Part shown: piece after piece, positions 1 to 64,000 of the stretch
How the letters are laid out: every line of letters begins with the position of its first letter
Numbering within the stretch: the stretch's first letter is position 1
DNA from: Paucimonas lemoignei
GTDB lineage: Bacteria > Pseudomonadota > Gammaproteobacteria > Pseudomonadales > Pseudomonadaceae
DNA length: 64,000 bases
Assembly (NCBI GenBank): GCA_900475325.1
Contig: LS483371.1
Coordinates: 2,790,001-2,854,000, forward strand
Reading direction: 5' to 3'
Notes under the pieces: generated by a model
Told to the model about the DNA's origin: nothing
The model's input: only the letters and a program-made list of their open reading frames with translations
Database searches by the model: none
Program-made: the position numbers and the translations under genes

Positions 1-925
1 CGCGGTGCTCAATAACGCCTATAGCCAGCGCCAGGTGTCGACCATTTACGACAGCCTCAACCAGTACAAGGTGGTGATGGAGGTCAATCCGAAGTTCGCT
101 CAGGATCCCGTCACCTTGGAGCAGGTCCAGGTCATCACCAAAGACGGCAACCGCGTACCGCTGTCGAGCATTGCCTATTACGAACGCAGCCTGGCGGACG
201 ACAGCGTTTCCCATGACGGTCAGTTTGCTTCGGAAAACATCTCGTTCGACCTTGCAGAAGGGGTCAGCATTGATCAGGCAACACTCGCCATCGAGCGGGC
301 TGTGGCACAGGTCGGGTTGCCTTCGGACGTGATCGCCAAGATGGCCGGTACTGCCGACGCCTTCGCCGCCACACAGAAGAGCCAGCCGTGGATGATCCTC
401 GGCGCGTTGCTGGCGGTTTATCTGGTGCTGGGCATTCTGTACGAAAGCTATATTCACCCGCTGACCATCCTCTCGACGCTGCCATCGGCCGGGGTAGGGG
501 CGCTGCTGAGCATCTATGCCATAGGCGGGCAGTTCAGCCTGATTTCCCTGCTGGGCCTGTTCCTGCTGATCGGCGTGGTGAAGAAAAACGCCATCATGAT
601 GATCGACCTGGCGCTGCAGCTTGAGCGCGACAGCGGCATGAGCCCGGAAGAATCGATTCGCGTGGCCTGCCTGCAACGTTTGCGGCCGATTCTGATGACC
701 ACCATGGCTGCGATTCTCGGCGCTTTGCCGTTGCTGCTGAGCAACGCCGCAGGCGCAGAAATGCGTCGCCCATTGGGCCTGACCATCATCGGCGGGCTGG
801 TGTTCAGCCAGGTCCTGACCCTTTACACCACACCCGTGGTTTACCTATATCTCGACCGCCTGCGCCATCGCTTCAATAACTGGCGCGGCGTGCGTACTGA
901 TGCTGCTTTGGAAACTCCGTTATGA
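1..925 (+). CDS. muxC: RND efflux transporter inner-membrane subunit, MdtC/MuxC type (C-terminal part)
   Basis: Only the last ~307 residues are present; the frame is open to the window edge, so the start lies upstream. The product is the proton-driven inner-membrane pump of a tripartite drug exporter. Visible are the end of the periplasmic porter domain and the last transmembrane block, including ILGALLAVYLVLGILYESY and the conserved GVVKKNAIMMID segment that is typical of HAE1-family RND pumps. The stop codon overlaps the start of the outer-membrane factor gene (ATGA), the layout of the Pseudomonas muxABC-opmB operon. The MuxC name rests on MdtC-like sequence plus that neighbour; another MdtC-like pump is possible. 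Confidence 0.85.
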   Translation, partial: AVLNNAYSQRQVSTIYDSLNQYKVVMEVNPKFAQDPVTLEQVQVITKDGNRVPLSSIAYYERSLADDSVSHDGQFASENISFDLAEGVSIDQATLAIERAVAQVGLPSDVIAKMAGTADAFAATQKSQPWMILGALLAVYLVLGILYESYIHPLTILSTLPSAGVGALLSIYAIGGQFSLISLLGLFLLIGVVKKNAIMMIDLALQLERDSGMSPEESIRVACLQRLRPILMTTMAAILGALPLLLSNAAGAEMRRPLGLTIIGGLVFSQVLTLYTTPVVYLYLDRLRHRFNNWRGVRTDAALETPL

Positions 926-2400
926 CCGAGCACCGCAAGATTGAACCCGTCACAAACCGGCTGACCCGTGCGTTTGGCCTGGGGTTGTGTGTTCTGTTAT
1001 TGAGCGCCTGCGCGGTCGGCCCTGACTACCAGAAGCCGGACATGACCACGCCGGTTCAATTCAAGGCCGCCAAGGGCTGGACCCAGGCCTCGCCCAGCGA
1101 TGCGATAGCCCGTGGCGCATGGTGGGAAGTGTATGGCGACCCTCAGTTGAACGGGCTGGTGGAGAAACTCAACCGCTCCAACCAGACCGTTGCCCAGTAC
1201 GAGGCCCAATACCGGCAGGCCCAGGCGTTGGTGCGCAGCTCCCGTGGGGCATTCTTCCCGACGCTGGACCTGAGCGCAGGCAAGACCCGCTCCAGTCAGG
1301 GCACCGGCAGCAGCAGTTCCAGCCTGAGCACCTCGAACAGCGGTATTCGCGACACCTACAACACCCAGCTGGGCGTGAGTTGGGAGGCGGATGTGTGGGG
1401 CAAACTGCGCCGCGGGCTTGAGGCCGACAAAGCCAGCGCCCAGGCCAGCCTCGCTGACCTGGCCGCGATGCAGCTGAGCCTGCAGTCGGAGCTGGTTCAG
1501 AACTACCTGCAATTGCGGGTCATTGACGAGCAAAAACGCCTGCTGGAAGCCACGCTTGAGGCTTATCAACGCTCCCTGACCCTGACCCAGAACCAATACC
1601 GCGCTGGTATTTCCGGGCGCGACGCGGTGGCCCAGGCCCAGACCCAGCTGAAGAGCACCGAGGCTGACCTCATTGATCTGGTGTGGCAACGGGCGCAGTT
1701 CGAAAACGCCATTGCTGTGCTCATGGGGCAGGCGCCTGCGGATTTCAGTCTGGCGGCAACCAAGGACATTCCTGATCTGCCACAGATTCCTCTGGAACTG
1801 CCGTCGCAACTGCTGGAAAGACGCCCTGACATCGCGGCTGCCGAGCGCTCGGTCATGGCCGCCAATGCCAATATCGGTATCGCCAAAGCGGCGTATTACC
1901 CGGACCTGACTTTGAGCCTGAGTGGCGGTTACAGCAGCAGCACGTTCTCCAACTGGATCAGTTTGCCGAACCGTTTCTGGTCGGTGGGTCCGCAGTTGGC
2001 GATGACTTTGTTCGATGGCGGGCAGCGCTCGGCCGAGGTGGACCGTACCGAGGCGGTATATGACCAGACCGTGGCGCAATATCGTCAGACGGTCCTCACC
2101 GGTTTTCAGGAAGTCGAGAACTACCTGACCCAGCTCAAGGTGTATCAGGACGAGGCAGCGGTACGGGCTGAAGCATTGGCCGCTGCGCGTGATTCACTGC
2201 GCCTGACCAGCAATCAGTACAAGGCAGGGTTGATTGGCTATCTGGATGTGGTCAACGTGCAAACCACCGCGCTGAGCAATGAACGTAGCGTGCTGACGCT
2301 GCTGCAGAGTCGGCTGATTGCCAGCGTGCAGTTGATTGCCGCGTTGGGGGGAGGCTGGAATGCGCAAAGCGGGCTGGATATTGAGGCGCGTAAGGATTGA
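922..2400 (+). CDS. opmB: RND efflux outer-membrane lipoprotein, OpmB/NodT family
   Basis: 492 aa, the usual size for TolC-like outer-membrane factors of the NodT family. The N-terminus is a lipoprotein signal (hydrophobic stretch then LLSAC, acylated Cys at about residue 31), followed by the family hallmark AVGPDYQKP. Two repeated coiled-coil/beta-barrel halves follow, with LLERRPDIAAAE near the middle and a Gly-rich end (ALGGGWN). It forms the outer-membrane channel for the RND pump encoded just upstream, with which it overlaps by 4 bp and is presumably translationally coupled. The family is certain; the exact name depends on the muxC assignment. Confidence 0.88.
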   Translation: MTEHRKIEPVTNRLTRAFGLGLCVLLLSACAVGPDYQKPDMTTPVQFKAAKGWTQASPSDAIARGAWWEVYGDPQLNGLVEKLNRSNQTVAQYEAQYRQAQALVRSSRGAFFPTLDLSAGKTRSSQGTGSSSSSLSTSNSGIRDTYNTQLGVSWEADVWGKLRRGLEADKASAQASLADLAAMQLSLQSELVQNYLQLRVIDEQKRLLEATLEAYQRSLTLTQNQYRAGISGRDAVAQAQTQLKSTEADLIDLVWQRAQFENAIAVLMGQAPADFSLAATKDIPDLPQIPLELPSQLLERRPDIAAAERSVMAANANIGIAKAAYYPDLTLSLSGGYSSSTFSNWISLPNRFWSVGPQLAMTLFDGGQRSAEVDRTEAVYDQTVAQYRQTVLTGFQEVENYLTQLKVYQDEAAVRAEALAAARDSLRLTSNQYKAGLIGYLDVVNVQTTALSNERSVLTLLQSRLIASVQLIAALGGGWNAQSGLDIEARKD

Positions 2401-2430
2401 GCGGTTTCTCCAGATAGCTTCGGTCCTGAA

Positions 2431-3151
2431 GATACTCTGCTGGGGTAACCCTAAAGCCATGCATATCCAGCAACGGCGGCGACGCTGATTCACCTTTGCG
2501 CCCTTACGGCGCCTCACTTTTGATAGAGCGCAAAAGTAAGCAAAACGCTCCCGCTCCTTTGTCCGGGTCTTCGCCGAGGCTCAGACTTCCCTCGCTCCGG
2601 CATTGCTCCGTGGGCCGCCGCAATGGGCCATCCATGGCCCGGTGCGGCTAACCCGGCATCCATGCCGGGTTGCCCACTACGCAATACCTGCGCTCGGCCG
2701 GCCACAAGTCGCAATTTGTGTCGCTCATAAATTTTGCGCACCCCCCAGAATCAAAAGCAGGGTGTGGGCCAGCAAGAGGTCATGCTGGAGAAATCTGCAA
2801 AGCAGATTTGCTTTTCGCTGTTGCTTTTCCTGCCGCGATTTCACAGGCGACGCAAAATGCGCGTCGGGAGGCTGAGTGGAGGTGCCGTGGGGTGGGTCGC
2901 TCGGCATGGATGCCGAGCGAGCGCCGTTGGGCCATGGATGGCCCGTCGGCGCGTGCCCGCCCCACGGTGCCGGAGCGAAGGAACCGCCGCGAAGCGGGGG
3001 CCGTACGCCAGCGCAGAGGTTTTGGTTACTTTTGGCACCAAAAGTGACCCGGCCGTCAGGACGGAACCTGACTCAGCAGCACTCGGATGCTGTTGTTGCT
3101 ACTCGATTCCAGGCGCAGCGCTTTGATTCGCCGAAGCTACAGACATACAAG
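2431..3151. repeat. Long composite palindromic intergenic element, copy A (about 0.72 kb)
   Basis: Not a gene. It is the same sequence as the blocks at about 9836-10551 and 30133-30868, in the opposite orientation. It carries several perfect hairpins: GGGCCATCCATGGCCC at 2626-2641, ACCCGGCATCCATGCCGGGT at 2651-2670, GCTCGGCATGGATGCCGAGC at 2899-2918, GGGCCATGGATGGCCC at 2929-2944 and ACTTTTGGCACCAAAAGT at 3028-3045. The left and right thirds are diverged inverted copies of one module with the order name-hairpin, GGGCCATGGATGGCCC, GCCGGAGCGA, GGTTACTTT, AAAGTGAC. Long open frames on both strands here follow from GC-rich palindromes and are not called as genes. I do not recognise a named family. 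Confidence 0.85.
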
Positions 3152-3219
3152 TTTACGAGGGCTGCGAAAGCTGTTTGCCTGACACACCGCTGTTCGCAGC
3201 CTTCGGCAGCTCCTAAAGG
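3152..3219. repeat. REP-like element of the GCTGCGAA type
   Basis: An imperfect inverted repeat: GAGGGCTGCGAAAGC on one side, TTCGCAGCCTTCGGCAGCTCCT on the other. Related copies occur at 9782, 32868, 53405 and 58243. It directly abuts copy A of the long element. Confidence 0.65.
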
Positions 3220-3387
3220 GCCTGCTGAGCCAAGGAATCGGAGGTATCCCGTAGGATTGTCCGACACGATTTTGACGCTTTTGAAGAGCTTCCCCCAACG
3301 CCACTACAATTTGATGGCAAACAGCCATATTTGCGACGAGTGAACGGGACATTCGCTGGAAAGACAGTAGAATCGCCACTCTTTCGA

Positions 3388-5517
3388 ATGGGCATGGATA
3401 AGCTCAATTATCCAGGTCGTACGTCGCTCATGCTGATCGGTAGTTACACCCCCTCGCTGGTTTTGATCTCCATCCTCGTCGCCGTTCTGGCGTCCTACAC
3501 CTCGCTTGATCTGGCGGGCCGAATTGCGTCGGCCAAAGGTCGGGCGAGGGCGGTCTGGATGATCGGTGGTGCCTTGTCCATGGGTATCGGAATCTGGTCC
3601 ATGCACTTTATCGGCATGCTGGCGTTTGACCTGCCCATCGAAGTGGCTTTCGACCTGCCTATTACCTTCCTGTCGCTGCTGGTCGCCATCCTGTCCTCGG
3701 GCCTGGCGCTATGGCTGGTGAGCCATCCCCAGTTGCCCATGTTGCAGCTGAGCCTGGGCGCGCTGTTTATGGGCGCAGGGATCAGCGCCATGCATTACAC
3801 CGGTATGGCCTCTTTGCGCATGTACCCCGGCATCAGTTACGACCACCAGACAGTGCTGGCTTCGTTGGCGATTGCCATCGCCGCCTCGTCCGCTGCGTTG
3901 TGGATCGCTTTTCGCCTGCGCGAGCAGACGCCCCATGTCCAGCTGGCTCGCGGTGGCGCTGCCGTGCTGATGGGCCTGGCTATTGTCGGGATGCACTACA
4001 CCGGCATGGCGGCGGCCAGCTTTTCCGATGACAGTTTCTGCGGTGCGCTGGGCAGCGGGATTCAGCCCAGCGGGCTGGTTTCGCTGGTGTTGGTCACCAG
4101 CCTGGCGGTGCTGACCATCACGCTGTTGACCTCGATCCTCGACGCCCGCATGGAGTCGCGCACCGAGATTCTGTCGCGTTCCTTGACCGAGGCTAACCGC
4201 GAGCTGACGCACCTTGCGCTGCATGACACCCTGACCGGCTTGCCCAATCGGGTATTGCTGGCCGAACAGATAGAGCACGCCATGCAGCGCATCGACGCCA
4301 AAGGCGGCAGTTTTGCGCTGATGTTCATGGACCTGGATGGCTTCAAACCGGTCAACGATGCGTTCGGGCACCATGTCGGCGATCAGTTGCTGCGTGAGGT
4401 TGGCTTGCGTTTGCGGGGCAATCTGCATCGCGAAGACACTTTGGCGCGCATCGGCGGCGATGAGTTCGTGTTGCTGGTGGAGCTGGATGATCTGGACGAC
4501 GCGGCGCTGATCGCTGCGCGGCAGGTCAACATGATCGCCCAGCCGTTCTACATTGCCGATCAGCTGTTGCAGGTCTCGGTCAGTATCGGTATCGCGCTTT
4601 ATCCAGGCGGTGCTGCTACGCAGCAAGAGCTGCTGATGAATGCCGACGCCGCCATGTACCACGCCAAGGATACTGGCAAAAACGGCTACAGCTTTTTCAA
4701 CTGCTCCATGAACACCAATGCGCGCAACCAACTTGCGCTGTTACAGGACCTGCGCGAAGCGCTCAAGTACAAGCATTTTTGCCTGTTCTACCAACCCAAA
4801 TTCGATGCGGCTACGGGCAAGCCCGTGGGTGCTGAAGCATTGCTGCGCTGGAACCACCCGCAACGCGGCTTGTTGTTGCCTGACACTTTCATCGCGCTGG
4901 CGGAGAAGACCGGCCTGATCATCGGTATCGGTGAATGGGTGCTCGACGAAGCCTGCCGACAGATGCGTGCCTGGGCTGACATGGGGTTCAGCCATTGGCG
5001 CATTTCAGTCAACCTCTCAGCCTCGCAATTCTGCCATTCAAGCCTGGTGGACACTGTCGCCCGGACCTTGGCCAGGCACTCTCTGGAGGCCAATAGCCTG
5101 ACCCTGGAAATCACCGAGACCACGGCCATGAAAGACGCTGAGGCCAGCGTCGCGGTATTGCGCGAGCTGTCAGACATGGGCGTAGATCTGTCGATTGATG
5201 ACTTCGGCACGGGCTATTCGAGCCTCATGTACCTCAAACGTCTACCGGCCAACGAGCTGAAGATCGATCGCGGCTTTGTCCGGGATCTTGATCATGACAG
5301 CAACGATGCGGCGATCATCTCGGCCATTGTCGCGCTGGGTCAGGCGTTGAACCTTCGTATCGTCGCAGAAGGCATCGAGACCGACCGCCAGCAAAGTTTC
5401 CTCACCCGCCTGGGCTGCGATTCATTGCAAGGTTTTCTGCTGGGTCACCCCTTGCCTGCGGAGCGCTTCATGGCGGATATTCACGCAGCCGAGGTTCGAG
5501 GCCTCGCATTGATCTAG
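3388..5517 (+). CDS. MHYT-GGDEF-EAL membrane c-di-GMP synthase/phosphodiesterase (MucR/NbdA-like)
   Basis: About 709 aa. The N-terminus is a seven-helix MHYT sensor with three motif copies: MHFIGM (about residue 72), MHYTGM (about 135) and MHYTGM (about 201). This domain is proposed to bind a metal and sense NO, O2 or CO. A GGDEF domain with intact GGDEF (about 355) and an EAL domain with EALLRW (about 482) and DDFGTGYSS follow, so both cyclase and phosphodiesterase activity look possible. The architecture equals that of P. aeruginosa MucR and NbdA; I cannot separate the two. The start is uncertain: ATG 3388, 3394 and 3430 are all possible, and MHYT proteins usually begin shortly before the first helix. 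It has no operon partner and sits behind a repeat block. Confidence 0.88.
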   Translation: MGMDKLNYPGRTSLMLIGSYTPSLVLISILVAVLASYTSLDLAGRIASAKGRARAVWMIGGALSMGIGIWSMHFIGMLAFDLPIEVAFDLPITFLSLLVAILSSGLALWLVSHPQLPMLQLSLGALFMGAGISAMHYTGMASLRMYPGISYDHQTVLASLAIAIAASSAALWIAFRLREQTPHVQLARGGAAVLMGLAIVGMHYTGMAAASFSDDSFCGALGSGIQPSGLVSLVLVTSLAVLTITLLTSILDARMESRTEILSRSLTEANRELTHLALHDTLTGLPNRVLLAEQIEHAMQRIDAKGGSFALMFMDLDGFKPVNDAFGHHVGDQLLREVGLRLRGNLHREDTLARIGGDEFVLLVELDDLDDAALIAARQVNMIAQPFYIADQLLQVSVSIGIALYPGGAATQQELLMNADAAMYHAKDTGKNGYSFFNCSMNTNARNQLALLQDLREALKYKHFCLFYQPKFDAATGKPVGAEALLRWNHPQRGLLLPDTFIALAEKTGLIIGIGEWVLDEACRQMRAWADMGFSHWRISVNLSASQFCHSSLVDTVARTLARHSLEANSLTLEITETTAMKDAEASVAVLRELSDMGVDLSIDDFGTGYSSLMYLKRLPANELKIDRGFVRDLDHDSNDAAIISAIVALGQALNLRIVAEGIETDRQQSFLTRLGCDSLQGFLLGHPLPAERFMADIHAAEVRGLALI

Positions 5518-5629
5518 ACTCAAGGCCCGGCGAGCGTCGGATGTCTGTCGTGGACGCTGAACGGGCGACATGTTGAGGCCTTGATCGGCTCGAGACACCG
5601 GCAACGGGCTTTGATCATTTGAATGAGCT

Positions 5630-6388
5630 ATGAGTGACATTATGGAGAAAGTTCTCATCATCACGGGCGGTTCCCGTGGCATCGGTGCGGCGACGGCGTT
5701 GCTGGCGGCGACCCAGGGTTACCGAATCTGCATCAACTATCTTTCTGATCATCTGGCCGCTGAGCGCGTGTGCAGGCAAGTGCGCGAGCTGGGCGCCATG
5801 GCTTTCGCCGTGCAGGCGGACGTCAGCAATGAGGATGAAATCATTCGGCTGTTTGCCAGGGTCGATGCCGAGTTCGGCCCGGTGACGCATCTGGTCAACA
5901 ATGCCGCGACAGTCGCCCAGGCATCGCCGGTTGAAGAGATGAGCGAATTTCGCCTGTTGAAAATGATGATGACCAACGTGGTCGGCCCGATTCTGTGCAG
6001 CAAGCATGCGCTGCTGCGCATGTCCCCTCGCCATGGCGGCAAGGGCGGAAGCATCGTCAACGTCTCTTCGGTGGCAGCGCGCCTGGGCTCGCCCGGAGAA
6101 TACGTCGACTACGCGGCGTCCAAAGGTGCGCTGGACACCTTCACCATTGGCTTGTCCCGAGAAGTGGCTGGGCAGGGCATCCGCGTCAATGCGGTGCGTC
6201 CCGGCTACATCTTTACCGACTTTCACGCGTTGAGCGGCGACCCGCACCGGGTCAGCCGACTGGAGCCGGGCATCCCCATGGGCAGGGGTGGCGTCGCCGA
6301 AGAAGTGGCCGAGGCGATCGTCTGGCTGTTGTCCGACAAGGCCTCGTACGCCACCGGAACGTTCATTGATCTCGGTGGCGGCCGCTGA
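5630..6388 (+). CDS. SDR family NAD(P)-dependent oxidoreductase
   Basis: 252 aa classical short-chain dehydrogenase. The Rossmann cofactor motif TGGSRGIG lies at residues ~12-19, NNAA at ~87-90, the catalytic Ser in NVSSVA, and YxxxK as YAASK at ~160-164. The C-terminus GTFIDLGGGR is that of 3-oxoacyl-ACP-reductase-like SDRs. Substrate cannot be predicted. ATG at 5642 is an alternative start that begins closer to the first strand (MEKVLIITGG). It follows the c-di-GMP gene by 112 bp and converges with the next gene. Confidence 0.85.
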   Translation: MSDIMEKVLIITGGSRGIGAATALLAATQGYRICINYLSDHLAAERVCRQVRELGAMAFAVQADVSNEDEIIRLFARVDAEFGPVTHLVNNAATVAQASPVEEMSEFRLLKMMMTNVVGPILCSKHALLRMSPRHGGKGGSIVNVSSVAARLGSPGEYVDYAASKGALDTFTIGLSREVAGQGIRVNAVRPGYIFTDFHALSGDPHRVSRLEPGIPMGRGGVAEEVAEAIVWLLSDKASYATGTFIDLGGGR

Positions 6389-6401
6389 CTCGAATTGCGC
6401 C

Positions 6402-6650
6402 CTAAATAACCGTCAGCGGATCCTGGTCATCACGGTCCACGGTGTGATGGCGCAGGTCCCGGGCTTTGTAGACCGTCAAGGCGTCGGCTTCTGTTTCGGT
6501 GATTGGCACTTTGACGCCACCGATGTCCGCCTCCGACATGTGGGTGAGGTCGTTGGTGGTGATAGTGATGTCGGCCACCGGGCTGCTGTGGCGCTGGCCA
6601 TCGATCGTCGCTGAGCAGTGCTGGTGAGTGCTATCAAATTCCAGAGGCAT
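6402..6650 (-). CDS. DUF3203 family small protein
   Basis: 82 aa and acidic. A GAAAGGAGCTCACC ribosome-binding region precedes the ATG, which supports real translation. The segment VKVPITETEADALTV matches what I recall of the Pseudomonas-restricted DUF3203 family, whose function is unknown. It has no signal peptide or membrane segment. It lies 72 bp downstream of the VgrG gene on the same strand, so co-transcription is possible, but nothing shows a functional link. Confidence 0.75.
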   Translation of the reverse strand: MPLEFDSTHQHCSATIDGQRHSSPVADITITTNDLTHMSEADIGGVKVPITETEADALTVYKARDLRHHTVDRDDQDPLTVI

Positions 6651-6722
6651 GGTGAGCTCCTTTCATAAGGCCTGTGAAACTTACGACCGCGACCCACAGG
6701 CAATGTTCTCGCCGCCTGGCGG

Positions 6723-8669
6723 TCAGTCCTGATCCAGGAAGTCCTGAAATTGCTGTTGACTCCAGTTCTCCTCGAACCAGTCTTTCAAGACGATGCAGAA
6801 GCCGGGGTGAACCAGACAGATGTTGTCAGGGGTCGCCCGGTACTCCTCGGCCAGCTGGCGCAACTGCCGGGGATCGAGCCCCAGATTGCCGTGTTCATCC
6901 GTCTTACCCTCCAGTAGAAAATGCTCAGGCTCCAGCCACGCCACGTAATCCAGCCCTGGACGGGGCATGCGCACGATGTACCACAGGCGGTTGGAGTAAG
7001 GCTCGCCTTCCAGGCGGTCTTGCTGGGTCAAACGCAGATCGGTGTCGAACGGCTTGTCCGGTTCTGGCTCCGTAACCGGCTGGACGCTGAACCGATCCTG
7101 CACCGTCAGGCGGTTATGGCTGCTGGTCACCGTGATGCAATCGGCGGTCAGCTTGAAGGTGGTCGTCTGGGTTGCCAGTGTCAGGTCCTGAGTCGCCTGG
7201 ATACCGCGCAGCGCTCCGTGACTGAATGGCGGCAGATCGGCATCGCTGTCTGCCAGTTCGACAATGCTCGGGCAATCCGCATTCCCCCCGAAATGCCCGA
7301 TCAGCAGGCTGGCATCGGTGCGCAAACCGTCGATCAGGTGGGCCGGAAAACTGGCCTGCGAACGTTGCGACTGAGGCTGCATCTCCAGCGCTGGCGGGCA
7401 GGCGAAACTGATCGGCAGTCGGCCATGCTGATCGGCTTCATTGACCACGGCTTCGCCGCTGAGCAGGGTTGCCGACTCCAGGTTGCTCGCTAACGGCTTG
7501 CGGTGTCTGAGCGTCGGCCTGTAGGCCATCTCCCAGGGCACCACCCGGAAATGATTGCGGTAACCCTGGCTAAAGGGCTCGGTGTCAAAGGCCGGGGGCG
7601 ACGGGGTCTCAAACCAGTTTCTGGTGGGCGCTGCGATGGCCGCTTCAATGGCCACGATATCGGCGCTGCCGAGGCCTTCCAGCACCTGGGGCTGTTTGGC
7701 GGCATGGGTCACTTCAGTCATTAACCATTGATCATTGAACGCAGAGACGGGATGGTCCAGTACCTGAACGATCAGGCCTGCACCGATGACGTAATCATCG
7801 CTGCGGCCCAGTACAACCCGCCGCTCGCACCGTTGACGCTCAAGCTCGCGAGCGCTGACCTGCCGCTCATGAGCATATTCTTCGCTAGGCAGCTGCGAGG
7901 TCAGGCTGGCATCGAAACGCTCGTTTGGCGCTTCGGCTTCGGCGATGTACAGAGGGGTTTGGGTGTGCAGCACCCGCTCGTGGTGATGCAACCCAGGATC
8001 GGTGCAGGCCGGGTGAATCAGCCAGCGTTCTGCCAGGTAGGAAATCGAACGCAGGGCGATGACGTTCGGGTCTGACACCTGAAAACGCATCGGCAGCAAT
8101 CGTTGCGCAAAGCTGGCCGGGTCGTCGGCAAAGATCACGCAGTGGTTGGCAGGGCTGTGCTCGAAGCGGAAATGAATGCCTTCCTCCTCGCACAGCCGGT
8201 GCAGCAGGTGAAGATCGCTTTCCCCATGCTGTACGCACAGCGGGCGCGCCGGGTAGGTACCGACCATTTGATCGAACCGGTAATCGCTCTCGCTCAGGCC
8301 GTTTTCGGTCAGAAGCAACCTCAGGATGTGCGGCACGCTTAACCCATTAAACAGGCGTCGGCGCGGCCCCCGGTCCATATCCAGCAGGCGCGGCCCCAGT
8401 TGCACGCGGTAGAGGTGCAGGTTCGCTGCGTCATACAGGCATGTCACGCCGGTGATTTTGCCATGCACGCCGCGTTTGGCGCCGAACGCCAGCCAGGCGC
8501 AGCGTTGTTCCAGGGCACCGGAGTGCAGGTTCTGCTCGCGGCTGATTACATCCACTGTAAAGCTGTAGCTTTCGTTCAGCGCCTCTGTGCCGCTGATATT
8601 GACCACTGCCAGGTCGTACCCGCTGTCATCAATAGCCAGGGTCATTGGCATTTGCTGGTCCTCGGACAT
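6723..8669 (-). CDS. Divergent VgrG/Rhs-type type VI secretion spike protein
   Basis: 648 aa. The N-terminal ~370 residues follow the gp27-like VgrG fold: YSFTVDV near the start, then LLTENGLSESDYRF, CVQHGESDLHLLHRLCEEEGIHFRF and the YRNHFRVVPW transition. The usual gp5 OB-fold is poorly conserved: HGRLPISF is recognisable, but the normal WxRV..WAG and GDPDQP motifs are absent. No valine-glycine beta-helix repeats follow. A ~140-residue C-terminal extension contains LWYIVRMPRPGLDYVAW and EGKTDEHGNLGL, and may be an effector hook. No other T6SS gene is present. ATG 8669 is preferred over the adjacent GTG because GGTGGAG lies 7 nt upstream of it. Confidence 0.78.
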   Translation of the reverse strand: MSEDQQMPMTLAIDDSGYDLAVVNISGTEALNESYSFTVDVISREQNLHSGALEQRCAWLAFGAKRGVHGKITGVTCLYDAANLHLYRVQLGPRLLDMDRGPRRRLFNGLSVPHILRLLLTENGLSESDYRFDQMVGTYPARPLCVQHGESDLHLLHRLCEEEGIHFRFEHSPANHCVIFADDPASFAQRLLPMRFQVSDPNVIALRSISYLAERWLIHPACTDPGLHHHERVLHTQTPLYIAEAEAPNERFDASLTSQLPSEEYAHERQVSARELERQRCERRVVLGRSDDYVIGAGLIVQVLDHPVSAFNDQWLMTEVTHAAKQPQVLEGLGSADIVAIEAAIAAPTRNWFETPSPPAFDTEPFSQGYRNHFRVVPWEMAYRPTLRHRKPLASNLESATLLSGEAVVNEADQHGRLPISFACPPALEMQPQSQRSQASFPAHLIDGLRTDASLLIGHFGGNADCPSIVELADSDADLPPFSHGALRGIQATQDLTLATQTTTFKLTADCITVTSSHNRLTVQDRFSVQPVTEPEPDKPFDTDLRLTQQDRLEGEPYSNRLWYIVRMPRPGLDYVAWLEPEHFLLEGKTDEHGNLGLDPRQLRQLAEEYRATPDNICLVHPGFCIVLKDWFEENWSQQQFQDFLDQD

Positions 8670-9009
8670 CACATCGCTCCACCTCGAAAATTAAGGGAGC
8701 AGAGGGTACGTAATGCCGAGCTAGATGGGCATCGCTGCTGCATTTTTCGGAAAAGGACTACGCGCTAAAGGGCAATGTCGCGTGTTGCGCTGTAAGGCAT
8801 TACACGTCATATGAGCTTTGCCGAAGGGCGCTGGCCACTGCAAAGTGCAAACGCAGGGGTTTCATCTGGCGCTATCGCGTATAAAATGCGCCGCACTCAC
8901 GGATCGATCGTGACAGGTCGCATTTTTAACGCATTGCCTGGGGCGCAGCGGGTCTGGTCTGGCACTCGCGCGCGGGGCAAAGCGCAATTGGACATCAAAG
9001 AGAGCAAGC
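8670..9009. promoter_or_regulatory. Divergent promoter region between vgrG and the yebC-like gene
   Basis: 340 bp without a supported gene. A good -10-like TATAAAAT lies at about 8880-8887, facing the yebC-like gene, followed by the short palindrome CGGATCGATCG at about 8899. The small open frames here have no supporting ribosome-binding site. No other structure was recognised. Confidence 0.4.
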
Positions 9010-9714
9010 ATGGGCGCACAGTGGAAGGTCAAGCATAAAGAGGCAGCATCCAACGCCAAGGGTCGTATTTTCGGCAAGCTGTCCAAGGAAATCATGATCG
9101 CTGCTCGTGCCGGTGCAGACCCGGACATGAATCCGCGCCTGCGCCTGGTGGTCGAGCAGGCCAAAAAGGCCTCGATGCCCCGGGAGACTCTGGAGCGCGC
9201 GATCAAGAAAGGAGCCGGTCTGCTGGGCGGCGACGTCACGTTCGAGCGCCTCACCTACGAAGGCTTCGCGCCGCACCGTGTACCGGTGATCGTCGAATGC
9301 CTGACCGACAACATCAACCGCACCGTGTCGGAGATCCGCGTGCTGTTCCGCAAGGGCCAACTGGGCGCGGCGGGTTCGGTGTCCTGGGACTTCAACTACC
9401 AGGGCATGATCGAAGCGATGCCGATCAACCCTGATGCAGACCCTGACGAAGCGGCCATCGAAGCGGGTGCCCAGGATTGCGAGCCGGGCGAAGAGGGCGC
9501 TACGTTGTTCCTGACCGAGCCAACCGATATGGACGCGGTTTGCAAGAAGCTGCCGGAGTTCGGCTTTACCGTGCAATCGGCGCAGTTGGGCTACCGCCCG
9601 AAAAGCACCGTTGATGGTTTGACCGATGAGCAGATGGCCGAAGTCGAAGCTTTCCTCGAAGCCATCGACAATAACGATGATGTACAAAACGTGTACGTGG
9701 GGTTGGCGGGGTAA
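9010..9714 (+). CDS. YebC/PmpR family regulator (YeeN-like paralogue)
   Basis: 234 aa, the normal family length. It begins with [20 protein letters not shown], the variant of the usual GHSKW...KGK.F opening found in the YeeN-type branch. The segment [23 protein letters not shown] covers the family signature for domain 2. YebC-family proteins act as DNA-binding regulators or as ribosome-associated factors that relieve proline stalling; which applies to this paralogue is unknown. The canonical yebC normally lies beside ruvC, which is not here, so this is the second copy. It is a single-gene unit followed by a repeat block. Confidence 0.85.
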
Positions 9715-9781
9715 ATCCTCGGCAGGTCTTGTCGGCACTGCGCTGCGTTTTTCAGGTGCACCTCGGTCTTGAGCTGACCAG

Positions 9782-9828
9782 GATTACGAGGGCTGCGAAA
9801 GCGGTTTGCCTGACACGCCGCTGTTCGC
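9782..9828. repeat. Truncated GCTGCGAA-type REP element
   Basis: ACGAGGGCTGCGAAAGCGG and the spacer through CGCCGCTGTTCGC match the elements at 3152 and 58243. The closing arm (AGCCTTCGGCAGCTCCT) is missing and the sequence passes straight into copy C of the long element. Confidence 0.6.
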
Positions 9829-9835
9829 CTCAAAA

Positions 9836-10551
9836 AATCAAAGCACTGCGCCTTGAATCGAGTTTCAACACAGCATCCGGGCGCTGCTGAGTCAGGTTCC
9901 GTCCTGACGGCCGGGTCACTTTTGGTGCCAAAAGTAACCAAAACCTCTGCGCTGGCGTACGGCCCCCGCTTCGCGGCGGTTCCTTCGCTCCGGCACCGTG
10001 GGGCGGGCACGCGCCGACGGGCCATCCATGGCCCAACGGCGCTCGCTCGGCATCCATGCCGAGCGACCCACCCCACGGCACCTCCACTCAGCCTCCCGAC
10101 GCGCATTTTGCGTCGTCTGGGAAATCGCGGCAGGAAAAGCAAAAGCAAATCTGCTTCGCAGATTTTTAGCATCACTTTCTTCCTGACCCACGCCCTGCTT
10201 TTGATTCTGGAAACCTGCGCAAAACGTAGGAGCGACACAAATTGCGACTTGTGGCCGGCCGAGCGCAGGTATTGCGCAGTGGGCAACCCGGCATGGATGC
10301 CGGGTTAGCCGCACCGGGCCATGGATGGCCCATTGCGGCGGCCCACGGAGCATTGCCGGAGCGAGGGAAGTCTGAGCCTTGGCGAAGACCCGGACAAAGG
10401 AGCGTGAGCGCTTTGGTTACTTTCGTCTGGGCCGGCATTCCGGCTTTTCGAAAGTGACGCGCCGTAAGGGCGCAAAGGTGACTCAGCGTCGCCGCCACTG
10501 CTGGATATACATGGTATTAGGGCTCTACCAACAGAGTATTCACAGGTCTTG
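9836..10551. repeat. Long composite palindromic intergenic element, copy C (about 0.72 kb)
   Basis: Same orientation as the copy at 30133 and inverted relative to that at 2431. It has the same hairpin series: ACTTTTGGTGCCAAAAGT at about 9917, GGGCCATCCATGGCCC at about 10019, GCTCGGCATCCATGCCGAGC at about 10044, then ACCCGGCATGGATGCCGGGT and GGGCCATGGATGGCCC near 10290-10330. It fills the whole gap between two converging genes (yebC-like and LRR-kinase). The frames seen inside it translate the same palindromes in copies A and B and are not called as genes. Confidence 0.85.
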
Positions 10552-10568
10552 TGTTGTTAAAGGCTCGG

Positions 10569-11864
10569 TCACCGCTCTTGAACCTGCCGCAAACAGCGCT
10601 CGACCTCTGCCAATGACGGCCGCTGGTTGACCACTTCCTGAACACAACGCGCCTGCAGTGCATGCAGTTCACGCGGCGCATCCTCGATGCAATGCTCCAG
10701 CAGCTCCCCCAACAAGATCCCGAATGCCCGGGCCTCGATGCGCTCGAGGGCGATGGCTTGTTGCGGGTTGGGGTGGAACGAAGCGGCGCCGAAGTCGCCC
10801 AGCAAACAGTCGCCGTTGAGGTTGCACAGGATGTTGTGTCCGTACAGATCACCATGGGTGATGCCGCAGCCATGCAGGTGTGCTGCCACTGATGCGATGC
10901 CGTGGGCCATGCGCAACACGACCGGCAGCGACAGACGAAGGTCGGTCGGGTAGATATCACGCGTGCAGGAGTCCAGGCTGGGTGGCCCCGCCAGATTGAT
11001 GAAGTGCGGGCCAATCAACTGCATGACCAGTGCGGCCTGAGCTTGCGGGTGCTCGGTAATCTGCCCCTCAACGTCGATCAGGTTCGGATGCTTGCCAGCG
11101 GCGATGCACGCGGCCATTTCATTGAGGGGCGAACCATCGCTGGTGACGCTGCCTTTATAGCGTTTGACGGCCACCGCTTCGGCGGGTTGATCCGGCCTCT
11201 GCCAGAGCGCCTGTTCGATAATGCCGGACGCACCTTCCCCCAGTTGTTGCTGGATCGTGAGCTGGCCCCAGGGGACTAGCCGCGCCGGGACGGGCGTTTG
11301 AGCTGGGCACAGCGGGTTACCTGCAAATGCCAGCCATGCCAGGGAGGGCATTTGCAGCAGCCACTCCGGCAGCTGGGTGAGCTGGTTGGCTGAAATCCTC
11401 AGCAACTCCAGCATGTGGCAGCGAGCAAGGCTGGCAGGCAAGCTGCGCAACCGGTTGCCCGCCAGCATGAGCTTCTGTAGCGAGCCGCAGTCACCCAGTG
11501 CGTCCGGCAGCTGCTCGATGGCGTTGTCGGTGAGGATCAGCCAGCGCAGCAAAGGCGGTAATGCGGCGGCAGGTACCCGGTTGATCCGGTTGGCCTTGAA
11601 GCCAACGATGCGCAGGCTGGCACAGCGACCAACGCACGCCGGAAGCTCGGTGAACTGATTGTCCGAGCAGAACAGCACCTCAAGGCGATGCAGCCGATGC
11701 AGATTGTCCGGCAGGGTATGCAGGTTATTGCCGGTCAGGTTGAGGGTTTCCAGCGAATCGGCCAGGTCGAATATTTCTTCCGGGAATTCGCTCAACCCAC
11801 ACGACAGATTCAGCCGTTTGATACCGGCCAGCTTGCCAGCGCGCAGTTCTGCGAGGCTATGCAT
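10569..11864 (-). CDS. Leucine-rich-repeat protein with C-terminal protein kinase domain
   Basis: 431 aa. Residues ~15-190 are about seven LRR units with the short pattern L..L.L..N.L..LP (for example LETLNLTGNNLHTLPDNL). Residues ~210-425 are a eukaryotic-like kinase: Gly-loop LGEGASGII, catalytic Lys in VAVKRYKG, catalytic loop HGDLYGHNIL and metal-binding GDFGAA in place of DFG-A. It has no signal peptide or membrane segment, so it is probably cytoplasmic. It starts 3 bp after the TetR gene with no clear ribosome-binding site, suggesting translational coupling. LRR-kinases of this form occur in fluorescent pseudomonads; substrates are not known to me. Confidence 0.85.
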   Translation of the reverse strand: MHSLAELRAGKLAGIKRLNLSCGLSEFPEEIFDLADSLETLNLTGNNLHTLPDNLHRLHRLEVLFCSDNQFTELPACVGRCASLRIVGFKANRINRVPAAALPPLLRWLILTDNAIEQLPDALGDCGSLQKLMLAGNRLRSLPASLARCHMLELLRISANQLTQLPEWLLQMPSLAWLAFAGNPLCPAQTPVPARLVPWGQLTIQQQLGEGASGIIEQALWQRPDQPAEAVAVKRYKGSVTSDGSPLNEMAACIAAGKHPNLIDVEGQITEHPQAQAALVMQLIGPHFINLAGPPSLDSCTRDIYPTDLRLSLPVVLRMAHGIASVAAHLHGCGITHGDLYGHNILCNLNGDCLLGDFGAASFHPNPQQAIALERIEARAFGILLGELLEHCIEDAPRELHALQARCVQEVVNQRPSLAEVERCLRQVQER

Positions 11865-11867
11865 GGC

Positions 11868-12443
11868 TCAGTCGACATCAGAGGGTTGAGTGGCGAGCAC
11901 CAGGCAGCGATCGACCCACTGATGAACGCGCGCCAGGCTGGGCGCGGCTTCGGCGTACAGGATGCGGTAGATCAGCGGCGCAATCACCATGTCGATCAGA
12001 TCGTCTGCGGGTGGAGCACTCTCGCCGCGGGTTTGTGCGCGGTCGATGATGGTCTGCACCTGGTCGCGGGTGATGCCGATGCATTTGCCCGAGCAGGTGG
12101 TGGCGCTGCTGGCGACCACATCGCGCATCATTTCGCGGCCCGGGGCGGAATTCATTTCGTCCAGGTACATCTCTGTCCAGGTCAGCAGGTCGTCGCGCAG
12201 GTTGCCGCAGTCAATGGGCTCATCCGGGCGCAAGCGCTCGACGGCAGTGTCTGCCAATAAGGTAGTGAGGTCGCCCCAGCGGCGGTAGATGGTCGATGGG
12301 GTGACGCCTGCGCGGGCAGCAATCATCGGCACGCTCAAGGCGCCGCGATCATGCTCGTTGAGCAAATCACGCACCGCGCTATGAATCGACTCCTGCACCC
12401 GGGCACTGCGGCCCCCGGTGCGTATTCCTTCTTTTATAGCCAT
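11868..12443 (-). CDS. TetR/AcrR family transcriptional regulator
   Basis: 191 aa from ATG 12443. The N-terminal helix-turn-helix (ALSVPMIAARAGVTPSTIYRRWGD, about residues 36-59) is typical of TetR proteins. The C-terminal ligand domain ending in RVHQWVDRCLVLA resembles the TetR_C subgroup paired with MFS exporters. It is divergent from the MFS gene, which it probably represses, and is followed by the LRR-kinase gene with a 3-bp gap. An in-frame extension towards 12680 exists but would run into the divergent MFS gene and is rejected. Confidence 0.87.
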   Translation of the reverse strand: MAIKEGIRTGGRSARVQESIHSAVRDLLNEHDRGALSVPMIAARAGVTPSTIYRRWGDLTTLLADTAVERLRPDEPIDCGNLRDDLLTWTEMYLDEMNSAPGREMMRDVVASSATTCSGKCIGITRDQVQTIIDRAQTRGESAPPADDLIDMVIAPLIYRILYAEAAPSLARVHQWVDRCLVLATQPSDVD

Positions 12444-12548
12444 GTGGCGGACCTTAACACAAAGTATTTGCTTTAAGCACAAGCAGCTCGCACAATCCGG
12501 AACGCTAAACATTAGCTTTAATAAAGTGCCTGATCGGAGAGTGTACCC
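12444..12548. promoter_or_regulatory. Divergent TetR/MFS promoter and candidate operators
   Basis: This 105-bp region is AT-rich compared with its flanks. It holds two inverted AAAG/CTTT motifs: AAAGTATTTGCTTT (about 12462-12475) and CTTTAATAAAG (about 12516-12526). These are candidate TetR operators by position and symmetry only. AGAGTG lies shortly before the MFS start. Confidence 0.45.
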
Positions 12549-13760
12549 ATGTCCCCGCTTTTTCAGAACCCGGATGTGAATGTCAGGGGCCGCAAGCCGG
12601 TAGGGTTCCTGGCGTTGACCACCTTGTGCTTCTTCGCTGCGTCCAGCGTTCCCACCCCGATTTATCACGTCTACCAGCAAGCCTGGGGGGTTTCAGCGGC
12701 CATGTTGACCCTGGTGTTTGCCATGTATGCCTTCACCTTGCTGGCGGCGTTATTGTTGGTGGGCTCGTTGTCTGACTACCTGGGCCGTCGACCGGTTATT
12801 TTTGCCGCGCTGGTGCTGGAGATCGTCGCGATGCTGTTGTTCATCTTCGCCGTGGATGTCAGCTGGCTGCTGTTCGCGCGCACGATTCAGGGCATTGCCA
12901 CCGGCATGGCGGGCAGCGCGCTGGGTGCGGCATTGCTCGACAGCGATGAACAGCAAGGCCCTTTGGTCAACAGTATCGCGCCGATGTTTGGCATGGCGGT
13001 GGGCGCCCTGGGCAGCGGGTTGCTGGTGGAGCTGGCGCCGCATCCGACGTTGCTGGGCTACTGCGTGTTACTGGCAGCGTTTGTCGCACAGGCGGTTTAT
13101 ATCTGGTTTATCCCCGAGACGGTCAGTGCGCAACCTGGGGCATGGGCTTCGCTGAAGCCTTCGCTGCATGTGCCGCCGCAAGCGCGACGTACGCTGTGGC
13201 TGGTGTTGCCAGTGGATATCGCGGCATGGTCGCTGGGCGGATTCTTCCTTTCACTGACGCCTTCGTTGCTGGCGGCTGCCACGGGCACCACTTCAGCGAT
13301 CAATGGCGGGCTGGCGGTTGCGACCCTGACCATGAGCGGCGCGATGGCCATTCTGTTTATGCGGGTGCGTGCTGCTGCGCTGGGGTTGTGGGTCGGGGCG
13401 AGTTTCCTGCCGTTAGGCGTTGGGGTGATTCTTGGCGCAGTCAACGGCGGCTGGCTGTGGCTGTTCTTTGTCGGCACCGTCATTGCGGGGATAGGCTTCG
13501 GGTCGGGTTTTCTGGGCGCCTTGCGGCTGTTGTTGCCCTTGGCCCAGGCCCATGAACGGGCGGGGTTGATGTCGACGTTCTACGCGCTCAGTTACCTGGC
13601 GTTCTGCATTCCGGCGCTGATTGCCGGATTGAGCGCACACAGTTTTGGCCTGATAGCGACGACCAACGTGTATGGCGCGGTGGTCATCGTGCTGGCGCTG
13701 ATGGCGTTGGCGGGGTTGGTTGTTCGAGCGCTGGCGGGTCGGACGGTGGCGGCGGCCTAG
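12549..13760 (+). CDS. MFS transporter, probable drug/solute exporter
   Basis: 403 aa with about 12 predicted hydrophobic helices. The MFS signature between helices 2 and 3 is clear (GSLSDYLGRRPV, about residues 74-85), and helix 4 contains FARTIQGIATGMAGSALGA. The opening FFAASSVPTPIYHVYQQAW is typical of MFS proteins controlled by divergent TetR regulators. Substrate is unknown. The gene stands alone on this strand and is followed by a REPIN. Confidence 0.87.
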   Translation: MSPLFQNPDVNVRGRKPVGFLALTTLCFFAASSVPTPIYHVYQQAWGVSAAMLTLVFAMYAFTLLAALLLVGSLSDYLGRRPVIFAALVLEIVAMLLFIFAVDVSWLLFARTIQGIATGMAGSALGAALLDSDEQQGPLVNSIAPMFGMAVGALGSGLLVELAPHPTLLGYCVLLAAFVAQAVYIWFIPETVSAQPGAWASLKPSLHVPPQARRTLWLVLPVDIAAWSLGGFFLSLTPSLLAAATGTTSAINGGLAVATLTMSGAMAILFMRVRAAALGLWVGASFLPLGVGVILGAVNGGWLWLFFVGTVIAGIGFGSGFLGALRLLLPLAQAHERAGLMSTFYALSYLAFCIPALIAGLSAHSFGLIATTNVYGAVVIVLALMALAGLVVRALAGRTVAAA

Positions 13761-13851
13761 CCATGGCTGCCTGACGAACAGCCATCGCGTGCCTCACAAG
13801 CTGGGTGCGCTCTCATCAAACATAAATAACTATCTGAATTTAAGTGATTTT

Positions 13852-13961
13852 CTGTGGGAGCGACCGGAGTGGCGCGTCACCTTGCTCGCGAAGAGGTCGA
13901 TACATCCTCCGCATCTTCTGGGCCTGTCGAATTGCCTTCGCGAGCAAGCTCGCTCCCACGG
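13852..13961. repeat. REPIN (GTGGGAGCGA type)
   Basis: Inverted arms GTGGGAGCGACCGG... and CTTCGCGAGCAAGCTCGCTCCCAC flank a ~60-bp spacer. The left arm is diverged from the right. It lies between converging genes. Confidence 0.7.
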
Positions 13962-14031
13962 GTTCTGTGTTGTTGCGCCACGGGTGAACTGTCAAGTGAC
14001 CGGGCTGGCGCTCCCACATCCAATTGAGGCT

Positions 14032-15171
14032 TCAGCGCAGCGTCGGCGCCATTTCCGACAATGTTGTCAGCACATCCTTTGCCAATTGCTTTGAACGCTT
14101 ACCGTCCCAGCCGGTGGTCGGGTTGGGGGCGTCGTCGTTGTCCTTGAAGGGCATCTCCAGGGTCAGCGACAGGCATTGGTATTGCTCGCCGACGCTGTTG
14201 CACGCCAGGTTCATGTTGGCCTGCCCAGGCCGCGAGCGGGTGTAACCGTAGCGGGTCTGGAAGTCGCGGGTGATGCTGCTCAGATGGCTGCGGAACTGCT
14301 CTTCCAGCTGTTGCTGTTTAGCGCTGTAGCCAGGGTTGCCTTCGCAGGCCGCCGTGAAGACGTAAGGGATTTCCTCATCGCCATGCACATCGAGGAACAT
14401 GTCGACGCCGTACTTTTCCATCTGCTGTTTGACGAAAAACACCTCAGGGCTGCTCTCCTGAGTTGAATCCTGCCAGGCGCGGTTGAGGTCCTTGCCATTG
14501 GCGTTGGTGCGCAAATGCCCGTGGAATGAGCCGTCCGGGTTCATGTGCGGCACCAGATACAGGTCGGCCACGGCCAGCAATTGGTTCATGACCGGGTCAT
14601 CGCGCCCCTGCAGGCGCTCGATCACGCCTTCCATGAACCACTCGGCCATGTGCTCGCCGGGATGTTGCTGGGCGATGATCCAGATCTTGCGTTTGCCCGC
14701 CGCGCCGTCGCCTTTGCGCAGCAGGGTGATATCCCGACCCTCGACACTTTTGCCGGTTGCCAGCAGTTGCGTGCCGGCTGCACCCAGCGCCTGCTCGAGC
14801 AACCACTCATGACGCTCACGGCTGTAGGGCTCGAAATAGGCAAACCAGACTTGCGGTTGCTCAGGCGCCAGTTCGAAGTTCAGGGCACGGCCGTCAAAGG
14901 TGGACGGCACGCGAAACCAGTGCTTGTGATCGTAGGAGGCTGCGGCGTTGTAGCCCGTCCAGGCGCTGTTGTAGCTGGACTGGCTGGCGTTGGTCAGGCT
15001 GAAGCGATGGGGCTGACCCACCTGCAGGCCCTCGGCCTTGAAGTGGAACCATTGGAAATGCGGGCTGCGGGTATCGGGACGCATGGCCAGCTGAATATGG
15101 GCAGGGTTGCTGGCGTCGATCACTTCGATATTGCCGCTGTCGAAGTCGGCGCTGATCTTGAGAGAGGTCAC
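14032..15171 (-). CDS. M14-type zinc carboxypeptidase (cytosolic Nna1-like branch)
   Basis: 379 aa. The N-terminal ~120 residues form the beta-rich domain found in Nna1/CCP-type enzymes (SYNSAWTGYNAAASYDHKHWFRVP). The catalytic domain has the zinc motif QQHPGEHMAEWF (HxxE, about residues 178-181), NPDG, the substrate-binding segment DLNRAWQ, and DVHGDEEIPYVF for the third zinc ligand. LTLEMPFKDN near the end carries the catalytic Glu. There is no signal peptide. It removes C-terminal residues from peptides; the natural substrate in pseudomonads is unclear. It has no operon partner. Confidence 0.87.
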   Translation of the reverse strand: MTSLKISADFDSGNIEVIDASNPAHIQLAMRPDTRSPHFQWFHFKAEGLQVGQPHRFSLTNASQSSYNSAWTGYNAAASYDHKHWFRVPSTFDGRALNFELAPEQPQVWFAYFEPYSRERHEWLLEQALGAAGTQLLATGKSVEGRDITLLRKGDGAAGKRKIWIIAQQHPGEHMAEWFMEGVIERLQGRDDPVMNQLLAVADLYLVPHMNPDGSFHGHLRTNANGKDLNRAWQDSTQESSPEVFFVKQQMEKYGVDMFLDVHGDEEIPYVFTAACEGNPGYSAKQQQLEEQFRSHLSSITRDFQTRYGYTRSRPGQANMNLACNSVGEQYQCLSLTLEMPFKDNDDAPNPTTGWDGKRSKQLAKDVLTTLSEMAPTLR

Positions 15172-15287
15172 GGTTCTGTCCTGTGTACGTTAGTGCCAGT
15201 TGTGGCAGCTACTTTACACGCAACAGGGCGGGCCCCTGCGACCAAAAGTTCTGTCAATCGGCCATGGATAGCCAGCCAACTGACGCT

Positions 15288-15830
15288 TCAGGCAAAGGCC
15301 TCGGCCGTCATGAACACAGCGCAGAGGAACGCTGTCGCCGCGCACCACAGGACATAACTGCGCCGCTTGCGCCGATGCCAGCCACTGGCACCCAGCACTG
15401 CGGCCGGAGCCTGCAGTTGGCGCCAGAGTCGTTCGGTGGCCTCGAATGCGTTGAGGTGCGCCAGGTCAGCGTCCAGCCAGTGCCGGAATTCAATGCGTTG
15501 GCTGGCCGTCGCGTGGGGGCTTTGCAGGTGCACATACCAGCGGCTGGCCTGCTCGGCAACCGAGTCGCAAGCGCTCAAAGAGGCTCCTGAATAACGACGG
15601 GCCTGTTGCAGGGCGCGAACCATGGCGTGTTCCACTACCTGAACATCGATATGCAGCACGCTGGCGATGGTCGCGTAGGGCAGGTTGTCGAGGCGGCTGA
15701 GGAGGAAAACCTGTTGCGCCCGGCGGGGCAGCTTTGACAGGCTGCGGTGTAGCTCTTCGCCTTGCTGGCTCAGCAGGGCGTCAGGCTGCCGCGCGGGCAG
15801 GGCGGGAAAGGACGAGAGTTGAATACTCAT
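15288..15830 (-). CDS. Sigma-70 region-4 / FecR-N (DUF4880) hybrid membrane protein
   Basis: 180 aa from ATG 15830. Residues ~35-80 resemble ECF sigma region 4 (LPRRAQQVFLLSRLDNLPYA, then a helix-turn-helix). Residues ~90-135 match the cytoplasmic N-domain of FecR-type anti-sigma factors (QASRWYVHLQSP, FRHWLDADLAHLNAFE). A single C-terminal transmembrane helix (about 158-175) ends the protein with almost no periplasmic part. Sigma region 2 (core and -10 binding) and the periplasmic FecR domain are both missing, so it cannot be a complete sigma factor or a complete anti-sigma factor. A Fur-like box lies ~100 bp upstream. Further in-frame starts up to 15893 are less likely. Confidence 0.72.
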   Translation of the reverse strand: MSIQLSSFPALPARQPDALLSQQGEELHRSLSKLPRRAQQVFLLSRLDNLPYATIASVLHIDVQVVEHAMVRALQQARRYSGASLSACDSVAEQASRWYVHLQSPHATASQRIEFRHWLDADLAHLNAFEATERLWRQLQAPAAVLGASGWHRRKRRSYVLWCAATAFLCAVFMTAEAFA

Positions 15831-15928
15831 GATCGATTGCCTCGCAGGTTTCGCATGATGTGTCTTCCTTGAAGCGTGGAGTAGAGCCGTCATCCCTGAC
15901 GTACAGCAGAATGCAGTAACAGACCGCT

Positions 15929-15947
15929 AAAAATGAGATTGGTTCTC
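15929..15947. promoter_or_regulatory. Candidate Fur box upstream of the sigma4-FecR hybrid
   Basis: AAAAATGAGATTGGTTCTC matches 12 of 19 positions of the consensus GATAATGATAATCATTATC. Its place upstream of a FecI/FecR-related gene supports iron control. The remaining sequence to about 16140 holds no gene that I can support; TTGCTATGATCC near 16030 resembles a promoter but no product follows. Confidence 0.5.
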
Positions 15948-16144
15948 AAGTGACAGGCCGGATCAGTTACGGATTATCTGACGCTTATAGCCCATAAAAG
16001 TGATCGGCACAGGCCCATCGAGCCATCTTTTTGCTATGATCCGCGCCATTGCAGCATGACAAGTCTTCATTAGCCTGAAGAACGCAACACCGGCAACACC
16101 CAGACCGAACCGAAACAGTAGATCGCAAAGATCAAAGCAGCACT

Positions 16145-16173
16145 AAAAAAAAGACCCGGAAAAAATCCGGGTC
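16145..16173 (-). terminator. Intrinsic terminator of PrrF
   Basis: 8-bp stem (16153-16160 with 16166-16173), 5-nt loop, and a U8 tract on the minus strand (plus-strand A run 16145-16152). Confidence 0.9.
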
Positions 16174-16257
16174 AAAAACCGTGATTAGCCTGATGAGGAG
16201 ATAATCCAGAAGCCGACCTAAGACTTCTGAGTTATCCAACTGACCTTGCGGCCAGTT
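16145..16257 (-). ncRNA. prrF: PrrF iron-responsive small RNA
   Basis: About 113 nt, the size of PrrF1/PrrF2. On the minus strand the predicted RNA starts with AACTGG, forms a 5' hairpin (AACTGGCC...GGTCAGTT), and then contains TCTCCTCATCAGGCTAATCA (about 16182-16201). As I recall, that is the conserved seed by which PrrF pairs with mRNAs of iron-rich proteins such as sodB and aconitase. It ends in a GACCCGGA/TCCGGGTC terminator with eight U residues. A 15/19 Fur box overlaps its promoter. Only one copy is seen, unlike the tandem pair of P. aeruginosa. Ends are inferred, not mapped. Confidence 0.9.
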
Positions 16258-16260
16258 GCT

Positions 16261-16279
16261 TGCAATAATAATCATTATC
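16261..16279. promoter_or_regulatory. Fur box controlling prrF
   Basis: TGCAATAATAATCATTATC matches the Fur consensus at 15 of 19 positions and lies immediately upstream of the inferred PrrF 5' end. Iron-bound Fur would block transcription. Confidence 0.85.
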
Positions 16280-16342
16280 ATTTGCAAGTCAAAGCTTTTT
16301 ATCGCCCCCATTGAAAAAAATTCAGAAATCGCCTGACGCCCG

Positions 16343-16810
16343 TCAGTCCAGCGGCAGCTCTGTCGTGCGTTTCACTTCGCTCATGGCGATGTTGGAATGG
16401 GCTTCCTGTACGTGGGGCTGCTGCAGTAAATGGTCCCGAAGGAAGCGCTCATAACTGGCGATGTCCTGCGCCACGACCTTGAGCAGGAAATCCATATCCC
16501 CGGCCATCGTGTAGCACTCCAGCACCTGCGGGTAGCCGGTGATCGCCTCTTCGAATTCGGCCAGGTAGCGCCTGCCGTGCCCGGACAATTTCACGTCGAC
16601 GAACACGGTCATGGTCAGGCCGAGTTTCTGCGGGTTGAGCAGGGCGACCTTGCGCTCGATAAAGCCTTCCTCCTGGAGGCGATTGATCCGCCGCCAGCAG
16701 GGCGACTGCGACAGCTCTACGCGCTCGGCGATTTCTGCAGCGGAGAGGTCGGCGTCATGCTGTAGCAGACGCAGGATGCGGCGGTCGATGGGGCTTAATT
16801 TAATCTGCAT
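16343..16810 (-). CDS. Lrp/AsnC family transcriptional regulator
   Basis: 155 aa, standard length. It has an N-terminal HTH (LSAAEIAERVELSQSPCWRR, about residues 22-41) and a C-terminal RAM ligand domain (MAGDMDFLLKVVAQDIASYERFLRDHL). It is divergent from the indolepyruvate oxidoreductase gene, and a 7-bp inverted repeat lies between them, so it most likely controls that gene in response to an aromatic or branched amino acid. The ligand is inferred from context only. Confidence 0.88.
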   Translation of the reverse strand: MQIKLSPIDRRILRLLQHDADLSAAEIAERVELSQSPCWRRINRLQEEGFIERKVALLNPQKLGLTMTVFVDVKLSGHGRRYLAEFEEAITGYPQVLECYTMAGDMDFLLKVVAQDIASYERFLRDHLLQQPHVQEAHSNIAMSEVKRTTELPLD

Positions 16811-16899
16811 GAATTGACCCTTATTTTTATTTTTATTGAAACGAACATGCGCAATATCAGCAGATTCCCGCCCATTTAGAAAGAAAAAGCCTCATTGCT

Positions 16900-16945
16900 A
16901 CAGGCAGTATTTTGCCTGTGACCGCCGAGAAGAACGGCTCGGCGG
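16900..16945 (+). promoter_or_regulatory. Palindrome and hairpin in the Lrp / indolepyruvate oxidoreductase gap
   Basis: ACAGGCA (16900-16906), six bases, then TGCCTGT (16913-16919): a perfect inverted repeat of the form expected for an Lrp/AsnC operator. Next comes a perfect 8-bp stem, CCGCCGAG (16922-16929) with CTCGGCGG (16938-16945), which could fold in the leader of the downstream mRNA. GGGAG precedes the downstream ATG by 9 nt. Confidence 0.55.
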
Positions 16946-17044
16946 GCCGGGCGTGCAGGCACGACCCGGATTAGCTGCACTACAGTCTTCAAAAGCAAGA
17001 GTCATCAAAAACAAGCTCATAAAAATAATAGGGAGCGCGCCTGA

Positions 17045-20000
17045 ATGTCTTTGGCCGATATTCGTCTTGACGATAAGTACCGCCTGGCAACTGGAAACCT
17101 GTACCTCACCGGGACTCAGGCCCTGACACGCCTGCCGATGCTGCAAAAGCAGCGGGACGAGGCGCGGGGCTTGAACACGGCCGGTTTCATTTCCGGTTAT
17201 CGTGGCTCGCCACTGGGCAACCTGGACAAGAGTCTGTGGGATGCCAAGGATTACCTGAAACAGAACGCCATCCATTTCCAGCCTGGGGTCAATGAAGAGT
17301 TGGCAGCGACGGCGGTGTGGGGCAGTCAGCAGGTCAATCTGTTCCCCGAGGGTAAATACGACGGGGTTTTTGCCTTGTGGTACGGCAAAGGTCCGGGTGT
17401 TGACCGCTGCGGCGATGTGTTCAAGCACGCCAACTCCGCTGGCGTGGCCGAGTATGGTGGTGTGCTGGTGCTGGCCGGTGACGATCATGGCTGCAAGTCG
17501 TCAACCATTGCTCATCAGAGTGAGCATGCGTTCATCGCCTCGATGATCCCGGTGCTCAACCCGAGCAACGTTCAGGAAATCCTCGATTACGGCATCATCG
17601 GCTGGGAGCTTTCCCGCTACAGCGGCTGCTGGGTGGCGATGAAAACCATCGCCGAAAACGTCGATTCCTCGGCAGTCGTAGAAGTCGATCCGCTGCGCGT
17701 TGTCACCCGGATCCCGGACGATTTCCAGATCCCAGACGGCGGGCTGCACATTCGCTGGCCGGATCCACCCCTGGCCCAGGAAGCGCGGCTCAATACCTAC
17801 AAAATCTACGCGGCCCGGGCTTTTGCTCGCGCCAACCAGCTCAATCAGGTGGTGGTCGACTCGCCGCAGCCGCGGTTGGGGATCGTCACCACCGGCAAGT
17901 CCTACCTAGACGTGCGCCAGGCCCTTGAAGAACTGGGCATCGATGAGGAGCTATGCGCCCAGGTGGGCATCCGGGTGCTCAAGGTCGGCATGAGCTGGCC
18001 GCTGGAGCCGGTCTCGGTGCATGACTTCGCCCAAGGGCTGGACGAAATTCTGGTGGTCGAAGAAAAACGCAGCGTGATCGAAGATCAGCTCACCGGCCAA
18101 CTCTACAACTGGCCTGTGGACCGCCGTCCGGTGGTGGTCGGGGAGTTCGACGAGCAAGGTCGTTCGCTGCTGCCTAACCTGGCTGAATTGACGCCTGCCA
18201 TGATCGCCCGGGTGATCGCCAAGCGTCTGGCCCCGTTCTACAGCAGCGCGCAGATCGAGGCGCGTCTGCAGTTTCTGGCTGAGAAGGAACAGGCCCTGCA
18301 AGCGCCACTGTTCAACACCCAGCGCACCCCGCATTTCTGTTCCGGTTGCCCGCATAACACCTCGACCCGCGTGCCAGAGGGCAGCCGGGCGCTGGCGGGT
18401 ATTGGCTGCCATTACATGACCATCTGGATGGATCGGGCCACCGAGACCTTCACGCAGATGGGCGGCGAGGGCGTGACTTGGATCGGTCAGGCGCCGTTCA
18501 CCGACACGCCGCACGTGTTCCAGAACCTGGGCGACGGCACCTACTTCCACTCCGGGCACCTGGCGCTGCGAGCAGCGGTGGCCTCCGGGGTCAATATCAC
18601 TTACAAGATTCTTTACAACGACGCGGTGGCCATGACCGGCGGCCAGCCCATCGATGGCGTGTTGCGGGTCGATCAGTTGAGCCGTCAGGTGTTCAACGAG
18701 GGCGTGCAGCGCATCGCGCTGGTGTCCGATGAACCGGACAAATACCCGAGCCGTGAAGGCTTTGCGCCAATCACCAGCTTCCACCATCGCCGCGACCTGG
18801 ACAGCGTGCAGCGTGAGCTACGCGAGTTCAAAGGCGTCTCGGTGATCATCTACGACCAGACCTGCGCCACCGAGAAACGTCGGCGGCGCAAACGCGGCAC
18901 CATGAATGATCTGGACAAGCGTGTGCTGATCAACCCGGCGGTCTGTGAAGGCTGCGGCGATTGCGGGGTCAAGTCGGGTTGCCTGTCAGTGCTGCCAAAG
19001 GAAACCGCACAGGGGCGCAAGCGCGAGATCGACCAGAACGCCTGCAACAAGGACTTCAGCTGCGTCGAAGGGTTTTGCCCAAGCTTCGTCACCGTCCATG
19101 GTGGCAAGCTGCGCAAGCCGAGCCTGCCCACTCAGGTCAACGCCTTCGTGCAATTGCCCGAGCCGTCACTGCCGAGCCTGGACAAGCCTTTCAATATTCT
19201 GCTGCCAGGTGTCGGCGGCACCGGTGTGACCACCGTTGGCGCCATGCTGGGCTACGCCGCCAATCTGGAAGGCAAGGGCTGCAGCGTGCTGGATCAGGCC
19301 GGGCTCGCACAGAAATTCGGCCCCGTGGTCAGCCATATCCGGATTGCCGCGCGGCAGCAGGACTTGTTTGCCGTGCGCATCGCCGCGGGTGAAGCGCATC
19401 TACTGCTGGGCTGCGACTTGCTGGTGGCGTCCGGGCCGGATGCCATTGCCAAGCTCAACCCGACCTTTTCCCACGCCGTGGTCAACAGCCAGCAAACACC
19501 GACCGCCGAGTTCACCCGTAATCCGGATGCCGAATTCCCTGCAGAAGCGATGAAGCAAACCATCCGCGATGCGGTGGGCGCGGAGAAAACCCACTTCATC
19601 GAGGCCACTGACCTGGCCACTCGATTGCTGGGCGATACCATCGCCAGCAACCTGTTCATGCTCGGCTATGCCTTCCAGTTGGGGTTCATTCCGCTCAGCT
19701 CGGCAGCCATCGAGAAAGCCATCGAACTCAATGGCGTTGCGGTCAACCTCAATCAGCAGGCCTTCCTGTGGGGCCGTCGTGCAGCCCATGACCTGGCAGC
19801 GGTAAAACTGGCCGCACACCCTGAAACCCAGCTGCAGGAGCCCCAGGTGCTGGATCAGGTCCAGCGGATCCAGGCCAATGTCGATGCACTCACTGACTAT
19901 CAGAACGCAGCCTACGCCGAGGGCTATGTGCGTCTGGTTGAACGGGTTCGCCACGCCGAAGCCCGGTTGTTCCCCGGCCAGCTTCCGGTGCTGACAGAAG

Positions 20001-20527
20001 CGGTGGCTTTCAACTACTTCAAGCTGCTGGCCTACAAGGACGAGTACGAAGTGGCTCGGCTCTATAGCAATGGTGATTTCACTCGCCAATTGCAGGCGCA
20101 GTTTGAAGGTGATTACCGGGTCGAGTTTCATCTGGCACCTTCCTGGCTGGCCAAGCACGACAAACAGACAGGCGTGCCGCGCAAACGCAGTTTCGGCCCC
20201 TGGATGCTCGGCGCCTTCGGTGTGCTGGCCAGGTTCAAGTTCTTGCGCGGTACGGTGCTGGACCCGTTTGGTCGCAGCCTTGAGCGCCAGCAGGAGCGGG
20301 CCTTGATAGAGACGTACGTGAAAGACATCGAGCTGATCCTGCTCAACCTCAACGCCGTCAATCGCCATACCGCCCTGGAACTGGCGCGCCTGCCGGAGAA
20401 GATTCGCGGCTACGGTCATATCAAGGAAACCGCCATGAAAGCCGCCAGCCTGCATGCGCAGCGTCTTCGCCATAGCCTGGTCACAGGCGAGGTGGAGTTG
20501 CCGAAGTTGTTTGAGGTGGCCGTATGA
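17045..20527 (+). CDS. Indolepyruvate ferredoxin oxidoreductase, fused alpha and beta subunits
   Basis: 1160 aa. It oxidatively decarboxylates aryl pyruvates (from Trp, Phe or Tyr transamination) to acyl-CoA, passing electrons to ferredoxin. The N-terminal half is the alpha part, with FISGYRGSPLGNLD and the thiamine-diphosphate region. A ferredoxin-like Cys cluster follows at about residues 630-680 (VCEGCGDCG, CNKDFSCVEGFCP). The C-terminal half is the gamma/beta domain (LLPGVGGTGVTTVGAML). Archaeal enzymes have separate IorA and IorB; the fused form is usual in proteobacteria. It is a single-gene unit divergent from the Lrp regulator. Confidence 0.93.
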   Translation: MSLADIRLDDKYRLATGNLYLTGTQALTRLPMLQKQRDEARGLNTAGFISGYRGSPLGNLDKSLWDAKDYLKQNAIHFQPGVNEELAATAVWGSQQVNLFPEGKYDGVFALWYGKGPGVDRCGDVFKHANSAGVAEYGGVLVLAGDDHGCKSSTIAHQSEHAFIASMIPVLNPSNVQEILDYGIIGWELSRYSGCWVAMKTIAENVDSSAVVEVDPLRVVTRIPDDFQIPDGGLHIRWPDPPLAQEARLNTYKIYAARAFARANQLNQVVVDSPQPRLGIVTTGKSYLDVRQALEELGIDEELCAQVGIRVLKVGMSWPLEPVSVHDFAQGLDEILVVEEKRSVIEDQLTGQLYNWPVDRRPVVVGEFDEQGRSLLPNLAELTPAMIARVIAKRLAPFYSSAQIEARLQFLAEKEQALQAPLFNTQRTPHFCSGCPHNTSTRVPEGSRALAGIGCHYMTIWMDRATETFTQMGGEGVTWIGQAPFTDTPHVFQNLGDGTYFHSGHLALRAAVASGVNITYKILYNDAVAMTGGQPIDGVLRVDQLSRQVFNEGVQRIALVSDEPDKYPSREGFAPITSFHHRRDLDSVQRELREFKGVSVIIYDQTCATEKRRRRKRGTMNDLDKRVLINPAVCEGCGDCGVKSGCLSVLPKETAQGRKREIDQNACNKDFSCVEGFCPSFVTVHGGKLRKPSLPTQVNAFVQLPEPSLPSLDKPFNILLPGVGGTGVTTVGAMLGYAANLEGKGCSVLDQAGLAQKFGPVVSHIRIAARQQDLFAVRIAAGEAHLLLGCDLLVASGPDAIAKLNPTFSHAVVNSQQTPTAEFTRNPDAEFPAEAMKQTIRDAVGAEKTHFIEATDLATRLLGDTIASNLFMLGYAFQLGFIPLSSAAIEKAIELNGVAVNLNQQAFLWGRRAAHDLAAVKLAAHPETQLQEPQVLDQVQRIQANVDALTDYQNAAYAEGYVRLVERVRHAEARLFPGQLPVLTEAVAFNYFKLLAYKDEYEVARLYSNGDFTRQLQAQFEGDYRVEFHLAPSWLAKHDKQTGVPRKRSFGPWMLGAFGVLARFKFLRGTVLDPFGRSLERQQERALIETYVKDIELILLNLNAVNRHTALELARLPEKIRGYGHIKETAMKAASLHAQRLRHSLVTGEVELPKLFEVAV

Positions 20528-20647
20528 TCAGGTATGGGCGAGCTGTGTTGGCGCCTACTTACCCGCGCACAGGTGCCGTGCCTTAACCAGCACGACGCGT
20601 GAAAGCTTTCGCGGGCAAATGAACTGAGCACTGGCAGGCAATTCGCA

Positions 20648-21022
20648 TCAGCCACGGGACGCATTGAGGGTGCTCAATGCGTCTTCCAGCTGTTGCGCAC
20701 TGAAGGGCTTGGCGACGCACGGCTTGTCTGCCCAGGTCTCGGGAATGCCCAGGCGCCCGTAGCCGGAACAGAAGAGAAACGGGATACCTCGCGCTGCAAT
20801 AGCCGCGGCTATCGGGAACGAGGTGCCGCCGATGATGTTGATGTCCAGTATCGCCAGGTCGTAGGTGCCGCTCAGGGCGAACTGCAACCCGGCATCGAGT
20901 CGGCTGGCGTGAAAGGCCGTCGAGTAGCCCATGTCTTCAAGCATGTCTTCGATCAGCATCGCCAGCAGTGTTTCGTCTTCGACAATGAACACTGCCTCTG
21001 GTACTCCCGAGGCTGCACTCAT
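20648..21022 (-). CDS. Single-domain response regulator (phytochrome partner)
   Basis: 124 aa, a receiver domain alone. Acidic pocket VEDE near residues 14-17, phospho-acceptor Asp in LAILDIN (about residue 57), and conserved Lys in CVAKPFS. It has no output domain, so it probably acts as a phosphate shuttle or by protein contact. Its ATG overlaps the stop of the bacteriophytochrome gene (ATGA), so the two are one operon and it is the likely phosphotransfer target. Confidence 0.9.
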   Translation of the reverse strand: MSAASGVPEAVFIVEDETLLAMLIEDMLEDMGYSTAFHASRLDAGLQFALSGTYDLAILDINIIGGTSFPIAAAIAARGIPFLFCSGYGRLGIPETWADKPCVAKPFSAQQLEDALSTLNASRG

Positions 21023-24015
21023 AGCAGGGTCTGCGTCGGTTCATCCCACGGGATGAGCATGGAACACAACAGTCCTGATGCGGAAAACCTGACCTCGGCC
21101 GTGCCATTGAGCTCGCGCTCGATGCTGCGGCGGATCATGCGAAACCCGACGCCTTTTTCGTCGTCGATGTCCACGGCGGCGCTGCCGGTCTCCAGCCAGT
21201 CGATTCTCAGTGTACGTGGGGCCTCTGCGAGGTTCAGGGCCGAAGTGATCGTCACATGCCCGTGAGGCTCGCGCAGGGCGCCATGTTGCAGGGCATTGGC
21301 CATCAGTTCGTGAAACACCATGGCCAGGGCCAGGGAGATTCTCGGATCAAGGGCAACCGAGTCGCCCTTGAAGGTCACATTGGCCGCGCCGCCTTCAGGC
21401 TTGCGGATCAGTTCGACCAGCTCGATCAGCTCGGCAGACACCCACTCGGCCCGCGCCAGAGCATCATGGGCCTGGCTGAGCGCGAAGAGGCGGGCCTCGA
21501 AGCTTTTGCGGAACGCGTCCAGAGACTGTGCCGTCTTCGCCGTCAGCGAGGCCATGGCCTGCACAGTCGACAGGGTGTTCTTGACCCGGTGGTTGAGCTC
21601 ATTGAGCAGCGCCGTACGCGCTGCGCGGTCTTCCAGCTGTTGGCGTTCCAGCTTGGTGGAGATCGATTGTGCCAGGCGCTGGACGGTCCCGCTTTGCTTC
21701 AGGAAGGTGGTTTCTCCCGAGATGTCGGGCCCTGCGTAGGCCGGCAGGCTGAAGGTGAACACGCTGCCATTGCCCGGCTCGCTGGTTGCTCGCAGATCAC
21801 CGCCGTGAGCAGCAACAATGCCTTGGGCAATGTAGAGCCCCAGGCCACTGCCGCCCGGGTTGCCTTCCTTGATGGACCAGTAGCGCTTGAAAATGTGTGG
21901 CAAATAGTCGGCGGCGATGCCGATTCCGTTATCACGGACATGGATCAGCACATCGGGTCCATCGGCGATGGCACCAATGTTTATCTGGCCCCCGACGGGG
22001 GTGAACTTGATGGCGTTGCCCACAAGGTTGGAGAGCACCTGGAAGACGCGCTCCGGATCGGCATTGACCATCAGCCCGGGAGCGGCCGAGCAATTGAACT
22101 CGATGTTCTTTTCCGTCGTCAGGGTGACGAGCAGGCTGCAGACTTCTTCCAGAAAACGCGGCACACTCAGCGGGTGGCAGGACAGCTGGTATCGCCCGCC
22201 ATCTATCTTGGCGGTATCGAGCAGGTCCTCAAGCAGGCTGTTCATCCGCGTGGTGGCTTTTTCAATGGTGCCCAGCGCCCGCTGGATGTGACGGTTCTCG
22301 ACGGTGGCGTCGCTGCTGGCCCATTTTTGCATCATCCCGCACTGCATGATGATGATCGACATGGGGTTGCGCAGGTCGTGTGAGACCACCGCCACCAGCT
22401 CATCGCGCAGGCGAACGGCTTCCTGCTCGCGATGCACCTGACGCTCCAGATCGTTTTCCAGTGCCGAGCGGCGCATGTCTTCAGCCGCATACAGGTCGCC
22501 TCTGGACCAGGGCTTGGCGATGCCGGTGACTTGCTCGTGCCACAGATCGAAGGACTGCCGGGGATGCAGGCGGTGGCTGGCCGAGCCAATCGGGGCGGGG
22601 CTCAGGTGCTGGGCTGGATTGCCGCTCCAATTCATCGTGGAGGTGAGCTGCGGGCGAAACCACATCACTGCGTTGACCACAGGCTTGGGCAGGATGAACG
22701 CGATGACGCCGCTGGCAACGTCACGAAAATCAGCGCTGGCGGGGTATTCCCGCTGGATGGAGTTGGTGTGAAAAATACCCAGGCCTTGAAGGCCGACGCG
22801 CTGATGCTGTGACTTCTGATCCGACATGCCCACATCACGTATCCAGAGGTACAGCGCGCTGACCTGCTCCTGGGTCGGGCACGAGCCGAACAAATGAACC
22901 CGGTCCTCGATCAACACCGCAGCACCTTGAGCCAGCGTCAGGGACTGGAGCCGCTCCGGCTTGCTCGCCAGTCCATCCAGAATGTCGTGATCAGCACGGC
23001 TCATGGCCACGGCCAGCTCACCCAGCAAGATGAGCTTGTCTTCACGCTCGCGCTGGATCTCAGAGGCGACGATGGCGACGATCCTGGCGGACAGCAGCTG
23101 GCCGATCAGCGCACAGGCGTCGCGGATTTCACGGGAGACCAAGAGTTTTTCAGGATGGCCGCAGGCGATCAGGCCCCACAACTGGCCGTTGTCGAGCAGC
23201 GAGATACTCATGGACGAGCGTACACCCATGTTTTTCAAGTATTCGCAGTGCACCGGCGACACGCTTCGCAGCGATGAGAATCCCAGGTCAAGCGCTTGCC
23301 CTGTTATCGGGTTGAGCAAAGGCACCAGCGGCACCGGCGTGTAAGTGGCATCCGGAATCACGCGGATCCAGTTCAACCGATACAGCTCTCTGGCTTGCGC
23401 GGGTATGTCAGAAGCCGGGAAATTCAGGCCGCTGTAGCTGGGCAGAGTGCCGGTCAACGCTTGAGCGACGACTATGCCATGGCCCTCAGGTTCAAAGCGG
23501 TAAATCATCACCCGGTCGTAGCCGGTCAGTGCCTGGATTTCATGGACGCTGATATCAAACAGCGTCTCCAGAGTCGTGGCCGCCTGCAGGTTACGCATCA
23601 CCCGGGTGATCAGCCTCGACTGATCCTGGGGTGTGTCGACAAAGGGCTCCAGCTCAATGATCAGTGCGTCATCATTTCTATGCAGCGAGGCGCTGTAGCA
23701 GGTGCCGCCGATCGTCAGGCGGATCGGGTCGCTTTCCAGTCGGTGTGGGCCGGTGCAGGCCTGGGCGATGAGTAATGACTGCTCCATCGGGATCAGCGCC
23801 GACAGGGGTTGGCCCAGCAGCTCACTGCTATCGAGCCCCAACTCACGGGCACAATTGGCGCTGACCTGGTCGATGCACAGCGGCTGGCCGCTCAGCACGA
23901 GCATGACGCCATGGGGCTGGATCGCTCCGGGGACGCGGATGGGCTCACTCGCACAGTCGGTTAATGCAGCTTCCAGCTTTGCCGCAGGGCTTGCGTCCTG
24001 GGTGAAATCGGTCAT
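21019..24015 (-). CDS. bphP: Bacteriophytochrome histidine kinase with two kinase modules
   Basis: 998 aa, about 250 longer than a standard BphP. PAS with the biliverdin-binding Cys at about residue 21 (LTDCASEP), GAF with PASDIPAQARELY and SVSPVHCEYL, and PHY with the tongue segment MWFRP and PRQSFDLW. Next is a HisKA domain (VVSHDLRNP, His about 545) with HATPase (DNGIGI, GGSGLGLYIA). It continues into an HWE/HisKA_2-type module (ELNHRVKNTLS, His about 808) and a second ATPase domain. A receiver gene overlaps its end. No heme oxygenase (bphO) is nearby, so biliverdin must come from elsewhere. It senses red/far-red light. Confidence 0.92.
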   Translation of the reverse strand: MTDFTQDASPAAKLEAALTDCASEPIRVPGAIQPHGVMLVLSGQPLCIDQVSANCARELGLDSSELLGQPLSALIPMEQSLLIAQACTGPHRLESDPIRLTIGGTCYSASLHRNDDALIIELEPFVDTPQDQSRLITRVMRNLQAATTLETLFDISVHEIQALTGYDRVMIYRFEPEGHGIVVAQALTGTLPSYSGLNFPASDIPAQARELYRLNWIRVIPDATYTPVPLVPLLNPITGQALDLGFSSLRSVSPVHCEYLKNMGVRSSMSISLLDNGQLWGLIACGHPEKLLVSREIRDACALIGQLLSARIVAIVASEIQREREDKLILLGELAVAMSRADHDILDGLASKPERLQSLTLAQGAAVLIEDRVHLFGSCPTQEQVSALYLWIRDVGMSDQKSQHQRVGLQGLGIFHTNSIQREYPASADFRDVASGVIAFILPKPVVNAVMWFRPQLTSTMNWSGNPAQHLSPAPIGSASHRLHPRQSFDLWHEQVTGIAKPWSRGDLYAAEDMRRSALENDLERQVHREQEAVRLRDELVAVVSHDLRNPMSIIIMQCGMMQKWASSDATVENRHIQRALGTIEKATTRMNSLLEDLLDTAKIDGGRYQLSCHPLSVPRFLEEVCSLLVTLTTEKNIEFNCSAAPGLMVNADPERVFQVLSNLVGNAIKFTPVGGQINIGAIADGPDVLIHVRDNGIGIAADYLPHIFKRYWSIKEGNPGGSGLGLYIAQGIVAAHGGDLRATSEPGNGSVFTFSLPAYAGPDISGETTFLKQSGTVQRLAQSISTKLERQQLEDRAARTALLNELNHRVKNTLSTVQAMASLTAKTAQSLDAFRKSFEARLFALSQAHDALARAEWVSAELIELVELIRKPEGGAANVTFKGDSVALDPRISLALAMVFHELMANALQHGALREPHGHVTITSALNLAEAPRTLRIDWLETGSAAVDIDDEKGVGFRMIRRSIERELNGTAEVRFSASGLLCSMLIPWDEPTQTLL

Positions 24016-24267
24016 GACGCTATTCCGGTGATGTTTCAGTCGGCAACAGCCAGACGCTGCTTACGTTGTTCGCAGTGCATGAAAGCATAATCGGGCGCGC
24101 AGAGTGCGCGATGCCATTGAAGCGCTGCCACTGTGTGCGGCGCAGAACGCAGCTCGCAGCATCAGGGTGTTGACTGCCGCGCCTGAGTGGTCAGCAAGAG
24201 CGCTCAGGCCGCAGGGCTCAAAGCGCCCACCATAACAGGTGATGGGCGGGACCACGGGTTTCTTTGT

Positions 24268-26214
24268 TCAAACGCCCCCTTCAGCACTCTGCTGCGAGGT
24301 CTCGTTATCAAGATATTGTAACGCCACCAGAACCGTTCCTTCACTGACCATCTCACCCTCACGGCAATGCACGGCAGTGATGACCCCACAGGTGCCGGCC
24401 CGAACGTTGTGTTCCATTTTCATGGCTTCGAGCACCACCAGTTGTGCGCCTGCTTCGACGCGTTGGCCGACCTCGACCAGCACCCGAACGATGCTGCCGT
24501 TCATGGGTGCGGTCAGGCCGCCCTGAGGCTTGTGGCTGGCGTCGGCGGTGGCAATCGGGTCGTGGCGCGTGATGGCGTGCAGATCACCGGCCCATTTCAG
24601 GTAAAGCGTATTGCCATGGCGAACGCTCAGGGGCGTGCTGATCGCGTCGGCGTGGTCAGTGAGCCGAACCACTCGGTGCTGGCCAGCGCAGGCCAGGTGG
24701 ATGTCGATTTCGTCTGGCAGACCAAAGCGCAATCCGTTGAGCGCTGACCACGGAGAGTGCCGGTCGTCGTGTCGCGCACTGCTGGCCTCGCTCTGGATGA
24801 ACGCTGCGCCAGCGGCCTGCCAGAACTCGGCGGACAGTTCAGTCGACTGCGGCAGCAATTGCGCCTGATGTCGCGGTATGAAGTCTGTATCCAGCTCGGC
24901 TGCGGCAAACCCTGGGTGAGCCATGATGCGGCGCAGGAAGGGCAGGTTGGTTTTCACGCCACCCACCACGAACTCGTCGAGCATCGCCAACAGCCGCAGG
25001 CGCGCCTGCTCACGGTTCTCACCCCAGGCAATGAGCTTGCCGAGCATCGGGTCGTAAAACGGCGAAACGTTGTCGCCTTGCTCAACGCCGCTGTCGACCC
25101 GGCGCCCGGCCCCGGCAGCGCTTTCGCGATACACCTGCAGGGTGCCCGTGGCAGGCAGAAACTCATTGTCGGGGTCTTCGGCATACAGGCGCACTTCAAT
25201 GGCGTGCCCGCGCAGAGGAACCTGGGCCTGGGTCAGCGGCAACACTTCGCCTTGCGCCACACGCAATTGCCACTCCACCAGATCCAGGCCGGTGATGGCT
25301 TCCGTCACTGGGTGCTCGACCTGTAAGCGGGTGTTCATTTCCATGAAGAAGAAGTCGCCACGGGCATCGAGCAAAAACTCCACGGTCCCGGCGCCCACAT
25401 AGCCGATGCTCTGCGCCGCGCGGACAGCGGCTTCCCCCATGGCGGCGCGCAGTGACGGGCTGAGGCCGGGTGCAGGGGCTTCTTCGACGACCTTTTGATG
25501 GCGGCGCTGGATTGAGCAGTCCCGTTCGTTCAGGTAGAGACAATGACCGTGCTGATCGGCGAACACCTGAATTTCCACGTGCCGAGGCTTGAGCAGGTAT
25601 TTTTCCACCAGCATCTGGGCGTTACCGAACGAAGACGCCGCTTCGCGCTGGGCCGAGGCCAATGCATCGGCCATGTCAGCGGCGCGCTCCACGACCTTCA
25701 TACCCTTGCCGCCACCCCCGGCCGTGGCCTTTAGCAACACCGGGTAGCCGATGCGTTCGGCGGCAGCGCGGAACGTCTCGGCATCCTGAGCCTGGCCGTG
25801 ATAACCCGGCACCAGTGGCACCCCGGCTTGCTCCATGAGCGCCTTGGCGGCGGATTTGCTGCCCATGGCGTCGATGGCCGAGGCGGGCGGCCCCAGGAAA
25901 ATCAGCCCGGCGCTTTGCACGGCCCTGGCAAAGTCGGCGTTTTCCGAAAGGAAGCCATAGCCAGGGTGAATCGCCTGAGCGCCGCTGACCCGTGCCGCCT
26001 CGATGATCTTGTCGATCAGCAGATAGCTGTCTGCGGCTTTGCTGCCGCCCAGGTCAATGCGGATATCGGCTTCGCGGCTGTGCCGGGCGTTTTTATCAAT
26101 GGCGCTGTGCACGGCGACGGTGGTCAGGCCCAGGGCTTTGGCGGTGCGCATGATGCGGCAGGCAATCTCGCCGCGATTGGCAACCAGCACGGTGGTCAGG
26201 ACAGGTGCGCTCAT
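24268..26214 (-). CDS. liuD: Methylcrotonyl-CoA carboxylase, biotin-carrying alpha subunit
   Basis: 648 aa. The biotin carboxylase domain (VLVANRGEIACRI, GGGGKGMKVV, EMNTRLQVEHPVTE) covers ~450 residues. The biotinyl domain at the C-terminus contains the acceptor Lys in EAMKMEHN. With LiuB it carboxylates 3-methylcrotonyl-CoA in leucine/isovalerate degradation. Its start overlaps the liuC stop (ATGA). A start further upstream would run through liuC and is rejected. It is the last gene of the liuABCD unit. Confidence 0.93.
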   Translation of the reverse strand: MSAPVLTTVLVANRGEIACRIMRTAKALGLTTVAVHSAIDKNARHSREADIRIDLGGSKAADSYLLIDKIIEAARVSGAQAIHPGYGFLSENADFARAVQSAGLIFLGPPASAIDAMGSKSAAKALMEQAGVPLVPGYHGQAQDAETFRAAAERIGYPVLLKATAGGGGKGMKVVERAADMADALASAQREAASSFGNAQMLVEKYLLKPRHVEIQVFADQHGHCLYLNERDCSIQRRHQKVVEEAPAPGLSPSLRAAMGEAAVRAAQSIGYVGAGTVEFLLDARGDFFFMEMNTRLQVEHPVTEAITGLDLVEWQLRVAQGEVLPLTQAQVPLRGHAIEVRLYAEDPDNEFLPATGTLQVYRESAAGAGRRVDSGVEQGDNVSPFYDPMLGKLIAWGENREQARLRLLAMLDEFVVGGVKTNLPFLRRIMAHPGFAAAELDTDFIPRHQAQLLPQSTELSAEFWQAAGAAFIQSEASSARHDDRHSPWSALNGLRFGLPDEIDIHLACAGQHRVVRLTDHADAISTPLSVRHGNTLYLKWAGDLHAITRHDPIATADASHKPQGGLTAPMNGSIVRVLVEVGQRVEAGAQLVVLEAMKMEHNVRAGTCGVITAVHCREGEMVSEGTVLVALQYLDNETSQQSAEGGV

Positions 26215-27026
26215 GAGCGAGACTCCTTGGCGGTTTCCAGGGCCCATGCGGGCGAGCGCTTTTCCAGAAAGGCGCGCAAGCCCTCCTGGCCTTCGGCGCT
26301 GACCCTGATGCGGGCAATAGCGTTTTCGCACTCCTGACGCAGGGCCGGAGTCAGGACGCCGCTGCCGACTTCGCGCAGCAGGCCCTTGCTCGCGCGCATG
26401 GCGTGTGGGCTGTTGAGCAACAGGTTATCGATCCAGTGCTGAACCTGCTGTTCCAGTTCTTCGGGCCGGTAGCATTCGGCAAGCAGGCCGATCTCCCGCG
26501 CACGCAAGCCACCAAAGCGTTCGGCGGTCAGGGCATAGCGCCGGGCCGCGCGTTCGCCCATCGCCTGCACCACGAACGGGCTGATGACTGCCGGGGCCAG
26601 ACCGATGCGAACTTCTGACAGGCAGAACTGCGCATCCTCGCTGCCGATGGCCATGTCGCAACAGCTGACAAGCCCCACCGCGCCCCCAAAAGCAGCCCCC
26701 TGAACCACCGCCAGGGTCGGCATGCTCAGGCTGGCGAGGGCGTACATCAGCTCGGCCAGCTCGTGGGCGTCCTTGAGGTTGCTGGCGTAATCCAGATCAG
26801 CCGATTGCTGCATCCAGGCCAGATCCGCTCCGGCACTGAAGTGCTTGCCTCGGCCGCGCAGCAGCAAAAAGCGCACTGTGTCGTCGGCTTGCAGCCGGGT
26901 CAGCACGCTGATCAGTTCGCCAATCATCTGCCCATTGAAGGCGTTGTTCTTTTCCGGGCGGTTCAGCCACAGCGTGGCGAAGCCCCGGGAGTCGTGAAGC
27001 AGTTCTACGCTTTGCAAGTCAGTCAT
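26211..27026 (-). CDS. liuC: Methylglutaconyl-CoA hydratase
   Basis: 271 aa crotonase-fold enzyme. The oxyanion-hole segments are GKHFSAGADLAWM and VQGAAFGGAVGLVSCCDMAI, and the catalytic region is LSEVRIGLAPAVISPF. In this operon it should hydrate 3-methylglutaconyl-CoA to HMG-CoA. An AAGGA lies 9 nt before ATG 27026. It sits 14 bp after liuB and overlaps liuD. Confidence 0.92.
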   Translation of the reverse strand: MTDLQSVELLHDSRGFATLWLNRPEKNNAFNGQMIGELISVLTRLQADDTVRFLLLRGRGKHFSAGADLAWMQQSADLDYASNLKDAHELAELMYALASLSMPTLAVVQGAAFGGAVGLVSCCDMAIGSEDAQFCLSEVRIGLAPAVISPFVVQAMGERAARRYALTAERFGGLRAREIGLLAECYRPEELEQQVQHWIDNLLLNSPHAMRASKGLLREVGSGVLTPALRQECENAIARIRVSAEGQEGLRAFLEKRSPAWALETAKESRS

Positions 27027-27040
27027 GATCGTTCCTTGGA

Positions 27041-28648
<1,608 letters not shown>

Positions 28649-28654
28649 GGCGAC

Positions 28655-28734
28655 TCCGTAGCAGCGACAAGCTCTAAGCTGCAAGCCGCAAGATGAGTGT
28701 GCTTGCCGCTTGAAGCTTGCCGCTCGCAGCTACT
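28655..28734. repeat. REP-like repeat (GCTTGCAGCTTG type) between liuA and liuB
   Basis: Imperfect direct and inverted copies of AAGCTGCAAGC / GCTTGCCGCTT. Related sequence occurs at 35580-35634 and, in shorter form, at about 60398. It lies inside an operon, so it does not prevent read-through or may tune the liuA/liuB ratio. Confidence 0.55.
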
Positions 28735-28735
28735 G

Positions 28736-29899
28736 TTATTTGGACTCATTGAACAACTCACGCCCAATCAGCATCCGGCGGATCTCGCTGGTCCCGGCGC
28801 CGATCTCGTAGAGTTTGGCGTCGCGCAACAGTCGGCCAGCGGGGAATTCGTTGATGTAGCCGTTGCCACCCAGAATCTGGATCGTCTCCAGGGCCATCTG
28901 TGTCGCGCGCTCGGCGCTGTAGAGGATCACGCCTGCGGCGTCCTTGCGGGTGGTTTCGCCTCGCTCGCAGGCTTGCGCGACGGCGTACAGATAGGCGCGG
29001 CTGGCGTTGAGCTGGGTGTACATGTCAGCGATCTTGCCCTGGATCAGCTGAAATTCGCCGATGCTCTGGCCGAATTGCTTGCGGTCATGGATATAGGGCA
29101 CGACCACGTCCATGCAGGCTTGCATGATCCCGGTGGGCCCGCCAGCCAGCACCACGCGTTCGTAATCCAGCCCGCTCATCAGCACCTTCACGCCACCGTC
29201 CAGGGCGCCGAGCAGGTTTTCTTCCGGGACCTCCACGTCGTCGAAAAACAGCTCGCAGGTGTTGGAGCCGCGCATGCCCAGCTTGTCGAACTTGTTGCCA
29301 CGGGAAAACCCTTTCCAGTCGCGCTCGACGATGAATGCGCTGATGCCATGGGCGCCTTTTTGCAAGTCAGTTTTGGCGTAGATCACATAAGTGTTGGCGT
29401 CCGGCCCGTTGGTGATCCAGGTCTTGCTGCCATTGAGGATGAAGTGATCGCCACGCTTTTCGGCACGCAGCTTCATCGACACCACATCAGAACCTGCGTT
29501 GGGCTCACTCATGGCCAACGCCCCGACATGCTCGCCGCTGATGAGGCGGGGCAGGTACTGGGCTTTCTGCGCGGCGGTGCCGTTGCGGTTGATCTGATTC
29601 ACACACAGGTTCGAGTGCGCGCCGTAAGACAACGCCACCGACGCCGAGCCACGGCTGATTTCTTCCATGGCCACCACATGCGCCAGATACCCCAGCCCGG
29701 CGCCGCCATATTGTTCGTCGACGGTGATGCCCAGTAGACCCATATCGCCGAACTTGCGCCACATATCAGCCGGGAACAGATTATCCCGATCGATCTGCGC
29801 AGCGCGGGGAGTAATTTCAGCTGCGACGAAGGACTGAACCTGATCACGCAACATATCAATCGTTTCGCCCAGAGCGAAGTTAAGGCTGGGGTAACTCAT
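28736..29899 (-). CDS. liuA: Isovaleryl-CoA dehydrogenase
   Basis: 387 aa FAD-dependent acyl-CoA dehydrogenase. Conserved segments: [48 protein letters not shown] and the end [20 protein letters not shown]. The early [14 protein letters not shown] stretch is characteristic of isovaleryl-CoA dehydrogenases. It is the first step after isovaleryl-CoA formation and the first gene of liuABCD, with a LiuR-type palindrome 43 bp upstream. Confidence 0.94.
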
Positions 29900-29941
29900 G
29901 GGTAGCGTTCCTTATTATTTTTGGATGGGTCGCTATGACCT

Positions 29942-29955
29942 TTACGTTAACGTAA
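29942..29955. promoter_or_regulatory. LiuR (MerR-type) operator upstream of liuA
   Basis: TTACGTTAACGTAA is a perfect 14-bp palindrome. A related site (TTTACGTAAACGTCAA) lies upstream of liuR at 32832. MerR-family regulators such as LiuR bind such sites within the promoter spacer. Confidence 0.75.
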
Positions 29956-30132
29956 GCCTGGGGCAGTCAGGATGTCAACTGACTGTATGAGGCGTAATCA
30001 GCGGTGGTGCAATGCATCAGGATTTTCGCGGTCGTAAGAGCGGCCGAGCGGCGTTACGCTTTAGCCGCGAGCGGCAGTGCAGCCACTGAAGATTTAGCGG
30101 CATGACCAACGTTCTCGGTTGAAGCCGCTCCT

Positions 30133-30868
30133 TGTATGTCTGTAGTTTCGACGAATCAGAGGTATGCCTTTAACCGAGTGCCGACAACAGCATCCGGGTG
30201 CTGCTGGGTCAGGTTCCGTCCTGACGGCCGGGTCACTTTTGGTGCCAAAAGTAACCAAAACCTCTGCGCTGGCGTACGGCCCCCGCTTCGCGGCGGTTCC
30301 TTCGCTCCGGCACCGTGGGGCGGGCACGCGCCGACGGGCCATCCATGGCCCAACGGCGCTCGCTCGGCATCCATGCCGAGCGACCCACCCCACGGCACCT
30401 CCACTCAGCCTCCCGACGCGCATTTTGCGTCGTCTGTGAAATTGCGGCAGGAAAGCAAAAAGCAAATCTGCTTAGCAGATTTCTCCAGCATGACCTCACT
30501 TCTTCCTGACTCACAAGCTGCTTTTGATTCTGGGGGTATGCGCAAAATTTATGAGCGACACACATTGCGACTTGTGGCCGGCCGAGCGCAGGTATTGCGC
30601 AGTGGGCAACCCGGCATGGATGCCGGGTTAGCCGCACCGGGCCATGGATGGCCCATTGCGGCGGCCCACGGAGCAATGCCGGAGTGAGGGAAGTCTGAGC
30701 CTTGGCGAAGACCCGGACAAAGGAGCGGAAGCGCTTTGGTTACTTTCGTCTGGGCCGGCATTCCGGCTTTTCGAAAGTGACGCGCCGTAAGGGCGCAAAG
30801 GTGAATCAGCGTCGCCGCCGCTGCTGGATATAGATGTTTTAGGGCGCTCCCAACAGAGTATCTACAGG
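30133..30868. repeat. Long composite palindromic intergenic element, copy B (about 0.74 kb)
   Basis: Same orientation as copy C and nearly identical to it across the hairpin blocks: ACTTTTGGTGCCAAAAGT at about 30235, GGGCCATCCATGGCCC at about 30338, GCTCGGCATCCATGCCGAGC at about 30363, ACCCGGCATGGATGCCGGGT at about 30610. It ends with CTGGATATAGATG...CAGAGTATC, as in the other copies. It sits between the liuA promoter and the 3' end of the CrcZ-family RNA. The boundary next to liuA (TGTATGTCTGTAG, about 30134) is shared with copy A. Confidence 0.85.
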
Positions 30869-30885
30869 GGCACTGAGGATCCGTA

Positions 30886-30916
30886 GAAAGCAGAAAGGGG
30901 AGCCTGGGCTCCCCTT
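30886..30916 (-). terminator. Intrinsic terminator of the CrcZ-family RNA
   Basis: Stem AAGGGGAGCC / GGCTCCCCTT (30895-30916), with a two-base loop and a T-rich tail on the minus strand. Confidence 0.8.
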
Positions 30917-31273
30917 CAAATTACTGCATGCTCTTTATTATTGTTGGGCGGCCTGTTGTTGTTTTTGGTGGCCGTACCCTTGTCGCTGTTTTTGAGCGAT
31001 CCCCATTCGGGATCAAGAGCAAACGTATTTTTTTGAGCGCTGATGCTGCTTCTACCTCTGCCTCTACAGCAGTGATCCAACCAGTGGGACGCTACCTGAA
31101 GGTAGTTTTATTGTTCTCTGCCCGGTTGCGAGGTTCTCTTTCGAGGCCCTCCGAAAAGCGATCCACTCCAAAAAAATCTGTTAGCTGCGCCTCTGTCCGT
31201 GTTGTTCTTGTTATGTCAGAGCCGTACATGTTGTTTTTATTGGGTTACTGCATATTTTTTGTTTTTGTTGTGC
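30890..31273 (-). ncRNA. crcY: CrcZ-family small RNA (CrcY/CrcX type), Hfq/Crc decoy
   Basis: About 384 nt on the minus strand. The inferred 5' end GCACAACAAAAAC lies the proper distance from a sigma54 promoter. The RNA carries repeated A-rich CA motifs (AAAAACAAC, AAGAACAAC, AACAATAAAA, AAAAACAACAACAGG, CAACAATAATAAAG), the binding sites by which CrcZ-type RNAs titrate Hfq/Crc and relieve catabolite repression. It ends in a strong hairpin. In P. putida crcY lies beside the HMG-CoA lyase gene, as here; the crcX name used in P. syringae is the alternative. Ends are inferred. Confidence 0.85.
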
Positions 31274-31283
31274 CAGAGATATA

Positions 31284-31298
31284 GCAGGAGCCGTGCCA
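31284..31298 (-). promoter_or_regulatory. Sigma54 promoter of the CrcZ-family RNA
   Basis: On the minus strand TGGCACGGCTCCTGC has the -24 GG and -12 GC exactly 12 nt apart, with strong agreement to TGGCAC-N5-TTGC. It predicts a start near 31273. Confidence 0.85.
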
Positions 31299-31381
31299 GT
31301 TTTTGCAAAGCCCCATAAATCAAGGGTTTGGGCAGTGCGGGGAGCTGGCGAAGGATAAATATTCGTCAGCATTTGTTTCCG

Positions 31382-31420
31382 TGTTACCCGTTTTTCCGCA
31401 AAAGCCGGGGGAGGGTAACA
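31382..31420. promoter_or_regulatory. Candidate CbrB upstream activator sites
   Basis: TGTTACCC (31382-31389) and GGGTAACA (31413-31420) form a perfect 8-bp inverted repeat about 110-145 bp upstream of the inferred start. That is the usual distance for a sigma54 enhancer, and the GTTAC/GTAAC cores resemble the known CbrB target. CbrB drives CrcZ-type RNAs in other pseudomonads. Confidence 0.65.
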
Positions 31421-31455
31421 CTCTGTGACAACATGTCGCACCTGCGCCATGGCTT

Positions 31456-32355
31456 TTATCCGACCAGCCGGGCTATTGCGACTCGTGAGCCATTGGGCCG
31501 CCCCAGAACCTCGGATATCCGCTGGCCCGCCAGGATCAACCGGTCCAGATCGACGCCGGTTTCGATACCCAGCCCTTGCAGCATATACAGCACGTCTTCA
31601 CTGGCGACATTCCCGCTGGCACCTTTGGCGTAAGGGCAACCGCCCAGGCCCGCCACCGAGCTGTCGAACACCTGGATGCCCTCAAGCAGGCTGGCGTAGA
31701 TGTTGGCCAACGCCTGGCCATAGGTGTCATGGAAATGCCCGGCAATCTTGCCGCGCGGTATCTGCCTGGCCACTTCCTCGATCAACGTTCTGGTCGCGCC
31801 CGGGGTGCCGACGCCAATGGTGTCGCCCAGCGACACTTCATAGCAGCCCATGTCGATCAGCTCGTTCGCCACAGAGGCAACCTGCTGCGGGGCGATCTGG
31901 CCGTCGTAAGGGCAGCCCAGTACACAGGACACATAGCCACGCACGTGGATCCCGTGTAGCCGCGCCGCCTGCATGATCGGCGCAAAACGTTCGAGGCTTT
32001 CGCTGATCGAGCAATTGATATTGCGTTGGGAGAACGCCTCCGAGGCGGCAGCGAAGACAGCCACTTCTCTGGCACCTGCGGCGAGGGCGTCCTCAAAACC
32101 TCGCAGGTTGGGCGTCAGCGCTGAGTAGGTCACCCCATCACGACGCTGTATGCCGGTAAAGGTCTCAGCAGAGCCCGCCATCTGCGGGACCCATTTGGGG
32201 GACACGAAACTGCCGACTTCAATATGGCTCAACCCGGCGCTGGACAGGTCATCCACCAGCTGGACTTTGTCCGCAGTGCTGATTGATTGTGCTTCGTTCT
32301 GCAGGCCATCCCTGGGACCCACCTCGACCAGACGCACTTTCTTGGGAATATGCAT
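31456..32355 (-). CDS. liuE: Hydroxymethylglutaryl-CoA lyase
   Basis: 299 aa, also called MvaB. VEVGPRDGLQNE at the start, GYVSCVLGCPYDG in the middle, and the catalytic loop region GLGGCPYAKGASGNVASED near residue 235. It cleaves HMG-CoA to acetoacetate and acetyl-CoA, the last liu step. It follows liuR by 30 bp. In P. aeruginosa it is the last gene of liuRABCDE; here it is separated from liuABCD by ~1.5 kb containing the CrcZ-family RNA and copy B. Confidence 0.94.
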   Translation of the reverse strand: MHIPKKVRLVEVGPRDGLQNEAQSISTADKVQLVDDLSSAGLSHIEVGSFVSPKWVPQMAGSAETFTGIQRRDGVTYSALTPNLRGFEDALAAGAREVAVFAAASEAFSQRNINCSISESLERFAPIMQAARLHGIHVRGYVSCVLGCPYDGQIAPQQVASVANELIDMGCYEVSLGDTIGVGTPGATRTLIEEVARQIPRGKIAGHFHDTYGQALANIYASLLEGIQVFDSSVAGLGGCPYAKGASGNVASEDVLYMLQGLGIETGVDLDRLILAGQRISEVLGRPNGSRVAIARLVG

Positions 32356-32385
32356 AGCCGACTCCTTTCTCGAATTGTTCGAGGT

Positions 32386-32787
32386 TTAGTCCATAACTGT
32401 CTGATTATTAATATTTTTAGTCAGTGCTATTTTGCAGCGTTCTTCGGCGGTATCCAGTTCGATCTGCATCTGTCTGATATCCAGCAGCTGTTGTTCAAGC
32501 TGCGCCCGGCGCTCGCCAATCTTGCCCAGCATGGTGTGCAGCTGCTTGTGGTTGCCGCCGCTGGGCTCGTACAGCTCAATGAGTTCGCGACATTCTGCGA
32601 GGGAGAAACCGATGCGCTTGCCGCGCAGAATCAACTTCAGGGTGACTTTGTCCCGGTTCGAATAGATGCGCTCAAGGCCCCGCCTTTCGGGGGCCAGCAT
32701 GCCTTGCTCTTCATAGAAACGGATGGTGCGGGTAGTGATGTCCAGCTCGCGAGCGAGATCGGAAATGCTGTAGGTCTGGCTGATCAT
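32386..32787 (-). CDS. liuR: MerR family regulator of leucine/isovalerate degradation
   Basis: 133 aa. N-terminal MerR HTH (YSISDLARELDITTRTIRFY), then a wing (RRGLERIYSNRD) and a coiled-coil dimerisation helix (about residues 80-125). No Cys-based metal site is evident. It is co-directional with liuE, with TTTACGTAAACGTCAA 45 bp upstream of its start and a related palindrome before liuA, which supports the LiuR assignment and autoregulation. Confidence 0.88.
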   Translation of the reverse strand: MISQTYSISDLARELDITTRTIRFYEEQGMLAPERRGLERIYSNRDKVTLKLILRGKRIGFSLAECRELIELYEPSGGNHKQLHTMLGKIGERRAQLEQQLLDIRQMQIELDTAEERCKIALTKNINNQTVMD

Positions 32788-32831
32788 GGGCAGGCTCGAC
32801 GGATAAGCGAAGGGCTAAACCTAAGGCGTCC

Positions 32832-32847
32832 TTTACGTAAACGTCAA
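32832..32847. promoter_or_regulatory. LiuR-type operator upstream of liuR
   Basis: TTTACGTAAACGTCAA is an imperfect palindrome sharing the ACGT half-sites of the liuA operator. Confidence 0.65.
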
Positions 32848-32867
32848 GCTTAAGGCGGTGGTTCCCC

Positions 32868-32944
32868 TTGTAGGAGCTACCGAAGGCTGCGAAAGCGTTT
32901 TATCTCGAAGAACGCGATTCGCAGCCCTCGGCAGCTCCTACAGG
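32868..32944. repeat. REPIN (TAGGAGCT / GCTGCGAA type)
   Basis: Arms TTGTAGGAGCTACCGAAGGC and CCCTCGGCAGCTCCTACAGG enclose about 30 bp. It lies between the 5' region of liuR and the 3' end of the LysR gene. Confidence 0.7.
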
Positions 32945-32986
32945 GTCATATTTATTCTATGAAAACAGAAAGTTGAATCAGATAAG

Positions 32987-33916
32987 TCATGCTGTTTCTA
33001 GCTTGGTTTCCTGCGCCGTCACCTGTTGACACAGCTCGATCATCTGCTCGCGCATCCAGCGGTTGGCGGGGTCCTGATCAGTGCTTTCGTGCCAATAGAG
33101 ATGGGTTTCCACTGACGGCACATCATGAACCGGCAGCGGGAAATAGCGCAGTTCGTGACGTTTGGCGAAGCGTTCCGGAACGGTCATGACCATATCGGTC
33201 TGCTGCAGCACCTGCGAGGCCATCAAGTAATGCTGCGAGCGCAGGGCGATCTTGCGCTGGATGCCCATCTTGCCCAGTGCGAGGTCCACGTAGCCCAGCC
33301 CGCTGCGGCGGCTGGAGATGTGGATGTGAGTCAGCCCCAGGTAATCGTCGAGCTTGAACGCCTCGCGGTTCGCTAATGGATGACCTTTGCGCATGGCACA
33401 GACGTATTTGTCTTCCATGAGCTTCACGTGTCGCACCTGAGGGTCGGTATTGAGAGGAGCATCCACGGCAAAATCCAGCCGACCGGCCGCCAGCTCCTTG
33501 GTGGTTTCCCGACGCTTGGACAGGAAACTCTCGATGGTGACGTTGGGTGCCAGACGTTTGAGGCGCTGGAACAGCGGCGGCAGAATCACTGCTTCAGTGA
33601 GGTCCGTCATGCTGATGCGGTAATTCTTGTTGGCCTGCAACGGGTTGAAGATGCGGCTTTCCTGCACCGAGACGCGCAGCAGTGAAAGCGCATTGCGTAC
33701 CGGGCCAATGATGTTCTGGGCCATGGGGGTGGGCACCATGCCTTGGGCGGTACGTACGAACAGCGGGTCGTTGAAGGTCTCGCGCAGCCGCGCCAGGGCG
33801 TTGGAAACGGCGGGCTGAGTAATGCCCACGATCTGACCTGCGCGGGTGAGGTTGGCTTCGGTGTAAATCGCGTCGAAGACAATGAATAGGTTGAGATCGA
33901 CCTTGCTAAGGTTCAT
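32987..33916 (-). CDS. LysR family transcriptional regulator
   Basis: 309 aa. The HTH begins VDLNLFIVFDAIYTEANLTRAG and continues ITQPAVSNALARLRE, typical of the NodD/LeuO-like branch. The effector domain has the usual length. It is divergent from an acyl-CoA dehydrogenase gene across 171 bp; that gap is AT-rich near ATCATATATCGGTTATGA (about 33975-33992), a candidate binding region. The likely role is control of the dehydrogenase; the inducer is unknown. Confidence 0.88.
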   Translation of the reverse strand: MNLSKVDLNLFIVFDAIYTEANLTRAGQIVGITQPAVSNALARLRETFNDPLFVRTAQGMVPTPMAQNIIGPVRNALSLLRVSVQESRIFNPLQANKNYRISMTDLTEAVILPPLFQRLKRLAPNVTIESFLSKRRETTKELAAGRLDFAVDAPLNTDPQVRHVKLMEDKYVCAMRKGHPLANREAFKLDDYLGLTHIHISSRRSGLGYVDLALGKMGIQRKIALRSQHYLMASQVLQQTDMVMTVPERFAKRHELRYFPLPVHDVPSVETHLYWHESTDQDPANRWMREQMIELCQQVTAQETKLETA

Positions 33917-34087
33917 GCCGTGCCCCTTTTTACTGTTTTTGTTGTGCCGCTCTCATGCCGGAGCGTGGGCCGATCATATATCGGTTATGAATGTTTATAC
34001 ACGCCGAGAATAGATTAGATAAATGTTGCTGCCGGGCCTAGCATCGATGCATGACTTAACAAAACCTCATTCAGAAGGTAGCCCCAG

Positions 34088-35311
34088 ATGGATTTTGCTT
34101 ACTCTGCGAAGGTTCAGGAACTGCGCGAACGCGTCACCGCGTTCATGGACACCTACGTGTATCCCGCTGAGCCGGTGTTCGAGCGTCAAGTGGCCGAAGG
34201 CGACCGTTGGCAGCCCACGGCAATCATGGAAGAGCTCAAGGCCCGGGCCAAGGCCGAGGGCCTGTGGAACCTGTTTTTACCCGAGTCCGAATTAGGCGCT
34301 GGTCTGACCAACCTTGAGTACGCGCCCCTGGCGGAAATCATGGGCCGCTCGCTGCTGGGCCCTGAGCCCTTCAACTGCTCGGCGCCGGACACCGGCAACA
34401 TGGAAGTCCTGGTGCGTTATGCCAACGAAGCGCAAAAACAGCAGTGGCTGGAGCCTTTGTTGCGCGGCGAGATACGCTCGGCGTTTGCCATGACCGAACC
34501 GGACGTGGCTTCGTCCGATGCCACCAATATGGCAGCGAGCGCCGAGCGGCAGGGCGATGAGTGGGTGATCAATGGCCGTAAATGGTGGACGTCAGGCGCC
34601 TGTGATCCGCGCTGCAAGATTCTGATCTTCATGGGCCTGAGTAATCCCGACGGGCCACGCCATCAACAGCATTCAATGATCCTGGTGCCGACGGATGCGC
34701 CCGGTTTGAAGATCGTGCGTCCGCTGCCCGTGTTTGGCTACGATGACGCGCCCCACGGGCATGCCGAAGTGCTCTTCGAAAACGTGCGGGTGCCTTACGA
34801 GAACGTGTTGCTGGGTGAAGGCCGAGGTTTTGAAATTGCCCAGGGCCGCCTGGGGCCGGGGCGCATTCACCACTGCATGCGTTCAATCGGTATGGCCGAG
34901 CGCGCCCTTGAGTTGATGTGCAAGCGTGCCGTCAGCCGTGTGGCGTTCGGCCGACCTCTGGCGCGGTTGGGTGGCAATGTCGACAAGATTGCCGATTCGC
35001 GGATGGAGATCGACATGGCGCGGCTGCTGACGCTCAAAGCGGCCTACATGATGGACACCGTGGGCAACAAGGTCGCGAAAAGCGAAATCGCCCAGATCAA
35101 GGTCGTCGCGCCCAATGTTGCATTGCGGGTGATTGATCGAGCCATACAGATGCATGGCGGCGCGGGGGTTTCCAATGATTTCCCCCTGGCTTACATGTAC
35201 GCCATGCAACGCACCCTGCGCCTGGCCGACGGCCCGGATGAAGTACACCGGGCGGCGATTGGCAAGTTCGAGATTGGCAAGTACGTGCCCAAGGAGATGT
35301 TGCGGGGGTGA
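34088..35311 (+). CDS. Acyl-CoA dehydrogenase
   Basis: 407 aa. It has [15 protein letters not shown] (FAD and substrate contacts), [15 protein letters not shown], and the end region [18 protein letters not shown] plus [10 protein letters not shown]. The DVASSDATN and ADGPDEVH forms are those of the ACAD10/11-like and medium/long-chain group found with beta-oxidation clusters. It is a single gene under a divergent LysR. The substrate is unknown. Confidence 0.9.
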
Positions 35312-35337
35312 GGCGGGCTGTTGAACTGAAACACGAT

Positions 35338-35433
35338 CCTGTGGGAGCGAATTCATTCGCGAAGGCAATGTTAAGACCGATGAAGATGCGTCGGATGTGC
35401 TGGCCTATTCGCGAATGAATTCGCTCCCACAGG
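35338..35433. repeat. REPIN with perfect 26-bp arms
   Basis: Begins CCTGTGGGAGCGAATTCATT (35338) and ends with its exact complement at 35433; arms of 26 bp with a 44-bp spacer. The same arms recur at 41842 and 43971. Confidence 0.85.
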
Positions 35434-35465
35434 TCCGGGAACCTCCCTCAGGCTGGATATAACCT

Positions 35466-35556
35466 CTGTAGGAGCGAACTTGTTCGCGAGGCGTTGGTAC
35501 TGGAGATAGATAACCGTCGCCGCCAGGCCGTCTCGCCAACAAGTTGGCTCCTACAG
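35466..35556. repeat. REPIN, second subtype (CTGTAGGAGCGAAC)
   Basis: Arms CTGTAGGAGCGAACTTGTTC and CAACAAGTTGGCTCCTACAG, about 40 bp apart, differing at a few positions. Confidence 0.75.
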
Positions 35557-35579
35557 GTAATCACCGCTGCAACCGCCAG

Positions 35580-35634
35580 TGTGAAGCTGCAATCTGACTT
35601 GCAGCTTGCAGCTTGCCGCTTGCAGCTCCGGGCT
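35580..35634. repeat. GCTTGCAGCTTG-type short repeat
   Basis: Alternating AAGCTGCAA and TTGCAGCTT units, like the repeat between liuA and liuB. It lies immediately downstream of metH. Confidence 0.5.
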
Positions 35635-35639
35635 ACCGG

Positions 35640-39347
<3,708 letters not shown>

Positions 39348-39516
39348 AGGGCTACCTGGAAAAGGTCGATACAGAAAGGCCGAAATGATAACAAACCCGA
39401 GCGCTTTTAGTGTTGATTACACTTTGCCATGAATATCGCTCATGTTGCACAGTGCCAGTATCTGTAGAATTACCGCGTTTTTCACTTTTAAGTGCTGACC
39501 TTACTGGACGCTGGAT

Positions 39517-41820
39517 ATGCCGTATCGCTTGTTTATAAGCATCGCCGTGCTGTGGGTGTGTGGCATATCGCAGGTTCAGGCAGATAGCCCGGCCGCTCAG
39601 CCGAACATCTCTTATGTTCGGGACATTCAACCGATCCTCACTGAAAAGTGCGTCGCGTGCCACGCCTGCAACGATGCCCCGTGCCAATTGAACCTGGGTG
39701 CCGGGGAGGGCGTTGCTCGGGGTGCCAGCAAAATTCCGGTGTATGACGGCGAGCGCAGCACTGCCCAGGCGCCTACACGTTTGTTCATGGACGCCAGCGG
39801 CCCCAAGGCATGGGCCGACAAGGGGTTCTATTCGGTGTTGGACGCTCAGCAAAGCCAGGCGTCGCTGATGAGCCGGATGCTTGAACTGGGCCGCAACGCG
39901 CCGCTGGAACCCAATGCAAAGATCCCGGCAGAGATTGCTCTGGGCATGAACCGCGAGAATCTCTGCGCCCAGCCCGGTGAATTCAATGCCTACGCCCAGG
40001 CGCATCCCCGCGAAGGGATGCCGCTGGCCGTCACCGGGTTGAGCGACGCCCAATACCAGACCCTGCAACGCTGGTTTGCCGAGGGCGCACCGGTTGACGA
40101 CGCCGCGCAGCAGCCCTCCATCGGCGAATTGGCGCAGATCAGCGAGTGGGAGGCGCTGCTCAACCAGCCAGGCTCAGCCCAGGCACTGGTCGGGCGCTGG
40201 CTGTACGAACATCTGTTCCTGGCGCATATCTACTTCGTGGGCGGTGAGCCGGGGCATTTCTTCCAGTGGGTACGTTCGCGCACCCCAAGCGGCCAGCCCA
40301 TCGATTTGGTCGCCACCCGCAGGCCCAACGATGACCCCGGCAGTGACTTCTATTACCGATTGATGCCGGTCAAGGGTGTGATCGTGCACAAGACGCATAT
40401 CACCTATGCCCTTGGCCCGCAGAAGATGGAGAGGGTCAAGCAGCTGTTCTACGGCCAGCCCTGGAGCGTCGATGCATTACCCGGCTATGGGCCGGGGCGG
40501 CGTGCCAATCCCTTTGAAAGCTTCGAAGCGATTCCGGTCCGGGCGCGTTATCAGTTCATGCTCGATAACGCGGAATACTTCGTGCGCACCTTCATTCGCG
40601 GCCCGGTATGCCGCGGGCAGATCGCGACCGACGTGATCCGCGATCAGTTCTGGGTGCTGTTCCAGGAGCCCGCCCATGACCTGTATGTGTTCGATGCCAA
40701 CTACCGCAACCAGGCCACGCCGCTGCTGGCCATGCCGGGGCAAAACGACGACGTGGGCAGTGTATTGGGCCTGTGGCGCAGTTACCGGGACAAGCGCAAC
40801 GAATACGAAGACCTGCGCCGTGACGCCTATGCCCAGGCCCCGCCACCGGGTTGGGCAACCCTCTGGGCGGGCAATGATAATGCCTTGCTGACGGTGTTCC
40901 GTCATTTCGACAGCGCTTCGGTAAACAAGGGCCTGATCGGTGATGTGCCGCAAACGATGTGGCTGTTTGACTTCCCGCTGCTGGAACGCACTTATTACCA
41001 GTTGGCAGTGAACTTCGACGTGTACGGCAACATTTCTCATCAGGTGCAGACGCGGCTGTATTTCGACCTGATCCGCAACGGTGCCGAGGTCAATTTCCTG
41101 CGCCTTATGCCAGCGGACAAACGCGATGACCTGTTGAGCAACTGGTACGAGAACGGCGGCAAGCTAAAGATGTGGCTGGATTACCAGAGCATCGACGATG
41201 ACACCCCCAGCGGCATGAAGCTGGACGAGAAAGACCCCAAACGCGATTTCGCCTTGAAGCTGCTGGATCGCGCCGGGACACTCAATGCATCGCCCGATCC
41301 AATCAATCGGTGTAGCGGGGCGTATTGCTCGCGAGCCGGTATCACGGCCAGTTTTGCTCAGGTCGAGCAATCGCTCAGCCAGCTGGTGTCACGCCCGGCG
41401 GCGGGTTTGAAGGTGATCGATTACCTGCCGGAAAACACCATGCTGCGCATTGAAGACAGCAGCGGCAAGCGGATGATGTACAGCATGCTGCGCAACCGTT
41501 CGCATACCAACGTGGCGTTTCTGCTGGGCGAGTCTTATCGCTATCAACCCGGTCTGGACAGCCTGACGATTTATCCGGGGGTGCTCGGTAGCTATCCCAA
41601 TTTCATGTTCAACGTTCCTGCAAGCGAGGTGCCGGGTTTTGTGGCCGCGATGCAGCAGGCGCGGCATCAGGCGGACTTCGAAAAGGTCGTCGAACGCTGG
41701 GGCGTGCGGCGCAGCCATCCGCTGTTCTGGACATATTTCCATGACCTGGATCGCTTCATCCAGGAGACCACGCCGGTTGAGGCGGGGGTGCTGGATATGA
41801 ATCGGTACGAGAATTTGTAG
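39517..41820 (+). CDS. cti: Fatty acid cis/trans isomerase, periplasmic cytochrome-type
   Basis: 767 aa. A signal peptide (cleavage near SQVQA-DS) precedes NISYVRDIQPILTEKCVACHACNDAPCQL, whose CVACH is the c-type heme site (about residue 45). It converts cis- to trans-unsaturated fatty acids in membrane phospholipids during solvent or heat stress, acting from the periplasm. Length and heme motif agree with Pseudomonas Cti. It is a single gene, divergent from metH; two REP elements follow. Confidence 0.95.
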   Translation: MPYRLFISIAVLWVCGISQVQADSPAAQPNISYVRDIQPILTEKCVACHACNDAPCQLNLGAGEGVARGASKIPVYDGERSTAQAPTRLFMDASGPKAWADKGFYSVLDAQQSQASLMSRMLELGRNAPLEPNAKIPAEIALGMNRENLCAQPGEFNAYAQAHPREGMPLAVTGLSDAQYQTLQRWFAEGAPVDDAAQQPSIGELAQISEWEALLNQPGSAQALVGRWLYEHLFLAHIYFVGGEPGHFFQWVRSRTPSGQPIDLVATRRPNDDPGSDFYYRLMPVKGVIVHKTHITYALGPQKMERVKQLFYGQPWSVDALPGYGPGRRANPFESFEAIPVRARYQFMLDNAEYFVRTFIRGPVCRGQIATDVIRDQFWVLFQEPAHDLYVFDANYRNQATPLLAMPGQNDDVGSVLGLWRSYRDKRNEYEDLRRDAYAQAPPPGWATLWAGNDNALLTVFRHFDSASVNKGLIGDVPQTMWLFDFPLLERTYYQLAVNFDVYGNISHQVQTRLYFDLIRNGAEVNFLRLMPADKRDDLLSNWYENGGKLKMWLDYQSIDDDTPSGMKLDEKDPKRDFALKLLDRAGTLNASPDPINRCSGAYCSRAGITASFAQVEQSLSQLVSRPAAGLKVIDYLPENTMLRIEDSSGKRMMYSMLRNRSHTNVAFLLGESYRYQPGLDSLTIYPGVLGSYPNFMFNVPASEVPGFVAAMQQARHQADFEKVVERWGVRRSHPLFWTYFHDLDRFIQETTPVEAGVLDMNRYENL

Positions 41821-41841
41821 GATTGCAGAGACGGCGTGGAA

Positions 41842-41937
41842 CCTGTGGGAGCGAATTCATTCGCGAAAGGGCCGGGACATCCGATAGAGATATATCGCCT
41901 GTTGTTAGGCCTTCGCGAATGAATTCGCTCCCACAGG
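41842..41937. repeat. REPIN with perfect 26-bp arms
   Basis: Identical arms to those at 35338 and 43971, with a different 44-bp spacer. Confidence 0.85.
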
Positions 41938-41991
41938 GTTGATAAGAAGGCGGTGTGTCTGGCATGAAGGCGTGGTGAATGTACTGGCCCC

Positions 41992-42017
41992 TTCGCAAGC
42001 AAGCTTGCTCCCACAGG
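41992..42017. repeat. Solitary REP unit
   Basis: TTCGCAAGCAAGCTTGCTCC followed by CACAGG: one arm only, without an inverted partner nearby. The rest of the 381-bp gap before the acyltransferase gene shows no gene. Confidence 0.65.
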
Positions 42018-42201
42018 CTGGGTGAACGCCTGTACCAGCAAGACCACGCCCGACATGGCCTGCGGCCATCTACCGTTGACCGGAAAACAACGGTTTTTCA
42101 CGACCTTTTTTGAATAACGGCGGTCCGAGGCCCTGAGTGTTCAGGTGGCCGCTCGTTGTCTGGCCGACCTGGTGTGTTGTTCAAAAGCCAAGAGGTTCGT
42201 G

Positions 42202-43227
42202 ATGTTGATTTCGGTTCAAGCCCTGCGGGCACTCGCCGCGTGGGTTGTTGTGTGTCACCACTTCATGCAGATTTTCTTCAACTTTCACGCCAGTGGCCCC
42301 ATTGGCGATTTCTTCGTCACCAAGGGTGCAGTGGGTGTCGATATCTTCTTCGTCATCAGTGGTCTGGTGATCTTTCTCTCTACTCAGAACAGCGAAATGC
42401 CCGCCGGGCGCTTCATGCTCAACCGGATTATCCGGATTGTCCCTGCGTACTGGTTCTACACCGCCGCCATGGGCCTGCTGTTGCTGGTGGCCGCGCCTTT
42501 GTTGCCGCATCAGGTGATCAACTGGCAGACCTTTATGCTCTCGCTGTTCTTCATTCCAGCGGAAAACCCCGGTGGTTATGGCCTGTACCCGACCTTGAAC
42601 GTGGGGTGGACGCTGAACTACGAGATGTTCTTCTATCTATTATTCTCCACGGTGTTCCTGTTCAAGCAACGCCATCGGCCGTTGATCGTTGCCGCTGCGC
42701 TGTTTGCCGTATGCGAGGTACTGGCGCGCTCGGGGCTGATCAGCCGCTTTTACGGAAATGACATCATCTACGAATTCCTGCTGGGCATTGGCATCGGCAT
42801 CATCTATCGCAAGGGCTGGATCAAAGAAGGCTTCTGGCTACCTCTATTGGGCGTGGCGACCGGCCTGGTGATTATTTATCACCTCTCGGCTGATCATCAG
42901 CGGTTGCTCACCTGGGGGCTGCCGAGTGCGCTGATCGTGCTGTCGTGCATCGCCATGGAGCCTGTCTTCCGGGGCAATCGGCTGCTTAAAGTACTGGGCG
43001 ATTGCTCGTATTCGGTCTACCTGCTGCACGTGCTGGTGCTGTACGGCGGCTGGCTGGCCTCCAAGCATTACAACCTCAATCCGTACCTGGTGTTCGCCAT
43101 CTGTGTGCCAGTGATCGGGCTCGGGGCGTGGGTCAGTTATGAGTGGATCGAGAAGAGCCTGTATCACCGGATGAAGGGCTGGCTGGATCGGCGTCGGGCT
43201 GAAAATGCTTCCCAGCTGCTTTCCTGA
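42202..43227 (+). CDS. Acyltransferase 3 family membrane protein
   Basis: 341 aa from ATG 42202, which has AGAGG 7 nt upstream and starts directly with the family opening VQALRALAAWVVVCHHF. About ten hydrophobic helices follow, with the conserved GAVGVDIFFVISG segment in helix 2 and YWFYT. The family (OafA/YrhL-like) O-acylates sugars of exported polysaccharides or lipids at the inner membrane. No polysaccharide genes are adjacent, so the target is unknown. An in-frame start at 42145 adds 19 unlikely residues. Confidence 0.87.
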   Translation: MLISVQALRALAAWVVVCHHFMQIFFNFHASGPIGDFFVTKGAVGVDIFFVISGLVIFLSTQNSEMPAGRFMLNRIIRIVPAYWFYTAAMGLLLLVAAPLLPHQVINWQTFMLSLFFIPAENPGGYGLYPTLNVGWTLNYEMFFYLLFSTVFLFKQRHRPLIVAAALFAVCEVLARSGLISRFYGNDIIYEFLLGIGIGIIYRKGWIKEGFWLPLLGVATGLVIIYHLSADHQRLLTWGLPSALIVLSCIAMEPVFRGNRLLKVLGDCSYSVYLLHVLVLYGGWLASKHYNLNPYLVFAICVPVIGLGAWVSYEWIEKSLYHRMKGWLDRRRAENASQLLS

Positions 43228-43297
43228 CAAAAATACTAGGACTTTGTAGGATGCATTCGATTGGCGTAAACTGCCCGCACGTCTGCGAGGAATTTTC

Positions 43298-43891
43298 ATG
43301 ACCGCTATCACTATTACCGATGCTGCCCACGACTACTTGGCTGATCTGCTGGAAAAGCAGAATGCCCCGGGTATCGGCATCCGCGTGTTTATCACCCAGC
43401 CTGGCACCCAGTACGCTGAAACCTGCATTGCCTATTGCAAGCCGGGCGAAGAAAAACCTGACGACAAGGCCATTGGCCTGAAAAGCTTCACGGCCTGGAT
43501 CGACGGGTTCAGTGAAGCCTTTCTTGATGATGCCGTTGTCGATTACGCCACCGATCGCATGGGCGGCCAGCTGACCATCAAGGCGCCAAACGCCAAAGTC
43601 CCGATGGTCAGTGCTGACAGCCCGATCAACGAACGCATCAATTATTACCTGCAAACCGAAATCAACCCGGGCCTCGCCAGCCACGGCGGTCAGGTCACTT
43701 TGATCGATGTGATTGAAGAGGAATCGCAGAACATCGCGGTTCTGCAGTTCGGCGGCGGTTGCCAGGGTTGCGGGCAGGCTGACGTAACCTTGCGTGAAGG
43801 CATTGAGCGAACCTTGCTCGAACGCATTCCCGAGTTGACCGGCGTACGTGACGTGACCGACCACACCCAGAAAGAGCACGCTTATTACTAA
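43298..43891 (+). CDS. nfuA: Fe-S cluster carrier protein NfuA
   Basis: 197 aa. The N-terminal A-type-like domain (residues ~1-100) lacks the ligand cysteines of true A-type carriers, as is normal for NfuA. The C-terminal Nfu domain carries the cluster-binding CxxC in GGCQGCGQ (about residues 152-155). It transfers 4Fe-4S clusters to apo-enzymes under oxidative or iron stress. It is monocistronic, with a clear terminator after the stop. Confidence 0.95.
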
Positions 43892-43911
43892 GCGGCTCTC
43901 TTTGCTGGATC

Positions 43912-43939
43912 AAAAACCCCGACGTGTTCGGGGTTTTTT
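43912..43939 (+). terminator. Intrinsic terminator of nfuA
   Basis: CCCCGA / TCGGGG stem (43917-43922 and 43928-43933) followed by T6 and preceded by A5, so it could also work on the opposite strand. Confidence 0.85.
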
Positions 43940-43970
43940 GTGGGCCCGATAAGCGAAATTCAGCGCATAA

Positions 43971-44066
43971 CCTGTGGGAGCGAATTCATTCGCGAAGGCT
44001 TAGTAACTGGCGATAAAGCTTTATCGAATGTACGGGCCTCTTCGCGAATGAATTCGCTCCCACAGG
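43971..44066. repeat. REPIN with perfect 26-bp arms
   Basis: Third copy with the same arms as at 35338 and 41842; it lies between the converging nfuA and cobM genes. Confidence 0.85.
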
Positions 44067-44073
44067 TTCAGGT

Positions 44074-44820
44074 TCAAGGTCGGTAGAGGTGCGCATGCCC
44101 AGCCCGATACAGCGACGATTCAGTAAATGCATCGCTGGCCAGCACTCGCCCCACCAGAATCAGCGCCGTGCGGCGGAATCCTTTCTCTGCAACCTTTGCT
44201 TCAATGTCTGCCAGCGTCCCCATGACCCAGTCCTGATCCGGCCAGCTGGCGCGATGGACCACGGCAATCGGGCAGTCGGCGCCATAGTGCGGGGTCAGTT
44301 CGGCAACTATTTTCGGCAGGTTGTTCACTCCCAGATGAATCGCCATGGTCGCCTTGTGCTGCGCCAGCTCCGCCAGGGATTCGCCTTCGGGCATTGAAGT
44401 CTTGTCGGCATAGCGGGTCAGGATCACGCTCTGGGAAATATCCGGCAGGGTCAGCTCGGTTTCCAGCAGTGCAGCGCAGGCCGCCGTGGCGGTCACGCCG
44501 GGGATGATTTCGAACGGGATGCCCAGCTCACGCAGGTGGCGAATCTGTTCGCCGATAGCGCCATACAGACTCGGGTCGCCGGAATGAACACGGGCCACAT
44601 CTTGGCCTTGTTCATGAGCGGATTTCATCAAGGCGATGATCTGTTCCAGGTGCAGTTCAGCACTATTGCTCACTTGCACCGCCTGATGGCCTTCCAGAAC
44701 GGCCATCGGCACCAGTGAACCTGCGTAGATGATCACCGGGCAACTGCGGATCAGGCGCTGGCCTTTGACTGTGATCAGCTCAGGATCGCCGGGGCCTGCG
44801 CCGATGAAAAAAACCGTCAT
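44074..44820 (-). CDS. cobM: Precorrin-4 C(11)-methyltransferase
   Basis: 248 aa SAM-dependent corrin-ring methylase. It starts VFFIGAGPGDPELITVKG (the SAM-binding loop) and contains VHSGDPSLYGAIGEQIRHL and the EIIPGVTATAACAA segment of the CobM/CbiF group. It methylates C-11 of precorrin-4 in aerobic cobalamin synthesis. It is the last gene of cbtB-cbtA-cobE-cobM, 35 bp after cobE, and so is under the upstream cobalamin riboswitch. Confidence 0.94.
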   Translation of the reverse strand: MTVFFIGAGPGDPELITVKGQRLIRSCPVIIYAGSLVPMAVLEGHQAVQVSNSAELHLEQIIALMKSAHEQGQDVARVHSGDPSLYGAIGEQIRHLRELGIPFEIIPGVTATAACAALLETELTLPDISQSVILTRYADKTSMPEGESLAELAQHKATMAIHLGVNNLPKIVAELTPHYGADCPIAVVHRASWPDQDWVMGTLADIEAKVAEKGFRRTALILVGRVLASDAFTESSLYRAGHAHLYRP

Positions 44821-44855
44821 GGGTGCTCCAGATTCGAAGGGGGTAAAGGCGGGGA

Positions 44856-45278
44856 TTATCGGTCAATCGGTAGGGTGATGGCCAAGGCGAAAGTGGCTTG
44901 AGGGCATTTTTGTCGGGTAATCAGCAAATGCGCTGGGCCTGTTTCTGCGGCCAGGGCCAGCGCGGCGCTTTCCGCCACGCCATAGCAACCGCTGTGCTCG
45001 AATGCCAGCAGAGAGCGATGGCTGAGGTGCGCCTCATATTTCGACAATTGTTCAGCGCTGAAAAAACTCAAGGTCAGGCCAAGTTCTGCTGCTAATTGCA
45101 GCAGCCCTGGCTCGTCGGCCTTCTTGTCTATAGAGGCGAGGGCGCTGATGTCCTCCAGGGCCAGGCCGATGGTGTGCAGGTGTTGCGTGATCAACTCGCG
45201 CAACACCTGCGCCGTGCAGCCGCGCTGACAGCCAAGGCCGACGACTCGCGTCGGCCTGATGGGCTCAAGCCTGATCAA
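44856..45278 (-). CDS. cobE: Cobalamin biosynthesis protein CobE (CbiG C-domain type)
   Basis: 140 aa. VVGLGCQRGCTA and DISALASIDKKADEPGL are the CbiG-C/CobE signatures; the segment around SEQ-like AAETGPAHLLITRQKCPQATFA ends the domain. Its exact role in the aerobic pathway is not settled. The best start is TTG 45278, overlapping the cbtA stop by 14 bp, with no strong ribosome-binding site, which implies translational coupling to cbtA. Confidence is high for family and moderate for start. Confidence 0.88.
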   Translation of the reverse strand: MIRLEPIRPTRVVGLGCQRGCTAQVLRELITQHLHTIGLALEDISALASIDKKADEPGLLQLAAELGLTLSFFSAEQLSKYEAHLSHRSLLAFEHSGCYGVAESAALALAAETGPAHLLITRQKCPQATFALAITLPIDR

Positions 45279-45984
45279 GGTCAGGATTGTGTCGGCGGAA
45301 CAACCAGGCGCTAATCACACCCAGAGCGATCCAGAACAGCGCGTTGGTCAGCAGCGAAGCGATCTTGAACTGCGACTCAAGTGCTTGCGGCGCCAGGCTC
45401 TCGTGAACGTCCGGTTGCGGCGCGCCGATCACGTGCGGCACCACCAGAATGGCCACGCCCAGTACTTTGAGCAGCCAATGCTGGCCGAACACGATCAAGG
45501 CCAGGGCAACAGCGGTTGACGCCGCTGTGCCGACCCACCAGATCTGTCGTTGAACCAGATCAGCCGCTGCAGTACCCGGCAACTCTGGGGGCAGGCCCAG
45601 GGTCGGGGCGAGGGTGAACACTGCGAAACCGGCCAGCCCCCAGAACACGCCCTGGGAGGTTTTACCCGGTGCGCGAAGGGTGTAGAGCGCGGCCAGCATC
45701 AGGGCGAAACCGACAGCGACCACCAGATTGCCGCCGGTGGTCGACAGAATGCGCTGCCAGCCATCTTCCGGCGACCAGGCTTCTTCGTTATGCACATGAC
45801 CGGCAGGCGCAGCGTCGCCATGGGCGTGCTCATGGATCTGTTCCTGAACCTGCTCGGCTGGAGCGTTTTCATAGGTTTCAGCTTGCAGAATCAGCGGTGC
45901 AACCCAGAAGCTTTGCAGCAGGGTCAACAGCAACGCCGCGAGCAGGCCGGTGAAGCCTGCGGTTTGAGCGATTCGCTTGAACAT
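45265..45984 (-). CDS. cbtA: Cobalt transporter subunit CbtA
   Basis: 239 aa with about five to six transmembrane helices. The N-terminal helix is followed by a His-rich periplasmic loop (HEHAHGDAAPAGHVH), likely metal binding. The domain ends with a helix near FWIALGVISAW. CbtA/CbtB proteins are predicted B12-riboswitch-controlled cobalt importers. It lies 12 bp after cbtB in the same operon. Confidence 0.92.
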   Translation of the reverse strand: MFKRIAQTAGFTGLLAALLLTLLQSFWVAPLILQAETYENAPAEQVQEQIHEHAHGDAAPAGHVHNEEAWSPEDGWQRILSTTGGNLVVAVGFALMLAALYTLRAPGKTSQGVFWGLAGFAVFTLAPTLGLPPELPGTAAADLVQRQIWWVGTAASTAVALALIVFGQHWLLKVLGVAILVVPHVIGAPQPDVHESLAPQALESQFKIASLLTNALFWIALGVISAWLFRRHNPDLDQA

Positions 45985-45996
45985 GGCTTCAAAATC

Positions 45997-46182
45997 TCAA
46001 TGGCAAGGAAAGGCAGCGCTGTGACGGGTGTCGTGGGCAGCATTGTGCACGGCATCGATGTGCGAGAAACCGGCGAAGTAGACCAGGCATGCGCCGAGGA
46101 TCGCAGCGCTGATGGCGGCGGTCAGGCGTTGGCTCTGGGTGGCGGTCTGGCTGGAGGACTGGCTTGTGGCGCTGATCGACAT
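45997..46182 (-). CDS. cbtB: Cobalt transporter subunit CbtB
   Basis: 61 aa from ATG 46182, preceded by GAGGGAAATGCC. One transmembrane helix (AAILGACLVYFAGFS) and a C-terminal His-rich tail (HIDAVHNAAHDTRH) define CbtB. It is the first gene behind the minus-strand cobalamin riboswitch. A longer in-frame start at 46257 lies within the riboswitch terminator and is rejected. Confidence 0.92.
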   Translation of the reverse strand: MSISATSQSSSQTATQSQRLTAAISAAILGACLVYFAGFSHIDAVHNAAHDTRHSAAFPCH

Positions 46183-46220
46183 GGCATTTCCCTCTTCAAT
46201 GTCGGCAAGTGGGCGAGCGC

Positions 46221-46252
46221 ATGAAAAGCCCGCTGACGAAAAGTCAGCAGGG
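46221..46252 (-). terminator. Riboswitch terminator hairpin before cbtB
   Basis: On the minus strand CCCTGCTGAC-TTTTC-GTCAGCGGG (nine pairs and one bulge) is followed by CTTTTC. It lies between the aptamer and the cbtB ribosome-binding site, as expected for a transcriptional expression platform. Confidence 0.6.
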
Positions 46253-46294
46253 TTCAACAGCGCCCGCCCACCGCGGGTTTAGTCATTACTGTGT

Positions 46295-46500
46295 TTCGGG
46301 CCGGTCTCCGGGCTTGCGAGGGGTGGAACGCAGAACGTTCGACCTGCTGGAGTCGCCTTCCCATGCCGTTGATCGGCACAGTGGCTGTGACTCCACACTC
46401 GCTTACCGTTGCGGGGGCAGCGCCGGACTTGCACAAGCTCAAGGCTTGAGCGCACCGGTTTCCCGTTTCACCCTGTGAAGGGCACCCGTAACAAGGTGTG
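46295..46500 (-). promoter_or_regulatory. Cobalamin riboswitch controlling cbtB-cbtA-cobE-cobM
   Basis: On the minus strand: GGGAAACCGGTG, then the B12 box GCCCCCGCAACGGTAAG (46404-46420), CACTG, and the closing AAGCCCGGAGACCGGC (near 46300). All conserved blocks of the AdoCbl aptamer are present in order. It should shut off cobalt uptake and B12 synthesis when cobalamin is abundant. Confidence 0.95.
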
Positions 46501-46589
46501 TAGGAGAGCATGGCGCCGTGCGCAACGTCAATCAGTTGATTGACCTGCCTGCGGCCACTGCGTAGCCTTGCGGGTTCGAGGTTCTCCGG

Positions 46590-46757
46590 CCAGTCATTGA
46601 CGCGGTCAGGAGCTAAGAAGGGAACGCGGTCGTGCCGCGGCTGCCCCCGCAACTGTGAACGGTTATCTTCATCGCTCAGCCACTGCCAACCGCGGGAAGG
46701 CGCGATGACGGCTCCCAGCCATCAAAGGGAGCGCCGTAAGCCAGGAGACCTGCCTCG
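46590..46757 (+). promoter_or_regulatory. Cobalamin riboswitch controlling cobW-cobN-chlI/chlD
   Basis: On the plus strand: AAGAAGGGAACGCGGT, B12 box GCTGCCCCCGCAACTGTGAA (46640-46659), CACTG (46681), and AAGCCAGGAGACCTGCC (46738-46754). It is a second complete aptamer ~90 bp from the first and pointing the other way. 130 nt of leader separate it from cobW. Confidence 0.95.
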
Positions 46758-46888
46758 ATCCGGGCTATGTATAGCGCCCGACGAATTCTCACTACAACCG
46801 GGCGGGGTGATCCGGTGGCGAATCCAGCCCTGTGCCAGCGCGCAAGGTTTTCGTCCCGTTTGCCCGCCGTATTGCCAAGGGGCATCCG

Positions 46889-47953
46889 ATGAAAACACTG
46901 GCCAAGCTTCCCGTCACCATCGTCACCGGCTTCCTGGGCTCGGGCAAAACCACCTTGCTGCGCCACATGCTCGATAACGCCGAAGGGCGCCGCATCGCCG
47001 TGATCGTCAACGAGTTTGGCGAACTGGGCATCGACGGCGAAATCCTCAAGCAATGCACCATCGGCTGCAGCGAAGAAGAAGCGGTCGGCCGTGTCTATGA
47101 GCTGGCCAACGGCTGCCTGTGCTGCACGGTGCAGGAAGAATTCTTCCCGGTGATGCGCGAACTGGTTGCCCGTCGTGGCGACCTGGATCACATCCTGATC
47201 GAAACCTCGGGCCTGGCCCTGCCAAAGCCTCTGGTGCAAGCCTTCCAGTGGCCGGAAATCCGCAACGCCTGCACCGTTGACGCGGTGATCACCGTGGTCG
47301 ACAGCCCGGCGGTATTGGCGGGCACCTTTGCTGCCTTCCCTGATCAGGTCGATGCGCAGCGCAAACTGGACCCAAACCTGGACCACGAATCGCCGCTGCA
47401 CGAGCTGTTCGCCGACCAACTGGCCAGCGCCGACCTGGTGATTCTCAACAAGGCCGACATGATCGACGCGGCAGGCCTGGCCACGGTGCGTGCCGAAGTA
47501 TCGGAAGAGCTGCCGCCAGCGGTCAAAGTCATCGAAGCCAGCAGCGGTCGCCTGCCGATCAGCGTACTGCTGGGCCTGGGTGCTGAGTCCGAGCTGCACA
47601 TCGACGCTCGCAAGACCCACCACGATCATCATGAAGGCGATGACCATGACGACCACGATCATGACGCTTTCGATTCGATCTCGATCAAACTGCCGCAAGC
47701 CGATGAAAGCCTGTTGCTCGACGCCCTGACTCAACTGGTGGTGCAGCACGGCATCCTGCGGGTCAAAGGCTTTGCCGCGATCCCGGGCAAGCCGATGCGT
47801 TTGCTGATCCAGGGTGTGGGCACGCGCTTCGACAAGCATTTCGACCGTGCCTGGGGCAAAGACGAAGAGCGCGCCACAAACCTGGTGCTGATCGGCCAGA
47901 AGCTGTATGCCGCGGCCCTCGAAAGCCAATTGCGCGCTGCGCTTGTCGGCTGA
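46889..47953 (+). CDS. cobW: CobW family GTPase / cobalt chaperone
   Basis: 354 aa from ATG 46889 (AAGGGGC upstream). Walker A GFLGSGKTTL (about residues 12-21), the metal-binding CxCC in NGCLCCTV, and NKAD for guanine recognition. A His/Asp-rich loop (HHDHHEGDDHDDHDHD, about residues 248-263) is typical of CobW and thought to handle metal. It probably delivers Co2+ to the cobaltochelatase encoded directly downstream. An in-frame start 19 codons earlier lacks a ribosome-binding site. Confidence 0.94.
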   Translation: MKTLAKLPVTIVTGFLGSGKTTLLRHMLDNAEGRRIAVIVNEFGELGIDGEILKQCTIGCSEEEAVGRVYELANGCLCCTVQEEFFPVMRELVARRGDLDHILIETSGLALPKPLVQAFQWPEIRNACTVDAVITVVDSPAVLAGTFAAFPDQVDAQRKLDPNLDHESPLHELFADQLASADLVILNKADMIDAAGLATVRAEVSEELPPAVKVIEASSGRLPISVLLGLGAESELHIDARKTHHDHHEGDDHDDHDHDAFDSISIKLPQADESLLLDALTQLVVQHGILRVKGFAAIPGKPMRLLIQGVGTRFDKHFDRAWGKDEERATNLVLIGQKLYAAALESQLRAALVG

Positions 47954-47956
47954 CCC

Positions 47957-50900
47957 ATGCATTTACTGAGAACCCAGCCCGGTGGCTTTGTCCCGGACGA
48001 CAGCATTGCCGACCTTGGCCAGACACCCGCCGAGCTGGTGATTCTCTGTAGTGGTGATTCGAGCCTGGCGCTGCTGGCCGAGGCTGCCCAGCAACTGCCG
48101 GACGACTACCCAAGCCTGCGCCTGGCCAACCCGATGCAGGTGCAGAATCACGCCTCGGTTGACCTGTATGTCGAAGACGTCCTGCAACACGCCAAAGTCA
48201 TCCTGATTTCGCTGCACGGCGGCATCGGTTACTGGCGCTATGGCGTCGAGCGGCTACTGGAACTGGCCGCGCGAGGGGTGCAGGTGATCATGGTGCCTGG
48301 TTGTGATAACCACGACCCGGAACTGCAGGAACGCAGCACCGCGCCCGCCGAGGATTGCCACCGGCTCTGGCAATTCCTGCGCCAGGGCGGCATGCACAAC
48401 GCGCTCGACTTCTATCGCTGCCTGGCCAGCCGTATGCTCGGTCGCGATTACCCGTGGTCCGAGCCGCAGCCGTTGCCGCGCACGGCTGTTTACCATCCCC
48501 ACGGTGTGAGCGCTGATCCTGCGGTATGGCAAGCGCAGTGGTCCGCCGATCAGCCCGTGGCAGCGCTGCTGTTTTATCGCTCGCACTTGCAGGCTGCCAA
48601 TACGGCGTTCATCGATGAGTTCTGCGCGCGCTTGCAGACTCAAGGCCTTAATCCGCTGCCGATAGCCGTCGCCAGTCTGAAAGAGGCGGGTTGTTTGAAG
48701 GTTGTCGAGGACTGGCTGGATGAAGTCGGTGCCGAGCTGATCATCAACACCACCGGTTTTGCCCAGTCCAGCCCGGAAGCACCGCATCTGCGTCCGTTTC
48801 GGCGCAATGTGCCGGTGATTCAAGCCATCTGTGCCCAGGACAACGAGCCTGGCTGGCGTGCCAGCGAGCAGGGGCTTGGGGCGCGGGACTTGGCGATGCA
48901 CATCGCTTTGCCGGAACTGGACGGGCGGATCATCAGCCGTCCGATCAGCTTCAAGGATCTGGCCTGGCACAGCGAGCGCAGCCAATCGGATGTGGTCTGC
49001 TACCGGGCACAACCCGAACGCATGGATTTTGTGGCTGAACTGGCCCGACGCTGGATTTTACTGGGCCGTACGGCCAACACCGACAAGCGCGTTGCGTTGA
49101 TTCTGGCTAATTACCCGACTCGCGACGGCCGGATTGGCAATGGTGTCGGTCTGGATACGCCTGCTGCTGCGTTGAATATCCTGCGCGCCATGCAAGACAC
49201 GGGTTACCCGGTCGCCGATCTGCCCGAAAGCGGTACGGCGCTGATCCATCAGCTGCTGGGCGGCGTGACCAACGATCTGGACAGCATCGACCTGCGCCCC
49301 TGTGAACAGAGCATGGCGCTGGATGAATACACCGCAGCGTTTGAGCAATTACCCGCCGCCAATCGGCAAGCAGTGATTGACCGCTGGGGCGCACCCCAGG
49401 CCGACCCGATGTTCCGCAGCGGACGGATGATGATCGCCGGGTTGCGGCTGGGCCTGACCTTCGTCGGCATTCAGCCCGCCCGTGGCTATCAAGTGGACGC
49501 CAGTGCGGTGTACCACGACCCGGATCTGGTGCCACCCCATGGTTATCTGGCGTTCTATTTCTGGTTGCGCAAAGCCTATGGCGCCCATGCCGTGGTGCAT
49601 GTGGGCAAGCACGGCAACCTGGAGTGGCTCCCTGGCAAGGGCGTCGGGCTTTCCGAAACCTGCTGGCCGGATGCGATTCTCGGGCCGATGCCCAATATTT
49701 ATCCGTTCATCGTTAACGATCCGGGCGAGGGTGCTCAGGCCAAGCGTCGCACCCAGGCGGTCATCATCGATCACCTGATGCCACCGCTGACCCGCGCTGA
49801 AACCTACGGGCCATTGCGCGACCTGGAATTGCTGGCCGACGAATATTACGAAGCCCAGTTGCTGGATCCGCGCCGCGCCCTTGAATTGCAGCGCGACATC
49901 CTCAAGCTGGTGCATGAAACCCATATCGATCAGGAGCTGGCGCTTGATGGCTCTCTTAAGGCCGACAATGCCGCCCTGTGGCTGCCGCGTCTGGACACCT
50001 ACCTCTGTGACTTGAAGGAATCACAGATCCGCGACGGGCTGCACATCTTCGGCGAATCCCCCAGCGGCCGTTTGCGCATCGATACGCTGCTGGCGTTGCT
50101 GCGTATTCCTCGTGGCGATGGTCGTGGCGCACAGTCGAGCCTGTTGCGGGCATTGAGCAAGGGTTTCGAGCTGGGTTTCGATCCGCTGGACTGTGAGTTG
50201 GCTGAACCGTGGGTTGGCCCCAGGCCTTCGGTCTTGCTGGAAATCACCGCCGATCCTTGGCGTACGGCAGGCGATGCTCGCGAGCGCCTGGAGCTGTACG
50301 CCGCCTGGCTGATTGAACAGGTCATCAGCGGTGCTGAGTACACATTACCTTTTGAACTCAATGATATGGACCTCATTGTTGATAATTTGCATGAAGTCGT
50401 TGCGCCGCGCCTTGACGCTTGTGGCCCGGCCGAGATGCAAGGCTTGCTCGATGCACTAAGTGGGCGTTTCGTGCCGGCAGGTCCTAGCGGGGCGCCGAGT
50501 CGCGGTCGCCTGGATGTGCTGCCGACCGGGCGCAATTTCTTCTCGGTCGATGTGCGTAACCTGCCCACTACCACGGCTTGGCGGATTGGTTTTCAATCGG
50601 CAAATCTGTTGCTGGAGAGGCACTTACAGGATCATGGTGATCATTTACGTCAGCTGGGGCTATCGGTCTGGGGGACGGCTACCATGCGCACCGGCGGCGA
50701 TGATATCGCCCAGGCCATGGCGCTGATGGGGGTGCGCCCGGTGTGGGCCACGGGCAGTCAGCGGGTCGACGACTTTGAGATCCTGCCCTTGAGCCTGTTG
50801 GATCGCCCACGTGTGGACGTGACCCTGCGGGTGTCGGGTTTCTTCCGCGATGCATTCGCCAACCTGATTCGTCTGTTCGATGCAGCGGTGCAGGCCGTTG

Positions 50901-51718
50901 CTGCGCTGGACGAGCCCGATGACATGAACCCGCTGGCCGCGAAAGTCCGCGAAGAACGCGCCTCCCTGCAAAGCCAAGGGCTCGATGCCGACCAGGCGTC
51001 ACGCCAAGCCGGTTGGCGCGTATTTGGCGCCAAGCCGGGCGCTTATGGTGCCGGGGTCCAGGGCGCGATTGACGCTCGCTTGTGGCAAAGCCGCGAAGAC
51101 CTGGCCGAGGTTTACCTGAACTGGGGCGGCTACGCCTATGGCGCAAGTGACGAAGGCACACCCGCCCGTGAAAGGTTTGCCAAGCGCTTGTCTCACGTGC
51201 AGGCCGTGGTGCAGAACCAGGACAACCGTGAGCACGATTTGCTCGATTCCAATGACTATTACCAGTTCCAGGGCGGCATGCTCGCGGCGGCTGAAAGCCT
51301 CAGCGGACAAAAGACCGCCAGCTATCATGGCGATCATAGCCAGCCTGATCTGCCGAAGATTCGCACCCTCAAGGAAGAACTTAACCGGGTGATCCGCTCC
51401 CGTGCCGCCAATCCCAAGTGGATCGAGGGGGTCAAGCGCCATGGTTACAAAGGCGCGTTCGAGATGGCGGCGACCGTGGATTTCCTGTTTGCCTTTGATG
51501 CCACCACCGAACTGATCGACGATCACCAATATGCACTGCTGGCCGATGCTTACCTGCTTGATCCATCTACCCGAGAATTCATCCAGCAACACAACCCGGA
51601 TGCCTTGCGGGACATGACTGAACGCATGCTCGAAGCTCAACATCGTGGCCTCTGGCAGGAGCCGGGTGACTACCGCGAGGCGCTGGAAGGCCTGTTGCTG
51701 GACATAGAAGAGACTTGA
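47957..51718 (+). CDS. cobN: Cobaltochelatase large subunit
   Basis: 1253 aa, the CobN/BchH-family length. It starts MHLLRTQPGGF, as is usual in pseudomonads, and contains ILANYPTRDGRIGNGVGLDTP, HVGKHGNLEWLPGKGVGLS and the C-terminal LNRVIRSRAANPKWIEGVKRHGYKGA region (quoted across its parts). It inserts Co2+ into hydrogenobyrinate a,c-diamide with ATP-driven partner subunits. It begins 3 bp after cobW, and its stop overlaps the start of chlI (TGATG). Confidence 0.95.
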   Translation: MHLLRTQPGGFVPDDSIADLGQTPAELVILCSGDSSLALLAEAAQQLPDDYPSLRLANPMQVQNHASVDLYVEDVLQHAKVILISLHGGIGYWRYGVERLLELAARGVQVIMVPGCDNHDPELQERSTAPAEDCHRLWQFLRQGGMHNALDFYRCLASRMLGRDYPWSEPQPLPRTAVYHPHGVSADPAVWQAQWSADQPVAALLFYRSHLQAANTAFIDEFCARLQTQGLNPLPIAVASLKEAGCLKVVEDWLDEVGAELIINTTGFAQSSPEAPHLRPFRRNVPVIQAICAQDNEPGWRASEQGLGARDLAMHIALPELDGRIISRPISFKDLAWHSERSQSDVVCYRAQPERMDFVAELARRWILLGRTANTDKRVALILANYPTRDGRIGNGVGLDTPAAALNILRAMQDTGYPVADLPESGTALIHQLLGGVTNDLDSIDLRPCEQSMALDEYTAAFEQLPAANRQAVIDRWGAPQADPMFRSGRMMIAGLRLGLTFVGIQPARGYQVDASAVYHDPDLVPPHGYLAFYFWLRKAYGAHAVVHVGKHGNLEWLPGKGVGLSETCWPDAILGPMPNIYPFIVNDPGEGAQAKRRTQAVIIDHLMPPLTRAETYGPLRDLELLADEYYEAQLLDPRRALELQRDILKLVHETHIDQELALDGSLKADNAALWLPRLDTYLCDLKESQIRDGLHIFGESPSGRLRIDTLLALLRIPRGDGRGAQSSLLRALSKGFELGFDPLDCELAEPWVGPRPSVLLEITADPWRTAGDARERLELYAAWLIEQVISGAEYTLPFELNDMDLIVDNLHEVVAPRLDACGPAEMQGLLDALSGRFVPAGPSGAPSRGRLDVLPTGRNFFSVDVRNLPTTTAWRIGFQSANLLLERHLQDHGDHLRQLGLSVWGTATMRTGGDDIAQAMALMGVRPVWATGSQRVDDFEILPLSLLDRPRVDVTLRVSGFFRDAFANLIRLFDAAVQAVAALDEPDDMNPLAAKVREERASLQSQGLDADQASRQAGWRVFGAKPGAYGAGVQGAIDARLWQSREDLAEVYLNWGGYAYGASDEGTPARERFAKRLSHVQAVVQNQDNREHDLLDSNDYYQFQGGMLAAAESLSGQKTASYHGDHSQPDLPKIRTLKEELNRVIRSRAANPKWIEGVKRHGYKGAFEMAATVDFLFAFDATTELIDDHQYALLADAYLLDPSTREFIQQHNPDALRDMTERMLEAQHRGLWQEPGDYREALEGLLLDIEET

Positions 51719-52737
51719 TGACGACGTTACCTGACACGCCTCATTTCCCGCTGGCTGCGGTAGTTGCAGCCGACGCTTTGAAACTCGCGCTGTGCCTGAC
51801 CGCCATTGACCCGAAAATCGGCGGTGTGCTGATCGAAGGGCCAAGGGGCATGGCCAAATCGACCCTGGCCCGAGGCCTGGCGGATCTGTTGGCCAGCGGC
51901 CAGTTCGTCACCTTGCCACTGGGCGCCACCGAAGAGCGGCTGGTGGGCACGCTGGATCTTGACGCCGCACTGGGCGAGGGGCGTGCGCAGTTTTCACCAG
52001 GTGTACTGGCCAAGGCCGATGGCGGGGTGTTGTACGTCGATGAAGTGAACCTGCTGGCCGATCATCTGGTAGACCTGCTGCTCGATGTCGCTGCCAGCGG
52101 GGTCAACCTGGTGGAGCGCGATGGGATCTCCCATCGCCATGCGGCGCGCTTTGTACTGATCGGCACCATGAACCCGGAAGAAGGCGAGTTACGACCGCAA
52201 TTGCTCGATCGCTTCGGCCTGAACGTTGCGCTGAGTGGCCAGACCTTGCCAGTGCAGCGCGGGCAGATCATTCGTCGGCGTCTTGAGTTCGACGCCGATC
52301 CGCGTGGGTTCTGCCAGCAGTGGCAGGGCGAGCAGGACGCGTTGAAGCAGCGCTGCGAACAGGCGCGGCAGTTGCTTGATGCCATCGAGCTGGATGACGT
52401 TTCACTGACCCTCATTACCGAACGTTGCTTTGCAGCCGGGGTGGATGGCATGCGTGCTGATCTGGTCTGGCTGAGGGCGGCGCGTGCCCATGCCGCATGG
52501 CGCGGGACAAGCGCTATCGCCGAGCAGGATATCGACGCCGTCGCAGAGTTTGCCTTGCGCCATCGACGTCGCGACGGCTCACCACCTCGGGACGAGCCTG
52601 CGCCACAAAACAGCCAGCCACCCTCAACGCCACCCAGCGAATCTGATCAGGGGCAGGGCAACTGGGGCCAATTGCCTGCCCAACCGACGGCCGTCGGCGC
52701 CCGGCGTGAAGTGCCGAGCTGGCCAAAAAAGCCCTAG
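51718..52737 (+). CDS. chlI: Chelatase AAA+ ATPase subunit ChlI-type (zero-frame product of a frameshifting gene)
   Basis: 339 aa. Walker A EGPRGMAKSTLA (about residues 39-50) carries Met-Ala in place of the usual Thr-Gly. Walker B is GGVLYVDEVNLL, followed by TMNPEEGELRPQLLDRFGL (sensor and arginine finger). The last ~45 residues are a Pro/Ser-rich linker. It supplies ATPase function to CobN, replacing CobS. The reading frame ends TGG-CCA-AAA-AAG-CCC-TAG, where a -1 slip at A_AAA_AAG continues into the vWA frame. ATG 51718 overlaps the cobN stop. Confidence 0.93.
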   Translation: MTTLPDTPHFPLAAVVAADALKLALCLTAIDPKIGGVLIEGPRGMAKSTLARGLADLLASGQFVTLPLGATEERLVGTLDLDAALGEGRAQFSPGVLAKADGGVLYVDEVNLLADHLVDLLLDVAASGVNLVERDGISHRHAARFVLIGTMNPEEGELRPQLLDRFGLNVALSGQTLPVQRGQIIRRRLEFDADPRGFCQQWQGEQDALKQRCEQARQLLDAIELDDVSLTLITERCFAAGVDGMRADLVWLRAARAHAAWRGTSAIAEQDIDAVAEFALRHRRRDGSPPRDEPAPQNSQPPSTPPSESDQGQGNWGQLPAQPTAVGARREVPSWPKKP

Positions 52738-52772
52738 GCATCCGTCCTCGCGCGGCATCGGGGACGGGTGCC
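52725..52772 (+). other. Programmed -1 frameshift signal joining chlI to chlD
   Basis: Slippery heptamer A_AAA_AAG at 52725-52731, a 5-nt spacer, then an 11-bp stem: GGCATCCGTCC (52737-52747) pairs with GGACGGGTGCC (52762-52772), with one T-G wobble and a 14-nt loop. Both the heptamer and spacing are those of efficient bacterial -1 sites such as dnaX. After the slip, reading continues AAA-GCC-CTA-GGC-ATC into the open vWA frame. Confidence 0.88.
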
Positions 52773-53402
52773 AGACCCCGGTCCGGTGTGTTGACCGGCG
52801 GCAAAACCGGCGCTCTGCGTGGCGGCAAGGACGGCGCCATCGCCTGGGTGCCCACCTTGCTGGCTGGCCGCCCCAAGCGCCGCGCCGATCTGATCCGTAA
52901 GCCTCGCAGCCAGCAAGCCAACGAGTTGTGGCTGGTCATTGTCGACGCCTCGGCGTCCACCCGACGCCATCAAGCCCTGAGTCAGGCCAAAGGACTGCTG
53001 GCGCAGGTTTTCGATGATGCCTACCGAGAGAGGATTCGCCTGGCGCTGCTGACGGCCAACGGCAATACACCACGCTGGCAGCACCAGGGCCTCAAAGCGT
53101 CTACGGCGCTGAAACCCTGGCTCGACGCGCTAGGTGCGGGTGGCGGAACGCCGTTGTTTGCCGCTTTCGAGCAGGCGGGCCAATGGCTTGAACAACGCAG
53201 GAAAAAACACCCGGATGAACAGCAGCGGGTATTGGTGATGACCGATGGACGGGTCAAGGACCTGCCGCCGTTGCACCCGTTCGACTGTCCAGGGTTGCTG
53301 ATCGACATCGAAAGTGGGCCGATTCGCTTGCGCAAAGCAGAGCAAATGGCCGAGATGCTGGGGTTGGAGTATCAACACATTGATCGGCTGAACAAGACGT
53401 AA
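52731..53402 (+). CDS. chlD: vWA (ChlD-type) domain, translated by -1 frameshift from chlI
   Basis: The frame is open from 52710 but has no good start; the first candidates (GTG 52788, TTG 52791) lack a ribosome-binding site and would cut conserved sequence ALGIRPRAASGTG upstream. With the frameshift the product is about 561 aa, the ChlI ATPase plus linker plus a von Willebrand A domain. LWLVIVDASAST is the MIDAS DxSxS motif and GAGGGTPLFAAF and MTDGR are further MIDAS residues. It would act as the CobT/ChlD-like partner in cobaltochelatase. Separate initiation is the alternative. Confidence 0.85.
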   Translation, partial: ALGIRPRAASGTGARPRSGVLTGGKTGALRGGKDGAIAWVPTLLAGRPKRRADLIRKPRSQQANELWLVIVDASASTRRHQALSQAKGLLAQVFDDAYRERIRLALLTANGNTPRWQHQGLKASTALKPWLDALGAGGGTPLFAAFEQAGQWLEQRRKKHPDEQQRVLVMTDGRVKDLPPLHPFDCPGLLIDIESGPIRLRKAEQMAEMLGLEYQHIDRLNKT

Positions 53403-53404
53403 TG

Positions 53405-53482
53405 CAGCTGCTCGAACTGCCGAAGGCGCGAATTGCGAGGTGTCAGGCCTATCGATTCGCAGCCTTCGGCAGCTCCTACAGG
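53405..53482. repeat. REPIN (GCTGCCGAAGGC / GCCTTCGGCAGC)
   Basis: Arms AACTGCCGAAGGCGCGAATTGCG and CGATTCGCAGCCTTCGGCAG, with a short spacer. It lies directly after the chlD stop. Confidence 0.65.
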
Positions 53483-53599
53483 TCATGAGTGATGGCATCG
53501 GGACGGGCCTGCCCTAATGCAAAGGCTTTAAAGCGGCTGGCTGCCGGGACGGTAGCAGCAGGGGTGGAAGTGACCCTGTCTTTTTGGTCGCAGCGCAAC

Positions 53600-53668
53600 A
53601 CTTGTTGGCGAGAGCGGGCTGCTCGGTATGACAGGAAGGCCCCCTCGCGAACAAGTTCGCTCCTACAG
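53600..53668. repeat. REP pair (TTGTTGGCGAG / CTCGCGAACAAGTTCGCTCCTAC)
   Basis: Diverged inverted arms of the subtype seen at 35466; the left arm is incomplete. Confidence 0.55.
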
Positions 53669-53717
53669 GTGTACGGCGGCGTTGATGATGCGCCGCCTCA
53701 GACCACACATCGCTCTC

Positions 53718-53780
53718 GCTTTAGATCTGCTTTAGATCTGCTTTAGATCTGATCTTGATCTTGATCTTGATCTTGATCTT
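53718..53780. repeat. Nested tandem repeats (11 bp x 3, then 6 bp x 5)
   Basis: GCTTTAGATCT occurs three times in a row (53718-53750), followed by GATCTT five times (53751-53780). Both units share GATCT. It is intergenic, and copy number probably varies. Confidence 0.9.
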
Positions 53781-53816
53781 AAGCGCCCCGTCAAACCACG
53801 CTGGCCGGAATTCGAT

Positions 53817-54045
53817 ATTAAATCGGGGGTAAACCGGCAGGACGCCGGTTTAGCCGCACTGGGCCAGGGATGGCCCTTTGCGGCGACCCCCGATTTAATG
53901 TCGGATTACGGGCATGCCGAGCCTAGGCGAGGGACCGAGTGGTGGGGCACAGACCTTTTGGTTACTTTTGGGGCGTTTGCCAAAAGTGACCCGCTGTAAG
54001 AGCGGAACCATAAGCAGCCGTTACCGCAGCAACGGATATGCCCGT
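53817..54045. repeat. Solitary half-module of the long palindromic element (copy D)
   Basis: It repeats in order the parts of one half of copies A-C: AAACCGGC/GCCGGTTT hairpin, TTAGCCGCAC, GGGCC/GGCCC hairpin, TTGCGGCG, CGAGGGA, TTTTGGTTACTTTTGG, CCAAAAGTGACCCGC, GTAAGAGCGGAACC. It adds a perfect 14-bp outer inverted repeat, ATTAAATCGGGGGT (53817-53830) and ACCCCCGATTTAAT (53886-53899). It lies between converging genes. Confidence 0.75.
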
Positions 54046-54099
54046 AAAACCAATTTCGCCGGCTTCAAATCGCACAAAGGCCGACGAAGTTGCCGACGA

Positions 54100-54366
54100 T
54101 CAGGCCGGCATCGTCCAAGGCTCAAGACGATACCCTTCATTGCTGATCTCAGCCCGAGCCTGCTCCAACGCACTGGCCAACTGCGCAGGATCAGAATAAG
54201 TACTGCGCGGCAACTGACGACGCCCAATACGCGTACTGGTACGGTCAATAACCGTCAGACTCAACTCACCGTTGCCATCCTGCGGTGCCCAGGCGACACA
54301 TTGAAAAGGTTCAAAAGCGTGTCCAGCGATCAGCAATGCATCGTTGAAGCGCAATGGGGCGTTCAT
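54100..54366 (-). CDS. Small conserved-type hypothetical protein
   Basis: 88 aa. I do not recognise a domain. The start is supported by GAGGAATAGACC before the ATG. The sequence is soluble and slightly basic in its centre (RTSTRIGRRQLPRSTY), with a helix-like ASALEQARAEI segment and no signal peptide or Cys motif. It converges with the chelatase operon across a repeat-filled gap. Function is unknown; coding confidence rests on the ribosome-binding site and codon usage that look native. Confidence 0.7.
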   Translation of the reverse strand: MNAPLRFNDALLIAGHAFEPFQCVAWAPQDGNGELSLTVIDRTSTRIGRRQLPRSTYSDPAQLASALEQARAEISNEGYRLEPWTMPA

Positions 54367-54675
54367 GGTCTATTCCTCAAAATGCCCATATCAATGTCGA
54401 GCGCCGTTGGTTGGGCTTACCGTTCGGCTGGATACTTGTGTTGATGACGAACCACCCCCGTCAAGTCACACACACGGACATTTATTTTCGGATTTTTTAC
54501 ACATCCCCCCGTAATTAGCTGGCTGCAGCCCCGTGCCCAATCAGCGCTGCGCAATTTCAAACTCCCCCTTCTGCAGCCCGTCAGCCGTTTAATTCCATTT
54601 GGGTCTGGACCCTATAGTTAAACGGTACAAGCGCCCGTCAAAAAGTTGCTAATGTTCAAAGCGTGATCGCCAACT

Positions 54676-54693
54676 AACTGTTTATAAATAGTT
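54676..54693. promoter_or_regulatory. AT-rich palindrome upstream of the sigma54-type regulator gene
   Basis: AACTGTTTATAAATAGTT is symmetric at 16 of 18 positions and lies 42 bp before the start codon. It is a candidate operator, possibly for autoregulation. The rest of the 368-bp gap (54367-54734) is AT-rich and shows no gene. Confidence 0.4.
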
Positions 54694-54734
54694 TTCTCAT
54701 CTTCACTTTCCAGTCACGGCGCCAGGGAACTCAT

Positions 54735-56063
54735 ATGCATGAATCGGCACCACCATCGCGACGTTTATTAGTTATCGATCCCTATGACGACTTTCATCAG
54801 CTCACGCCTGTCCTTCGCGAAGCCGGATGGGACGTCAACAGCACTACCCTCGACACCGCTGCTAGGCATCAGTGTGACGTCTGTCTGATCCGGCTCATGC
54901 CTCACCACTTCGAACAGCTGGAAGTAGTCAAGGATCTGATCGCCCGCAGCCAGACCGAGTGGATTGCGGTGTTAAGCTCCGAAGATCTGCGTCGGGAGAA
55001 AGTCGGCGATTTCGTTTGCGAATGGTTTTTTGATTTTCACCTCTTGCCGTTCGACGCTGCGCGGATGCAGATCGCGCTGGGCCGCGCGTTTGGCACGTCC
55101 CGGATGCGTGCGCAGGGCACCGGCTACGCCTGTGGCCCGGAGCACGAAATGCTCGGTGAAAGCCGGCCGATTCGGGAGCTGCGCAGGCTTCTCAGTAAAC
55201 TGGCGCCGACCGAGTCGCCGGTGTTGATTCGCGGCGAGCGGGGCACCGGTAAGGAGTTGGTCGCCCGCACGCTGCACATGCAGTCGCAACGCCGCCATAA
55301 GCCTTTCGTGGCGATCAACTGTGGGACGATCCCGGAGCATTTGCTGCATGTCGAATTGTTCGGCCATGAGAAGGGCGCGTTTGACGGCGCAAACGAATTG
55401 AAGATCGGCCGGATCGAGATGGCCGACGGCGGCACCTTGTTCCTCGATGAAATCGGTGACTTGCCCATGGAGGTGCAGGCCCACTTGCTGCGCTTCCTCC
55501 AGGAAAAACACCTTGAACGCCTTGGCGGGCGCGAACCGATACCGATTGATGTGCGCGTGCTGGCCGCCACCCACGTGGATCTGGAGGCAGCGATCCGCAA
55601 AAAAAGCTTTAGGGAGGACCTGTACTACCGCTTGAACGTGCTGCAGGTCGGAACCGCGCCGTTGAGGGAGAGGCACGGCGACCTGGCGTTGCTGGCCAAT
55701 CACTTTGCGCACTTCTACAGCCAGGAAACTGGCAGGCGCGTGCGTAACTTCAGTCAGGATGCGCTGGTCGCCATGGGCAAGCATGACTGGCCGGGTAATG
55801 TGCGCGAACTGTCCAACCGGGTCCGTCGCGCGCTGGTGCTGGCCGAAGGCAGGCAGATCGAGGCTGCTGACCTGGGCCTGATGGGCGAGGACGATCTGGT
55901 CAGCAGCATGGGCACGTTGGATGAGTACAAGTCACGGGCCGAGCGCCAGGCGTTGTGCGATGTACTGACCCGGCATAGCGACAACCTGAGTGTCGCCGCC
56001 AAAGTACTGGGTGTTTCGCGCCCGACGTTTTACCGGTTGCTGCATAAACACCAGATCCGGTGA
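54735..56063 (+). CDS. Sigma54-type (AAA+) activator with VpsR/FleQ-like N-domain and GAFDGA loop
   Basis: 442 aa. Residues 1-140 form a degenerate receiver-like domain (LLVIDPYDDF) without a clear phospho-Asp site, resembling VpsR/FleQ. The AAA+ domain has Walker A RGERGTGKEL (about 162-171), Walker B GGTLFLDEIGDLP (about 230-242) and R-finger FREDLYYRLNVL. The sigma54-contacting loop, normally GAFTGA, reads GAFDGA (about 214-219). A Fis-type HTH (LSVAAKVLGVSRPTFYRLL) ends the protein. The Thr-to-Asp change may mean it does not activate sigma54, as in VpsR-like c-di-GMP-binding regulators. It converges with the NadR-like gene. Confidence 0.87.
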   Translation: MHESAPPSRRLLVIDPYDDFHQLTPVLREAGWDVNSTTLDTAARHQCDVCLIRLMPHHFEQLEVVKDLIARSQTEWIAVLSSEDLRREKVGDFVCEWFFDFHLLPFDAARMQIALGRAFGTSRMRAQGTGYACGPEHEMLGESRPIRELRRLLSKLAPTESPVLIRGERGTGKELVARTLHMQSQRRHKPFVAINCGTIPEHLLHVELFGHEKGAFDGANELKIGRIEMADGGTLFLDEIGDLPMEVQAHLLRFLQEKHLERLGGREPIPIDVRVLAATHVDLEAAIRKKSFREDLYYRLNVLQVGTAPLRERHGDLALLANHFAHFYSQETGRRVRNFSQDALVAMGKHDWPGNVRELSNRVRRALVLAEGRQIEAADLGLMGEDDLVSSMGTLDEYKSRAERQALCDVLTRHSDNLSVAAKVLGVSRPTFYRLLHKHQIR

Positions 56064-56073
56064 GCCTGCGTGT

Positions 56074-56601
56074 TCAGGCTTCGTCCAGCAAACGCTGCAC
56101 CGCCGTAAACGCTTGCGCACGGCGCTGTTCCCAATCTCCGCCAACCACCTCGTGGGGCTGACTATGCTGTTGCAGCCAGTGCAGGCTATCGGCAAAAAAA
56201 GCCTGGCGCTGGGCCAGATCGGGCTGGCAGCGTTGACCGTCGCCGACCCATTCCACACCCTCCGGCGCCAGCAGCAGGTGCAGATCGTAGTGGCGCGCCA
56301 GCAATGCCGCTTCGACCCATTCCGGGCAATCGCCAAATAACGTCAGGCTCCAGAGCCTGTTGCTCAACAGATGCGTGTCGAGAATCAGCAACCGGGGGGC
56401 GCTGGCCCGTGCGGCGTCCTCACTGTCGAGCTGGCCCTGCACGATGGCCGGGATATCCGCGTAGACGGTGTCGCGCTGGTGCTGCTCGATGAAAGAACGA
56501 ACGTACTCACCCACCAGCGTGCCACCAAAGCGGTTTTGAATTTCTGCCGCCAACCAGCTCTTGCCACTGGACTCGGGGCCTGCCAGCACCAGAACCTTCA
56601 T
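56074..56601 (-). CDS. NadR-like ATPase / nicotinamide riboside kinase domain protein
   Basis: 175 aa from ATG 56601, with AAGGAGCGGCAACC upstream. P-loop LAGPESSGKSWLA near the start and GEYVRSFIE match the ribosylnicotinamide kinase domain of NadR; LILDTHLLSNRLWS resembles its Walker B region. There is no adenylyltransferase or HTH domain, so it is the kinase part alone. It would phosphorylate nicotinamide riboside for NAD salvage. No pnuC transporter is next to it, which leaves the substrate open. Confidence 0.82.
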   Translation of the reverse strand: MKVLVLAGPESSGKSWLAAEIQNRFGGTLVGEYVRSFIEQHQRDTVYADIPAIVQGQLDSEDAARASAPRLLILDTHLLSNRLWSLTLFGDCPEWVEAALLARHYDLHLLLAPEGVEWVGDGQRCQPDLAQRQAFFADSLHWLQQHSQPHEVVGGDWEQRRAQAFTAVQRLLDEA

Positions 56602-56953
56602 GGTTGCCGCTCCTTGGTTTTGAAAAAGGGGATTGGGTAAGTGCGAGGGTGTAGAAAACGGCGTGGATTGTAAGCGGTTAATGCTCGGGATGCATGGGCC
56701 AGGCTGTTGTGGTTTCGCTGCTGGGTGCTGATAGAGCGCGCCAGTCAGGCATGCGTCGGGCGTCAACAGCGCAGCGTCAGGGTTCAATGGGAGCGCAGGC
56801 TCTGCAGGTCTGTTAGGATCGCCGCGCCCGTCACAGCAGAGCGGTGCAGCCAGCGCATTCAGCTGCGGTTCACCGTTGGCCGGGTATATTCGCACCGGTT
56901 GAAAAACGACAAGACTTACAGGCTCGCCAGGCGCGGCCTTCATTGGGGGAATG
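56602..56953. other. Divergent gap between the nadR-like gene and uppP
   Basis: 352 bp with no gene that I can support. Promoters for both flanking genes must lie here; GGGGGA just before 56951 serves uppP. No repeat or riboswitch was recognised. Confidence 0.4.
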
Positions 56954-57784
56954 ATGGATCTTTGGACCGCCGCTCAGGCATTGATTCTCGGGATTGTTGA
57001 GGGGCTGACGGAGTTTCTGCCGATTTCCAGTACCGGACACCAGATCATCGTCGCTGACTTGATCGACTTTGGTGGCGAACGGGCGATGGCCTTCAACATC
57101 ATCATCCAGCTCGGCGCGATTCTGGCCGTGGTGTGGGAGTTCCGGCGCAAGATCATGGACGTGGTCATCGGCTTGCCAAAACAGCGGCAGGCCCAGCGTT
57201 TTACCGTCAACCTGCTGATTGCGTTTTTGCCCGCTGTGGTATTGGGCGTGTTGTTCGCCGACTGGATCCACGAGTACCTGTTCAACCCGATCACGGTGGC
57301 CACGGCGTTGGTCATCGGTGGCGTGATCATGCTGTGGGCAGAGCGCCGCGAGCATGTAGTGCATGCCGAAAGTGTTGATGACATGACCTGGGTCGACGCC
57401 TTGAAAGTCGGCTGCGCCCAGTGCCTGGCGATGATTCCGGGCACGTCCCGTTCGGGCTCGACCATCATCGGCGGGCTGCTGTTTGGTTTGTCGCGCAAGA
57501 CGGCGACCGAGTTTTCGTTCTTTCTCGCCATGCCGACCATGGTCGGGGCGGCGGTGTACTCGGGCTATAAATACCACCACCTGTTTCAGCCAGCAGATTT
57601 CCCGGTGTTCGCGATAGGTTTCGTCACTTCGTTCGTCTTCGCGATGATCGCGGTGCGTGGCTTGCTCAAGTTCATCGCCACCCACAGCTATGCGGTGTTT
57701 GCCTGGTATCGCATCGCTTTCGGCCTGCTGATCCTCGCCACCTGGCAGTTCGGCTGGATCGACTGGACTTCGGTCAAAGGCTGA
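56954..57784 (+). CDS. uppP: Undecaprenyl-diphosphatase
   Basis: 276 aa integral membrane enzyme, also called BacA. The catalytic segments are [17 protein letters not shown] (about residues 16-32) and [14 protein letters not shown] (about 164-177). It recycles the lipid carrier for cell-wall synthesis and gives bacitracin resistance. Two adjacent ATGs exist (56951 and 56954); the second starts MDLW like family members and has better spacing from GGGGGA. The DUF1294 gene follows after 5 bp. Confidence 0.94.
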
Positions 57785-57789
57785 TCCTC

Positions 57790-58215
57790 ATGAACCAGCA
57801 GCCACGAAATGAAAAAAGGCCCGTCGCCAGCCCGCGGCGTTTTGTGCAACTCAAATGGCTGGTGTGGCTGGCGGTCTGTGCATTGCCGATGATCGGCGCC
57901 GGGTCGTTGGCGCTTAATGCGATCTGGTTGCCACTGGCGATCTATGTGGCGATGAGTTTGCTGGCTCTGTTTCTGTATTGGCGGGATAAGCGCCAGGCCA
58001 GAGCAGGCGGCTGGCGCACTCCGGAAAAAGTCCTGCATGCGGTGGAACTGCTGGGCGGCTGGCCGGGCGCCTTGATTGCTCAGCAAGTGTGGCGGCACAA
58101 AACCCGCAAAGTGTCGTTTCAGCTGGTGTTCTGGCTGATTGTGGTGCTGCACCAGGTGTTCTGGATTGACCGGTTATTGCTGGGCGGGAATTACCTGGCG
58201 CGGCATTTTGCGTAG
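57790..58215 (+). CDS. DUF1294 family membrane protein
   Basis: 141 aa with about four transmembrane helices. The DUF1294 signature RTPEKVLHAVELLGGWPGAL followed by HKTRKVSFQ is clear (about residues 77-111). Function is unknown. It lies 5 bp after uppP, so it is co-transcribed, which hints at an envelope role. Confidence 0.88.
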   Translation: MNQQPRNEKRPVASPRRFVQLKWLVWLAVCALPMIGAGSLALNAIWLPLAIYVAMSLLALFLYWRDKRQARAGGWRTPEKVLHAVELLGGWPGALIAQQVWRHKTRKVSFQLVFWLIVVLHQVFWIDRLLLGGNYLARHFA

Positions 58216-58242
58216 GAAATGTCCCCGTTACGTCGGATACAC

Positions 58243-58326
58243 CTTGTAGGAGCTGCCCGATTTTACAAGGGCTGCGAATGCGGTTTGCCTGACACGCCGC
58301 TGTTCGCAGCCTTCGGCAGCTCCTGC
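58243..58326. repeat. REPIN (TAGGAGCTGCC / GGCAGCTCCT)
   Basis: Outer arms TTGTAGGAGCTGCC and GCCTTCGGCAGCTCCTGCAG, with the inner GGGCTGCGAATGCGG block shared with the repeats at 3152 and 9782. Confidence 0.7.
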
Positions 58327-58359
58327 AGATGCTGCGTTTTGCCAGATATACCGCGTCAA

Positions 58360-58707
58360 TTACGGCAACTTCAACCCGATCTGTCGTATCTTCGGTAACT
58401 TGCCCACCACCAGTTGATGGGAGCTGGTCAGCAGGTCTCGCAGTTCGTTATCACTGAGGGCGTAGGGCACGGCCACGCTGATCCAGTGCGCCCTGGCCAG
58501 GTAGGGCGCCGGACTCACGCCCGGCCGATCCACGTACCCCAGAAACAGTTCGGGCGCGACCTTGAAAGATAAGCCTTTGCCCGCCAGGTCCATGACCGCG
58601 AACATTTTCTTCTCGGCCACGGAAAACACCCGCACGCCGCCCCATTTGTAATCCTCCCGCGCGCCGGGCAATTGCAGGCAGAATTCAGCGACGTGTTCGG
58701 TGAGCAT
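58360..58707 (-). CDS. MmcQ/YjbR family DNA-binding-like protein
   Basis: 115 aa. EFCLQLPGAREDYKWGGVRVFSV at the start and the alternating FSVAEKKMFAVMDL and LSFKVAP strands fit the MmcQ/YjbR (CyaY-like) fold. Function is not established. Its start overlaps the end of the LysR gene by 23 bp on the same strand, so the two are co-transcribed. Confidence 0.88.
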   Translation of the reverse strand: MLTEHVAEFCLQLPGAREDYKWGGVRVFSVAEKKMFAVMDLAGKGLSFKVAPELFLGYVDRPGVSPAPYLARAHWISVAVPYALSDNELRDLLTSSHQLVVGKLPKIRQIGLKLP

Positions 58708-59653
58708 GGCTTTCCTCGGTATGCTGTTCAGGTTCGGAGTCGTGGGTGCGCGGCCAGCCGAAATCAGCCGAGAACGCCGCGCTGGCGTGTTCGATCCACG
58801 CGCGGACGGCGGGCAACATCCCTCGCCGTTGAGTGTAAGCCGCCTGGAGGTTGCCGCTGGGCAGCGACCAGTCTGGCAGCAACTCGATGAGTTTTCCGCT
58901 GGCTAACTCGCTGTGACAATTCATGAACGGCAGCATGGTAAAGCCCAGGCCCTGCAACGCGGCGTTCTTGCGAATCGGGAAATCATCCACGACCAGACGG
59001 GGTTCCAGGGCGACGTCGTACTGCTCGCCTTCCTTGTGCAGCAGTTGGAAACGCACCTTGCGGTCGGGACCTGCTGCGCCCAGCACGGGCAACCCGGCAA
59101 GGTCGCGGGGATGCTCCACGGGGCGTCCAGCCATCAGTGCAGGGCAGGCAACCAGCAGGGCGCGCGCCGGTGACAACTGGCGAACGATGAGACTGGGGTC
59201 GTCATCACCGACGTCACGCACGCGCAATGCCACATCGATACCTTCGTTGACCAGATCCACCCGGCGATTGACCAGAATCAGCTCCAGCTGCACCAGCGGA
59301 TGCTGGATCAAAAAGTCATTGACCACGCTCGACAGGTTCCAGTGAACCATGCCGACGGGGCAGGACACTCGCAGCCGTCCCCGGGGATCGGCAGTCAGGG
59401 ACGCCACGGCTTCATCTGCCATTTCGGCCTCCAGCAGCATGGCCTGACAATGGCTCAGGTAGCGTTCGCCCACGGCGGTCAGCGCCAGTTTGCGAGTTGT
59501 CCGCTGCAGCAGGCTGGCACCCAGACGCGCTTCTAGCTCGGCGATCCGCCGGGAGAGACGCGACTTGGGGATACCCAATACACGCCCTGCGGCAGCGAAA
59601 CCTCCGGCTTCAACCACCTTGGCGAAATAGTACAGATCGTTAAGGTCCTGCAT
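58685..59653 (-). CDS. LysR family regulator (CrgA-like group)
   Basis: 322 aa. HTH region LNDLYYFAKVVEAGGFAAAG and LGIPKSRLSRRIAELE. The IPKSxLSRR form marks the CrgA/QseA-like branch, which often controls divergent quinone or azo-reductase genes. The last ~20 residues are a charged His-rich tail. It is divergent from azoR with a perfect inverted repeat between them. Confidence 0.9.
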   Translation of the reverse strand: MQDLNDLYYFAKVVEAGGFAAAGRVLGIPKSRLSRRIAELEARLGASLLQRTTRKLALTAVGERYLSHCQAMLLEAEMADEAVASLTADPRGRLRVSCPVGMVHWNLSSVVNDFLIQHPLVQLELILVNRRVDLVNEGIDVALRVRDVGDDDPSLIVRQLSPARALLVACPALMAGRPVEHPRDLAGLPVLGAAGPDRKVRFQLLHKEGEQYDVALEPRLVVDDFPIRKNAALQGLGFTMLPFMNCHSELASGKLIELLPDWSLPSGNLQAAYTQRRGMLPAVRAWIEHASAAFSADFGWPRTHDSEPEQHTEESHAHRTRR

Positions 59654-59664
59654 GGTGAGCTCGA

Positions 59665-59684
59665 TTGTCCTGTAGATAGGACAA
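59665..59684. promoter_or_regulatory. LysR operator candidate between the LysR gene and azoR
   Basis: TTGTCC-TGTAGATA-GGACAA is a perfect 6-bp inverted repeat with 8-bp spacing, 11 bp from the LysR start. It suits autoregulation and control of azoR. Confidence 0.6.
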
Positions 59685-59785
59685 ACTATCGCATTATTGG
59701 CGACTAATCAGCTATTGGTTGTGCGGGTAGGATGATCGCCACTTGTTCGCCAGCCTTCGGCGACGCTCATTCAGGAAATTGTCCT

Positions 59786-60394
59786 ATGAAACTTTTGCAC
59801 ATTGATTCCAGCATCCTCGGTGACCATTCCGCTTCGCGCCAACTCAGCCGCAGCGTGGTCGAAGCCTTCAGCGCCGCGGACAGTGACACACAGATTACCT
59901 ACCGCGACCTCGCCAGTGAGGCGCTGGGACACTTTTCAGCCGGTACGCTGGCCGCTGCCGGTACCCCGGTAGAAGGCCGCGATGCTGCCCAGCAGCAGGA
60001 AGTTGCCAACAACGAAGCGACGTTGCAGCAATTCCTTGATGCTGACGTGGTCGTCATCGGCGCACCCATGTACAACTTCACCATCCCGAGCCAGCTCAAG
60101 GCCTGGATTGATCGCATTACCGTGGCCGGCCGCACCTTCCGCTACACCGAAGCAGGTGCAGAAGGGCTGTGTGGTGGCAAGCAAGTGATCATCGTATCGA
60201 CCGCAGGCGGCTTGCATGTTGGCCAGCCGAGCAGCGTGGGCCATGAAGACTTCCTGAAAGTGCTGTTTGGTTTTATCGGTGTGACCGACCTGAAATTCGT
60301 TTTCGCCCACGGCCTGGCCTATGGCGAAGAACCCCGCGCCAATGCGATGACCGCTGCGCAGAAGCAGATTGCTGAAGAGTTGTTTGTGGCTTGA
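59786..60394 (+). CDS. azoR: FMN-dependent NADH-azoreductase
   Basis: 202 aa flavodoxin-fold enzyme. Segments: [16 protein letters not shown] (FMN phosphate loop), [19 protein letters not shown] and [12 protein letters not shown]. It reduces azo dyes and quinones at the cost of NADH, and protects against thiol and quinone stress. ATG 59786 starts with the family opening MKLLHIDSS and has AGGAAA 8-12 nt upstream; an in-frame start at 59732 is unlikely. It is divergent from a LysR gene. Confidence 0.93.
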
Positions 60395-60720
60395 TAGCAG
60401 CTGTTAGCTTCAAGCCTTAAGCTGCAAGGTTCTGAGCCGCCTCTGCGACTGTGTGCCAGGTCCGTAGAAGCGGCTTTAGTCGCGAGAGGCCTCTGATAGC
60501 GCCATAAACGTAACACCTGCAATCAGACCATCGCGATCTAAGCCTCCAATCGACAAATTCACACAACATCTGGCCTGTCTTGTGCACTAATCCGTAAATC
60601 GCGACTCTTAATTCCTGTACGCAAGTACGGCAGGGTGCGCGCCAGAGCATGAAGCTCGGGTCCGTATGCCGCTAACGCGTTCGGTTTGGTCATGTCGGAT
60701 TACGAAGGTTGGGCCTGGCG
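60395..60720. other. Intergenic stretch after azoR with a short REP-like repeat
   Basis: 326 bp. The first 40 bases carry CAGCTGTTAGCTTCAAGC and TTAAGCTGCAAGG, related to the repeats at 28655 and 35580. The remainder shows no gene. AAGG lies 13 nt before the next ATG. Confidence 0.4.
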
Positions 60721-61761
60721 ATGGTACGTCTTTGTGCATTACTGATGATTTCTCTGCTGAGCGGCATGGTTTCGGTGCACGCACTCGCCGATGAGCAGTG
60801 GAGCGTGGGTTATCACACGCTGACGTTCCCCGACCCGCTGGACTCCCAGCCGATGCATGCCCTCGCGTTTTACCCCTCCACTGACGAAGAACACACCAGC
60901 AAGGTCCAGGGCTACTGGATCGATGCGACGCCCGATGCTGCCATCGCCATGGGCCGTTTTCCGCTGATTCTGCTTTCCCATGGCAACACCGGCACGCCGC
61001 TGGCCCTGCATGACCTGGCCACTTCTCTGGCGCGCCAGGGCTTTGTCGTGGTGGCGGTGGTGCATCCGGGTGATAACGATCGGGATCACAGCCGTCTGGG
61101 CAGCCTCAGCAATCTGTATGGTCGGCCGCTGCAAATATCCGAAGCCATCAGTGCCGCGCTGCTGGATCCGCGCTTGTCGCCTTACCTGAGTGCCGAGCAG
61201 GTAGGCGTCATCGGTTATTCCGCAGGGGGCGAGACGGCGCTGATTCTGGCCGGAGCCGAACCTGACCTGCAGCGCTTGAAAACCTATTGCACCGAACGCC
61301 CTCAGGATCGCGATGCCTGCAAGACCCAGGGCGAATTGCTGCTGGACCGCGATGACTTGCACGCCCAGGCCGATCCACGGGTGGGTGCCCTGATGCTGAT
61401 GGCGCCGCTGACCTTGATGTTTGGCCGCAACACGCTGTCAGACGTCCATGTGCCAGTGTTGCTGTATAGCGGCGACGATGACGAGCTGCTGGCCGTTGAC
61501 AAGAATGCCGAAGCCCTGGCGCGCAAGTTGCCGCAGACGCCGGAGTACAAGTTACTGGCGGGGGCAGGGCACTTTGTCTTCATGGCGCCGTGCAGTGACG
61601 AGCAGCGCGCTACCACGCCGATCCTTTGCAACGACCGTGAAGGTGTGGATCGCGAAGGCATTCACCGCAACCTGAGTGCTGAAGCAGTGCGCTTTTTTGA
61701 AAGCGCACTGGGCATGCCCGATCTGAGCAACTCGGGCCTGCAAACTGCTCATCAGCAATGA
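60721..61761 (+). CDS. Secreted alpha/beta hydrolase (dienelactone hydrolase / PAF-acetylhydrolase-like)
   Basis: 346 aa. Signal peptide (MISLLSGMVSVHALA, cleavage near ALA-DE). Nucleophile elbow GYSAGGET (Ser about residue 162), oxyanion region LILLSHGNTGTPL, acid SGDDDELL and catalytic His in GAGHFVFMAP. Four Cys suggest disulfides in the periplasm (CTERPQDRDAC, PCSDEQ, LCND). The substrate is unknown. It is a single gene converging with the glycosyltransferase operon. The ATG at 60721 is chosen over the TTG at 60709. Confidence 0.85.
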   Translation: MVRLCALLMISLLSGMVSVHALADEQWSVGYHTLTFPDPLDSQPMHALAFYPSTDEEHTSKVQGYWIDATPDAAIAMGRFPLILLSHGNTGTPLALHDLATSLARQGFVVVAVVHPGDNDRDHSRLGSLSNLYGRPLQISEAISAALLDPRLSPYLSAEQVGVIGYSAGGETALILAGAEPDLQRLKTYCTERPQDRDACKTQGELLLDRDDLHAQADPRVGALMLMAPLTLMFGRNTLSDVHVPVLLYSGDDDELLAVDKNAEALARKLPQTPEYKLLAGAGHFVFMAPCSDEQRATTPILCNDREGVDREGIHRNLSAEAVRFFESALGMPDLSNSGLQTAHQQ

Positions 61762-61773
61762 GCGGGGATTGAC

Positions 61774-62427
61774 CTAATCGGCCAGCGTGCGCAGGTAGTC
61801 TGCAAATCCGCCGATGGCACGCGCATTCAATCGGGTACTGGTGGTCACACGGGGCCTGCAGCTCCAGGCGATACGTGCGCCACTCAGTTCCAATTGGCGA
61901 ATCAAGTGCACATCTTCATGACACGCCAAGGGTGGAAAGCCGCCCGCCAGCGTATACGCCGCCGCACTGACCCCTAGATTGGCACCGTGGATATGCCGGT
62001 GACCCTCGCGTTGCTGATACCGCTGTTGATAGCGAATCTGCGCCTCGAGTGGGATGTCATCACCCCACTGGCCGGGTGTCACGGTGCCACAGACCGCATC
62101 GGCGTCCAGCGCCAGTTGCTCCACCAGCCAGTCGGGCGCCACGCTGCTGTCGCCGTCCGTGCAGGCAATCCAGCGCGCGCCGCGTTCCAGCAGCAGTGTT
62201 GCACCCGCCGCACGCGCCTGGCCGACATTGCGCACGGACACTTCCAGTGTGGCGACGTCGTGTTGGTGCGCTACATGGGCCGAGCCATCGGTGCAGCTGT
62301 CGAGTACCACCAATACCAGTACCTGCTCTTGGGCGAGTGCGGGATGGCGACCCGCCTCAAGGACCGTTTGCAGGCACTCATCCAGCAGTTGCTCTTCGTT
62401 ATGTACAGGTATCAGCACGCCGATCAT
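61774..62427 (-). CDS. Family 2 glycosyltransferase
   Basis: 217 aa GT-A fold. IGVLIPVHNEEQLLDECL at the N-terminus, LDSCTDGSA, and the DxD-like metal site CTDGDSSVAPDWL (about residues 89-101). There are no membrane helices, unlike NodC or cellulose synthases. It is the last gene of a four-gene operon and overlaps the methyltransferase gene by 4 bp (ATGA). The acceptor is unknown. Confidence 0.88.
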   Translation of the reverse strand: MIGVLIPVHNEEQLLDECLQTVLEAGRHPALAQEQVLVLVVLDSCTDGSAHVAHQHDVATLEVSVRNVGQARAAGATLLLERGARWIACTDGDSSVAPDWLVEQLALDADAVCGTVTPGQWGDDIPLEAQIRYQQRYQQREGHRHIHGANLGVSAAAYTLAGGFPPLACHEDVHLIRQLELSGARIAWSCRPRVTTSTRLNARAIGGFADYLRTLAD

Positions 62428-63023
62428 CGTAGAAGCTCCTTTTCTGCAACGGATTGCGGGTCTCGGCTCCAGAGGTCGAGAAGGAAATCGGGTTCCTGGT
62501 GGCTGAACAGCCTGTGCATCTGCAAGCGCTTATCGAGGATGCTGTGAACCTGCTGCGCATTCAGCGGGCAACCTTCAATGGTTGGCCGCCAGTGACAGGC
62601 GAGCAACTGGCCGGTCTCGGTCAACGAGGCGAGGGCGCAATCGATCCAGCGATTGAGGTCGGTTTCGTCCAGGTAATAGCCCAATTCGCTGAGCACGATC
62701 AGGTCGAAGCGTTCATCCGGCCATTGTTCCGGCAACCGCGCCTGAATCACTGTGACGTGGTCCAGGCCGTTCAGGCGTTGGCGTGCCAGGCCCACGGCAG
62801 CGACGCAGGTGTCGCACGCCAGCAAGCGCTCAGCGCGGGTCGCCAGGTCGGCGCTGAGTTCGCCATTGGCGCACCCAGGCTCAAAAACCGATGCGTAGCG
62901 TTCCCGTGGCAATGCCGCCAGGGTCAGGGCGCGTTTGCGCCGCTCGTACCAGCGCTGCTTGAACGCCCAAGGGTCGTCGTTGCCCTCGAACAGCTCGTCG
63001 AAGTAGCTGTCGGCGACGCTCAC
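62424..63023 (-). CDS. NodS-like class I SAM-dependent methyltransferase
   Basis: 199 aa. The opening YFDELFEGNDDPWAFKQRWYERRK is the mark of the NodS family, and SAM motif I is FEPGCANGELS. Rhizobial NodS N-methylates the deacetylated glucosamine of Nod factors. Here it sits between a PIG-L deacetylase and a glycosyltransferase with 4-bp overlaps on both sides, which suggests that it methylates an amino group that the deacetylase exposes (inference). Confidence 0.88.
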   Translation of the reverse strand: MSVADSYFDELFEGNDDPWAFKQRWYERRKRALTLAALPRERYASVFEPGCANGELSADLATRAERLLACDTCVAAVGLARQRLNGLDHVTVIQARLPEQWPDERFDLIVLSELGYYLDETDLNRWIDCALASLTETGQLLACHWRPTIEGCPLNAQQVHSILDKRLQMHRLFSHQEPDFLLDLWSRDPQSVAEKELLR

Positions 63024-63778
63024 ACGAACACCACTTCAAAAGGTTGCAGCAAACGCTCCATGGCAAGCGGCGACAGCACTGGCTCAAGACCAATCAGCGG
63101 ATCGCCCTCAAGCTGGCTGGCGAAGGCGTGCACGGCATGGCGTTTGCGGGCAATGGTTACCGGATCGAGCAATACCTTGCGAGCTCGTTCCCAGGGCAGG
63201 CGCTCATCCTCGGGCGACGCCCAGTGCCAGGCCCAGATCGGCACTTCATGAAATGACGCGCCGACTGCTTCTGCCGCCCGTGCACTGGCACGGCCCACCG
63301 CTTCGTGATCGGCATGGCCATCCAGTGACCAGGTTGCGAATACCACGTCGCTTGGGCTCAGGTAGCGCTTGAGGTAATCGACCAGTGCGTCTTCCTGCTC
63401 GGCGACGCTGGTATCGCCAAAACCACCGCGTATCCATTGCAGGCTGTGCAGGGGCAGATCCAGACGGCGCAATGCCTCGGCGCTTTCCTGAGGTCGGATA
63501 ACGCTCAGGCGATCGGCAGGCCAGAGGTCCGAGCCCGGATGGCTGGCGCTGCCGTCGGTGACGGAGATCAGCTTCAAGGGGCGATCCAGTTGCGCCAACT
63601 GGCGCATCAGGCCACCGCAGCCCAGCACTTCGTCGTCCGGGTGAGGTGCGATGATGACTGCCCGGCAATTGATCGGCACTAACATGTCGGCGCTGATCAC
63701 CGGCAGCTGGGCGAGTTTCTTCGAGCTGTTCCAGGCCTGCAGCGACGTGCCGGTGCCCGTGATGGGGTTGTCCGTCAT
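63020..63778 (-). CDS. PIG-L family LmbE-like deacetylase
   Basis: 252 aa. Zinc motif IIAPHPDDEVLGCGG (HPDDE, about residues 47-51), and HADHEAVGRA for the third ligand region. PIG-L enzymes deacetylate N-acetylglucosamine on lipids or small glycosides. ATG 63778 overlaps the upstream stop (ATGA) and has AAGGA 10 nt before; ATG 63787 is an alternative start. Confidence 0.9.
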   Translation of the reverse strand: MTDNPITGTGTSLQAWNSSKKLAQLPVISADMLVPINCRAVIIAPHPDDEVLGCGGLMRQLAQLDRPLKLISVTDGSASHPGSDLWPADRLSVIRPQESAEALRRLDLPLHSLQWIRGGFGDTSVAEQEDALVDYLKRYLSPSDVVFATWSLDGHADHEAVGRASARAAEAVGASFHEVPIWAWHWASPEDERLPWERARKVLLDPVTIARKRHAVHAFASQLEGDPLIGLEPVLSPLAMERLLQPFEVVFV

Positions 63779-64000
63779 AACGTCCATGTCCTTGAGGGCG
63801 GTGTTGCCGTGTGAGCGGCGCTAAGCCGTCCGAGCGCTGCCAAATCCCGTTCGGCATGGCTCTGACGTAGAAAAACCGGTAGGTCGGCCATCAGTCGGGC
63901 AAAGTGCGCGTCCTTGCAATAAGGACCCGCGCCCAGGGCGTGGCCAACGTGGGTGATGATCTGTTCGGCACTGTGTTCGATAGCCGCGCGACTGCGGCGG
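63775..64000 (-). CDS. Acyl-CoA dehydrogenase-like protein (C-terminal part)
   Basis: Partial: the frame runs off the window edge. The visible ~74 residues include HVGHALGAGPYCKDAHFARL and LPVFLRQSHAERDLAALG, and end in TWTL. Identification as an acyl-CoA dehydrogenase rests on this C-terminal pattern and on my recollection of similar operons with PIG-L, NodS-like and GT2 genes, so it is tentative. It overlaps the PIG-L gene by 4 bp. Confidence 0.6.
   Translation of the reverse strand, partial: RRSRAAIEHSAEQIITHVGHALGAGPYCKDAHFARLMADLPVFLRQSHAERDLAALGRLSAAHTATPPSRTWTL

Follow-up and report, generated by a model that had tools for sequence, protein, structure and literature searches.

The window, as we call the whole 64,000-nucleotide stretch of the Paucimonas lemoignei genome that was analysed, contains three copies of a composite palindromic repeat of about 0.72 kb, which an earlier note had described from the letters of the sequence, and in addition a single module of a wider, genus-wide form, which that note overlooked. 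The divergent arms of copy 1 read outward from the centre of the element. The parts of the repeat found in the window are as follows.

2431 to 3151, no strand: composite element copy 1 (arm A, centre, arm B), from BLAST; the site in the relative G115 is without a module
2588 to 2699, minus strand: copy 1 arm A, core of a TwoAYGGAY-like module with two AUGGAU hairpins, 128.7 bits
2732 to 2839, no strand: copy 1 centre with the AAATCTGC-GCAGATTT hairpin, from the sequence and the limits of the arms
2870 to 2982, plus strand: copy 1 arm B, core module, 109.8 bits
9836 to 10551, no strand: composite element copy 2, from BLAST; the G115 site is a degenerate remnant
9981 to 10093, minus strand: copy 2 arm B, core module, from cmscan and covariance model
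10257 to 10368, plus strand: copy 2 arm A, core module, from cmscan and covariance model
30131 to 30868, no strand: composite element copy 3, abutting the 3' end of a CrcZ-family sRNA, from BLAST and Rfam
30298 to 30410, minus strand: copy 3 arm B, core module, from cmscan and covariance model
30580 to 30691, plus strand: copy 3 arm A, core module, from cmscan and covariance model
53760 to 54061, plus strand: single module of the genus-wide form, core 53803 to 53913 (cmscan 53799 to 53917), from Rfam and covariance model

The single module has REP-like palindromes upstream of it, and its outer stem differs much in sequence from those of the composite copies. With the CrcZ-family sRNA whose 3' end touches copy 3 (window 30862-31271, minus strand; Rfam), a decoy for Crc/Hfq adjoins what may be one for Rsm. 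Beside this sRNA lie a 387-aa ORF (28736-29899) and a 299-aa ORF (31456-32355), which we take to resemble an acyl-CoA dehydrogenase and an HMG-CoA lyase, respectively, and the setting as a whole presumably recalls that of CrcY. Rfam also places a PrrF-family sRNA at 16145-16292 (minus strand) and two divergent cobalamin riboswitches side by side at 46282-46504 (minus strand) and 46562-46771 (plus strand).

A BLAST search with copy 1 recovers both other window copies (9836-10539 and 30131-30862, 90% identity each) and yields 40 matching places in the host genome (G000, 5.92 Mb, one contig) with 86 to 100% identity, one place found in two pieces being merged to one, which confirms that the three copies are real. 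Arms A and B of each copy match each other at 67% in opposite orientation, bearing out the description of a copy as two diverged versions of one module facing opposite ways. The further statement that all copies have the same ends is only roughly true, since an alignment of the 40 copies is nearly invariant in the interior and frays at both outer ends. At least three of the 40 copies (1298337, 2635599, and 3752723) are truncated, with foreign sequence at the break that we take to resemble insertion-sequence ends, and they were probably hit by insertion sequences targeting palindromes. The foreign end is identical in copies 2635599 and 3752723.

All seven modules of the window pass the gathering cut-off of the Rfam family TwoAYGGAY (RF01731), scoring 46.8 to 51.2 bits in cmscan against a cut-off of 43; the earlier note, which recognised no named family, was wrong on this point. 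Their cmsearch E-values of 4e-27 to 9e-35 exclude a chance match, one of the seven window modules and copy 1 arm A being among the 43 sequences used for model building. The covariance model R1, built from these 43 diverse modules, finds 144 modules in the host genome, a lower bound because 150 of 4,504 candidates were scored. Grouped at less than 1.5 kb, they form 80 loci, of which 40 are of the composite type and 40 of the wider form.

A DNA search through Pseudomonas, one of the checks that had been suggested, gives a match in 269 of 298 sampled genomes (host genome included, two candidates scored per genome), beside the roughly 40 composite copies in the host genome itself. With the model, stricter filters and at most 64 candidates scored per genome, 47 of 59 Pseudomonas genomes match, with 0 to at least 64 matches each; under these settings a zero is no proof of absence. 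Class-wide, RF01731 matches 18 of 274 genomes at an E-value of at most 0.001, with 14 over the cut-off, including the host genome and one other of its family, and it matches none of 14 well-known control genomes, E. coli included. The exact two-hairpin pattern, which in the contig and viral scans required ATGGAT in both loops, is found among the matches listed in contigs labelled Thalassolituus, Shewanella, Nevskia, and Stutzerimonas and also in Lysobacteraceae, Saccharospirillaceae, and Verrucomicrobia contigs, several of the contigs outside the genus being MAGs. Twelve viral contigs match the pattern as well. In five IMG/VR loci (L243, L245, L248, L249, and L250) the module match starts at the identical coordinate 2685, which suggests a common prophage or tailocin-like neighbourhood. 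A plasmid or phage origin of the repeat was considered and rejected, two plasmid records and one phage record matching over 7 to 12% of the query.

The module core is very likely a folded, strand-specific RNA. RNAalifold places 52 base pairs on 80 aligned modules, and 39 of them show double compensatory changes. This structure, extended by hand, was examined for the core in 43 modules drawn from the same 80, where both partners have changed in 30 of 37 pairs and the observed covariation is reached by none of 500 shuffles. In these modules 94.7% of the cells pair, against 37 to 48% when the partners are slid by one to three columns, a comparison that favours the unslid version because the sequences are shared with the derivation of the structure. 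Twenty-five modules from gammaproteobacterial genomes outside the genus, none of them used in model building, change on both sides at 36 of 37 pairs, and 92.9% of their cells pair against 35 to 39% when slid, the pairing leaning towards the model because the alignment was fitted to it. The compensatory changes, the slide tests and the distant modules together lend strong support to a structured RNA, one of several possibilities that had been raised for the element, and the proposed covariance check of the hairpins comes out in its favour.

The outer stem is hypervariable in sequence and keeps its complementarity; it often contains a GCA/GGA internal loop, and some modules pair it fully (by eye). 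Two modules folded singly give the same core structure (z -6.7 and -7.3), and the AUGGAU loop of a singly folded module is predicted to shrink to 4 nt by pairing of its outer A and U. A full 721-nt transcript is predicted to fold arm to arm (z -8.0 and -9.2), so that the loops could be buried or masked, and local hairpins could be favoured by co-transcriptional folding.

Across the module alignments the stems vary freely and the loops hardly at all. Because the pattern scans required ATGGAT in both loops, the loop statistics rest on the distant set and on the 32 of the 80 aligned modules that were found without a loop pattern. In the latter, loop 1 is ATGGAT in 17 modules, AGGGAT in 4, AAGGAT in 3, and AGGAC in 8, and loop 2 is ATGGAT in 23, AGGGAT in 7, and AAGGAT in 2. 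All 25 distant modules contain A(N)GGA in loop 1, and 20 of 25 fit A(N)GGAX in loop 2, the five exceptions being ACGAC (twice), TGGAT, CGGAT, and AAGGGA; here the loop rule is partly ascertained, since the models for distant modules were built on AYGGAY-type loops. In alignment A4, A(N)GGA[T/C] is present in 67 of 78 rows for loop 1 and 66 of 78 for loop 2, the remaining rows mostly representing fragments or matches on the reverse strand. Both hairpins have a loop closed by C-G in 43 of 43 modules, and the two loops lie about 30 nt apart in the sequence.

These features correspond to a published recognition rule. High-affinity binding of RsmE has been described for an ANGGAX hexaloop that sits immediately on a stem and is closed by a C-G pair, and in RsmZ stem-loops SL3 and SL4 the N is absent and the affinity for RsmE is lower (PMC4005645). 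NMR work gives the consensus as ANGGAN and reports at most four contiguous pairs for most SELEX hairpins, which makes the module stems longer than those of most SELEX ligands (PMC7652899). In sequence, the module loops match this RsmE/CsrA rule, including the tolerated loss of N, and the modules as a rule carry two A(N)GGAX loops on C-G-closed stems, as expected of a Csr/Rsm-binding RNA with at least two sites. The idea that TwoAYGGAY binds CsrA is not new, having been proposed earlier from motif matches (PMC4333381); the pattern of loop variation and the repeat biology are new relative to that source. Three csrA genes are present in the host genome, and csrA is found in 39 of 39 genomes examined. 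It is also present in 11 examined Pseudomonas genomes that have no module match, so its presence is permissive only and discriminates nothing. We are fairly confident, judging from the loops and stems, that a sense module would bind an RsmA/RsmE dimer with both loops once it is transcribed.

The modules are arranged in a characteristic way. In the host genome, 64 of the 80 loci are divergent pairs ('-+') and 16 are single modules, with no convergent or tandem pair among them. In 40 regions of 40 other Pseudomonas genomes there are 28 pairs of neighbouring modules, 25 of them divergent and three tandem, a rate that is not that of a random sample because the regions were taken from the top of the hit list, some of them chosen for two closely spaced matches. 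The loci found by pattern, together with the window, have 46 divergent, 6 convergent, and 2 tandem neighbours. Outside the genus, a hand count of modules lying within 1 kb of each other gives 11 pairs, with 8 divergent, 2 convergent, and 1 tandem, a weak neighbour of 14 bits and an overlapping match on the opposite strand being set aside. In other Pseudomonas the centre that separates the arms is mostly unconserved (127 to 1,255 bp in 24 pairs) and often holds REPs (by eye). With two modules placed back to back, a sense module reads outward on either strand.

Convergent genes flank 22 of the 40 composite copies, compared with 60 of 334 background gaps, and tandem genes flank 17; only 1 of 40 lies between divergent genes, compared with 105 of 334 (background gaps being those above 100 bp, with gene calls from our own ORF scorer and not a standard annotator). 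The earlier observation that the copies lie downstream of genes thus fits 39 of the 40 and fails for the one between divergent genes. Where the flanking genes converge (22 copies), the stop codons precede the edges of the element by 0 to 177 bp, with a median of about 57 (hand count). A protein-coding element was rejected: ORFs exist on both strands, but six of the larger ones in copies 1 and 3 have no Pfam match, in agreement with the earlier impression that no transposase is evident, and the module alignment contains single-base indels. An internal promoter was likewise rejected, as a scan of copy 1 found no sigma-70-like promoter.

Comparison with relatives shows that the element is insertion-polymorphic. 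G115, which among the sampled relatives matches the composite form best over its full length, has no intact module at any of ten examined sites, which comprise those of copies 1 and 2 and the first 8 of 14 prepared sites. Nine of the ten are without a model match, and the copy 2 site keeps a degenerate remnant of 25.7 bits; the site near 2642204 holds about 1.3 kb of other sequence. At sites L345 to L351 there are REP-like palindromes, paired at five and single at two (by eye), as if REP-bearing slots were preferred targets or the elements replaced each other. At the gene pair around copy 2 the two flanks are 979 bp apart here and 160 to 385 bp apart in 16 listed relatives, so the full element is absent from the latter, and in the 7 of these that were inspected other short, often REP-like, sequence lies between the flanks. 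At the copy 3 site the flanks are separated by 54 to 77 bp in G022, G018, and G020, leaving no room for the element, a result resting on short left-flank matches of 29 to 42 nt; six further relatives have about 2 kb between these flanks. The flank comparisons therefore indicate that the element comes and goes at syntenic sites, which are otherwise often REP sites.

Insertion polymorphism of this kind, with 10 of 10 G115 sites lacking an intact module, is what is seen in MITEs, and the arms form long imperfect inverted repeats. The tree of copies is poorly resolved, and copies from G115 fall among those of the host genome. Three attempts at syntenic sites resolved no target duplication because the intergenic sequence and junctions are too diverged, and neither the 40 aligned copies nor the syntenic sites reveal a sharp element end. 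The earlier suggestion of a non-autonomous mobile element, and the comparison of flanks proposed for it, are therefore borne out by the polymorphic sites in relatives but not by a transposase, a target duplication or a defined end. Dependence on RAYT was rejected as unsupported: in a search of 24 genomes for PF01797 (Y1 transposase/RAYT domain) and that domain alone, G015 gave no match to it in spite of 44 module matches, which argues against RAYT as the sole mover.

We consider it rather probable that the element is a non-autonomous and probably mobile repeat that disperses dual-site Rsm/Csr-binding RNA modules as decoys or 3'UTRs. Its unit is a module of 260 to 300 nt with a TwoAYGGAY (RF01731) core, in which a long outer stem leads to two hairpins, each presenting an A(N)GGAX loop closed by C-G, with the loops about 30 nt apart. 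Transcription of the element would most simply come about by read-through from a gene with its stop codon just upstream, and the sense module would then be bound by an RsmA/RsmE (CsrA-family) dimer with one hairpin per binding face. Together, the roughly 150 modules could act as a dispersed decoy for Rsm proteins; alternatively, the repeats may be Rsm-binding 3'UTRs of the genes that they follow. That many modules titrate Rsm proteins or mark the 3'UTRs of preceding genes is a weaker proposition, which we would place between possible and rather probable.

The same observations can be read as those of a selfish non-autonomous element, whose hairpins, as single-stranded DNA, would mark it for a trans-acting transposase, as in an oversized REPIN, and whose GGA loops would be contacts of that enzyme. 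The patchy copy number, with genomes ranging between 0 and at least 64 module matches, and the polymorphic sites in relatives are consistent with this, as is the association with REPs: 22 of 40 copies have a REP motif no more than 100 bp from the B-side end and 5 of 40 from the A-side end, compared with 27 of 304 control gaps that contain one (a few hand-made motifs, control gaps scanned up to 220 bp and flanks over 100 bp), and REP-like palindromes take the place of the element at 7 of 7 G115 sites inspected by eye. However, the loops conform closely to the CsrA rule, the occasional loss of N included, G015 combines its 44 module matches with the lack of a PF01797 match, and neither a Pfam-recognisable ORF nor a sharp end was found, so that we regard a purely selfish element as unlikely.

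Less probable again is a bidirectional transcription-end module, in which antisense hairpins near each end would stop the transcripts of convergent genes. Halting incoming convergent transcripts would explain the placement and make the insertion harmless, and both the short distance between stop codons and element edges in the 22 convergent cases and the presence, close to the left edge of copy 1, of a GCGCC-type hairpin with CTCACTTTTG after it point in this direction. Yet copy 1 contains 2 terminator-like sites where 1.1 +/- 1.0 are expected, and terminators need neither a conserved outward-strand A(N)GGAX loop nor a covarying fold of 260 nt. We give least credence, and very little, to a site that organises the chromosome, lying for instance in its terminus half. 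In the host genome neither form of the element is spread uniformly between ori and ter (KS p = 9e-7 and 7e-5, with no other repeat as control); both are enriched towards the terminus, and the model search detected neither in the first 0.83 Mb after dnaA. In the complete genomes G010 (15 of 15 listed positions) and G046 (7 of 17), which were read without located origins, however, no terminus clustering is apparent by eye. Terminus location was therefore rejected as a general rule, and the nucleoid-protein site considered in the earlier note finds no specific support; strand-specific loops would also be unexpected for a site in double-stranded DNA.

Taken as a mobile carrier of Rsm-binding RNA, the repeat shares features with several known systems. 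Like other TwoAYGGAY members it has two adjacent hairpins with AYGGAY-type loops and covarying stems, but its conserved 3' part extends further, and some of its loops (AGGGAT, AAGGAT, and AGGAC) depart from AYGGAY. Rfam types TwoAYGGAY as cis-regulatory, whereas the repeat occurs in high copy as divergent pairs past stop codons and so is not in the position that this type implies. The discoverers of the family described a probable RNA that is not cis-regulatory, from human gut, gammaproteobacteria, and Clostridiales (PMC2864571), and two tandem G-A pairs have been noted in one of its stems (PMC4333381). Several A(N)GGAX hairpin loops are also the mark of the sponge RNAs RsmX, RsmY, and RsmZ and CsrB and CsrC (PMC4005645, PMC7366521). 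These are few dedicated sRNA genes, usually expressed under GacA, in contrast to a dispersed repeat with at least 144 modules in one genome and, in the scan of copy 1, no dedicated promoter; judged by sequence evidence alone, the repeat may work like an Rsm sponge.

The repeat also resembles REPs, REPINs, and BIMEs, which RAYTs move, in being palindromic, intergenic, abundant, and patchy among species and in using the same sites. REPs are hairpins of 20 to 40 bp (PMC3733652), and the module, with at least 260 nt, is about ten times longer and is not a short RAYT-dependent hairpin, as G015 illustrates; it occupies REP sites but is no REP itself. Among the repeats reported in 2009 from P. fluorescens SBW25, R200 is 320 bp long with 47 copies, and the tail-repeat-tail placement prevails in the largest three of the six families (PMC2718517). 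R200, R26, and R6 are likewise intergenic repeat families, and the passages that describe them mention no RNA or Rsm role (PMC2718517). Some of these P. fluorescens families may be the same DNA as the repeats described here. Among the matches listed for the open-licence literature, no paper ties these repeats to Rsm/Csr, none presents TwoAYGGAY as a divergent-pair repeat, and there is no relevant sequence match.

A few dedicated sponge RNAs are generally held responsible for the level of free RsmA/CsrA. Provided that at least some of the repeats are transcribed, the 144 modules of the host genome would add about 290 further predicted loops, two per module. The number of modules varies between species from none detected to many, and this would, if the Rsm-binding reading is true, be a concrete and testable source of species differences in Gac/Rsm control. 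In a broader and more tentative proposal, which we hold to be possible but rather less than probable, this would be a gammaproteobacterial mobile repeat with a dual-site CsrA/RsmA RNA as its payload: copy number would set free RsmA/E, each upstream gene would gain an Rsm-binding 3'UTR, CsrA might in turn serve the element in protecting or routing its RNA, and TwoAYGGAY would be half of a transposable Csr decoy and not a cis-regulatory leader. If true, abundant intergenic repeats of Pseudomonas would have a possible function and the orphan TwoAYGGAY family a functional context. The element would then be a model for a mobile repeat that carries the ligand of a global RNA-binding regulator, and its spreading would scatter hundreds of regulator decoys across the genome.
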